Part shown: piece by piece, positions 1 to 35,893 of the stretch
How the letters are laid out: each line of letters opens with the position of its first letter
Position numbering within the stretch: position 1 is the stretch's first letter
Source: Thermaceae bacterium
GTDB taxonomy: Bacteria > Deinococcota > Deinococci > Deinococcales > Marinithermaceae
Direction: 5' to 3'
Assembly: GCA_015488545.1 (NCBI GenBank)
Contig: WFNN01000052.1
Coordinates: 1 to 35,893, forward strand
Length of the DNA: 35,893 bases
Position numbers and translations under genes: made by a program
The notes under the pieces: generated by a model
The model's input: the letters and a program-made list of their open reading frames with translations, nothing else
The model's database searches: none
Told to the model about the DNA's origin: nothing

Positions 1-908
1 ATTCCCACCGCCGCCGCCTCGGCCTTGGCCGGGGCCAGGGCCTCGGGGCTCCAAGACGGAACCGGGATTCGCACCGCCTCCACCGGCGGGTTCACCGCTG
101 CGCTTTCAGGGTAGGCCACGAAGACGAGCCCGGCCCCCGCCCGGTAAGCGCCGAGGGTGGCGAGCGCCGGGGCCCCGGTGTAGGTGGCGTACCCCCCGGC
201 AACGAGCACGCGCCCCACCGAGCCTTTGTGGGCGTTCGCAGGCCTCTTGGGAAAAAGCCCGGCGAGAGCGGCGGCGGTGAGGAGCCGCGGTGTCTCGCCC
301 GCCGCCTGAAAGGCGGCTTCGGGCATCCCGATCGGTGCAAGCCAAAGGCTGCCGCCGGCGTCCCGCCCCGGGGAAAAGAGGTTTTCGACCTTCAACCCGG
401 CCAGGACCACCGTGGCGTCGGCCTTAACGTGAGGTGAAAACGGCACCCCGGAGGGCAGGTCCACCGCCACCACCGGGAGGCCGGAGGCGTTCACCACCCG
501 GACCAGCTCGGCCCACGCGCCCTCGAGGGGTCGGGAAAGCCCGGTCCCGAAAAGCGCGTCCACGATGAGATCAAAACCAGCGGGGTCGCGGGGTGGGAAG
601 AGGGGCTCGGGGTGAATGCCGTAGGCGAGGAGGGCCTCGCGCATCCTGGCGGCGTCGCCCCTTGGTCCCTCGGCGGCCCGCACCGCGACCGAATGGCCGA
701 ACTCGGCCAGCCAGCGGGCGGCCACCAGGCCGTCGCCACCGTTGTTCCCTTTCCCGGCCAGCACCAGGACCCGGGCCCTGGGGAAAAGCCGGTGCGCCAC
801 CTCGGCCACCGCCCGCCCAGCCGCCTCCATTAGGAGGAGGCTAGGATAGCCAAGCTCCACCGCCCGGGCATCAACGGCCCGCATCGCCGCCGCGGTAAAA
901 AGACGCAT
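1..908 (-). CDS. nnr: Bifunctional NAD(P)H-hydrate epimerase/dehydratase, partial (C-terminus beyond window)
   Basis: Repairs hydrated NAD(P)H in the cytoplasm: the N-terminal domain epimerises S/R-NAD(P)HX and the C-terminal domain dehydrates it with ADP or ATP. I translated the minus strand from the ATG at 908. The YjeF_N motif GKGNNGGDGLVAAR lies near residues 55-70, followed by DALFGTGLSRP and VDLPSGV. A second domain then begins with HKGSVGRVLVAGG, the start of the kinase-like dehydratase fold. About 302 residues are visible, and the rest of the dehydratase domain is off the left edge, which is why the ORF track lacks it. The start ATG shares one base with the stop of the upstream channel gene (TGATG) and is preceded by GGAGGTGA, so the two genes are translationally coupled. 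Function is confident; the 3' end is unknown. Confidence 0.92.
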   Translation of the reverse strand, partial: MRLFTAAAMRAVDARAVELGYPSLLLMEAAGRAVAEVAHRLFPRARVLVLAGKGNNGGDGLVAARWLAEFGHSVAVRAAEGPRGDAARMREALLAYGIHPEPLFPPRDPAGFDLIVDALFGTGLSRPLEGAWAELVRVVNASGLPVVAVDLPSGVPFSPHVKADATVVLAGLKVENLFSPGRDAGGSLWLAPIGMPEAAFQAAGETPRLLTAAALAGLFPKRPANAHKGSVGRVLVAGGYATYTGAPALATLGAYRAGAGLVFVAYPESAAVNPPVEAVRIPVPSWSPEALAPAKAEAAAVG

Positions 909-1942
909 CAGCTCACCTCCTTGCCCCGGGCCATCGCCTCCAGCAGGTGAAGGGCCTCGCGGGTACCCAGCACGATCAGCTGGTCACCGGGCTTCAAAAC
1001 ATAGTCGCCCGGAGGGTTCACCACCGGCTCGCCACCCCGTATAACCGCCAAAACGGTGACGTCGAACTTGCGACGAATGTCCAGATCGGCGAGGCTTCGC
1101 TCCGCCATCTGGCTTTCGGGTTCGACCAGGATGTCCTCGATCGAAAGCGGGGCGCCGCCCTTTCTAAGGGTGGTTTCCAGGAAGTCCACCACCACCGGGT
1201 GAATCACCAGGTTGGCGAGCCGCTGGCCACCGACTGCGTAGGGGTCGATGACCTTGTTGGCCCCGGCGCGAAGCATCTTGGGTATTACCGAGGTGGCCTC
1301 GGCCCGGGCTACGATAAAAAGCCTGGGGGCCAACCCACGAGCGGTAAGGACGATGAAGAGGTTGTCGGCGTCGGATCCGGTGGCCACGATCAGCCCCCGG
1401 GCCCGGGTTACCCCGGCCCTCTTTAGCACCGCATCCTCGCTGGCGTCGCCCTCGAGCACCGTGACCCCCTCGGCCAGCGCCCGGCGCACCCGCTCCGGGT
1501 TCCGCTCCACCACCACAAAGGGGGTCTGGTTCTCCTTGAGGGCTTCGGCGGCCTGCCGCCCCACCCGGCCGTAGCCCACCACGATCACGTGATCCCTTAG
1601 CTTCTCCACCTTGCGCTCCATCAACCGTAGCCTCCGGCTCTCGGCGCCCTCCTCCACTAGGTAATCCATGAACACGCCGAAGGCGTAGAAAAGGCTCATG
1701 ATACCGGCGGTGCCCACGTACATGGTAAAGATCCGCTCAACTGGGGTCCGCAGCGGGTAGACCTCCTGGTAACCGATCGTGGTCATGGTGAGGAAAACCA
1801 TGTACAGGGCGTCGAGCAGGGTGGCATGGTGCGGCCGCCAGAGCCAGAGGTACCCCAAGGTGCCGGTGACCGCTACCGCCAGCACCAACGCCACCGGGAG
1901 GCGGAGCCGCTCCCTTAGGGTCTCCCTTTCCGCACCGTCCAC
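908..1942 (-). CDS. Two-TM potassium channel with cytoplasmic RCK (TrkA-N/TrkA-C) domains
   Basis: A membrane K+ channel subunit of the MthK/Ion_trans_2 type, gated by a ligand-binding cytoplasmic RCK ring. The 344-residue protein has a membrane helix at about 15-35, a pore loop with filter TTIGYQEV at about 54-61, a second helix at about 70-96, and an RCK Rossmann fold from about residue 118 (VIVVGYGRVG). A TrkA-C domain at the end contains DYVLKPGDQLIVLG. The canonical filter is TVGYG; here the last glycine is Gln. The GTG start at 1942 lies 13 nt downstream of a TATCGT box that is the reverse complement of the -10 box of the divergent sirtuin gene. It is followed in the same operon by the NAD(P)HX repair gene; I see no functional link. 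Confidence 0.88.
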   Translation of the reverse strand: MDGAERETLRERLRLPVALVLAVAVTGTLGYLWLWRPHHATLLDALYMVFLTMTTIGYQEVYPLRTPVERIFTMYVGTAGIMSLFYAFGVFMDYLVEEGAESRRLRLMERKVEKLRDHVIVVGYGRVGRQAAEALKENQTPFVVVERNPERVRRALAEGVTVLEGDASEDAVLKRAGVTRARGLIVATGSDADNLFIVLTARGLAPRLFIVARAEATSVIPKMLRAGANKVIDPYAVGGQRLANLVIHPVVVDFLETTLRKGGAPLSIEDILVEPESQMAERSLADLDIRRKFDVTVLAVIRGGEPVVNPPGDYVLKPGDQLIVLGTREALHLLEAMARGKEVS

Positions 1943-1955
1943 CCCGGACCGAGCT

Positions 1956-1961
1956 TACGAT
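1956..1961. promoter_or_regulatory. Shared divergent -10 element between channel and sirtuin genes
   Basis: TACGATA reads as a -10-like TANNNT box on both strands. On plus, TACGAT is followed by AAAACC and then the GTG of the sirtuin, matching a leaderless transcript. On minus, TATCGT precedes the channel gene GTG by 13 nt. No convincing -35 hexamer was seen on either side. Confidence 0.5.
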
Positions 1962-1967
1962 AAAACC

Positions 1968-2699
1968 GTGGAACGGCTGAAGGAGGCCCGCGAGCGGATT
2001 CGGGCCGCTCGGCGCGTGGCGGTGCTTACCGGGGCCGGCATCAGCGCCCCTTCGGGCATTCCCACCTTCCGCGACCCTGGCGGCCTTTGGAAAAATTTCC
2101 GCCTCGAGGACTACGCCACCCCGGAAGGGTTTAAGAAAAACCCCGAAGAGGTCTGGCGCTGGTACGCCTGGCGCTACAAAAAGATTCGCGAGGCAAAGCC
2201 CAACCCCGCCCATCACCTCCTGGCCGAATTGGAACGGGAAAAGGGCGAGGGGTTTTTACTGGTCACCCAGAACATCGACGGCCTCCACCAGCGGGCCGGC
2301 TCGGAGCGTGTGGTCGAGCTCCACGGCAGCATCCACCGAGCCCGGTGCACGGTTTGCGATTTCCGGACCGAGCTCCCTGCGCCCGAGAAGCTAGAAAACC
2401 ACCTCCAGCCCAAATGCCCGATGTGCGGTGCCCTCCTGCGCCCTGACGTGGTCTGGTTCGGGGAGTACCTGCCTCCGGGGGCGCTGGAGATGGCGCAGAC
2501 CGCCTTCGCCTCGGCCGAAGTGGCGATGGTGGTGGGCACCTCGGCGGTGGTGGAACCGGCCGCCAGCCTGGGGCGGCTGGCCAAGCACGCCGGGGCCTAT
2601 TTGATCGAGGTCAACCCCGAGAATACCCCGCTCACCCTCCTGGCCGACCTCGCCCTGCGGGAGGGAGCGGTGGAGGGGCTCGCCCGCCTGCTCCGTTAA
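1968..2699 (+). CDS. cobB: SIR2-family NAD-dependent protein deacylase (class III-like)
   Basis: Removes acyl groups from lysine side chains using NAD+, releasing nicotinamide and O-acyl-ADP-ribose. The ORF track extends upstream over the divergent gene. I use the GTG at 1968, which gives 243 residues starting VERLKEARERI, the usual family length, and sits 6 nt after a -10 box. Visible motifs are GAGISAPSGIPTFRD (22-36), TQNIDGLHQ (100-108), the catalytic His in LHGS (about 119), and a zinc site of four Cys (127, 130, 150, 153). The YAWR sequence (Tyr66, Arg69) matches the YxxR pair that lets E. coli CobB and SIRT5 accept succinyl or malonyl lysine, so desuccinylase activity is plausible. Its stop overlaps that of the convergent pilin gene. 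Confidence 0.93.
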   Translation: MERLKEARERIRAARRVAVLTGAGISAPSGIPTFRDPGGLWKNFRLEDYATPEGFKKNPEEVWRWYAWRYKKIREAKPNPAHHLLAELEREKGEGFLLVTQNIDGLHQRAGSERVVELHGSIHRARCTVCDFRTELPAPEKLENHLQPKCPMCGALLRPDVVWFGEYLPPGALEMAQTAFASAEVAMVVGTSAVVEPAASLGRLAKHAGAYLIEVNPENTPLTLLADLALREGAVEGLARLLR

Positions 2700-3109
2700 G
2701 GGCAAGCGGTGCCCGGAGCCGAACGAGCCGGCCGGGAAGTCGCGTAAAGGCCTTTACCCGAACTCGCTGCGTACCACCGGGAACCCCAACGATGGCGGGC
2801 CATAAGGCAGTAGCGCTCGCCCCCCTCCAAGACCACCAGATCGAGCTGCGGCAAAGGTGCCCTAAGACCGGCACCCATCAACGCGCGACGGTTGGTGGCG
2901 TAGCCCCCGTGCTCGCTGGCGTACACCTCGTCAGCGGCGACCGCCTGCCGGAGGTAGGCTATCGCGGCCGCGTCATAGGCGCGGCGACGGGCACCCAGGA
3001 ACGAGGGAAGCGCAAGGGCCACGAGCACTCCCAGAACGGTCAAGACCACCAGGACTTCGATGAGGGTAAACCCTGAAAGGGGACGCCCCCACGGTGCCAT
3101 GCCATCCAA
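2696..3109 (-). CDS. Type IV pilin-like prepilin (GspH/PilA family)
   Basis: A 137-residue prepilin-like protein with a short basic leader ending in Gly, then the type III signal GFTLIEVLVVL (cleavage between Gly13 and Phe14, Glu at mature position 5) and a hydrophobic helix to about residue 37. The globular part carries two cysteines (101 and 136) that could form the C-terminal disulfide loop usual in pilins. It would be cleaved and methylated by PilD and assembled into a pilus or pseudopilus. No other pilus genes are nearby, so its partner system cannot be named. Either ATG 3109 or ATG 3100 could be the start. TAATCT lies directly upstream as a possible -10. It may be a minor pilin for DNA uptake, but that is not shown. 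Confidence 0.8.
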   Translation of the reverse strand: MDGMAPWGRPLSGFTLIEVLVVLTVLGVLVALALPSFLGARRRAYDAAAIAYLRQAVAADEVYASEHGGYATNRRALMGAGLRAPLPQLDLVVLEGGERYCLMARHRWGSRWYAASSGKGLYATSRPARSAPGTACP

Positions 3110-3115
3110 AGATTA

Positions 3116-3137
3116 GCCCGGGGCGACCTCCCCGGGC
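3116..3137. terminator. GC-rich hairpin between der and the pilin gene
   Basis: A perfect 8-bp stem GCCCGGGG / CCCCGGGC with a 6-nt loop, 12 bp beyond the der stop on the minus strand. On that strand the T-run precedes the stem instead of following it, so it is not a canonical intrinsic terminator. It may still end or process the der transcript. Confidence 0.45.
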
Positions 3138-3149
3138 AAAAACCCTTGG

Positions 3150-4448
3150 CTACGCGGAAGCCTTGCGCCCTCGAAAGACCAGCCGGAAGGGCACCCGGGG
3201 AAAGCCCAGGTCCTCCCGGATTCGGTTCCTCAGGTAGTTTTCGAACGCCCGGGTCACGAAGTCGGGTTCGTTGACAAAGAACACGAAAGTTGGGGGGTTG
3301 GTCTCGGCCTGGGTGGCGTAAAAGATCTTCAGAGGGCGACCACGGAAATTGGGCACCCGGGTCTGGGCCAGCCAGAGCTGCACTCGCCGGTTAAGTTCTC
3401 CGGTCTCCACCCGCTGCCGGGCCTCCTCGTGCAGCTCGCTGGCGAGGGCCAGGACCCTTGTGAGGTTTTCGCCGGTCCTGGCCGAGACAAAGGCCATAGG
3501 GAGGTGCGCCAGGTGCGCCAATCGCTCCTTGAGTTTCCGGCGGACCCGCCGGCGTTCCTCCTTCGGGACCCGGTCCCACTTGGTGACCACCAAAAGCACC
3601 GGGCGGCCGGCCTCGAAGGCCTCGTTGGCCAGTTTGAGTTCGCGGTCGCCAACCTCGAAGGGGTCCACCACCAACGCCACCACATCGGCCTCGCGAACGA
3701 CGCGCCGGGCTCTCTGAATGGCGAACCACTCCACCGCGGTCTCGGGGCGCTTGCGTATCCCGGCGGTATCCACCAGGACAAAGCGCCGGCCAGCAAAGTC
3801 GAGGACCACGTCGATCGCGTCCCGGGTGGTGCCGGGCTCGTCGGCGACAATCACCCGGTCCTCCCCCAAAAGGGCGTTGAGCAGCGAGGACTTACCGGCG
3901 TTTGGCCGCCCGATGATGGCAAGCCGCAGCGGAGCCACCTCGCCCTCGTCGGCGTCCTGGTAAACGGGAAGCCTTTCCCAAATCTTTTCGACTAGCGCAT
4001 CCAGCCCCCGCCGGTGTTCCACCGAAGTGGGAACCGGCTCGCCAAAACCCAGGGCAAAAAGCTCACCCAGGTAGGCTTCGTGCTTTTCATGGTCCACCTT
4101 GGTCGCCACCAGCACCACCGGCTTTTGCTTTTTGCGCAGGTACTCGGCGACCGCGTAGTCGGCCTCGGTGAGCTCCGCCCGGCCATCGACCAGAAAAAGC
4201 ACCAGGTCGGCGTCAAGAAGGGCCTGGTCGACCTTGGCCTGGATCTTCTTTTCCCATTTGTCCCCGGACCATACCCCGCCGGTATCCACCAGCAGAAAGC
4301 GGCCGGTATCGGTCTCGACCACCCCTTCCTTGAGGTCACGGGTGACACCGGGCTCGTCGGCCACCACCGCGTCGCGGCGCCCGATCAGGCGGTTAAAGAG
4401 ACTGGATTTGCCGACGTTGGGCCGGCCTACGATCACGACCTTCTTCAT
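3150..4448 (-). CDS. der: Ribosome biogenesis GTPase Der (EngA)
   Basis: An essential tandem GTPase needed for late assembly of the 50S ribosomal subunit. The 432-residue protein has the usual length and order: first G domain with GRPNVGKSSLFN (8-19) and DTGG, second G domain with GRPNAGKSSLLN (about 180) and DTAG, then the C-terminal KH-like domain (LKIFYATQ, PFRLVFRGRK). Both guanine-specificity G4 motifs read TKxD (TKVD, TKWD), where the common form is NKxD; this is a tolerated variant. The ATG at 4448 follows GGAGGAAG, and TACAAT about 29 nt upstream is a good -10. It is divergent from the tRNA gene. Identification is secure. Confidence 0.97.
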   Translation of the reverse strand: MKKVVIVGRPNVGKSSLFNRLIGRRDAVVADEPGVTRDLKEGVVETDTGRFLLVDTGGVWSGDKWEKKIQAKVDQALLDADLVLFLVDGRAELTEADYAVAEYLRKKQKPVVLVATKVDHEKHEAYLGELFALGFGEPVPTSVEHRRGLDALVEKIWERLPVYQDADEGEVAPLRLAIIGRPNAGKSSLLNALLGEDRVIVADEPGTTRDAIDVVLDFAGRRFVLVDTAGIRKRPETAVEWFAIQRARRVVREADVVALVVDPFEVGDRELKLANEAFEAGRPVLLVVTKWDRVPKEERRRVRRKLKERLAHLAHLPMAFVSARTGENLTRVLALASELHEEARQRVETGELNRRVQLWLAQTRVPNFRGRPLKIFYATQAETNPPTFVFFVNEPDFVTRAFENYLRNRIREDLGFPRVPFRLVFRGRKASA

Positions 4449-4477
4449 GGCTTCCTCCGGCCGCTGGCCGAAGCCCC

Positions 4478-4506
4478 ATTGTACCCCATGGAATGGGGAA
4501 AGAAAA
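4478..4506 (-). promoter_or_regulatory. der promoter
   Basis: On the minus strand, TTTTCT (4506-4501), a 17-bp spacer and TACAAT (4483-4478), followed by a short leader with GGAGGAAG before the der ATG. The -10 box is strong; the -35 box is weak. Confidence 0.6.
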
Positions 4507-4517
4507 GCCGCGTTCGG

Positions 4518-4546
4518 TTGACGCCCCCCCTGCCCTTGGCTAAGAT
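4518..4546 (+). promoter_or_regulatory. tRNA promoter
   Basis: TTGACG (4518-4523), a 17-bp spacer and TAAGAT (4541-4546) form a near-consensus housekeeping promoter about 14 nt upstream of the mature tRNA 5' end. Confidence 0.8.
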
Positions 4547-4559
4547 GATGGGCGCGTGC

Positions 4560-4636
4560 GGCGGTGTAGCTCAGCTGGTTAGAGCACGCGACTCATAATC
4601 GCGGAGTCGGCGGTTCGAGTCCGCCCACCGCCACCA
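4560..4636 (+). tRNA. tRNA with anticodon CAT (elongator Met or Ile2)
   Basis: A complete 77-nt cloverleaf. The acceptor GGCGGTG pairs with CACCGCC, followed by discriminator A and an encoded CCA. The D arm is GCTC..GAGC, the anticodon stem CGCGA/TCGCG with loop CTCATAA, and the T arm contains GGTTCGAGTCC. The first acceptor pair is intact and the anticodon stem lacks the three G-C pairs of initiators, so this is not tRNA-fMet. CAT may be read as elongator Met, or as Ile if C34 is modified to lysidine by TilS; part of the anticodon stem resembles E. coli Ile2. I favour Met, but sequence alone does not settle it. Confidence 0.93.
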
Positions 4637-4639
4637 AAG

Positions 4640-4668
4640 GCCGGGCCTATAGGCCCGGCACCGTTTTT
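4640..4668 (+). terminator. Intrinsic terminator of the tRNA
   Basis: The perfect palindrome GCCGGGCCTATAGGCCCGGC (4640-4659; 8-bp stem, TATA loop) is followed by ACCG and TTTTT, only 4 nt after the tRNA CCA. Confidence 0.85.
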
Positions 4669-4720
4669 GCACTAGGCCCGCTTGGAAAACCGGGCGAATA
4701 CCCCAGCGAACCGGGACCGA

Positions 4721-5674
4721 TCAGAGCCTTCCGGCCAAGAACGCTTCCCGGAAAGCACGCGCGGTCTCGGCTATGCCCGCCTCGAAGGACCGCGTCACCC
4801 GCCAGCCCTCGGCCTTGAGCTTCGACGGGTCAAGAACGCTGCGGTAAAGGTCACCGGGCCGGCGCCCGGCGTACCGTACCTCGGGTTCGGCCTCGAGGGC
4901 CCGGGCGATGGTCCAGAGCACCTCCTCGGTGGTGTGCCCCTCGCCAGTACCGACGTTGTAAACGCCCAGAAGCCCCCTTTCGGCGGCCAGCAGGTTGGCC
5001 GCAACCACGTCGACGACGTGCACGTAGTCGCGAATGCCGCCGGCATCCCCGAGCGTCTCGCCGGCGAAGAGGGTACAGGGCTCGCCCTTCAGGATACGGG
5101 TCGCGAAAATCGCCACCACTCCAGCCTCGCCGTGGGGGTTTTGGCGGGGGCCGTAGACGTTGCCGTAGCGGAGCGAGGTGTAGGAAAGGCCGAACTCGGC
5201 CCGGAAGACCTCGAGGTAGTACTCGAACCCCGCCTTGCTGGCGGCGTAGGGGCTTTGGGGCCGGGGCAGCCAGTCCTCGCGCGCCCTTTCCCCTTCCGGC
5301 ACCTCGCCGTAGATCGCCCCTCCGGTGGAGGCGAAGACGAAGTGGCGGACGCCCGTCTCTTTGGCAGCCTCGAGCACGTTGAGCCCGCCAAGCAGGTTGA
5401 CGCTAGCGTCGTAGTGGGGGTCCTTGACGCTCACCGAAACCGAGGCCTGGGCCGCCTGGTGGAAGACAAGCTCGGGAGCGAAGGCCCGGAAGACCTCGAA
5501 AACCCCCTCGCGGTCCCGGATGTCGAGCCGATGAAAACGGGCTTTCGGGTTCAGGTTCTGCTCCAATCCCGAGGAGAGGTCGTCGAGGGCCAGCACCTCC
5601 GCCCCCCGGTCCACGAGGGCGTCCACCAGGTGGCTACCGATGAAGCCGGCGCCGCCGGTAACGATCGCACGCAT
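4721..5674 (-). CDS. NAD-dependent nucleotide-sugar epimerase/dehydratase (UDP-glucose 4-epimerase-like)
   Basis: A short-chain dehydrogenase of the extended SDR family that interconverts nucleotide sugars such as UDP-glucose/UDP-galactose. The 317 residues start with the NAD-binding motif TGGAGFIGSHLVD (7-19), followed by DDLSSG. The catalytic region has Ser/Thr in ASTGGAIYGEV and the YxxxK pair in SPYAASK, then RYGNVYGPRQ and a C-terminal substrate region (GVYNVGTGEGHT). Length and motifs fit GalE or a related 4-epimerase; the exact sugar cannot be read. It lies 16 bp after lutC on the same strand but has its own TAGAAT box 6 nt before the ATG, so it may be expressed as a leaderless transcript independently of the lactate genes. 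Confidence 0.9.
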   Translation of the reverse strand: MRAIVTGGAGFIGSHLVDALVDRGAEVLALDDLSSGLEQNLNPKARFHRLDIRDREGVFEVFRAFAPELVFHQAAQASVSVSVKDPHYDASVNLLGGLNVLEAAKETGVRHFVFASTGGAIYGEVPEGERAREDWLPRPQSPYAASKAGFEYYLEVFRAEFGLSYTSLRYGNVYGPRQNPHGEAGVVAIFATRILKGEPCTLFAGETLGDAGGIRDYVHVVDVVAANLLAAERGLLGVYNVGTGEGHTTEEVLWTIARALEAEPEVRYAGRRPGDLYRSVLDPSKLKAEGWRVTRSFEAGIAETARAFREAFLAGRL

Positions 5675-5680
5675 GGGGGC

Positions 5681-5686
5681 ATTCTA
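5681..5686 (-). promoter_or_regulatory. Leaderless -10 box of the epimerase gene
   Basis: TAGAAT on the minus strand is followed by GCCCCC and then the ATG at 5674. This is the 6-nt spacing expected when transcription begins at the start codon. No clear -35 was seen. Confidence 0.55.
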
Positions 5687-5690
5687 CGCC

Positions 5691-6602
5691 CTAGACGTAG
5701 CCGAGGGCGTGGAGAATGGCCCAAAGGTAGCCGGCTTTCGGTGGCCCTTTCAGTCCGAGCGCTTTGGCTACCGCTTCACCGAGTTCTTTCGGCCCCTGGG
5801 GCGATATACCGGCCTCGATCAGCTCAACGGCCTTTTTAACGTACTTTACGGGAAGCCCCTCTTTCTTGCCATTGGCCAGCGCAAGGTAGAGCGTATTCCC
5901 CGGCTTGGAGAGTCCCACGACGGTAAGCGTTTGGTTTTCCTTGGTGGTCAAGACCCGCCCTGTGAGCCCTTTTAAACGCTCTTCCAAGTTCACGGAACGA
6001 TCGCTTGCCTCCAAACCTACCGAGTCGAAGGTTAGTACCCCCACCCAGAGCTCCCCCGGCCCGTGCACCCCCTTCACCATAATCTGGCCGATATCCGCCG
6101 ACTTGCTGGGACCGGAGTGAAGGGCGAGGGCGGACACGCCGCCCCCCCGCAGCCGACGCAGGGCCTCTAGGAGCGAACCAAAAAGGTCACCGGCAAAAAG
6201 CCAAACCAGGTGCCGGGGCACGAGCAACTGCCCCCGGCGCCCCTCGCGGGCGGTGAGCACCACGCTGCCGGTTTCGGCCACCCCGGCCAAAGCTAGGCTC
6301 ACGCCAAGCCTGGCCCGTTCGGGCTCGGCCAGAGGCAGGCGGGGTCGCAGGGCTTCCGGCACCCCGGCCCCGGCCCAGGCGCTTTGGAGGCCGGACTCGG
6401 CCTCGGCAAGGAACCCCCGCGCCTCCTCCAGCGAATCGAGCCGCGCCACCCGGGCGCCTGCGGCCTCTAGTCGCGTTCGAAAAAGGGCGAAGGCTTCCTC
6501 GGGGTCGCGTTCCTCAGGCGCGATAACCGCCGGCAGCGCGGCCTCTGGCCGGCCGGTCAGCGCCCGCCGCACCCGGTAAAGGACCCTATCCCTCGCGCTC
6601 AT
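5691..6602 (-). CDS. lutC: LutC-family LUD protein with an extra C-terminal domain
   Basis: Third component of the LutABC L-lactate oxidation complex, cytoplasmic or membrane-associated. The LUD hallmark is clear: GVAETGSVVL at about 107-116 and SGPSKSADIGQIMVKGVHGPGELWVGVL at about 163-190. LutC proteins normally end about here (around 200-240 residues in total), but this one runs to 303. The extension (about 191-303) reads as a separate module: a beta-rich part (TGRVLTTKENQTLTVVGL, NTLYLALANGKKEGLP) and a helical end (KAGYLWAILHALGYV). Its layout reminds me of small modules attached to restriction-type and other nucleic-acid proteins, but I cannot name it. The start overlaps the lutB end by 17 bp. 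Confidence 0.85.
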   Translation of the reverse strand: MSARDRVLYRVRRALTGRPEAALPAVIAPEERDPEEAFALFRTRLEAAGARVARLDSLEEARGFLAEAESGLQSAWAGAGVPEALRPRLPLAEPERARLGVSLALAGVAETGSVVLTAREGRRGQLLVPRHLVWLFAGDLFGSLLEALRRLRGGGVSALALHSGPSKSADIGQIMVKGVHGPGELWVGVLTFDSVGLEASDRSVNLEERLKGLTGRVLTTKENQTLTVVGLSKPGNTLYLALANGKKEGLPVKYVKKAVELIEAGISPQGPKELGEAVAKALGLKGPPKAGYLWAILHALGYV

Positions 6603-7983
6603 CCTTGATCTCCTCCCAGAGCTCGTGGAAGGGCCTCGGGCTGGGCCGAAGGCCAGAGCGGAGGCGGGTCCAGGCCCGAACCAGGGGCAGCCGCTCGCTC
6701 TCGAGGGCCCCGGGAAACGCCCGCATCGCCTTGGAAGCGAGCCGGTAGGCCCGGGGCCGCACCACGGCCTCGGCGTAGGCCCGGACCATTGCCTTTTCCA
6801 TCGGCAGGAGAAGCCCCTCCTCGGCGGCCCGGTGCCGCCAGGTCAAAAGGAGCTTCGGAATCGGGATCTTCACCGGGCAGACCTCGGCGCAGGCGCCGCA
6901 AAGGGTGCTGGCGTGGTAAAGGGGGTAGGCCTCACCGGGGCCAAGCAGGGCGGGGGCTAGCACCTCGCCGATCGGCCCGGAATAGACGAAGCCGAAGGGA
7001 TGCCCGCCGGTCTGGCGGTAGACCGGGCACGCGTTCAGGCAGGCGCCGCAGCGAATACAGCGGAGCACCTCGCTGGCCTCGAGGTCGGCCAAGGCGGCGG
7101 TCCGGCCGTTGTCCACCAGCACCACGTGGACCTCTTCGGGGCCGTCGGTCTCGCCTTCCCGCCGGGGCCCATCGATCAGGCTGACAAAGGTGCCGATGGG
7201 CTGCCCGGTGGCCGCCCGGGCCAGCAGCTGCAAAAAGACCGCCAGGTCCTCGAAACGGGGCAGGAGCTTTTCGATCCCCACCAGGGCCACGTGCACCCGC
7301 GGCAGGCTGGTGGAAAGGCGAATGTTCCCCTCGTTCTCGACGAGGACGACGGTTCCGGTTTCGGCCACCAGGAAGTTGGCCCCGCTGATGCCGAGCTCGG
7401 CGGTGAGGAACTTCTCCCGCAGGAAAGCGCGGGCGGCCGCTGCCAGCGCCTCGGGGCTGGCGTCTGGCGGGGTACCCAAGCGTTCCGCGAAGAGCCTGCG
7501 AATCTCCGCCAGGCTTTTGTGGATCGCAGGCCCCACGATGTGGGAGGGGGGCTCACCGGCCAGCTGAATGATGAACTCGCCGAGATCGGTCTCGTAGACC
7601 TCCACCCCCTGGGCCTCCAAGAAGGCGTTCACCCCGAGCTCCTCGCTGAGCATGCTCTTGGCCTTGACCGCCCGTCGTACCCCGTGGGCCCGGACGATCT
7701 CGCCGAGCACCCGGTGCACGTCCTCGGGGCCCTCCGCCCAGTGAACCCGAACCCCGTTTTCGGTAAGGCGGGCCTCGGCGGCCTCGAGGTAGTCGGCAAG
7801 GCGCGAGAGCAAGTGGTCCTTCACCCCCTTGGCGTAGGTCCGCCAGGCCTCCGCCGGCGCCTCGGCGTAGGCCCGGGCCCGGTTCCGGTCGAAGTGCAAC
7901 GCCGCCCGGGTCACCGATTCCCGCACCTCTGGCCGTTGCTCGATCAGCTCGGCGGCCCGCCGGGGGTAGTCACGAAGCGCCAC
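6586..7983 (-). CDS. lutB: LutB-type iron-sulfur lactate utilisation protein
   Basis: Iron-sulfur subunit of the LutABC system that oxidises L-lactate to pyruvate and feeds electrons to the respiratory chain. The 465 residues comprise an N-terminal LUD domain (from about 60 to 300, with NFLVAETGTVVLVENEGN) and a ferredoxin-like domain with two 4Fe-4S motifs: CIRCGACLNACPVY and CGACAEVCPVKIP. A C-terminal LutB segment follows (LRSGLRPSPRPFHELWEE). Length matches the family. The gene overlaps lutA by 14 bp and lutC by 17 bp, indicating one coupled operon. All iron-sulfur cysteines are present. Confidence 0.94.
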   Translation of the reverse strand: MALRDYPRRAAELIEQRPEVRESVTRAALHFDRNRARAYAEAPAEAWRTYAKGVKDHLLSRLADYLEAAEARLTENGVRVHWAEGPEDVHRVLGEIVRAHGVRRAVKAKSMLSEELGVNAFLEAQGVEVYETDLGEFIIQLAGEPPSHIVGPAIHKSLAEIRRLFAERLGTPPDASPEALAAAARAFLREKFLTAELGISGANFLVAETGTVVLVENEGNIRLSTSLPRVHVALVGIEKLLPRFEDLAVFLQLLARAATGQPIGTFVSLIDGPRREGETDGPEEVHVVLVDNGRTAALADLEASEVLRCIRCGACLNACPVYRQTGGHPFGFVYSGPIGEVLAPALLGPGEAYPLYHASTLCGACAEVCPVKIPIPKLLLTWRHRAAEEGLLLPMEKAMVRAYAEAVVRPRAYRLASKAMRAFPGALESERLPLVRAWTRLRSGLRPSPRPFHELWEEIKDEREG

Positions 7984-8707
7984 TTCTCGCCTCCCAAAGC
8001 ACCTCGGCCAGGTGCCGAACGGGCAGGGCGTCCCCCCGGCGTTTCATCCGCCCGGCCAGGTGCAAAAGGCAGCCGGCGTCGGTGGAAACCAACGCCTCGG
8101 GTTCGGCCTGTCGGGGCAGGGTATCGAGCTTGCGGTCAGCCATCGCCACACTCACCACCGGCATCTTCACCGAGAAAACCCCGCCGAAGCCGCAGCACTC
8201 GCGATCGGCCTCCCAGGGTACGAGCTCGGCTCCGGCGTTCTGTAGAAGGAGCTCGGGCTCCTCCTCCACCCCGAGCTCCCGGAGCGCGTGGCACCCGTGG
8301 TGGTAGGCGAAGCGGCGCCCGGTCAGACCGTCGCCGAGCTTTTCGACCCCCAGCACCCGGACCAAAAATTGGCTGAGCTCGAAGGTCCGTTCGGCCAGGC
8401 TCACCGCCCTCCGGTAATCGGCCCCCCTTCCGACGAAGAGCTCCGGGTAGTGAACCCTAAGCATGGAACCGCAGGAGCCCGAGGGTAGCACCACGTAGTC
8501 GTAGCCTTCGAAGACCCCCATCGTATGACGGGCCATCCGCCTGGCCTCGTCCCAGTGACCGGCGTTGAAGGCGGGCTGACCGCAGCAGGTTTGCCCCCGG
8601 GGAAAATCCACCTCAACCCCGAGCGAACGGAGAAGACGCACGGTCGCCACCCCCGCCTGGGCGAAGAACTGGTCCACTAGACAGGTGGCAAAAAGCGCGA
8701 CGCGCAA
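7970..8707 (-). CDS. lutA: LutA/GlpC-like CCG-domain protein
   Basis: First subunit of the LutABC lactate oxidase, of the family with two CCG (heterodisulfide reductase-type) cysteine domains. The ORF track starts at 8806, but I place the start at the TTG at 8707 (LRVALFATCLVDQFF). It lies just downstream of GAAGGAGG and gives 245 residues, the usual size, whereas the upstream extension crosses the TATAAT box. Motifs are ATCLVDQFF (7-15), GQTCCGQPAFNAGH and, near the C-terminus, ECCGFGGVFSVKMP. It heads the minus-strand operon lutA-lutB-lutC and is divergent from the inositol operon. Confidence 0.92.
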   Translation of the reverse strand: MRVALFATCLVDQFFAQAGVATVRLLRSLGVEVDFPRGQTCCGQPAFNAGHWDEARRMARHTMGVFEGYDYVVLPSGSCGSMLRVHYPELFVGRGADYRRAVSLAERTFELSQFLVRVLGVEKLGDGLTGRRFAYHHGCHALRELGVEEEPELLLQNAGAELVPWEADRECCGFGGVFSVKMPVVSVAMADRKLDTLPRQAEPEALVSTDAGCLLHLAGRMKRRGDALPVRHLAEVLWEARSGAS

Positions 8708-8728
8708 ACCGGGTCCTCCTTCGGGGGG

Positions 8729-8734
8729 ATTATA
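8729..8734 (-). promoter_or_regulatory. lutA -10 box
   Basis: A perfect TATAAT on the minus strand, followed by CCCCCC, the ribosome-binding site GAAGGAGG and the TTG start. The -35 region (CTGGGG) is poor, which suggests activator dependence, or repression from the intergenic region shared with the inositol operon. Confidence 0.6.
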
Positions 8735-8776
8735 GCGCACCCTCGCGGCGACCCCAGGATCCCTCTGGGCGAGCGT

Positions 8777-8792
8777 GTTTCGAAAACGAAAC
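8777..8792. promoter_or_regulatory. Inverted repeat, candidate operator for the DeoR-family regulator
   Basis: GTTTCG-AAAA-CGAAAC is a perfect 6-bp inverted repeat in the 158-bp lutA/inositol intergenic region, 18 bp upstream of the -35 box of the inositol operon. GAAACG/CGTTTC cores are typical of DeoR-family operators, and a DeoR-type gene lies in this operon. A related half-site TCGAAA recurs at about 8818-8823, within the promoter spacer. Assignment is an inference. Confidence 0.5.
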
Positions 8793-8809
8793 GTACCAGA
8801 GCACAAACA

Positions 8810-8839
8810 TTGACAAATCGAAATGTGCCGACCTACACT
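8810..8839 (+). promoter_or_regulatory. Promoter of the inositol operon
   Basis: TTGACA (8810-8815), an 18-bp spacer and TACACT (8834-8839), ahead of GAAAGGGGGAAGGT and the ATG at 8866. The consensus -35 and the half-site within the spacer fit a strong promoter controlled by a repressor. Confidence 0.65.
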
Positions 8840-8865
8840 ATGGGGGATAACGAAAGGGGGAAGGT

Positions 8866-9795
8866 ATGCGAAAGGTTCTCGGTTTGGCGGTTATCCTCAC
8901 CGGTCTCCTGGTTGGCGGCGCCTACGCCCAGCGGTTCGTGGTGGTCACCCACGGGCAGGCCGCCGATCCTTTCTGGTCGGTGGTAAAAAACGGCGTCGAT
9001 CTGGCCGCCAAGCAGATGGGGGTCAAGGTGGAGTACCGCGCCCCCGAAACCTTCGACATGGTCCAGATGGGGCAGCTGATCGACGCCGCGGTGGCCTCCA
9101 AGCCCGACGGCCTGGTGGTCTCGATCCCCGACGCCGACGCCCTTGGGCCCCACATCCAAGCGGCGGTCAAGGCCGGCATCCCGGTGATCTCGATCAACTC
9201 CGGGGCTGACGTGTTCCAAAAGTTTGGCGTACTCATGCACGTGGGCCAGGAGGAATACATCGCCGGCAAGGGCGGCGGCGAAAAGATGCGGGCCATGGGC
9301 GTGAAGAAGGCGGTCTGCATCAACCACGAGGTCGGCAACGTGGCCTTGGACCAGCGCTGCCAGGGCTTTAAGGACGGCCTTGGTCCCGGGGCCAGCGTCG
9401 AGGTGCTGGCCGTTCCCACCGACTTCACCGAAGTCCGCAACGCGATCCTCGCCTACCTGCAGAAAAACCCCGACGTCCAGGGCATCCTGACCCTGGGGCC
9501 GGTGGGCGCCGAACCCACCCTGCAGGCCCTCGAGGAATCCGGCAAGATTGGCAAGATTGTCTTTGGGACCTTCGACCTCTCCCCGGCGGTGCTCAAAGCG
9601 CTTTCCGAAAAGAAAATGGCCTTCGCCATCGACCAGCAGCAGTTCCTGCAGGGCTACCTCCCCATCGTCTTTCTCACCAACTACGTGCGCTACGGCCTCC
9701 TACCCGCCAACAAGGTGGTGCTAACAGGCCCCGGGTTCGTAACCCCGGAAAACGCCGCCCAGGTCATCGCGCTTTCCAAGAAGGGCATCCGCTAG
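8866..9795 (+). CDS. CUT2-type sugar/inositol ABC transporter, periplasmic binding protein
   Basis: Extracytoplasmic solute receptor of the ribose/inositol type (Peripla_BP_4). The 309 residues begin with a signal peptide ([21 protein letters not shown], cleaved before QRFVVVTHG). The mature part has the two-lobe pattern of this family: [17 protein letters not shown], the [15 protein letters not shown] segment, [24 protein letters not shown] and [10 protein letters not shown]-like strands. It heads the inositol operon and is followed by its permease and ATPase, so myo-inositol or an inositol derivative is the likely ligand, in analogy with Caulobacter IbpA. The ligand is inferred from context. 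A strong hairpin follows the gene. Confidence 0.88.
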
Positions 9796-9806
9796 CCACG
9801 GCCCAC

Positions 9807-9831
9807 GGGACGGGGCGATCCGCCCCGTCCC
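9807..9831 (+). terminator. Intercistronic hairpin after the first binding-protein gene
   Basis: A perfect 11-bp stem GGGACGGGGCG / CGCCCCGTCCC with a 3-nt loop in the 49-bp gap between receptor and permease genes. There is no T-run. It probably acts as a partial terminator or mRNA 3'-end protector, giving more receptor than permease. Confidence 0.7.
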
Positions 9832-9844
9832 CCCTCCCTGCGCC

Positions 9845-10870
9845 ATGAACGAAGCGCCCACCACCCGCCTTCGCAAGGTCTCCCCGATCCGCCGGCTGAT
9901 GAGCCGCCCGGAGTTCGGCTCGCTCGCCGGGGTGCTTTTGGTCTTCGCATTCTTCGCTGTGGTGGCCGGGGACCGGGGTTTTCTCACCCCGCTTGGCACG
10001 GTGAACTACCTCGAGGTCGCCGCTCAGCTCGGCCTTCTGGCCTCCACCGTGAGCCTGTTGATGATCGCCGGCGAGTTCGACCTATCGGTGGGCTCGATGA
10101 TCGGGGCCGCCGGCATGGCGCTGGCGATCCCGGTGGCCATCTGGGGCTGGCCGATGTGGGCCGGTATCCTGCTGGCCTTCGCCTTGGCCGCCCTTTTCGG
10201 CTACCTGAACGGCTACCTGGTGGTGCGGACCGGGCTGCCGTCGTTCATCGTTACCCTGGCCTCGCTCTTCGTGCTGCGAGGGGCCACCCTCGGGTTTACC
10301 CGCTGGATCACCAGCCGAACCCGGGTCTCGGGGCTGCACGCCTACGCCCAAGGCGACCCCCTGGCGGCGCTCTTCTCCGGCGACCCCCTCGGGGTACCGG
10401 TTTCCATCTGGTGGTGGATCCTGCTTACCCTGCTGGCCAGCTTCGTGCTGCTCAAAACCCCCTTCGGGAACTGGATCTTCGGCGCTGGCGGCGACCCCAA
10501 AGCGGCCCACGCGGTGGGGGTTCCGGTGGCCCGGGTCAAAATCACCCTCTTCGTAGCCACCGCGGTGAGCGCCGCCCTGTTGGCGGTCATCCAAGTGCTG
10601 GACACCGGCAGCGCCGACGTGCTTCGGGGCGAGCTGAAAGAGCTCGAGGCCATCGCCGCTGCGGTGATCGGCGGCAACCTCCTTACCGGCGGCTACGGCT
10701 CGGTGATCGGGGGTTCCCTGGGCGCCCTGCTTTTGGGCATGGTCAAGCAGGGCATCTTCTTTACCGGCATCAACACCGATTGGTTCAAGGTCTTTCTGGG
10801 CACGCTGCTTCTGGCTGCCGTGCTCTTTAACGACTACCTGCGGAAAAAGGCGCTGGAGGCCCCGCGATGA
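9845..10870 (+). CDS. CUT2-type sugar/inositol ABC transporter permease
   Basis: Inner-membrane permease of the ribose/xylose/inositol (BPD_transp_2) family, 341 residues with about eight to ten hydrophobic segments. Diagnostic motifs are [18 protein letters not shown] (near 78-95), [29 protein letters not shown], and the coupling-loop region [21 protein letters not shown]. It probably forms a homodimer with the single-domain ATPase downstream. The ATG at 9845 has no recognisable Shine-Dalgarno sequence and follows a stable hairpin, in contrast to most genes of the operon. Its stop overlaps the ATPase start by four bases (ATGA). Confidence 0.9.
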
Positions 10871-11664
10871 CCCCGCTGGTGGAAGCCCGCGGCATAAGCA
10901 AGTACTTCGGTCCGGTGGTGGCCCTGAAGGCGATTTCCCTTAAGGTCATGCCCGGCGAGGTCCACTGCCTCCTGGGCGACAACGGGGCCGGTAAGAGCAC
11001 GCTGATCAAGATCTTCTCTGGGGTCTTCCCCCCCGATGAAGGGGAGCTTTTGGTCGGCGGTCGGCCGGTTCGCTTTAAAAGCCCCAAGGAAGCCATGGAC
11101 CTGGGCATCGCCACCGTCTACCAGGACCTGGCGATGATCCCCCTAATGAGCATCGTGCGCAACTTCTTCCTGGGCCGTGAACCCACAGTGGGTTGGGGCC
11201 CGCTCAAACGCTTTGACCTGAAGACAGCCGAGGCCATCGCCCGCCAAGCCCTGGCCGAGATCGGCATCGAAGTCCGCGACGTCCACCAGGCGGTGGGCAC
11301 TCTTTCCGGTGGCGAGCGCCAGTCGGTGGCGATCGCCCGGGCGGTGCATTTTGGCGCCAAGGTGCTGATCCTCGACGAACCCACCAGCGCCCTAGGGGTG
11401 AAGGAGGCCGCGGTGGTGCTTCGCTACATCGTCGAGGCCAAAAAGCGCGGCGTGGGGGTAGTGTTTATCACCCACAACGTGCACCACGCATGGGCCGTGG
11501 GGGACGTCTTTACCCTCCTGAACCGAGGACGGAGCATGGGGACCTTCCGGCGCCAGGAGACCACCCGCGAGGAGGTGCTTCAGATGATGGCCGGAGGCGA
11601 GGAGCTGGAGAGCCTCGAGGTTGAGCTCGCCGAGATCGCGCGTACCGAGGGAGGCAAGCGGTGA
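10867..11664 (+). CDS. CUT2-type sugar/inositol ABC transporter ATPase, single NBD
   Basis: ATP-hydrolysing subunit of the importer. The 265 residues contain one nucleotide-binding domain: Walker [10 protein letters not shown] (38-46), Q-loop in [10 protein letters not shown], signature [14 protein letters not shown] and Walker [13 protein letters not shown], with the switch His in FITHN. Ribose-type ATPases such as RbsA are usually about 500 residues with two tandem domains. This one resembles the single-domain FrcA type, so two copies are expected per transporter. It is coupled to the permease upstream (ATGA) and to iolD downstream (GTGA). Confidence 0.93.
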
Positions 11665-13550
11665 AGACCGAACGACTTACAGTTGCCCAAGCGCTGGTGC
11701 GCTTTCTGGCCGCCCAGCGGGTTGAACGGGACGGCCAGGAGGACCGGCTAGTGCACGGTGTGCTCGGCATCTTTGGGCACGGGCAGGTGGCCGGGCTGGG
11801 GGTGGCCCTGGCCGAACGCCCCGACCTCCTCCGCTTTATCCGCGTCCAGAACGAACAAGCGGCGGTGCACACGGCGATCGCCTTCGCCAAGCACCGGCGG
11901 AGGATGGGCGTGCTGGCGGTCACCAGCTCCATCGGCCCCGGGGCCACCAACATGCTTACCGGGGCGGCGGCGGCCACGGTGAACCGCCTGCCGGTGCTGC
12001 TCCTACCCTCCGACTACTTTGCCAGCCGGATCCCCGACCCGGTGCTGCAGCAGCTCGAACACCCCACCCAGCACGACGTCAGCGCCAACGACGCCTTCCG
12101 GCCGCTCTCGCGCTTCTTCACCCGGATCACCCGCCCTGAGCAGATGCTCGACGCGCTCCCGCAGGCGATGCGGGTGCTCACCGACCCGGTGGAGACGGGA
12201 GCGGTGGTGGTCAGCCTGCCCGAGGACGTGCAGGCCGAAGCCTACGACTGGCCGGCGGCGTTCTTCGCCCCCCGGGTCTGGCGCGTCCGGCGACCGCCGC
12301 CCGAGCCGGCGGCGGTCGCCCGGGCGGCCGAACTCCTGGCCGGATCCCAGCGCCCGCTGGTGGTGGTCGGCGGCGGCGTCCGCTATAGCCAGGCCGAAGA
12401 GGCCCTTCGCGCGTTCGCCGAAGCCTTCGGACTTCCCGTGGTCGAAAGCCAGGCGGGCAAGGGGGCGCTGCCCACCGAACACCCGCTAAACCTCGGGCCT
12501 CTGGGCGCCAACGGGGGCCTGGCCGCCAACCGCCTGGCCAGGCGGGCCGACCTGGTGCTGGCCGTGGGCACCCGGCTCGGGGACTTCGTCACCGCCTCCA
12601 AGACCGCCTTTCAAAACCCCGACGTCCGCTTTATCGGCCTCAACGTGGCCCCCTTCGACGCCGCCAAGATGTCCGGTTTGATGCTGGTGGCCGACGCCCG
12701 GGAGGGGCTCCTCGCCCTTAGCGCGGCGCTTAAGGAACGGAATTACCCGGGGACCGGGCGGACTTACCGGCGCGAGCTCGCCCGCCTCAAGGCCCGCTGG
12801 GAGGAGGAAGTGAAAAAGCTCACCGCTCCCGGCGACGGCGGGCTCACCCAGGCCCAGGTCATCGCCATCGCCAACCGGGTGTACGGCGATGACGCGGTGG
12901 TGATCAACGCCGCCGGTAGCCTGCCCGGCGATCTCCTCAAGCTCTGGCGCACCAACAACCCGCTCGGCTACCACCTGGAGTACGGCTACTCCACCATGGG
13001 CTACGAGATCGCCGCCGGCCTCGGGGTCCGCCTCGCCGATCCCGAAGCCCGGGTGCTGGTCTTCGTCGGCGACGGCTCCTACTTGATGATGAACTCAGAA
13101 ATCGTCACCGCGGTCGCCGAGGGGCTCGACTTCACCGTGCTTCTGGTGGATAACCACGGCTTCCAGTCGATCCACGGGTTGCAACGCTCGGTGGGAAGCC
13201 CCTCCTTCGGCAACGAACTGCGCTTCCGAAACCCCAAGACCGGGCTTTTGGACGGCGAGGTGGTGCCGGTGGACTTTGTCCAACACGCCCGGAGCATGGG
13301 GGCCAAGACCTGGCGAGCCGTGACCCTCGAGGAACTCGAGGCCGCCCTCCAGGAGGCCAAGGAGGCAGACGGGGTCCGGGTGGTGGTGGCCGAGGTCGAC
13401 CCCGAAGCCCGGGTCCCGAACTTCGAGGGGTGGTGGGAGGTGCCGGTACCCGAGGTCTCAAACCTGACCGAGGTTCGGAAGGCGCGTAGGGCCTTCGAAA
13501 GGGGGAAGGCCAAACAGCGACCGGTGCTCCAGCCCGCGGAGGAAGCATGA
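11661..13550 (+). CDS. iolD: 3D-(3,5/4)-trihydroxycyclohexane-1,2-dione hydrolase
   Basis: A thiamine-diphosphate enzyme that opens the ring of the diketone made by IolE, giving 5-deoxy-glucuronate in myo-inositol breakdown. The 629 residues are full length and follow the acetolactate-synthase fold: N-terminal PYR domain with the activating Glu in [10 protein letters not shown] (about 65) and [15 protein letters not shown], a central domain ([15 protein letters not shown]), and a C-terminal PP domain with the ThDP/Mg motif [14 protein letters not shown] from about 470. It starts at a GTG overlapping the ATPase stop and overlaps iolE by ATGA. Neighbours IolE, IolG and IolB confirm the pathway. 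Confidence 0.95.
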
Positions 13551-14440
13551 GGATCGCCACCAGCCCCATTAACTGGAACAACGAGGACGTTCCCGACTAC
13601 CGCCCCTGGGTCCCCTACCCCGAGATTCTGGACGAGATCCAAAGGGCGGGCTACCGGGCCACCGAGTGGTCTTCTAGCCTCCCGGAAGATCCCGGGCGGC
13701 TAAAAGAAGACCTCGAGGCCCGGGGCCTCCGTATGGTCGGGGCTTTTGTGGCCCTCAATCTTAGGGAACGCTCCCGCCACCGGTCGGAATTGGAACGGGC
13801 CCTGGCCAAAGCACGGTTTCTCCGGGCGCTGGGGGCCCGCCACCTGGTGGTGGCCGACGCCGGCGACGAGACCCGGCGGCAGGCCGCCGGCCACGTGGGA
13901 CCGGAACACGCCCTCCCGGAAGAGGGCTTTACGGCTATGGTCGAGGGACTCGCCTCCTTGGCCGAAAAGCTGCAAGACCTCGGTATGGCGCTCGTCTTCC
14001 ACAACCACGTGGGCACCTACGTTGAAACCGGCGAGGAGATCGCTCGCCTCCTCGACAGCACCGACCCCGACCGGGTGGGCTGGTGCCTGGACACCGGCCA
14101 CCTGGTCTACGGGGGCGGCGACCTTTTGGAGCTGCTCGGCCGGTACAAGGACCGGGTGCGCTACCTCCACCTCAAAGACGTCGACCCCGAGGTGCTAGAA
14201 GAGGCTAAGCGCCAGGGCTGGAGCTTCCAGGAAGCCCTCAGGCGCTACATCTTTGCCCCCCTGGGGAAGGGCATGGTACCGCTCAAAGCGGCGCTTTCGG
14301 TCCTACTGGCAACCGGCTACGACGGCTGGGCGGTGATCGAACAAGACACCACACCGGCCGACCCCACCGAAACCGCCCGCACGAATCGAGCGCGGCTAGT
14401 TGCGCTGCTAAAGGAGCTCGGGCATGCCGAGACGCTATAG
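13547..14440 (+). CDS. iolE: Inosose dehydratase
   Basis: Dehydrates 2-keto-myo-inositol (scyllo-inosose) to 3D-(3,5/4)-trihydroxycyclohexane-1,2-dione, the second step of inositol catabolism. The 297-residue TIM-barrel protein (xylose isomerase-like family) starts with the IolE signature SPINWNNEDVPDYRPWVPY. It has the metal-site strands VFHNHVGTYVE, GWCLDTGHLVYGG and RYLHLKDVDPEVL. Length and motifs match IolE. The ATG overlaps the iolD stop (ATGA), and its last 17 bp overlap the dehydrogenase gene, whose ribosome-binding site AAGGAG lies within iolE. Confidence 0.95.
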   Translation: MRIATSPINWNNEDVPDYRPWVPYPEILDEIQRAGYRATEWSSSLPEDPGRLKEDLEARGLRMVGAFVALNLRERSRHRSELERALAKARFLRALGARHLVVADAGDETRRQAAGHVGPEHALPEEGFTAMVEGLASLAEKLQDLGMALVFHNHVGTYVETGEEIARLLDSTDPDRVGWCLDTGHLVYGGGDLLELLGRYKDRVRYLHLKDVDPEVLEEAKRQGWSFQEALRRYIFAPLGKGMVPLKAALSVLLATGYDGWAVIEQDTTPADPTETARTNRARLVALLKELGHAETL

Positions 14441-15479
14441 CATTGCCCTGATTCCCGGCGACGGAATCGGCCAGGAGGTCATCCCTGAAGGGGTGAGGGT
14501 GCTCGGCACCCTGGCTCGCCGCCACGGCTTCGCCCTCGACTTCACCGAATACCCCTACGGAACCGACTACTACCTGGCGCACGGGGTGATGATCCCTGAG
14601 GAGGGCTTCGAAGCCCTAAAAGGGCACGACGCCATCTACCTAGGGGCGGTCGGCGATCCCCGAAAGGCCCCCGACCACGTCACCCTCCGGGGCCTTCTGA
14701 TCCCCCTGCGCCAGCGCTTCGAACTCTACGTGAACCTTCGACCGGCACGGGCGCTGGCAGGCGTGCCCACGCCGCTGAAGGGCGACCCCCCCTTCGACTT
14801 TGAGGTGGTAAGGGAAAACGCCGAGGGCGAATACGCCGGCGCCGGAGGGGTGCTCTCGGATGAAGTCGCGGTGCAAACCGCGATCTTCACCCGAAAGGGC
14901 GTCGAGCGAATTGCCCGCTACGCGCTCAAGCGGGCCCGTTCCCGAAAAAAGCGCCTTACCGTGGCCACCAAATCGAACGCCCTGCAACATGGCCTGGTCT
15001 TTTGGGACCGGGTCGTTCGCGAGGTGGCCAGGGACTACCCCGATGTGGAGCTCGCCTTCATGCACGCGGACGCCCTTGCGGCAGCCATGGTGAAGGACCC
15101 CCTCCGGTTCGACGTAATCCTGGCCACCAACCTGCTCGGGGACCTGCTCACCGACCTGGCCGGAGCCCTGCAGGGAAGCCTTGGCATCCCCGCCAGCGCC
15201 AACCTAAACCCCGAGCGCCGCTTCCCTTCGATGTTCGAACCGGTGCACGGTTCGGCCCCAGATATCGCCGGAAAGGGCATCGCCAACCCCATCGCCACCT
15301 TCTGGGCAGGGGCAATGATGCTCGATTTCCTGGGCGAAAACGAGGCCGCCCGCGCGCTCATGGCGGCGGTCGAGGCGGTGACCGCCGAAGGGCGGGTAAA
15401 GACCCCCGACCTCGGCGGGAAGGCCACCACCCGGGAGGTGACCGACGCCGTGCTTTCCAAGCTGGAGGTGGTAGCGTGA
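14424..15479 (+). CDS. Beta-decarboxylating dehydrogenase (D-malate/tartrate dehydrogenase-like)
   Basis: A metal- and NAD(P)-dependent dehydrogenase of the isocitrate/isopropylmalate family, 351 residues. The sequence GAVGDPRKAPDHVTLRGLLIPLRQRFELYVNLRP at about 71-105 is characteristic of the tartrate/D-malate dehydrogenase branch (TtuC/DmlA), which oxidises and decarboxylates D-malate to pyruvate. Also visible are VVRENAEGEYAG, the catalytic Lys in TKSNALQHG, metal-binding Asp residues in HADALAA and ILATNLLGDLLTDLAG, and the cofactor loop HGSAPDIAGKGIANPIA. It is not a standard iol gene. Its place between iolE and the transketolase pair suggests that it handles a D-malate-like acid made from inositol. 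Isopropylmalate dehydrogenase is the main alternative, but the context and the PDHVTLRGLL motif argue against it. Confidence 0.85.
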   Translation: MPRRYSIALIPGDGIGQEVIPEGVRVLGTLARRHGFALDFTEYPYGTDYYLAHGVMIPEEGFEALKGHDAIYLGAVGDPRKAPDHVTLRGLLIPLRQRFELYVNLRPARALAGVPTPLKGDPPFDFEVVRENAEGEYAGAGGVLSDEVAVQTAIFTRKGVERIARYALKRARSRKKRLTVATKSNALQHGLVFWDRVVREVARDYPDVELAFMHADALAAAMVKDPLRFDVILATNLLGDLLTDLAGALQGSLGIPASANLNPERRFPSMFEPVHGSAPDIAGKGIANPIATFWAGAMMLDFLGENEAARALMAAVEAVTAEGRVKTPDLGGKATTREVTDAVLSKLEVVA

Positions 15480-16351
15480 TTCTAAGCGAAGCCGAACGGG
15501 GGGAACTCGAAAGAACGGCCCGGCTCGTCCGTTACCTGATCCTTCGCACCGTCCAGCACTCGGGGGCCGGGCACATCGGCGGCCCCCTCTCGGCCACCGA
15601 ACTCCTGGTGGCGCTCTTTTTCAAAATCCTGCGGATCGATCCCCAAAACCCCACCTGGCCGGACCGCGACCGCTTTATCCTCTCCAAAGGGCACGCCGCG
15701 GTCGGGCTGTACAGCGTTATGGCGCTGCGCGGCTACTTTCCGGTCGAGGAACTCCTCACCTTCGACAAGGGCGGCTCCCGGCTCCAGGGGCACCCGGACA
15801 TGACCCGGCTCCCCGGCCTAGACATGTCCTCAGGATCGCTCGGCCAAGGGCTCTCCCCTGGTGTGGGCTACGCGCTCGGGGCCCGGCTTTTGAACAAGGA
15901 CTTCCATACCTGGGTGATGCTGGGCGACGGGGAGCTGCAGGAAGGCATGGTATGGGAAGCGGTCCACACCGCCCGTCGCTACCGACTCGGCAACCTCACC
16001 GCGATCGTGGACTATAACGGCCTCCAGCAGTACGGCTGGCGGGGCTCCGGCCGGGGTGATCGGGCCGACCCCTGGGCCGGCTTCCCTCTAGCGGAGGTGT
16101 TCCAGAGCTTTGGCTGGCGGGTTATCGAGATCGACGGCCACGACTTCGAAGCCATTCTAGGAGCGGCCGCGGTGGCCCGTGAAAACGCCGCCGGCGAGCA
16201 GCCCACCGCGATCATCGCCTGGACCACCAAAGGCAAGGGGCTTTCCTTCACCGAGGGGCGCCACGCCTGGCACTCCAAGGTGCCGAGCGAGGAAGACGTG
16301 CGGCGGGCCATGGAGGAACTCGGCCTCTCCCCCGAGGAGGTGCCGCTATGA
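15476..16351 (+). CDS. Transketolase, N-terminal (ThDP pyrophosphate-binding) subunit
   Basis: First half of a two-subunit transketolase. I place the start at the GTG at 15476 (VILSEAERGE, 291 residues), downstream of GGAGGTGG; the ORF track extends it upstream in an overlapping frame. Motifs are SGAGHIGGPLSATELL, SKGHAAVGLYSV, SLGQGLSPGVGYALG and the ThDP/Mg motif GDGELQEGMVWEA...DYNGLQQYG. The catalytic histidines HIGG and GHA are present. It needs the next gene, which supplies the pyrimidine domain. Its substrate cannot be read from sequence. The location in an inositol operon that lacks IolC, IolJ and IolA suggests a dedicated ketose-acid donor rather than the pentose phosphate cycle. Overlaps with both neighbours (GTGA, ATGA) show tight coupling. 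Confidence 0.9.
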   Translation: MILSEAERGELERTARLVRYLILRTVQHSGAGHIGGPLSATELLVALFFKILRIDPQNPTWPDRDRFILSKGHAAVGLYSVMALRGYFPVEELLTFDKGGSRLQGHPDMTRLPGLDMSSGSLGQGLSPGVGYALGARLLNKDFHTWVMLGDGELQEGMVWEAVHTARRYRLGNLTAIVDYNGLQQYGWRGSGRGDRADPWAGFPLAEVFQSFGWRVIEIDGHDFEAILGAAAVARENAAGEQPTAIIAWTTKGKGLSFTEGRHAWHSKVPSEEDVRRAMEELGLSPEEVPL

Positions 16352-17274
16352 AGGCGCTGCGGGACGCGTTCGGCGAAACCCTGGTGGAACTCGGCGGCGA
16401 ATACCCTAACCTCCTTGTCCTGGACGGGGATCTCGCCAACTCCACGAAAGCCGACCGGTTCGAGGCGGCCTACCCCGATCGTTTCTTGGAGATGGGCATC
16501 GCCGAGCAGAACATGCTGGGGGTGGCGGCGGGGCTCGCTTTCCTCGGCTTCATCCCCTGGCTATCCTCCTTTACCGTCTTCTTCACCCATCGGGCGGCGG
16601 ACCCCCTGCGCATGCTGGTGGCGCAGACCAAGGCCAACGTCAAGATCGGGGCCGCCTACTCGGGACTCCTCACCGGCTACACCGGCAAGACCCACCAGGA
16701 CGTTGAGGACCTGGCGATCGTCCGGGCCATGCCGGATATGGCGGTGCTCGCGCCCTTGGACGCGATCGAAACCCGGGCCATGATGCGCTGGGCCACGGCC
16801 TACGAGGGCCCGGTTTACCTGCGCCTCGCCCGCGACCCGAGCCCAATCGTCCTGCCCGAGGACTATCGCTTTGAAGCGGGCCGTGTGCTGGAGCTTAAAA
16901 AGGGCCGCGATATCGCCCTTCTGGGCACCGGGGTCGAGACCCCGCGGCTGCTCGAGGCCGCCAAACTGCTTAGCGCCGAAGGCCTCGAGGCCGGCGTCTA
17001 CCACCTGGGTTCGATCAAACCCCTTGACGAAGACGACCTGGTGCGAAAGCTCCGGCCCTACCCCCGGGTCTTCACTGCCGAGGAACACTCGATCCACGGC
17101 GGGCTCGGCGGGCTGGTCGCCGAGGTCCTCGCGGCCCACGACCCTAAACCGGTGGTGCGAATCGGCATCCCGGACACTTGGGGGGAATCGGCCCCCAACG
17201 ACTGGCTCCTCGATCGCTACGGCCTCTCGGCCCAGCGGGTGGCCGAACGGGTTTTGAAGGAGGTGAAGCAATGA
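16348..17274 (+). CDS. Transketolase, C-terminal (pyrimidine-binding) subunit
   Basis: Second half of the split transketolase, 308 residues. It has a pyrimidine-binding domain with LVLDGDLANSTKADRF, the cofactor-activating Glu in MGIAEQNMLGVAAGLAF, the substrate loop SGLLTGYTGKTHQDVEDLAIVR (with a His), and a C-terminal transketolase domain (FTAEEHSIHGGLGGLVAEVL). The start ATG overlaps the preceding stop and has its own GGAGGTG, so this is a true two-gene arrangement and not a frameshifted tkt. Split transketolases are known in sulfoquinovose (SqwGH) and apiose (apulose-4-phosphate) catabolism, where they act on special ketoses. The stop overlaps the iolG start (ATGA). Confidence 0.9.
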   Translation: MKALRDAFGETLVELGGEYPNLLVLDGDLANSTKADRFEAAYPDRFLEMGIAEQNMLGVAAGLAFLGFIPWLSSFTVFFTHRAADPLRMLVAQTKANVKIGAAYSGLLTGYTGKTHQDVEDLAIVRAMPDMAVLAPLDAIETRAMMRWATAYEGPVYLRLARDPSPIVLPEDYRFEAGRVLELKKGRDIALLGTGVETPRLLEAAKLLSAEGLEAGVYHLGSIKPLDEDDLVRKLRPYPRVFTAEEHSIHGGLGGLVAEVLAAHDPKPVVRIGIPDTWGESAPNDWLLDRYGLSAQRVAERVLKEVKQ

Positions 17275-18290
17275 AAAGGCTGGGCATCGCCCTTCTCGGC
17301 GCAGGCCGCATGGGCAGGGAGCACGCGAAGGCCCTCGCCGGCATCCCCGAAGCCCGGGTGGTGGCGGTGGCCGACCCCCGGGAGGAGGCCCGGGAAGCCG
17401 CCCGTTACCTCGCCAAGGCGGAACGGTCCTACGCCGAAGCCCTCGAGGCCATCCACGACCCCGAGGTGGAAGCGGTGGTGATCGTAACCCCCACCGCCAC
17501 CCACGCCGGGCTCATTGAGGCGGCGGCCCGAGCGGGTAAGGCCATCTTCTCGGAGAAACCGGTGGCCCTTGACCTTGCCACCACCGAACGGGCCCTGGCC
17601 GCGGTGCAGAAAGCCGGGGTGCCCTTCCAGATCGGCTTCCAGCGCCGCTTCGACGCCGGGTACCGGCGGGCTCGTCACCTCCTCGATCGGGGGGCGGTGG
17701 GCGCGGTCGATCAGTTCCGGGCGGTCGGCCGTGACCCCGCCCCGCCCCCCATCGCGTACCTCAAGGAAAGCGGCGGGCTTTTCCTTGACATGGCCATCCA
17801 CGACTTCGACCTCGCCCGCTTCCTGGTCGGGGAGGTGGAAAGCGTGGTGGCCTACGGCGCCGTGCGGGTGGACCCCGCCATCGGGGAAATCGGCGATATT
17901 GACACCGCCGTCACCCTGCTCTTCTTCGAAAACGGCGCCCAGGGGGTGGTGGAGAACAGCCGGCGGGCCACCTACGGCTACGACATCCGCACCGAGATCT
18001 TCGGGGAACGGGGCAAGCTGGTGGTCGACGCGGTGCCCAAGACCCCCACCTGGTACTACCGGGAGGGAGGGCTGGAGGCCGACCACTACCACTTCTTCAT
18101 GGACCGCTTCGCGGAAGCCTACCGCGCCGAGCTCGAGGCCTTCGTGGAGGCGGTCATCCATGGGAAGGACCCGCACCCCGGCCCCGAGGACGCGCTCAGG
18201 TCACTAAAGATCGCGCTCGCCGCCACCCAAAGCTGGAAGGAAGGGCGGCGGGTGGCCCTGAAGGAGGTGAGCGGTGGAGCTTCTCTATAA
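17271..18290 (+). CDS. iolG: myo-Inositol 2-dehydrogenase
   Basis: NAD-dependent oxidoreductase of the Gfo/Idh/MocA family that oxidises myo-inositol to scyllo-inosose, the entry step. I use the ATG at 17271 (MKRLGIALLGAGRMG), preceded by AAGGAGGTGA and overlapping the previous stop; it gives 339 residues. The Rossmann motif is GAGRMGREHAKAL. The catalytic triad matches B. subtilis IolG in place: Lys in SEKPVAL (about 96), Asp173 and His177 in DMAIHDFDLARFLVG. A C-terminal substrate domain follows (FFENGAQGVVENSRRATYGYD). It overlaps iolB by 17 bp. A sister enzyme acting on scyllo- or chiro-inositol cannot be excluded. Confidence 0.92.
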   Translation: MKRLGIALLGAGRMGREHAKALAGIPEARVVAVADPREEAREAARYLAKAERSYAEALEAIHDPEVEAVVIVTPTATHAGLIEAAARAGKAIFSEKPVALDLATTERALAAVQKAGVPFQIGFQRRFDAGYRRARHLLDRGAVGAVDQFRAVGRDPAPPPIAYLKESGGLFLDMAIHDFDLARFLVGEVESVVAYGAVRVDPAIGEIGDIDTAVTLLFFENGAQGVVENSRRATYGYDIRTEIFGERGKLVVDAVPKTPTWYYREGGLEADHYHFFMDRFAEAYRAELEAFVEAVIHGKDPHPGPEDALRSLKIALAATQSWKEGRRVALKEVSGGASL

Positions 18291-19089
18291 ACCGGGCAGC
18301 GCCCCGGTGAAGATCGCGGTGACGCCGGACACCGCGGGGTGGCGTTTCCTTCGGTTCTACGCCGTCGAACTCGCCCCCGGCGAGGGCTACCGCTACCAGA
18401 AGGCGGAGGAGGAGGCGGCCCTGGTTCCCATCCAGGGCGAGGCCCGAATCCGCCTGGGCGACGAGGTCTACGAAACCCGGAGGAAGAGCGTCTTCGAGGA
18501 ACTCCCCGAGGTCTTCTACGCGCCCCCCGGGGTGGCCCTCGAGGTGGAAGCGAAGGGCCCCTTCGCCTTCGCGGTGGGGAGCGCCCCGGCCGAAGGCCGG
18601 CTACCGCCCCGCCGGATCCGCCCCGAGGAGATCGCCGTCGAGATCCGCGGCGGGGAAAACGTCACCCGCCAAATCAGCCACATCCTGGCCCCGCCGCTGC
18701 CCGCCGAACGCCTTCTTCTCTTCGAGGTCTACACCCCGAGCGGCAACTGGTCCTCCTGGCCGCCCCACCGCCACGACGGTCGGCTTGGCTCACCGTACCT
18801 CGAGGAGGTCTACTACTACCGCATCGCGCCCAAGAACGGCTGGGCTATCCAACGGGTCTACGCCGAGGACCTGGACGAACTCGTGCAGGTTGCGGACGGC
18901 GAGGCGGTGCTGGTGCCCCGGGGCTACCACCCGGTGGTGGCGGCCCCCGGGTCCAATGTCTACTACCTCAACTACCTGGCCGGCGAAGAACGCACCACCC
19001 GGGTGGTCGACGACCCCGAGTGGGCCTGGATGCGCGAGGACTGGAGCGGGCGCAGGCTGAACCTTCCCTTAGGAGGTCGTGGGGCGTGA
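18274..19089 (+). CDS. iolB: 5-Deoxy-glucuronate isomerase
   Basis: Isomerises 5-deoxy-D-glucuronate to 5-dehydro-2-deoxy-D-gluconate, the last step of the upper inositol pathway. The 271-residue double cupin (KduI/IolB family) carries the metal-site signature SSWPPHRHDG....PYLEEVYYYR and then GWAIQRVY. The C-terminal cupin contains VLVPRGYHPVVAAPGSNVYYLNYLAG. The start is a GTG at 18274 behind AAGGAGGTGA, inside the end of iolG. It is followed directly by the regulator gene (GTGA overlap). With IolG, IolE and IolD it completes the conversion of myo-inositol to 5-dehydro-2-deoxygluconate. Confidence 0.94.
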   Translation: MELLYKPGSAPVKIAVTPDTAGWRFLRFYAVELAPGEGYRYQKAEEEAALVPIQGEARIRLGDEVYETRRKSVFEELPEVFYAPPGVALEVEAKGPFAFAVGSAPAEGRLPPRRIRPEEIAVEIRGGENVTRQISHILAPPLPAERLLLFEVYTPSGNWSSWPPHRHDGRLGSPYLEEVYYYRIAPKNGWAIQRVYAEDLDELVQVADGEAVLVPRGYHPVVAAPGSNVYYLNYLAGEERTTRVVDDPEWAWMREDWSGRRLNLPLGGRGA

Positions 19090-19892
19090 ACGCCCCTGAA
19101 CGCCGTGCCCGGATCCTGGAGCGGCTGGCCCAGGCGGGGGCGGTGCGCACCGAGGACCTGGCCCGGGAGCTGGGGGTAAGCGAGGTCACCGTTCGCAAGG
19201 ACCTCGCCGCCCTGGCCGCGGAGGGCCTTTTGCACCGGGTTCACGGCGGCGCGGTGAGCCGGCCTCGGGCGCTTTTCAACCCCTCGTTCGAGGAGAAGCG
19301 CCACCACCGGGTAGAGGCCAAACGGGCCATCGCCGAGGAAGCCCTGGCCCGCGTCGAGGAGAACGACGCGATTATCCTCGACGCGGGCACCACCACCCTG
19401 GCCTTGGCCGGGCTCCTGAAGCAAGCGTTTAAGCGACTCTTTGTACTCACCAACTCGGTACCGATTGCGCTGGAGCTGGCCGGCACATCCTTCGAACTGG
19501 TGCTCACCGGAGGCACGGTACGCCACCATTCCGGCGCCCTGATTGGACCGGTGGCGGTGGCCACGCTGGAGGCTTTCCAGGCCGATAAGGCCTTCCTGGG
19601 CGCTACCGGCGTGAGCCTAGAAAAGGGGTACACCACCCCCAACCCCACCGAGGCCCAGACCAAGGCGGCGATGCTACGGGCGGCCCGAACCCGCTACGTG
19701 CTCGCCGACGCCAGCAAGCTCGGGCACGCCACGCTGGCGCGTTTTGCTAAACTAGAGGAGGTCGACGAACTTATCACCGACGCCGGGGCCCCGGCGTCGT
19801 TCCTCGAGGAATTTGGGCGACAGGGCTTCGCCTACGCCGTGGCCAGGTCGCGGCGCGCGAAGTCTGGTGCGCAAAGGGAGGTGAAGGTATGA
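19086..19892 (+). CDS. iolR: DeoR-family transcriptional repressor, probable inositol regulator
   Basis: Cytoplasmic DNA-binding repressor, 268 residues from the GTG at 19086, which follows AGGAGGT and overlaps the iolB stop. The ORF track extends it wrongly through iolB. An N-terminal winged helix-turn-helix (VRTEDLARELGVSEVTVRKDLAALAAEGLLHRVHGGAV, residues about 18-56) is followed by the DeoR sensor domain with LDAGTTTLALAGLL and FLGATGVSLEKGYTTPNPTEA, an isomerase-like fold that senses sugar phosphates or pathway intermediates. As a member of the operon it probably controls the promoter at 8810, where a GTTTCG/CGAAAC inverted repeat lies. The symbol is by context; it is equivalent in role to Bacillus IolR. 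Confidence 0.88.
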   Translation: MNAPERRARILERLAQAGAVRTEDLARELGVSEVTVRKDLAALAAEGLLHRVHGGAVSRPRALFNPSFEEKRHHRVEAKRAIAEEALARVEENDAIILDAGTTTLALAGLLKQAFKRLFVLTNSVPIALELAGTSFELVLTGGTVRHHSGALIGPVAVATLEAFQADKAFLGATGVSLEKGYTTPNPTEAQTKAAMLRAARTRYVLADASKLGHATLARFAKLEEVDELITDAGAPASFLEEFGRQGFAYAVARSRRAKSGAQREVKV

Positions 19893-21226
19893 GGAAGTGG
19901 TGGATCCTAGCGGCAGCGGTTTTGGCTTTAACCCCGGTCTTTGCCCAAAAGACCATTACCATCAAGGCCTGGACGATCGGGCCCGACGACCCCTCGATCA
20001 CCCGGCTTAAAAACCTCGAGGCCGCCGTCGATCGCCTGAACGCCCTGCTCGCGATCGAAGGCGCCGACTACCGGGTGAAGCTCGAGGGCGACTTCGACAC
20101 CACCGACTGGGACCCCTACCTGCGGCGGGTGCTGCTCGCCTTCCAGTCGGGATCGGCCCCCGATATTGTGCAGGCCTCGGCGGCGCCCCTGATCGGGGTC
20201 TGGGCCACCGCCGGCTATATCGCCCCGATCGGGGATGAGGTCAGCCGCTACGGCACCTTCAAGGACGTCTTCCCCACCCTCTGGAACGCGGTCACCTTTA
20301 AGGGCCAGATCTTCGGCACCCCCCAGGACACCGAGGCCCGGCCGCTCTACTTCAACAAGACCCTGCTGAAAAAGCTCGGCTGGTCCGACGCCAAAATCGC
20401 CGAGCTCCCCAAGATGATCGAAAAGGGCGAGTTCACCTGGGATGACCTGCTGGCCACCGCCGAGGAAGCCCTGAAGAAAGGGGTCATTGAAAGGGGCAAG
20501 GGCTACTACCACCGCCCCAAGAACGGTCCCGACTTCCTGATGTGGTACCGGGCCTTCGGCGGGACCGCCTACGACCCCGCCTCCGGCAAGCTGGTCTTCG
20601 ACAAGGCGGCAGCGCTCCGCTACTTCACCTGGCTCAAGAAGGCGGTCGACGCCGGCGTCCTGGAGAAGGACAGGCTCGACGGCAACTGGAAACGTTTCCA
20701 CCAAAACGTAACCGACGGCAAGGTGCTGTTCTTCTCCGGCGGTACCTGGAACTGGGCCGAGTGGAAGAGCCAGTGGGTTAAGGATCGGGGTGGCGAGAGC
20801 TGGCTCTGGCAGCACTTCGGCTTCGCCCTCCAGCCGGCCTACGAAAAGGGCGGCCGGCCGGTGACCCTCTCGAACCCGCAGGCCTACATGGTGAGCTCGG
20901 CCTCCAAGCACAAGGCGCTGGCCGCCAAGATCCTCGCCTTCGTGGCCATGCCGGACCTCGACGCCCGCCACGCGGTGGGCTCCGGGCACCTGCCGGTGCT
21001 CCAGGCCACCGCTTCGCTAACCGAAAACCGCTTCATCCGGGCGGTAAGCTACATGCTCAACTACACCACCTTCCAGCCCCAGCACCCCGATCTGCCCAAG
21101 TGGCAGAACGCCCTCTACCGCGGCGTGAGCGCGGTGGAGTCGGGGCAGGTCACCCCGGAGCAAGCGGTCAGCGTGGTGGCCACCGAGATGAAGCGGACCC
21201 TCAAGGACCAGGTGATGATCAAGTAG
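19889..21226 (+). CDS. CUT1/Ugp-type ABC transporter, substrate-binding protein
   Basis: Periplasmic receptor of the SBP_bac_1 family, 445 residues. It has a signal peptide (MRKWWILAAAVLALTPVFA, cleaved before QKTITIKAW) and family features: FQSGSAPDIVQASAAPLIG, the TPQDTEARPLYFNKTLLKKLGW hinge segment, and VLFFSGGTWNW. It is the receptor for the second importer of the operon, with two permeases and a UgpC/MalK-like ATPase downstream. The ligand is unknown. The linked phosphodiesterase suggests glycerophosphodiesters or inositol phosphodiesters, and a CUT1 importer also accompanies inositol genes in Thermotoga. Its start overlaps the regulator stop (ATGA). Confidence 0.87.
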   Translation: MRKWWILAAAVLALTPVFAQKTITIKAWTIGPDDPSITRLKNLEAAVDRLNALLAIEGADYRVKLEGDFDTTDWDPYLRRVLLAFQSGSAPDIVQASAAPLIGVWATAGYIAPIGDEVSRYGTFKDVFPTLWNAVTFKGQIFGTPQDTEARPLYFNKTLLKKLGWSDAKIAELPKMIEKGEFTWDDLLATAEEALKKGVIERGKGYYHRPKNGPDFLMWYRAFGGTAYDPASGKLVFDKAAALRYFTWLKKAVDAGVLEKDRLDGNWKRFHQNVTDGKVLFFSGGTWNWAEWKSQWVKDRGGESWLWQHFGFALQPAYEKGGRPVTLSNPQAYMVSSASKHKALAAKILAFVAMPDLDARHAVGSGHLPVLQATASLTENRFIRAVSYMLNYTTFQPQHPDLPKWQNALYRGVSAVESGQVTPEQAVSVVATEMKRTLKDQVMIK

Positions 21227-21235
21227 ACCGACCTC

Positions 21236-21265
21236 GCGCTCCCCGGGGCCGGCCCCGGGGAGCGC
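21236..21265 (+). terminator. Intercistronic hairpin after the second binding-protein gene
   Basis: A perfect 30-nt palindrome, GCGCTCCCCGGGGCC followed by its reverse complement (13-bp stem with CCGG loop), with CCTCCTTT after it. It lies in the 49-bp gap between receptor and first permease, the same position as the hairpin at 9807, and probably reduces expression of the downstream membrane genes. Confidence 0.7.
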
Positions 21266-21275
21266 CTCCTTTCCC

Positions 21276-22166
21276 ATGCGACGCTACCTGACCCCCTTCC
21301 TTTTTCTCGGACCGGCGAGCCTGCTCATCCTGCTCTTCTTCTTTACCCCGGTGGTGGCCACCCTTTTGCTTTCGTTTACCGACCTCGCCACCACCACCTT
21401 CCGGCACCCTAGCTGGGTAGGGCTCGCCAACTACCGGGACCTCTTCGCCGACCCCTTTCTCAAGAAGATCCTCGCCAACACCGCCCGCTACGTGGGCCTG
21501 ACCCTGGCCTTCAACGTGGGCATGGGGCTTTTGCTCGCGCTGGTCACCAGCCTGGTTCCGGAAAACTGGGGCGATCCCTTCCGGGCGCTCTGGCTGCTTC
21601 CCCGCATCCTGCCGCCGGTGGTCTACGTTTTCATCTGGCAGGGAATGCTGGCCGAGGCGCCTATGGGCCTGGTCTCGGACCTCCTGGGCGTCTCCAAGAA
21701 CTGGCTGGTGGAAACCCCCTGGGTGGCGGTGATCCTGGCCAACGGCTTCGTCGGCGCCAGCTTCGGCATGCTGATATTCACCTCGGCAATCCGGGCCATT
21801 CCGCGCGAGCTTTTTTACGCTGCCGCGGTGGACGGGGCCACCACCCTGCAAACGATCCGGCGGGTGGTGATTCCCATGCTGGCCTGGCCCATCCTTTTCG
21901 TGACCGCCTACCAGACGCTCTCCCTCCTCACCTCGTTTGAATACATCCTGCTCCTCACCGACGGTGGTCCCGGCTTTTACGGTACCGAGGTGTGGTCGCT
22001 CCACGCCTACCACCTGGCGCTTTCCAACTACTTCGGCAACGTCGAGTTCGGCCTAGGGGCGGCCATGGCCGCGGTGCTGGTGGTGATTGGCGTGGTGGTC
22101 AGCCTCTTCTACCTCAAGATCTTCAACTTCCGGGCGCTGGTGACCGAGCCCAAGATCGAGGTGTAA
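21276..22166 (+). CDS. CUT1/Ugp-type ABC transporter permease (UgpA/MalF-like)
   Basis: First inner-membrane subunit of the second importer, 296 residues with about six transmembrane segments. It begins MRRYLTPFLFLGPASLLILLFFFTP, the usual start of UgpA-like permeases. The ATPase-coupling EAA loop is IPRELFYAAAVDGATTLQTIRRVVIPML. The segment FEYILLLTDGGPGFYGTEVWSLHAY is also typical of this subunit. It pairs with the next gene. The ATG has no Shine-Dalgarno sequence and lies 10 nt after a strong hairpin, as does the permease start at 9845. Confidence 0.92.
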   Translation: MRRYLTPFLFLGPASLLILLFFFTPVVATLLLSFTDLATTTFRHPSWVGLANYRDLFADPFLKKILANTARYVGLTLAFNVGMGLLLALVTSLVPENWGDPFRALWLLPRILPPVVYVFIWQGMLAEAPMGLVSDLLGVSKNWLVETPWVAVILANGFVGASFGMLIFTSAIRAIPRELFYAAAVDGATTLQTIRRVVIPMLAWPILFVTAYQTLSLLTSFEYILLLTDGGPGFYGTEVWSLHAYHLALSNYFGNVEFGLGAAMAAVLVVIGVVVSLFYLKIFNFRALVTEPKIEV

Positions 22167-22167
22167 G

Positions 22168-22995
22168 ATGCCGCTATTACCCCGGAACTGGCCGCTTTGG
22201 CTTGTGGTCCTCTTCCTGATCACGCTACCCATCGGAGCCGGGATCCTATGGCTCGTGCTCACCGCCCTTTACAACCAGGTCCACGGCCTCGTACCGATGG
22301 GAAAGCTCGCCCCCCAAAACTGGCGGTTTCTTTTCGAGGGCTCGGTGGGGGGGCGACCCTCGATCTGGGTGGCGCTCAAAAACTCGGCGGTTTTCGCCGC
22401 CGCGGTGGCCACCCTCGAGGTCCTCATCGCCTCAATGGCGGCCTACGCCATCAGCCGGATGAAGTTCCCTCTCCGAACCCCCTACCTGGGGATGATCCTC
22501 ACCCTCCACGCCTTCCCAGCGGTGAGCCTTTTGATCGCGATCTACTACATCCTCCGGCTGCTCGGGCTTTTCGATACCCTGATCGGGGTCATCCTGGTTA
22601 AAGCCTCGCTCGACCTTCCCCTTGGAATCTGGCTGATGAAAGGGTTCTTCGACCAACTCTCCTGGGACATGGAGATGGCCGCGCTGGTGGATGGGGCCAG
22701 CCGGTGGACCGTGTTCTGGCGGGTGGCCCTGCCGTTGGTGCGGCCGGGCATCCTGGCCCTCGGCACCTTCGCCCTGCTCTCGGCCTGGGGCGAGTTCATC
22801 CTCCCCTTCACCTTCATCGTCTCGGCCAAGAGCTGGACCCTGGCGCTCTACATGCAGAGCTTCATGAAGGAGGCCTTCGTGGACTACGGACTGATGGCGG
22901 CGGTGGGGCTCTTTTACGCCCTGCCGGTCTTCCTCCTCTTCCTCTTCGGCCAGCGCTACCTCCTCAACATCTACTCGGGAGGGGTCAAGGGATGA
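22168..22995 (+). CDS. CUT1/Ugp-type ABC transporter permease (UgpE/MalG-like)
   Basis: Second inner-membrane subunit, 275 residues and about six transmembrane helices. Family features are NSAVFAAAVATLEVLIASMAAYAISRMKFP, the EAA coupling loop LSWDMEMAALVDGASRWTVFWRVALPLVRPG, and the C-terminal helix ending QRYLLNIYSGGVKG. It forms a heterodimer with the UgpA-like subunit. It starts one base after the previous stop, with GAGGTG upstream, and overlaps the ATPase gene by ATGA. Confidence 0.93.
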   Translation: MPLLPRNWPLWLVVLFLITLPIGAGILWLVLTALYNQVHGLVPMGKLAPQNWRFLFEGSVGGRPSIWVALKNSAVFAAAVATLEVLIASMAAYAISRMKFPLRTPYLGMILTLHAFPAVSLLIAIYYILRLLGLFDTLIGVILVKASLDLPLGIWLMKGFFDQLSWDMEMAALVDGASRWTVFWRVALPLVRPGILALGTFALLSAWGEFILPFTFIVSAKSWTLALYMQSFMKEAFVDYGLMAAVGLFYALPVFLLFLFGQRYLLNIYSGGVKG

Positions 22996-24044
22996 GCAGG
23001 GGAACCAGCGTTCGCCTTCAAAACCTGACCAAGCGTTTTGGCCGGGTGGTGGCGGTGCGGGACCTCGACCTCGAGGTCAACCCGGGCGAGCTGGTGGCCT
23101 TCCTCGGTCCCTCGGGCTGCGGCAAGACCACCACCCTCCTGATGATCGCGGGGATCTACCGCCCCACCGCTGGGCACGTTTACTTCGGCGATCGCCGGGT
23201 CGACCCCCTGCACCCCCGGGACCGCGATGTGGGTATGGTCTTCCAATCCTACGCCCTCTACCCCCACCTCACGCTGTTTGAGAACATCGCCTTCCCGCTG
23301 CGGCTCAAGCGGGTGCCTGGGGAGGAGGTGAAAAGACGGGTGAAGGCCACCGCCGAACTCCTGGGGATCGGCGGCATCCTCGAGCGCCGGCCGGCCCAGG
23401 TCTCCGGCGGCCAGCAGCAGCGGGCGGCGCTGGCGCGGGCGCTGGTCAAGGAACCCCAGGTGCTCCTCCTGGACGAACCGCTTTCCAACCTCGACGCCCA
23501 GATCCGGCTCTCGGCCCGGGCCGAAATCCGCCGGCTACAGCGTGAGCTCGGGGTCACCGCCATCCTGGTCACCCACGACCAGGCCGAGGCTTTGGCCATG
23601 GCGGACCGGGTGGCGGTCTTCTCCATGGGCGAACTGCAACAGTACGCTACCCCCGAAGAGCTCTACCATCGCCCCAAGAACACCTTCGTCGCCGGCTTCG
23701 TGGGCTCGCCGCCGATGAACTTGATTGAGGGCGAGTTCACCGGCGACGGCTTCCGCTCGGGCGAGCTCCGGCTCCCCCTCCGGCAGGCCCCGTTGGGTCG
23801 TGGCTGGCTGGGGGTCCGCCCGGAGCACCTGCGGATCGCGGGCGAAGGCCACCCCGCCCGGGTGCTGGTGGTGGAGCCGCTAGGGCGCGAGGCGATCGTA
23901 ATCGTGGAGCTTTTCGGCCACCGGTTGCAAATCCTGGTGGCCGAAGGAGAAAAGCCCGCTCCCGACGCCGAGGTCCGGGTGGCTTTCCCCGCCCGCGCCC
24001 TCCATTACTTCGACGCCAACGGGCGTAGAATCGGGCCCGAGTGA
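22992..24044 (+). CDS. CUT1 ABC transporter ATPase (UgpC/MsmK/MalK-like)
   Basis: ATP-hydrolysing subunit of the second importer, 350 residues from the ATG at 22992; the ORF track begins earlier, inside the permease. Motifs are Walker A GPSGCGKTTT (about 38-47), Q-loop MVFQSYALYPHLT, signature VSGGQQQRAALARAL, Walker B VLLLDEPLSNLDAQIR and switch His in LVTHDQAEA. A C-terminal TOBE/regulatory domain starts at about 240 (FVGSPPMNLIEG..LGVRPEHLRI). Such ATPases can be shared among several CUT1 importers. It follows the permease by ATGA overlap and overlaps the phosphodiesterase start. Confidence 0.95.
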   Translation: MSRGTSVRLQNLTKRFGRVVAVRDLDLEVNPGELVAFLGPSGCGKTTTLLMIAGIYRPTAGHVYFGDRRVDPLHPRDRDVGMVFQSYALYPHLTLFENIAFPLRLKRVPGEEVKRRVKATAELLGIGGILERRPAQVSGGQQQRAALARALVKEPQVLLLDEPLSNLDAQIRLSARAEIRRLQRELGVTAILVTHDQAEALAMADRVAVFSMGELQQYATPEELYHRPKNTFVAGFVGSPPMNLIEGEFTGDGFRSGELRLPLRQAPLGRGWLGVRPEHLRIAGEGHPARVLVVEPLGREAIVIVELFGHRLQILVAEGEKPAPDAEVRVAFPARALHYFDANGRRIGPE

Positions 24045-24970
24045 TGGACGCCCTGCCCAGCCACCTGGAGTACCAAAACCGCCGGGTCCTCCTCAAATAC
24101 CACCGAGCCCAGACCGGCGAACGGCACCACCCCCCCAACGCCCTTTCGTCACTGGAAGAGGTCCTGAAACGTGGGGCCCGGGCGGTGGAGTTCGACATCG
24201 GCCTGACCCTGGACGGGGTCTACGTCATGCTGCACGACCCTCACCTGGAGCGGGAAACCACCGGGGTGGGGCCGGTCCGGCTCGCCACCCACACCGAGAT
24301 CCAAAGGCTGCACCTCCGCGGCAGCCACGAGCGGGTGGCGACCCTGGCGGAGGCGGTGCGGGCGGTGCTGGAGGCCACCGGTCCCGTTAAGATCCAGGTC
24401 GATCTCAAGGAAACCGTCCCCCTTTCCGAAGAGGAGGCCGACTGGCTCTACCAGTCGCTCCGGCCGCTCCTGGAAAAACCGGAGATCGAGGTGGTGGTGG
24501 GCTCGCTGGCCGACTGGAACCTCCGCACCCTGCACCGGGTGGCCCCCGAGCTCCCACTCGGTTTTGACCCCGCCTACTACCTGGACGCCCCGGTGGGGGA
24601 AATCCTCCGGCTCCCGGTCCGGGTGAACGCCTACGGCTACCTCGACGACCACCCCCTTGGCTACCGTAAGGTGCTCCCCGCCCCCCGCTACCTGGCCGAC
24701 CGGCTGGAGGCGGTAAGCTACCAGGTCCCCGCTGCCCGGGAATTCTACTTGAGAAAGGAATTCGTGCTCCGCGCCCTGGAAGATGGCTTCAACCCGATCG
24801 AGTTCCTTCACCGGCTCCACCCCGGGGTCACCGTCGACGTGTGGACCCTGGACGCCGAGGAGGAAGGGGCCCGTGAGAAGCTCCTAAGGCTCCTTCGAGC
24901 AGGGGTGGACCAGATCACCTCCAACACCCCGGTGCAGCTCGCCCGGCTCTTCGCCACCGCTTCCCCCTAG
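24041..24970 (+). CDS. Cytoplasmic glycerophosphodiester phosphodiesterase-like protein
   Basis: GDPD/GlpQ-like TIM-barrel phosphodiesterase, 309 residues from the GTG at 24041; the ATG at 24044 is the alternative. There is no signal peptide, so it acts on substrate already imported. Catalytic features remain: His-Arg in KYHRAQ, the metal pair in VEFDIGLTLDG (Glu, Asp), and the second His in VMLHDPHLERETTG. It departs from the family in HRA for HRG, in PNA where ENT is usual, and in VDLK where EIK is usual. The C-terminus GVDQITSNTPV is GDPD-like. As last gene of the inositol operon, behind a Ugp-like importer, it may release inositol or inositol phosphate from glycerophosphoinositol or a similar diester. 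That substrate is an inference. Confidence 0.82.
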   Translation: MMDALPSHLEYQNRRVLLKYHRAQTGERHHPPNALSSLEEVLKRGARAVEFDIGLTLDGVYVMLHDPHLERETTGVGPVRLATHTEIQRLHLRGSHERVATLAEAVRAVLEATGPVKIQVDLKETVPLSEEEADWLYQSLRPLLEKPEIEVVVGSLADWNLRTLHRVAPELPLGFDPAYYLDAPVGEILRLPVRVNAYGYLDDHPLGYRKVLPAPRYLADRLEAVSYQVPAAREFYLRKEFVLRALEDGFNPIEFLHRLHPGVTVDVWTLDAEEEGAREKLLRLLRAGVDQITSNTPVQLARLFATASP

Positions 24971-25051
24971 ACTTATTTCGACATTTTCAGTAAAATTGAC
25001 ACAGGTAGACTCATGAATGAGCGCCAGGATTCAATTGAAAGGAGGGAAGCC
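24971..25051 (+). promoter_or_regulatory. AT-rich lon upstream region with short palindromes
   Basis: This 81-bp gap is much richer in A+T than its surroundings. It holds a TTGACA hexamer (24996-25001) with no good -10 at normal spacing, an ATTTT-CAGT-AAAAT inverted repeat (24983-24996), CTCAT-GA-ATGAG (25010-25021) and TTCAATTGAA (25030-25039). GAAAGGAGG precedes the lon ATG at 25052. Stress control of lon is likely, but I recognise no known operator such as CIRCE. No strong terminator for the inositol operon is seen. Confidence 0.4.
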
Positions 25052-27469
25052 ATGAACGTCCCCGAAAAGGTCCCGGTCGTCCCGGTGCGGGGGTCGGTCA
25101 TCTACCCCACCATGGTGATGCCGATCGACGCCGGCCGGAAGCTGAGCGTCGCCGCCATTGACGCCGCGCTCGAGCGCGACCGGGTGGTGCTGATCGTTGC
25201 CCAACGCGACAAGGAGACCGAGGAACCGGGGCCCGACGACCTCTTTTCCGCCGGCACCCTCTGCAACATCCTGCGGATGCGCAAAAACCCGAACGGCTCG
25301 GTGCAGGTGCTGGTCCAGTGCTTCGCCCGGGCCCGGGTGCGCCGGTTCACCGAAGCCGAGGGCTACCTGGAGGCCGAAGTCGAACCGGTGCGGGACGAGC
25401 CCGGAAACGCCATCGAGGTCCAGGCCCTCTACCGGGAGGTCAAGGAGCGCTTTGCCCAACTCCTTAAGGAGGGCAAGTACCTTGCCCCCGACGTCGCCCA
25501 GTTCATCCAAAACCTCGAGGACCCGGCCCAGCTCGCCGACTACATCGCCTTCCACATGGACTTTAAGCTCGAGGACAAGCAACGGATCCTCGAGCTTCCC
25601 ACCGTCGCCGAACGGCTGAAAAGGGTCCTCGCCCTCCTCAACACCGAGCTCGAGCTGATCGAGACCCAGCGCCGCATCCAGCAGCAGGTGAAGGAAGAGA
25701 TCGACAGAAACCAGCGGGAGTACTTCCTCCGCGAACAGATGAAGGCTATCCAGCGCGAGCTCCATGGCGAGGAGGGCGAGGAGGAGGTCGAGGAGTTCCG
25801 CAAGAAAATCGAGGAGCTCGATCTCCCCGAGGTGGTGCGAAAGGAGGCCGAGCGGGAGCTAAACCGCCTGGCCCGCATGCACCCCGACTCCGCCGAGGCA
25901 GCGGTGATCCGCACCTACCTCGACTGGATTGTCAACCTGCCCTGGAACAAGCGCACCGAGGACAACCTCGACATCGAACGGGCCAAAAGGATCCTGGATG
26001 AGGACCACTACGGCCTGGAGAAGGTCAAGGACCGGGTGCTGGAGTACCTCGCGGTCCGGAAGCTAAAGGCCGAGCGGGCCCGCCGCGGCGAGATCCCCGA
26101 GGAGGAGGTCAACAAGGGGCCGATCCTCCTCTTCGTCGGCCCGCCTGGGGTGGGCAAGACCTCGATCGCCAAGTCGATCGCCCGGGCGCTTGGGCGCAAG
26201 TACGTGCGGGTCTCCCTTGGCGGCGCCCGCGACGAATCCGATATCCGCGGGCACCGGCGCACCTACATCGGCGCCATGCCCGGCCGGATTATCCAGGGCC
26301 TCCGCCAGGCGGGGAGCAAAAACCCGGTCTTCCTCCTGGACGAGGTGGACAAGATGGGCCAGAGCTTCCAGGGCGACCCGGCGGCCGCGCTGCTTGAGGT
26401 TCTCGACCCCGCCCAGAACAAGGAGTTCGTGGACCATTACCTGGGGGTTCCCTTCGACCTCTCCGAGGTGATGTTCATCGCCACCGCCAACTTCCCCCAG
26501 CTCATCCCGGCGCCCTTAATGGACCGGATGGAGCTCATCGAGTTCACCTCCTACCTGGAGGATGAAAAGCTCCAGATCGCCAAGCGCTTCCTCCTGCCCC
26601 GGCAGCTCAAGGAGAACGGGCTCAGCGAGCGCCAGGTCAAGATCACCGACGCCGCCCTTCGGAAGCTGATCACCCACTACACCCGCGAGGCGGGGGTCCG
26701 CAACCTCGAGCGCGAGATCGGAAGCCTCCTCCGGAAGGCCGCCCGCCGCATCCTGGAGGAGGGCAAAAAGCGCATCCGAATCACCGAAAAGGACCTTGAG
26801 AAGTACTTGGGGCCGCCCCGCTACCTCCCCGAGACCGAGGCCCGGGAACCCCAGGTCGGCGTGGCCACCGGGATGTACTACACCCCGGTCGGCGGCGACA
26901 TCATGTTCGTCGAGGTGAGCGTGATGCCGGGTAAGGGGCAGCTCATCCTTACCGGTCAGCTCGGCGACGTGATGAAGGAATCGGCCCGGGCCGCCCTCAC
27001 CTACGCCAAGAAGAACGCCCTCCGGTTCGGGATCCCGCTGGAAGCGTTCGAGAAGTCGGACATCCACATCCACGTGCCCGCCGGGGCCATTCCCAAGGAG
27101 GGCCCCTCGGCCGGCGTCGCCATCACCAGCGCACTGGTCAGCGCCTTGGCCGAGATCCCCGTCCGCCACGACGTGGCGATGACCGGCGAGATCACCCTCA
27201 CCGGGCGGGTCCTTCCGATCGGCGGGGTGAGGGAAAAAGTCCTGGGCGCCCGCCGGGCGGGGATCCGGGAGGTCATCCTGCCCAAACAAAACGAGCCCGA
27301 CCTCAGGGACATCCCCCGCCACCTGCAGCGCGACATGACCTTCCACTTCGTGGAAAACCTCGACCAGGTCCTCGACTTGGCCATCGTCGGGGGGCTTAGC
27401 GCGCTTGAGGCCCGGGCGAAAAAGCCCCGCCGCCAGCGAAAGCGTAGCCAACCGGTGGCCCACGCCTAA
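25052..27469 (+). CDS. lon: ATP-dependent Lon protease
   Basis: Cytoplasmic AAA+ serine protease that degrades misfolded and regulatory proteins. I prefer the ATG at 25052 ([19 protein letters not shown], 805 residues), because GAAAGGAGGG sits just upstream; the ORF track ATG at 25013 would add 13 residues without a ribosome-binding site. The order is an N-terminal LON substrate domain (1-200), a coiled-coil segment (about 200-300), and AAA+ with Walker [10 protein letters not shown] (about 363) and Walker [11 protein letters not shown]. The C-terminal protease domain has the Ser686-Lys729 dyad in GPSAGVA and [11 protein letters not shown], with the same 43-residue spacing as in E. coli Lon. 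Full length and intact. Confidence 0.97.
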
Positions 27470-27473
27470 GCCA

Positions 27474-27497
27474 GGGGCCCGCTCGGGCGGGCCCCTT
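27474..27497 (+). terminator. Hairpin after lon
   Basis: A perfect 8-bp stem GGGGCCCG / CGGGCCCC with loop CTCGGG, starting 4 nt after the lon stop and followed by only two T residues. Probably an inefficient or Rho-assisted terminator. Confidence 0.6.
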
Positions 27498-27508
27498 GGG
27501 CGCTGGGG

Positions 27509-27514
27509 TAAAAT
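27509..27514 (+). promoter_or_regulatory. Leaderless -10 box of hisC
   Basis: TAAAAT, then seven bases, then the GTG of hisC at 27522, as expected for a transcript starting at or next to the initiation codon. The region between box and start has no ribosome-binding site. No -35 is evident; it would fall in the lon terminator hairpin. Confidence 0.6.
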
Positions 27515-27521
27515 CGGGCCC

Positions 27522-28578
<1,057 letters not shown>

Positions 28579-28598
<20 letters not shown>

Positions 28599-29163
28599 GC
28601 GCATCACCGATGAAACCGAGGTCCGGGTCCGGTTGGATCTCGACGGCCCGCCCCGGGGCGAGGTGGCCACAGGGTTAGGTTTTCTGGATCACCTTCTAAA
28701 GAGCCTGGCTCGCCACGGGCGCATGGACCTCGAGGTTCATGCCCGGGGGGACCTCGAGGTCGACGTTCATCACCTGGTCGAGGACGTGGGCATCACCCTG
28801 GGGATGGCCCTCGACCGGGCGCTCGGGCAGCGCGCGGGCCTCGAGCGCTTCGGCGAGGCCACCGTACCCATGGACGAGACCCTGGTGCAGGCGGTCCTCG
28901 ACCTCTCGGGCCGCCCCTACCTCGCCTTCGCGCCCGAGGAACTGGCCATCGAAGGGTCCCCCGGCGGGGTTAACGCCTACCACTTCCGCGAGTTCTTGCG
29001 CGGTCTCGCCAACCACGGCAGGTTTACCCTCCACATTCGGCTTCTGGCAGGTCGCGAGGCCCACCACGTGATGGAAGCGGCCACCAAGGCGCTGGCCCGG
29101 GCCCTCTACCTGGCCACCCGGATCACCCGTGAGGACCTGCCGAGCACGAAGGAAGTGCTATGA
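28579..29163 (+). CDS. hisB: Imidazoleglycerol-phosphate dehydratase
   Basis: Removes water from imidazole-glycerol phosphate to give imidazole-acetol phosphate, the step just before HisC. The 194 residues are the size of the monofunctional enzyme. They contain the manganese-binding repeats: LGFLDHLLKSLARHG, DVHHLVEDVGITLG, and in the second half AYHFREFLRGLANHG and EAHHVMEAATKALARAL. The GTG start lies inside hisC behind GAGGAGGCAAG. The gene is separated from hisH by a 91-bp segment containing a repeat-based inverted repeat. Confidence 0.96.
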
Positions 29164-29167
29164 AGTA

Positions 29168-29243
29168 CTTGTGGCTCGTGGCTCGTGACCTGTGGGAAAA
29201 ACGATCCTCTTCAAACCACAGGCCACAGGCCACAGGCCACAAG
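29168..29243. repeat. Inverted repeat built of 7-8-nt tandem units between hisB and hisH
   Basis: The left arm is CTTGTGGCTCGTGGCTCG followed by TGACCTGTGG (29168-29195). The right arm (29216-29243) is made of CCACAGG units repeated three times, then CCACAAG. The right arm is the reverse complement of the left at 23 of 28 positions, with a 20-nt spacer, so the RNA can form a long hairpin. Short TGTGGCC/GTGGCTC units in this form look like a dispersed intergenic repeat of the REP/MITE kind. It lies within an operon, so it may affect hisH expression. No terminal transposase or target duplication is seen. Confidence 0.75.
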
Positions 29244-29254
29244 CCTTACCGCTT

Positions 29255-29857
29255 ATGAAGACCCTCGTCATCGACTACGGTTCAGGGAACGTGCGCAGCG
29301 TCGCCAAGGCACTCGAGGCCAGCGGCTTCGACGTGCGGGTGGCAAACCATCCCCGGGAGGCCAAGGGGGCGGACCTCCTGGTGCTCCCCGGCCAGGGGCA
29401 CTTTCGCCAGGTCATGGACACCTTTCGGGCCTCCGGCTTCGAGGAAACGGTGCGCGCCCACCTCGAGGCCGACCGACCCTTTCTGGGGATATGCGTCGGC
29501 CTTCAGCTCCTTTTCGAAGGCTCGGAGGAGGCCCCCGCCACCCCCGGGCTCGGCGTGGTGGCCGGCTACGTTCGCCGCTTCCGGGCGGAGAAAGTCCCCC
29601 AGATGGGCTGGAACCGGGTCTTCTTCCGGGAGGGTTCGCCCTTCGCCTCGCTCTCCGGCCGGCACTTTTACTTTGTCCATTCCTACTACGCCCCCCTGGT
29701 CGCCGACACCGCCGGAGAAGCGGAGTACGCCGGCACCCGGTACACCGCCCTCCTCCACCGCGGAAACCTGATCGCTCCTCAGTTCCATCCCGAGAAGTCC
29801 AGCCGGACCGGGCTGGCGTTCCTAGCCGCCGCAAGGACCCACTTTCTAAACCGCTAG
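29255..29857 (+). CDS. hisH: Imidazole glycerol phosphate synthase, glutaminase subunit
   Basis: Class I glutamine amidotransferase that supplies ammonia to HisF for making imidazole-glycerol phosphate. I use the ATG at 29255 (MKTLVIDYGSGNVRSV, 200 residues, normal length). The ORF track start at 29192 would translate the upstream repeat (ATGHRPQA) and is rejected. The oxyanion strand PGQGHF, the nucleophile Cys in GICVGLQLLFEGSEE, and the His-Glu pair in APQFHPEKSSRTG are present. The YGSGNVRSV start is typical of HisH. Its partner hisF is not in the window. The stop shares CTAG with the stop of the convergent kinase gene. Confidence 0.94.
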   Translation: MKTLVIDYGSGNVRSVAKALEASGFDVRVANHPREAKGADLLVLPGQGHFRQVMDTFRASGFEETVRAHLEADRPFLGICVGLQLLFEGSEEAPATPGLGVVAGYVRRFRAEKVPQMGWNRVFFREGSPFASLSGRHFYFVHSYYAPLVADTAGEAEYAGTRYTALLHRGNLIAPQFHPEKSSRTGLAFLAAARTHFLNR

Positions 29858-30765
29858 CGGGTCAGGTCCTCGGGACGCACCAATCGGCCCTGGGCCCCCA
29901 CCGCGGTGGTTGCCAGCGCCCCGGCGGTGTTGCCCAAACGAGCGGCCTCCACCAGGGGTAGCCCCTGCATGACGCCGTGGGCGAAGGCTGCGGTAAAGGC
30001 GTCCCCGGCTCCGGTGGTGTCGACCACCTCGTCCACCTCGTAGGGCTCGACCAAGGCCTCCTCCTCCGGGGTCGCCACGATCGCCCCCAGCGGCCCTACC
30101 TTGACCACCACCCGTTCAATCCCGGCCCGACGTAAATGCGAAAGCCCCTCGCTGATCGAGCCGGCACCGGTCAAGCCCAAAAGCTCACGCTCGTTCATGA
30201 GAAGGTAGTCGGGAACCCCGATCCTCCCGAGCAGGTCCTGCCCCGCCTGATCCACCGCCCCGGTGCCGAGGTCCACGAAGATCGGCACCCCGCGCTTCCT
30301 GGCCGCCGCCATTGCTTTGGTGGCGTACTCCCGCTGGGGTCCGCCGACCAGGGCGTAAGCGGACACCACCAGGGCATCGATGGTGTCGAGGCTCCGGGCC
30401 CGGAAGCCCGAGGCGTCGAGGTAACGGCTGGCCCCTGCGTAAGCCACCATGCTCCGCTCACCCCCCGGGAACAGGAAGACGAGAATCGAGGTCGTGGGGT
30501 GCTCGGGGTCCTCCTGCAAGTACCGTAAGTCAACCCCGGCCTCCTTGAGCCCGGCCAGGGCTATCTGCGAAAGCGGACCGGTGCCCACCCGCGAGGCCAG
30601 AAAGCTGGTGTGCCCCAGGCTGGCGAGCTGGGCAGCTACGGTCGCGCCCGAGCCCCCCGGACGGTAGAGCATGCGACGGGCGGCGACTTCCTCGCCGGGC
30701 TCGGGCAGGCGGTCGGTAAGGTAGATCAGGTCTACGGAAACGTCCCCAATAACCAAGAAGCGCAT
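29854..30765 (-). CDS. PfkB-family carbohydrate kinase
   Basis: Ribokinase-like sugar kinase, 303 residues, cytoplasmic. The N-terminal PfkB pattern is GDVSVDLIYLTDRLPEPGEEV...PGGSGATVAAQLASLG (7-70). The C-terminal signature with anion hole and catalytic Asp is DTTGAGDAFTAAFAHGV (about 254-270), and the NERELLGLTG loop is present. Substrate cannot be assigned. It lacks the KYLGGSPTNIA region typical of 5-dehydro-2-deoxygluconokinase, so I do not call it IolC. It is a single gene convergent with hisH, with GGGAGG before the ATG and TATAGT upstream. Confidence 0.88.
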   Translation of the reverse strand: MRFLVIGDVSVDLIYLTDRLPEPGEEVAARRMLYRPGGSGATVAAQLASLGHTSFLASRVGTGPLSQIALAGLKEAGVDLRYLQEDPEHPTTSILVFLFPGGERSMVAYAGASRYLDASGFRARSLDTIDALVVSAYALVGGPQREYATKAMAAARKRGVPIFVDLGTGAVDQAGQDLLGRIGVPDYLLMNERELLGLTGAGSISEGLSHLRRAGIERVVVKVGPLGAIVATPEEEALVEPYEVDEVVDTTGAGDAFTAAFAHGVMQGLPLVEAARLGNTAGALATTAVGAQGRLVRPEDLTR

Positions 30766-30794
30766 CGAAGCGGCCTCCCCGTTTGGCTTGCCCT

Positions 30795-30800
30795 ACTATA
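30795..30800 (-). promoter_or_regulatory. -10 box of the PfkB kinase gene
   Basis: TATAGT on the minus strand, 29 bp upstream of the ATG at 30765, with a GGGAGG ribosome-binding site between. The -35 region is weak (CTTCCT at 17-bp spacing). Confidence 0.5.
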
Positions 30801-30839
30801 CCGGCTTTCAGCCCGGAAGGAAGTGGGGATAGGGAAAAT

Positions 30840-30934
30840 CTGCAGGGTGGCTCATATTTTCAACTAAACAAATAAAAATGCGCAGGATTTATGTCCCTGT
30901 TCAGCCCCCTTAGCGCGAATTATTCGTATTACGG
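30840..30934 (+). promoter_or_regulatory. cyd operon upstream region
   Basis: AT-rich stretch (CATATTTTCAACTAAACAAATAAAAATG) followed by CGAAT-T-ATTCG (30916-30926), an 11-bp palindrome directly before TATTAC (30927-30932) and the cydA start. TATTAC can serve as a -10 for a leaderless or near-leaderless transcript, and the palindrome overlapping it is a candidate repressor site. No match to Rex or FNR consensus sites was seen. Confidence 0.4.
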
Positions 30935-32323
30935 GTGATGCGAATGAACGCGCTGGGACTCGCACGCTTCCAGTTTGCCAGCACCACCACCTACCACTTC
31001 TTTTTCGTGCCCCTGACCCTGGGGCTCTCCATTCTGGTGGCAGTGATGGAAACGATCTATGTCCGAACCGGAGACGAGCGTTATCAAAAGCTCGCACGTT
31101 TCTACGGCCACCTATTCATGATCAATTTCGCCCTTGGGGTGGTCACCGGGCTGGTGCAGGAGTTCCAGTTCGGGATGAACTGGTCGGGCTACGCTCGCTT
31201 CATGGGGGATATCTTCGGGGTGCCGCTGGCCATCGAAGCGCTGCTGGCCTTTTTCCTGGAGTCGACCTTCCTGGGGCTTTGGTTCTTCACCTGGGATAGG
31301 GTTCCAAAAGCTCTGCACGCCGCCTTCATCTGGCTGGTGGCGCTAGGCTCGAACCTTTCGGCCCTTTGGATCCTGATTGCCAACTCCTTCATGCAGCACC
31401 CGGTGGGCTACCGCCTGGAAAATGGAAGGGCGCTGCTCGCAAGTTTTCCGGCAATCTTTCTAAACCCCCACGTCTGGCTGCAGTTCCCCCACACCCTCTT
31501 CGCCGCTCTGGCCACCGCCGGTTTCTTCGTTGCCGCCGTGGCGGCCTGGCACCTGATCCGGAGGCACCGGGTCGAGCTCTTCGACCCCGCCATGCGGATC
31601 GGGCTGGCCGCCGCTGTGGCCGGCAGCCTCCTGGTGATCGCGGTGGGCCACCTCCAGGCCGACTTCATCGTGCGCCACCAACCAATGAAGTTCGCCGCCA
31701 TGGAGGCCATCTGGGACGACCTGCCGGAACCGGCACCGTGGACGCTCGCTGCCGGCATCGACGAGAAGGGCATGCGGAACACCTTCGAGCTCAGACTGCC
31801 CGGCGTCCTCTCGCTCCTGGCGCACGCCCCGGCTCAGGAGGGGGGAAAGCGCGTTTTCCTCGGCATCAAAACCCTGAACCGCCGTTACCAGAAGGCCTAC
31901 GGGCCTGGCAACTACGTGCCCCCGGTCAAGCTCACCTACTGGAGCTTTCGGGTCATGGTCTTCAGCGGGCTTCTGATGCTCCTCCTGGCCGCCTGGGGTC
32001 TCTGGCTCCAATGGCGCGGCCGGCTGACCTCCGCCCGGCGCTTCCTTACCGGCCTGGTTTGGGCCGTGTTGCTCCCCTACCTGGCCAACACCACCGGGTG
32101 GTGGACGGCCGAGTTCGGCCGCCAACCCTGGATGGTGCAGGGCCTGCTCACCATCTACCAGGGGATCACCCCGGAGAGCGTGGTGTCCGCCGACCTAGTG
32201 CTCCTTTCAGCGGTCGGTTTCACCCTCCTCTACCTGGTGCTGGGGGTGATCGACGTCTACCTGCTCGTGCGCTTCGCCAAGAAGGACCCCGAAACCGAGG
32301 CCGCCCAGGCCCCGGCGTACTAG
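30935..32323 (+). CDS. cydA: Cytochrome bd ubiquinol oxidase subunit I
   Basis: Catalytic membrane subunit of the high-oxygen-affinity quinol oxidase, carrying hemes b558, b595 and d. The 462 residues with about nine transmembrane helices start near ARFQFASTTTYHFFFVPLTLG, with the b595/d His (about residue 21). Other conserved parts are LFMINFALGVVTGLVQEFQFGMNW, the heme b558 His in WLQFPHTLFAA, the quinol-loop pair in QPMKFAAMEAIW, and TTGWWTAEFGRQPW near the C-terminus. The loop after helix 6 is short, so this is the short Q-loop (CydA-S) form. Starts GTG 30935, ATG 30938 and ATG 30944 are all possible. Confidence 0.96.
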   Translation: MMRMNALGLARFQFASTTTYHFFFVPLTLGLSILVAVMETIYVRTGDERYQKLARFYGHLFMINFALGVVTGLVQEFQFGMNWSGYARFMGDIFGVPLAIEALLAFFLESTFLGLWFFTWDRVPKALHAAFIWLVALGSNLSALWILIANSFMQHPVGYRLENGRALLASFPAIFLNPHVWLQFPHTLFAALATAGFFVAAVAAWHLIRRHRVELFDPAMRIGLAAAVAGSLLVIAVGHLQADFIVRHQPMKFAAMEAIWDDLPEPAPWTLAAGIDEKGMRNTFELRLPGVLSLLAHAPAQEGGKRVFLGIKTLNRRYQKAYGPGNYVPPVKLTYWSFRVMVFSGLLMLLLAAWGLWLQWRGRLTSARRFLTGLVWAVLLPYLANTTGWWTAEFGRQPWMVQGLLTIYQGITPESVVSADLVLLSAVGFTLLYLVLGVIDVYLLVRFAKKDPETEAAQAPAY

Positions 32324-32339
32324 GGAAGGAGGCGACGCG

Positions 32340-33353
32340 ATGGTGCTGAACACGATCTGGTTCGCCCTGGTGGCGGTACTGTTCATGGGGTTTTTCTTCC
32401 TCGAGGGCTTCGACTACGGGGTAGGCATGCTGCTCCCCTTTATCGCCAAGAACGACGACCAACGCCGGGCGGTGATCAACGCAATCGGACCTGTCTGGGA
32501 TGGCAACGAGGTCTGGATGATCACCGCCGGCGGGGCGATCTTCGCAGCCTTTCCCCAGTGGTACGCCACCCTCTTTTCTGGCTTTTACCTGGCGCTCTTT
32601 TTGATGCTGGTGGCCCTTATCCTCCGCGGGGTGGGGTTTGAGTTCCGGTCCAAGGAGTCGAACCCTGGCTGGCGAAGCTTTTGGGACTGGATGATCTTTC
32701 TGGGCTCCTTCCTGCCCGCCCTCCTCTGGGGGGTGGCCGTAGCCAACCTGGTCAGGGGCGTGCCGATCGGACCCGACATGAACTACCGGGGAGGCTTTCT
32801 CACCCTGTTGAACCCCTTCGGGCTGCTCGGTGGGGCCGCGGCGGTGGCGGTCTTCGTCTTCCACGGAGCCAATTTCCTGACCCTGAAACTTGAGGAGCCC
32901 TTGCTCACCCGGGCCCGCACCGCCGCCAAGATCTGGGCCCCGGCGGCGGTGGGGCTGGCACTCGCCTTCGTGTTGGGGTCGGCAGCCCACGGACTCTTCG
33001 GCCGTGAGGGGCGGGTGCTGGCCGACCTTTTCGCCCTGCTGGCGGCAGTCGGGCTACTCGCCGGTTGGTACGGGCGGGCGCGGAACGCCGACGCGACAGC
33101 CTTTTGGGCTACCGGGCTCGGGGTGCTCTTCGCGGTGGCCGCGGTGTTTGCTGGCCTCTACCCCAACGTCATGCCCTCGACCCTTGACCCCGGCTACAGC
33201 CTAACCGTGGTCAACGCCGCCGCCAGCCCCTACACCCTCCGGGTAATGACCTGGGTAGCGGCGATCTTCACGCCCCTGGTCCTGCTCTACCAAGGCTGGA
33301 CCTACTGGGTCTTCCGTGGCCGGGTCCGCATCGGCACCGGCGAGGGCTACTAG
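32340..33353 (+). CDS. cydB: Cytochrome bd ubiquinol oxidase subunit II
   Basis: Second membrane subunit of cytochrome bd, 337 residues with about eight to nine transmembrane helices. It begins LNTIWFALVAVLFMGFFFLEGFDYGVGMLLPF, the conserved CydB start, followed by RRAVINAIGPVWDGNEVWMITAGGAIFAAFP and ALILRGVGFEFRSK. The C-terminal part YPNVMPSTLDPGYSLTVVNAAASPYTLRVM is also diagnostic. It lies 16 bp after cydA with GGGAAGGAGG before the ATG, and abuts cydD with no gap. Confidence 0.97.
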   Translation: MVLNTIWFALVAVLFMGFFFLEGFDYGVGMLLPFIAKNDDQRRAVINAIGPVWDGNEVWMITAGGAIFAAFPQWYATLFSGFYLALFLMLVALILRGVGFEFRSKESNPGWRSFWDWMIFLGSFLPALLWGVAVANLVRGVPIGPDMNYRGGFLTLLNPFGLLGGAAAVAVFVFHGANFLTLKLEEPLLTRARTAAKIWAPAAVGLALAFVLGSAAHGLFGREGRVLADLFALLAAVGLLAGWYGRARNADATAFWATGLGVLFAVAAVFAGLYPNVMPSTLDPGYSLTVVNAAASPYTLRVMTWVAAIFTPLVLLYQGWTYWVFRGRVRIGTGEGY

Positions 33354-34988
33354 GTGCGCACCCTCCTAGCTGAAGCCCGGCGCCACCCTGCCCTCCTGGC
33401 CCTCGCGATCGGGTTTCCACCGATCGCGGGGGCGGGCGCCGTGGCCCGGGCCTGGTTCCTGGCCCAGGGGGTGAGCGAGGCCCTTCTCAAGGCCGCCCCC
33501 CTCTCCGCCCTCCTTCCCTACGCCCGGGGGGTGCTGGTGGCCAGCGGCTTGGTGGCGCTGGCCCGGGCCCTTGGGGCGGCCAGCGCCTCGGCCCTGGCCG
33601 CCCAGGTCAAGGCCGATCTGCGCGCCCGGCTGGCCCGGCGGATGGTGGCCGCTGGACCGGATCGGCTGCGCCAACCCCCCGCCCGGGTGGCGATGGTGCT
33701 CACCGACGCGGTGGAGGGGGTGGACGGGTTCATCCGCGGCTACCTACCGGCGCTGGCGGAAGCGGCGGCGGTACCGCTCGGCGTCCTGCTTTGGGTGCTC
33801 ACCGCCGAACCCCTAAGCGCCCTGGTGCTCTTCTCCACCGCTCCCCTGATCCCCCTTTTCATGGTGCTCATCGGCCGATGGGCCGAGGGGCTGACCGAAC
33901 GGCAGTGGCGGGCGCTCTTCGCCCTCGGGGCCTACTTCGCCGACGCCCTTAAGGGCATGGCCACCCTCCGGGTCCTCGGTGCCGAGCTGCGCGCAAAAAG
34001 CACCCTCTTGCGGCTAGCCGAGGACCACCGGCTGGCAACCCTGGCGGTGCTCCGGGTGGCCTTCCTATCAGCGCTGGTGCTGGAGCTTTTAGCCACCCTT
34101 TCCACCGCCATCGTGGCGGTGGAGGTCGGGCTCCGGCTACTGGCCGGCCATCTCGACTACCTGACCGCGTTCTTCGTGCTCCTCCTGGCCCCCGAGTACT
34201 ACGGCCCCTTGCGATCGCTGGGGGCGCAGTTCCACCCAGCGCGCTCGGCCAAAGATGCAGCCGACGCAATCGCCCCGCTGGAGTCGACCCCCATCCCACG
34301 GGCGACCAGCGCCTGCCCCCAAGGCCTCCCCCGCGGCCTGGTTCTCATGCGGGTCGGCTACCGCTACCCCGGGTCGCAAAAGGGGGTCCGGGGGGTGGAC
34401 CTGGTGGTGAGGCCCGGCGAGCTCGTGGCCCTAACCGGTGCCAGCGGGGCCGGGAAAAGCACCCTTTTTAAGCTGATCCTCGGCTTCCTCGACCCCGAGG
34501 AAGGGCAGGTCTGCCTCAACCGCCGGCCGGCAGGCCCCGAACGCTTCGCCTACCTGCCGCAGTCCCCTTTTGTACTGGCCGGCACATTGCGGGAAAACCT
34601 CCTGCTAGCCAATCCCGGCGCCAGCCCATCAGGGCTGGAGCGGGCGCTCCGCCGATCGGGCCTCGACGAGGTGGTGGCCCGGTTGCCGCAAGGACTGGAT
34701 ACCCCGGTGGGCGAAGGGGGCTTCGGACTCTCGGCCGGCGAACGCCAGCGCCTGGCCTTGGCCCGGGCGTTCCTCAAACGCCCGGAGGCCGTGCTCCTCG
34801 ACGAGCCCACAGCCCACCTGGACCCCGCCAGCGAGGCCCGGGTACTGGCGGGGATCCGTGCCCTCAAGGAGGAAGGCGTTCCGGTGCTGGCCATCGCCCA
34901 CCGTCCGGCACTGGTGGCGGCCGCCGACCGAGTGGTCCGCCTGGAGGCCGGCCGCTTGGTGGAAGGGGGAGCCCGGCGTGCCGGCTAG
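33354..34988 (+). CDS. cydD: ABC transporter for cytochrome bd assembly, CydD subunit
   Basis: One half of the heterodimeric CydDC exporter required for cytochrome bd maturation; it is known to handle heme or thiols such as glutathione and cysteine in other bacteria. The 544 residues comprise six transmembrane helices (about 1-300) and a nucleotide-binding domain with Walker A LTGASGAGKSTLFKL, signature FGLSAGERQRLALARAF and Walker B AVLLDEPTAHLD. Switch His is in AIAHRP. The GTG start immediately follows the cydB stop. It overlaps cydC by 11 bp. Confidence 0.93.
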   Translation: MRTLLAEARRHPALLALAIGFPPIAGAGAVARAWFLAQGVSEALLKAAPLSALLPYARGVLVASGLVALARALGAASASALAAQVKADLRARLARRMVAAGPDRLRQPPARVAMVLTDAVEGVDGFIRGYLPALAEAAAVPLGVLLWVLTAEPLSALVLFSTAPLIPLFMVLIGRWAEGLTERQWRALFALGAYFADALKGMATLRVLGAELRAKSTLLRLAEDHRLATLAVLRVAFLSALVLELLATLSTAIVAVEVGLRLLAGHLDYLTAFFVLLLAPEYYGPLRSLGAQFHPARSAKDAADAIAPLESTPIPRATSACPQGLPRGLVLMRVGYRYPGSQKGVRGVDLVVRPGELVALTGASGAGKSTLFKLILGFLDPEEGQVCLNRRPAGPERFAYLPQSPFVLAGTLRENLLLANPGASPSGLERALRRSGLDEVVARLPQGLDTPVGEGGFGLSAGERQRLALARAFLKRPEAVLLDEPTAHLDPASEARVLAGIRALKEEGVPVLAIAHRPALVAAADRVVRLEAGRLVEGGARRAG

Positions 34989-35893
34989 TCTCGCCCCCTT
35001 CCTGGCGGCGGCGGTCGCCGGCGCCCTCACCGTGTTGGCCGGGGTCGGGCTGATGGCCACCGCCAGCACCCTGCTGGCCACCGCCGCCTTCCACCCCCCG
35101 CTCTACACCCTGATGCTACTGGTGACTGGGGTACGGTTTTTCGGCACCAGCCGGGGCTTTTTTCGCTACCTTGAGCGCCTCTTCGCCCACGACGCCACCT
35201 TTCGTCACCTCGCCCGGTTGCGGGTGAGGGTCTTCACCGCCCTGGTCCCCCGAGTGCCGGCCGCGGCCCGGGGGCTGGCCAGCGGCCGGCTACAGGAACG
35301 GCTGGTCGGCGACGTAGACCGGCTGGAACCAGTGCTGGTGCGCCTCCTGGTCCCCGCGACCTCCGCCCTCATCGTTCTCCTCACGGTGGGGTGTGCCCTC
35401 TTTCGCCTGGCCTCCGAACTCGCGCTGGTTTTCGCCGGCGGTTACTTCCTCGCCGGGGCGCTCGCCCCCGGCCTGACCTACCTGGCGGCAGCCGCCCTCG
35501 GCCCCCGGCGGGGTCGGGTCGCTGAGGAACTGCGCCAGGCGGTCACCGAACTCGCCGAAGGCCTGCCGGAACTGCTCACCTACCAGGCCGCCACCCGCCG
35601 GGCCGAAGCCATCCGAAGCCTCGCCCGGGAACTGGCCGGGCTCGAACGTCGGGAAGCAGCCCTCCTTGCCCTGGGCGAAGCTCTTTTCGAACTTTCGGCC
35701 GGAGGCACGCTGGCCCTTCTCTTCGTGGTGGGGGCAAAAGCGGCGGCGGCCGGCGCCTTCCCCCAACGCTGGCTGGCAGGGGTGGCGCTGGCGGGGTTTT
35801 CCGCCTTTGAAGCGATCCGTCCCCTGCCCCAAGGTGCGGTGTCCCTGGCCGAAGCCCGGGCTGCCTGGGGGCGGATACGCGCCCTTACGACCC
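34978..35893 (+). CDS. cydC: ABC transporter for cytochrome bd assembly, CydC subunit, partial
   Basis: Partner of CydD, cut by the right edge; I translated it from the GTG at 34978, inside the end of cydD. About 305 residues are visible, all from the transmembrane part, with no stop in frame. The CydC hallmark LMATASTLLATAAFHPPLYTLMLLVTGVRFFGTSRGFFRYLERLFAHDATFRHLARLRVRVF is at about 25-85, followed by SGRLQERLVGDVDRLEPVLVRLLVPA. The ATPase domain is beyond the window. The ORF track omits it because it runs off the end. The gene completes a cydABDC operon. Confidence 0.92.
   Translation, partial: MPASLAPFLAAAVAGALTVLAGVGLMATASTLLATAAFHPPLYTLMLLVTGVRFFGTSRGFFRYLERLFAHDATFRHLARLRVRVFTALVPRVPAAARGLASGRLQERLVGDVDRLEPVLVRLLVPATSALIVLLTVGCALFRLASELALVFAGGYFLAGALAPGLTYLAAAALGPRRGRVAEELRQAVTELAEGLPELLTYQAATRRAEAIRSLARELAGLERREAALLALGEALFELSAGGTLALLFVVGAKAAAAGAFPQRWLAGVALAGFSAFEAIRPLPQGAVSLAEARAAWGRIRALTT

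Follow-up and report, generated by a model that had tools for sequence, protein, structure and literature searches.

An undescribed C-terminal domain on LutC in two Thermaceae genera, with a history apparently different from that of its operon

Known LutC proteins (PF02589; e.g. DR_1909 of D. radiodurans, PDB 2G40, and B. subtilis LutC) contain a LUD core with a GVHGPG motif and are encoded by the third gene of lutABC. According to the 2013 LUD paper (PMC3924224), the vast majority of LutC proteins have no domain other than LUD. The lutC gene described here shares this core, motif and gene position. It lies in a 35,893-nucleotide stretch of a Thermaceae bacterium (assembly GCA_015488545.1, contig WFNN01000052.1; hereafter the window), whose own genome is G000 in all genome comparisons. 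Known LutC proteins end with the LUD core, whereas those of the window's group carry 104–128 further residues. The closest cores outside this fused group are those of Thermus/Meiothermus-like bacteria and of genus g2, and LutB is also present in the genomes checked. These proteins lack the extension: (i) 48 of 48 scorable LutC proteins in the Thermus/Meiothermus-like sister family (f4), and one in family f2, end 11–29 residues past the start of the GPG motif; and (ii) the LutC of genus g2 (G001) is 190 aa long. We take G001 to be Marinithermus hydrothermalis and g2 to be Marinithermus. A literature search yielded no description of a LutC extension of this sort in titles or abstracts. We take the extension to be an undescribed domain and the form of LutC that carries it to be new.

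The window protein belongs to the LutC family on several grounds. PF02589 (LUD_dom) matches residues 96–187 only (E 1.9e-12; 47.8 bits against a curated cut-off of 22.6), and the 224-aa D. radiodurans protein (2G40) aligns with residues 5–189 and ends there. Genes for LutA (CCG) and LutB (LUD-Fer4-LutB_C) are adjacent. It departs from the typical, though not strict, pattern of LUD as the only domain in having a folded extra domain at residues 207–303. The whole extension comprises 113 residues (191–303; coding bases 5694–6032) in the same open frame as the core. A first-pass annotation, made from the sequence without database searches, had placed the core end near residue 190 with the frame open to 303; the Pfam limit, the 2G40 alignment and the 303-aa reading frame agree with this. 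Not every LutC protein has this C-terminus: 2G40 stops at the position corresponding to residue 189, and the f4 proteins lack the domain. The lutABC genes of the window are read as an ordinary predicted lactate-oxidation operon with an accessory domain on LutC (Table 1). The true start of LutA is probably internal to its reading frame because the LutA of a relative is 240 aa long. Between lutA and a divergent gene at 8866 lies a promoter-like TTGACA-18-TACACT sequence (8810–8839, + strand).

Table 1. Features of the lutC region in the window, with positions, strand and basis of assignment.
Feature	Positions	Strand	Description	Basis
galE-like sugar-nucleotide epimerase gene	4721..5674	-	Next gene downstream of lutC in the window's genus	Pfam Epimerase
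Possible -10 box	5681..5686	-	TAGAAT, or TATAAT in G009; just past the lutC stop and 6 nt ahead of the galE ATG	Sequence comparison; inference
lutC gene	5691..6602	-	303 aa including LUD core, linker and extra C-terminal domain; coordinates include the stop codon	ORF, Pfam LUD_dom
Segment with a putative history of its own	5694..6032	-	Low GC, near-random identity to closest relatives, genes on either side conserved	Identity, GC and tree comparisons
Three predicted C-terminal helices	5703..5849	-	Residues 252–300; conserved G-P and Y-x-W-x-[IVL]-L motifs	AlphaFold2; alignments
Predicted SH3-like small beta barrel	5850..5954	-	Residues 217–251; four strands	AlphaFold2; weak Foldseek matches to SH3/tudor-like barrels
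Linker	5985..6032	-	Residues 191–206; low predicted confidence, fast evolving	Full-length model pLDDT; dN/dS
LUD core	6033..6602	-	Residues 1–190	PF02589 to residue 187; PDB 2G40 to residue 189; core profile
lutB	6586..7983	-	LUD + 4Fe-4S + LutB_C; overlaps the lutC start	Pfam
lutA	7970..8806	-	Two CCG domains	Pfam

The extension had been described from its sequence as beta-rich and then helical, and the structural model bears this out. Modelled by itself with nine relatives (AlphaFold2), it reaches a pLDDT of 91.8 and a pTM of 0.81, with a short helix followed by four strands and three helices. In the full-length model, the extra domain has a pLDDT of ∼90 and residues 198–204 fall below 50, which suggests that the domain is tethered. 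Confidence in that model is lower in parts of the LUD core (residues 153–182), so contacts between the two domains are not readable from it. The extra domain is predicted to be compact and to fold independently of the LUD core.

Foldseek searches against the PDB and BFVD gave no match to the extension at E ≤ 0.001; mainly the barrel half was aligned, and most TM scores to the query were below 0.4. The best PDB matches, among those listed, have E values of ∼0.1 and TM scores to the query of 0.24–0.38 and cover the barrel only; the three-helix tail has no structural match. SH3 and tudor domains and the RNA-binding domain of ribosomal protein L2 weakly share the shape of a four-stranded small barrel over ∼40–55 residues, but they have no sequence similarity to the extension and none matches the whole domain (best TM 0.38 among the matches listed). 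Sequence searches against Pfam, NCBIfam and PDB sequences returned nothing above chance level, and PADLOC gave no match. PHROG matches (E 0.002–0.5) were taken as chance because they fall in different families for each member and cover only part of the domain. A YajC-like match (L139, E 0.011), from a distant genome, spans the barrel only and is a fold-level likeness at best.

These results bear on the possible ligand of the domain. The first-pass annotation had likened it to small modules beside nucleic-acid enzymes; this likeness did not materialize in PADLOC, nor beyond chance level in Pfam, PHROG or NCBIfam, and in the sequences searched the domain was found only in LutC rather than together with nuclease, helicase or methylase domains. 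Nucleic-acid binding nevertheless has to be weighed because of the weak likeness to SH3, tudor and L2 barrels and because the domain has a basic pI in every one of the nine proteins (9.6–10.9; the cores range from 5.5 to 10.1). LutC would then moonlight as an RNA- or DNA-binding regulator, e.g. with lactate metabolism feeding back on expression. However, the structural matches are poor, barrel-only and without a family match, no Lys or Arg is invariant, and highly basic segments are common, with 22% of 90-aa segments in the window reaching a pI of at least 9.6. We therefore consider this reading unlikely.

The 13 invariant columns of the domain alignment are all L, G, T, V, A, P, Y or W, and they include no acid, base, His, Cys or Ser, nor is there a conserved polar cluster. 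Absence of any invariant polar residue except one Thr suggests a binding rather than a catalytic role. It also weighs on the proposal, made in the first-pass annotation, that the extension is a sensing or regulatory domain, for which its place at the C-terminus of an enzyme subunit would speak. No result favours allosteric regulation by a bound small molecule (lactate, pyruvate or a nucleotide); the missing polar cluster and the lack of similarity to known ligand-binding families speak against it, and we regard it as very improbable.

The extension is present in 9/9 complete LutC proteins of the window's genus (G000, G008, G009 and G010) and the Oceanithermus genus (G002–G005 and G007), within a family of 14 genomes; no complete lutC was recovered from G006, G011, G012 and G013, which are outside this count (e.g. 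the gene is cut by contig ends in G012, and the contig ends beside LutB in G013). G003, taken as the cultured organism Oceanithermus profundus, encodes the same fusion on its 2,303,940-bp chromosome, the length published for that species (PMC3111992). Among 111 Deinococcota genomes, 85 of which have LutC, a profile of the domain is significant only in these LutC proteins. In a collection of genome contigs, scanned by one short motif, eight loci carry the domain, all in Thermaceae MAGs. Of the other Thermaceae in which the fusion might be sought, Oceanithermus and hot-spring MAGs have it and Thermus and Meiothermus do not. The carriers are bacteria of hot springs and hot vents.

No homologue of the extension was found outside these LutC proteins in ∼450 genomes (including ∼390 from many phyla and three smaller phyla), or in plasmids, phages and viral contigs, in searches whose reach is set by a profile of nine sequences. 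Plasmid and phage tblastn matches were rejected (E ≥ 1; the two inspected had either no matching gene or a gene on the opposite strand). Apparent second copies in G010 (contig C15) and G012 (C47) are tail matches at contig ends, i.e. overlapping or artefactual ends of the same gene. Contigs end in or beside lutC in three MAGs of the genus (L003/L012 of G010, L008/L028 of G012 and L141 of G013), and two overlapping contigs of G010 disagree in sequence within the extension, a hint of strain variation there. No free-standing gene for the domain was seen beside the Marinithermus lutC. In G001 (loci L022 and L143), lutB and the short lutC flank a 425-aa gene whose product resembles FAD-linked (berberine-bridge-like) oxidoreductases.

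Codon comparisons indicate that the extension is under purifying selection and has been kept in two genera. The dN/dS of the domain is 0.18–0.45 in closer within-genus pairs and 0.67 in the most distant pair (G005–G003), compared with 0.5–0.9 for the linker within Oceanithermus-like genomes and 0.15–0.32 for the LutC core in within-genus pairs. Fast evolution between genera and the abrupt drop of identity within lutC could be expected of a functionless read-through or a decaying remnant diverging by neutral drift, but the frame is open in all nine genes, and the extension is not lost by frameshift in close relatives. Together with the dN/dS of the closer pairs, the high-confidence fold and the G-P and Y-x-W motifs conserved across both genera, this leaves such a reading a negligible probability, in line with the first-pass view that the extension is no read-through.

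We also compared the history of the extension with that of its neighbours. G000 is sister to G010 in both the LutB tree (91% identity, support 83/90) and the GalE tree (89% identity, support 96/96), with G009 outside. By contrast, the extension of G000 is 50–54% identical to that of G009 and only 38% and 35% identical to those of G010 and G008, which are 78% identical to each other. G000 and G009 also have in common extra residues before the last helix. A G000+G009 clade is rejected by the core tree (AU p 0.004), as is a G000+G008+G010 clade by the extension tree (AU p 0.008), although the latter tree has long branches whose pull the AU test may share; G000+G009 is not significantly rejected in the LutB tree (AU p 0.15). 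Nucleotide identity between G000 and G008 is 0.90 at the core end, 0.32–0.49 across 6000–5761 and 0.97 across 5700–5641. GC drops where the core meets the extension, both in G000 (0.72 to 0.58) and in G009 (0.71 to 0.57); G008 and G010 show no such drop. The extension has a GC of 0.575 and a GC3 of 0.67, against 0.673 and 0.858 in the window genes, and none of 668 segments of 113 codons from these genes is as low in both. A lysine-rich composition lowers GC by itself, but GC3 drops as well. On these comparisons, the history of the extension is different from that of the rest of the operon.

Very fast evolution in place, whether of the window's extension or in two lineages, with no exchange, is an alternative to which we assign a low probability. 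It would agree with the faster evolution of LutC overall (the core is 67% identical between G000 and G010, against 91% for LutB), with comparable synonymous divergence from G008 in the core (pS 0.57) and the extension (pS 0.59) and with the last lutC codons common to G000, G008 and G010. It leaves unexplained the residues and the 54% identity in common with G009, the fall in GC and GC3, and the AU rejections. Domain exchange is the best reading of the discordant history, and the domain seems to have been swapped between related bacteria. The exchanged stretch may exceed the extension because the core is only 67% identical between G000 and G010 while the flanking genes are more conserved. The N-terminal part of LutC (6121–6540, - strand) is far more divergent from G010 than LutB and GalE are, and mosaicism may reach beyond the extension. 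A donor of the low-GC version was not found among the sequences searched.

Downstream, the stretch from the lutC stop across the gap to the galE start (5672–5700, - strand) hardly differs among G000, G008, G010 and G012. The TAGAAT sequence before galE would fit a leaderless promoter overlapping the lutC end.

Appended domains are a common means of stabilizing oligomers. The extension could accordingly serve oligomerization or thermostability by packing against the LutC dimer, with no separate partner, all carriers being thermophiles and the last helix having conserved hydrophobic and aromatic residues. However, the Thermus/Meiothermus-like LutC proteins, likewise from thermophiles, lack it, the linker is predicted to be disordered, and a swap for a ∼38%-identical version suggests no tight co-adaptation with the core; we find this explanation rather doubtful.

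We favour, at about even chance, a lineage-specific accessory domain on LutC that acts as a tethered docking module, the original having been replaced by a divergent, lower-GC version in the window's lineage. In this scheme, (i) the accessory domain would comprise a disordered linker and a basic module of ∼95 residues (an SH3-like barrel plus three helices); (ii) the module, judged solely from fold and residue pattern, would be non-catalytic and would tether a docking surface to the LUD core; (iii) its candidate partner would be a subunit of the lactate-oxidizing complex, an electron acceptor or a polyanion; and (iv) the replacement would have occurred by recombination inside lutC, with the conserved end of LUD on one side and the conserved final lutC codons and galE start on the other. 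More tentatively, the SH3-like barrel and three helices might represent an undescribed family that serves as an interchangeable cassette, in which the core is kept and the docking module is swapped by intragenic recombination, changing the partner of the enzyme; this is possible but less than probable.

The role of LutC in LutABC is unclear, and a natural LutC with a tethered domain offers a handle on LutC contacts: any molecule that the module binds would be a candidate for a partner or for an electron acceptor. Oceanithermus profundus is a cultured carrier of the fusion, so an experimental test is possible. The separate history of the extension also implies that part of a housekeeping enzyme may be exchanged as a module.

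Elsewhere in the window, a tRNA gene (4560–4659, + strand; anticodon CAT by eye) is directly followed by a terminator with a strong GC hairpin and a T-run, and a type IV pilin-like protein (2696–3109, - strand; GFTLIEVLVVLTVLGVLVALALPSF) adjoins a Sir2-like deacetylase ORF on the opposite strand.

Follow-up and report, generated by a model that had tools for sequence, protein, structure and literature searches.

A 78-base intercistronic hairpin of 7-base repeats between hisB and hisH in a Thermaceae genome

Heptameric repeats of bacteria are known but little explained. In Xanthomonas, intergenic heptameric repeats of the form GGGAATC, or (GGGANTN)n, occur mostly as four units per array, and 70 to 75 cases of inverted pairs were counted per genome (Rehm et al. 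2015, PMC4692102). The TAACTGA repeats of Beggiatoaceae and cyanobacteria resemble the elements reported here in forming heptanucleotide tandem arrays at many intergenic loci but differ in being direct, one-armed and mostly upstream of start codons (PMC4679880). The tandem heptanucleotide elements of Geobacter metallireducens (PMC2700814) are likewise similar in having four heptad units and tens of copies but have the consensus GGACCGG and lie also within genes; they are not known to have paired arms. A search of the literature on intergenic heptads in Thermus and Oceanithermus found nothing specific.

The sequence analyzed here, referred to as the window, is a 35,893-nucleotide stretch of a Thermaceae genome (contig WFNN01000052.1). 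In it, a hairpin of 78 bases built from 7-base repeats lies between the stop codon of hisB and the ATG of hisH (Table 1), a gene pair preceded by hisC as judged by NCBIfam profiles. A repeat search reproduced the inverted element given in the preliminary description, with two 28-nt arms that are 82% complementary (23 of 28 positions) and lie 20 nt apart within the his cluster. Both arms consist of four units of the heptad GTRGCYY, designated class A, in opposite reading directions. The unit had been put at 7 to 8 nt; the period is exactly 7, so the smaller size stands and the larger does not. The peptide motif GHRPQA does recur in two frames as had been noticed, because of this period, and a coding meaning was rejected since the 7-nt period yields the motif as a by-product.

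Table 1. Features of the hisB-hisH junction, in window positions
Feature	Position	Strand	Basis or remark
hisB, imidazoleglycerol-phosphate dehydratase	28579..29163	+	NCBIfam HisB models, E 3.8e-67; ORF list; stop TGA 29161-29163
TATGAAG left copy, possible 7-bp target duplication, includes hisB stop	29159..29165	+	Sequence; similar in two sister species, ambiguous
5' arm, CTTGTGG CTCGTGG CTCGTGA CCTGTGG, four heptads GTRGCYY	29168..29195	+	
Loop, 20 nt, AT-rich, GAAAAACGATCCTCTTCAAA	29196..29215	+	Sister species: related loops, same site
3' arm, CCACAGG CCACAGG CCACAGG CCACAAG, inverted heptads	29216..29243	+	Period runs on to 29245
TATGAAG right copy, includes hisH ATG (29255-29257)	29254..29260	+	Sequence
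hisH, imidazole glycerol phosphate synthase glutaminase subunit	29255..29857	+	TIGR01855 196.5 bits, cut-off 105.4

The RNA fold of positions 29160 to 29260 was -44.2 kcal/mol, compared with -25.1 +/- 3.6 kcal/mol for shuffles (z -5.3). When up to two mismatches were allowed, GTGGCYYGTGGCYYG matched 12 times in the window versus 2.7 expected, and every exact match was within the his element. In a purine/pyrimidine code, the two arms, both of period 7, were the only runs of 22 or more matches in the window at periods 5 to 11. Shuffles attained 20 to 21 pairs, and another pairing of 23 of 28 positions is present elsewhere in the window, so the pair count by itself is weak evidence. The reality of the hairpin rests on the period-7 pattern together with the repeat family. 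An Rfam search with the his hairpin gave no match at the gathering score; its only hits, sub-threshold microRNA look-alikes, were rejected as spurious. The terminator scan called no canonical terminator at the his copy, and T is enriched after stems family-wide.

The census of further copies was based on pattern searches and sampled stretches of genomes. Besides class A, the heptads were sorted into class B (GTRGTRC) and class C (GTRGGRR), and GTGGGRT was recorded as a further word. The genus of the window's genome (g1) comprised that genome (G000) and six further genomes, the sample including the public MAG WFXV01, Thermaceae bacterium S141_69; a second genus of the same family is designated g2. 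In the window's own genome, GTGGCYYGTGGCYYGTGG with up to two mismatches produced 41 matches versus 5 for the reversed control. These collapse to about ten hairpin loci, at nearly all of which forward heptads are followed across an AT-rich loop by reverse heptads, so the his copy is not unique. Hundreds of heptad matches in total were observed in 12 of 13 other genomes of the family, and the pattern search found none in G008, which belongs to one genus of the family, and none in most Thermus-like genomes. All six further g1 genomes carry heptad hairpins, as do g2 genomes, in which they often lie within longer intergenic mosaics. Period-7 purine/pyrimidine runs numbered 42, versus at most one at any other period from 4 to 12.

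The usual architecture is about four heptads per arm around an AT-rich loop, at a site just 3' of a stop codon, with a median stem of 29 pairs and a median loop of 11 nt among 26 measured hairpins. The gene context of 40 g1 elements, with orientations taken from open frames and GC-by-codon-position calls, was co-directional for 25, convergent for 12 and divergent for 3. Flanks are A-rich 5' of the stem and T-rich 3' of it, and at least four T were present in the 8 nt after the stem in 9 of 28 elements compared with a background of 4.5%. The family consists of dispersed intergenic heptad-repeat hairpins (GTRGNNN units) directly behind stop codons in these Thermaceae, organisms that appear to be of vent origin.

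Heptad arrays of other kinds were also observed. In G007 (g2; L071-L076, L081-L082), long intergenic mosaics contain class A runs, class B runs and a repeated GGGTGGGGGTTTTGAAA module, and G007 and G011 (L085:545-776, L086:510-741) each have two adjoining class A hairpins with near-identical loops, a whole-hairpin tandem duplication. In the Meiothermus-like G057 (L057:1501-1533), a class A run apparently lies inside a long open frame resembling a tRNA synthetase gene. Other heptad arrays whose variation is mostly transitions were found in Calidithermus roseus, just 3' of hisH (TCGGCTATCAGCTATCAGCTATCGACT, L164:5643), and in Chloroflexi (ACTGATGACTGACAACTGATGACTG, L223:4932). A scan of IMG/VR (L350-L398) produced 49 viral contig stretches with at least three GTRGCYY heptads, on contigs of 33% to 66% G+C; these arrays were mostly homogeneous and one-armed, and there was no hairpin among the 49. 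Phage and plasmid records searched by DNA similarity contained no relatives of the hairpin.

Unit statistics were taken from heptads flanked by two exact units. In class A (n = 108), positions 1, 2, 4 and 5 were almost fixed, and the variable positions exhibited A 48/G 59 (position 3), T 49/C 51 (position 6) and T 78/C 22 (position 7). Class B (n = 29) had the same kind of degeneracy at positions 3 and 6, and class C (n = 21) was looser. Orthologous class A hairpins differed at 30 of 810 core sites (3.7%) and at 215 of 540 variable positions (40%), 185 of these differences being transitions, and the flanks of compared sites were mostly 10 to 30% diverged.

The differences between the two arms had been taken for paired changes arising by unit slippage. 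Instead, they are transitions at fixed heptad positions and are independent between arms. Arm-to-arm agreement at the variable positions was 0.53 within hairpins versus 0.57 across hairpins in permutations, this arm-match test revealing no compensatory changes, and at one pyrimidine position the arms agreed at 0.35 versus 0.50 by chance. The longest perfect run was 7.0 versus 8.5 by chance or, with one copy per locus, about 6.9 versus 8.6 at a median p of about 0.03. The 14 loci give a modest signal that perfect palindromes are, if anything, avoided. There was also no G-U bias in the sense transcript, with 50 G-U and 53 A-C mismatches, and RNA-level selection judged by such a bias was rejected, arm co-variation being likewise absent. 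With no G-U excess and independent arms, RNA selection is therefore not polishing the pairing at the variable positions.

Seven sites, each holding a class A hairpin in G000, were compared by reading the orthologous gaps in relatives, the assemblies being incomplete MAGs (G005 is 71% and G004 64% complete). At these sites, which were ascertained from class A copies and at least four of which were already known to be shared, heptad arrays occupied 28 of 29 orthologous g1 places when the early-branching G004 was left out. The sole unoccupied place resembles a deletion scar. Class A accounted for 15 of the 28 occupied places and other classes for 13, with other-word hairpins in the relatives built from GTRGTRC, GTRGGRR or GTGGGRT. 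At site C93, class A was found in G000, G001, G005 and the g2 genomes G011 and G007, and class B was found in G002, G003, G006 and the g2 genome G009. Site C133 has class A in G000, G001, G004 and G011 and class B in G003, G006 and G009; site C155 has class A in G000 and G001, class C in G002 and G006, and class B in G003. At site C201, class A was present in G000, G001 (with a heptad-sized deletion) and G005, class C in G002, and GTGGGRT in G003. Genome-wide, class B matches numbered 0 in G000, G004 and G005 and 27 to 54 in G002, G003 and G006. G005 stands beside G006 in a flank-based tree, and the class B count was 0 in the assembled part of G005 versus 31 in G006. The repeat word changes among orthologous hairpins whose location and architecture are retained, and such hairpins offer a comparative system for separating slippage, conversion, transposition and selection as makers of intergenic hairpins.

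These comparisons bear on a possible but rather unlikely explanation, namely, that the elements are functionless simple-sequence repeats in which slippage expands heptads and fold-back copying gives the second arm. The greater conservation of the core than of the flanks, the retention of sites across species and one genus boundary, the excess of convergent over divergent placement, and the fixed degenerate positions at about 50:50 argue against it. It is, however, consistent with heptamers being the favored unit of long bacterial simple repeats (PMC4679880), with the homogeneous, hairpin-free IMG/VR arrays, with the deletion at C201 in G001, and with the his site of G002, where a one-armed run of the class GTRGTRC (TGCGTGGTGCGTAGTACG...) was found.

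The his hairpin is present in G000, G001, G003 and G006 and, since it is common to four species, is not recent. Comparison of the hisB-hisH gap found it absent from G004, g2, G008 and Thermus-like genomes, and the junctions of these genomes have few-base gaps, longer unrelated spacers or overlapping hisB and hisH. Relatedness is clear among the loops of G000, G001 and G006, with which the G003 loop shares GATCCT; from this we infer that the hairpin was probably gained once and then inherited. As a separate observation, the G013 assembly contains two hisB-hisH copies (L101, L120), with identities of 68% and 67% to the HisH of the window; the bin may include two strains.

A single copy that relatives conserve at this locus had been named as the sign of a local regulatory element; conservation was found, uniqueness was not. 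That the hairpin is an attenuator or a translational control of hisH is very improbable. Its location 9 nt upstream of the hisH start, its strong fold and its conservation in four species would suit such a role, but the same repeat family is present at unrelated genes, Rfam gave no match at the gathering score, and related his operons lack the element.

The preliminary description had also proposed a mobile or amplifying repeat that entered an operon. The elements are indeed dispersed, amplified and intergenic, and the junction was entered within the genus, but the analysis yielded no evidence that they actively move. TATGAAR occurs on both sides of the his hairpin in G000, with less complete versions in G003 and G006, as might be left by a non-autonomous palindrome of the MITE or REPIN type that was mobilized by an enzyme in trans and inserted with a 7-bp duplication of TATGAAG. 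However, the right TATGAAG is simply the hisH start itself, so the pair is no more than a candidate target duplication; the left ends of elements are A-rich anyway, and no duplication was recognizable at the other compared sites. A search for the RAYT/Y1 transposase (PF01797) found no match in G000 to G012, a set of incomplete assemblies in which G007 to G010 are nevertheless 98 to 100% complete, and five control genomes were positive. Moreover, no loop or terminal sequence is common to the copies, and the word at a given site varies between species. Although the dispersed intergenic copies of defined size and the tandem hairpins of G007 and G011 would fit a mobile palindrome, we regard it as unlikely. 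In another family of the same order, G019 (L337-L349) has 11 Y1 transposase genes, 7 of them with identical scores, and 40 class A matches.

The reading that we tentatively prefer, at somewhat less than an even chance, is a REP-like family of 3'-end heptad hairpins that is inherited at fixed gene boundaries and whose words turn over by slippage or conversion. A REP/BIME-type hairpin at a cistron boundary would be tolerated or useful there, where it would damp readthrough or protect the upstream mRNA end, and folding away the gap would keep the hisB stop near the hisH start. The 3'-end placement and the A- and T-rich flanks are observed, and an effect on mRNA ends or hisH translation is putative. 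Against this reading stand the equal numbers of G-U and A-C mismatches, the arm match no better than between loci, the shortened perfect runs, the negative terminator scan at the his copy, and the choice of compared sites from class A copies. Slippage and conversion among repeats would maintain the arms, with the core kept and the degenerate positions drifting by transitions, and one whole word might occasionally give way to another heptad at a site that remains occupied. We infer this origin from the heptad-sized deletion together with published work on heptameric repeats (PMC4692102, PMC4679880). It is quite improbable that a trans-acting factor, either a template or a binding protein, writes the heptad word genome-wide. 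If this were true, a change of the factor would rewrite the hairpins at fixed boundaries in concert, replacing one word that begins with GTRG by another, and the degeneracy would be limited to purines or pyrimidines at set positions.

Among known systems, REP/BIME and REPIN elements (PMC3116915) are similar in being dispersed extragenic hairpins in which a variable spacer separates two inverted arms and in forming tandem whole copies. In contrast to them, the arms here are tandem heptads without compensatory changes, and the search of G000 to G012 found no RAYT; membership in the RAYT/REPIN group was rejected on that ground. Among published elements, the intergenic heptameric repeats of Xanthomonas (PMC4692102) come closest; they share a 7-nt unit in which some positions are fixed and others vary, the four units, and an intergenic location close to the 3' end of the preceding gene that is more often convergent than divergent. 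With several tandem 7-nt units per array at many intergenic loci, the present elements are dispersed intergenic heptameric repeats. They were not assigned to the GGGAATC family proper, which has the GGGANTN word with G-quadruplex potential; the word here is GTRGCYY, class A is not a G-quadruplex motif, and only GTRGGRR is G-rich. Unlike in Xanthomonas, nearly all g1 copies are hairpins, degeneracy is restricted to transitions, and the same site can hold different words in different species.
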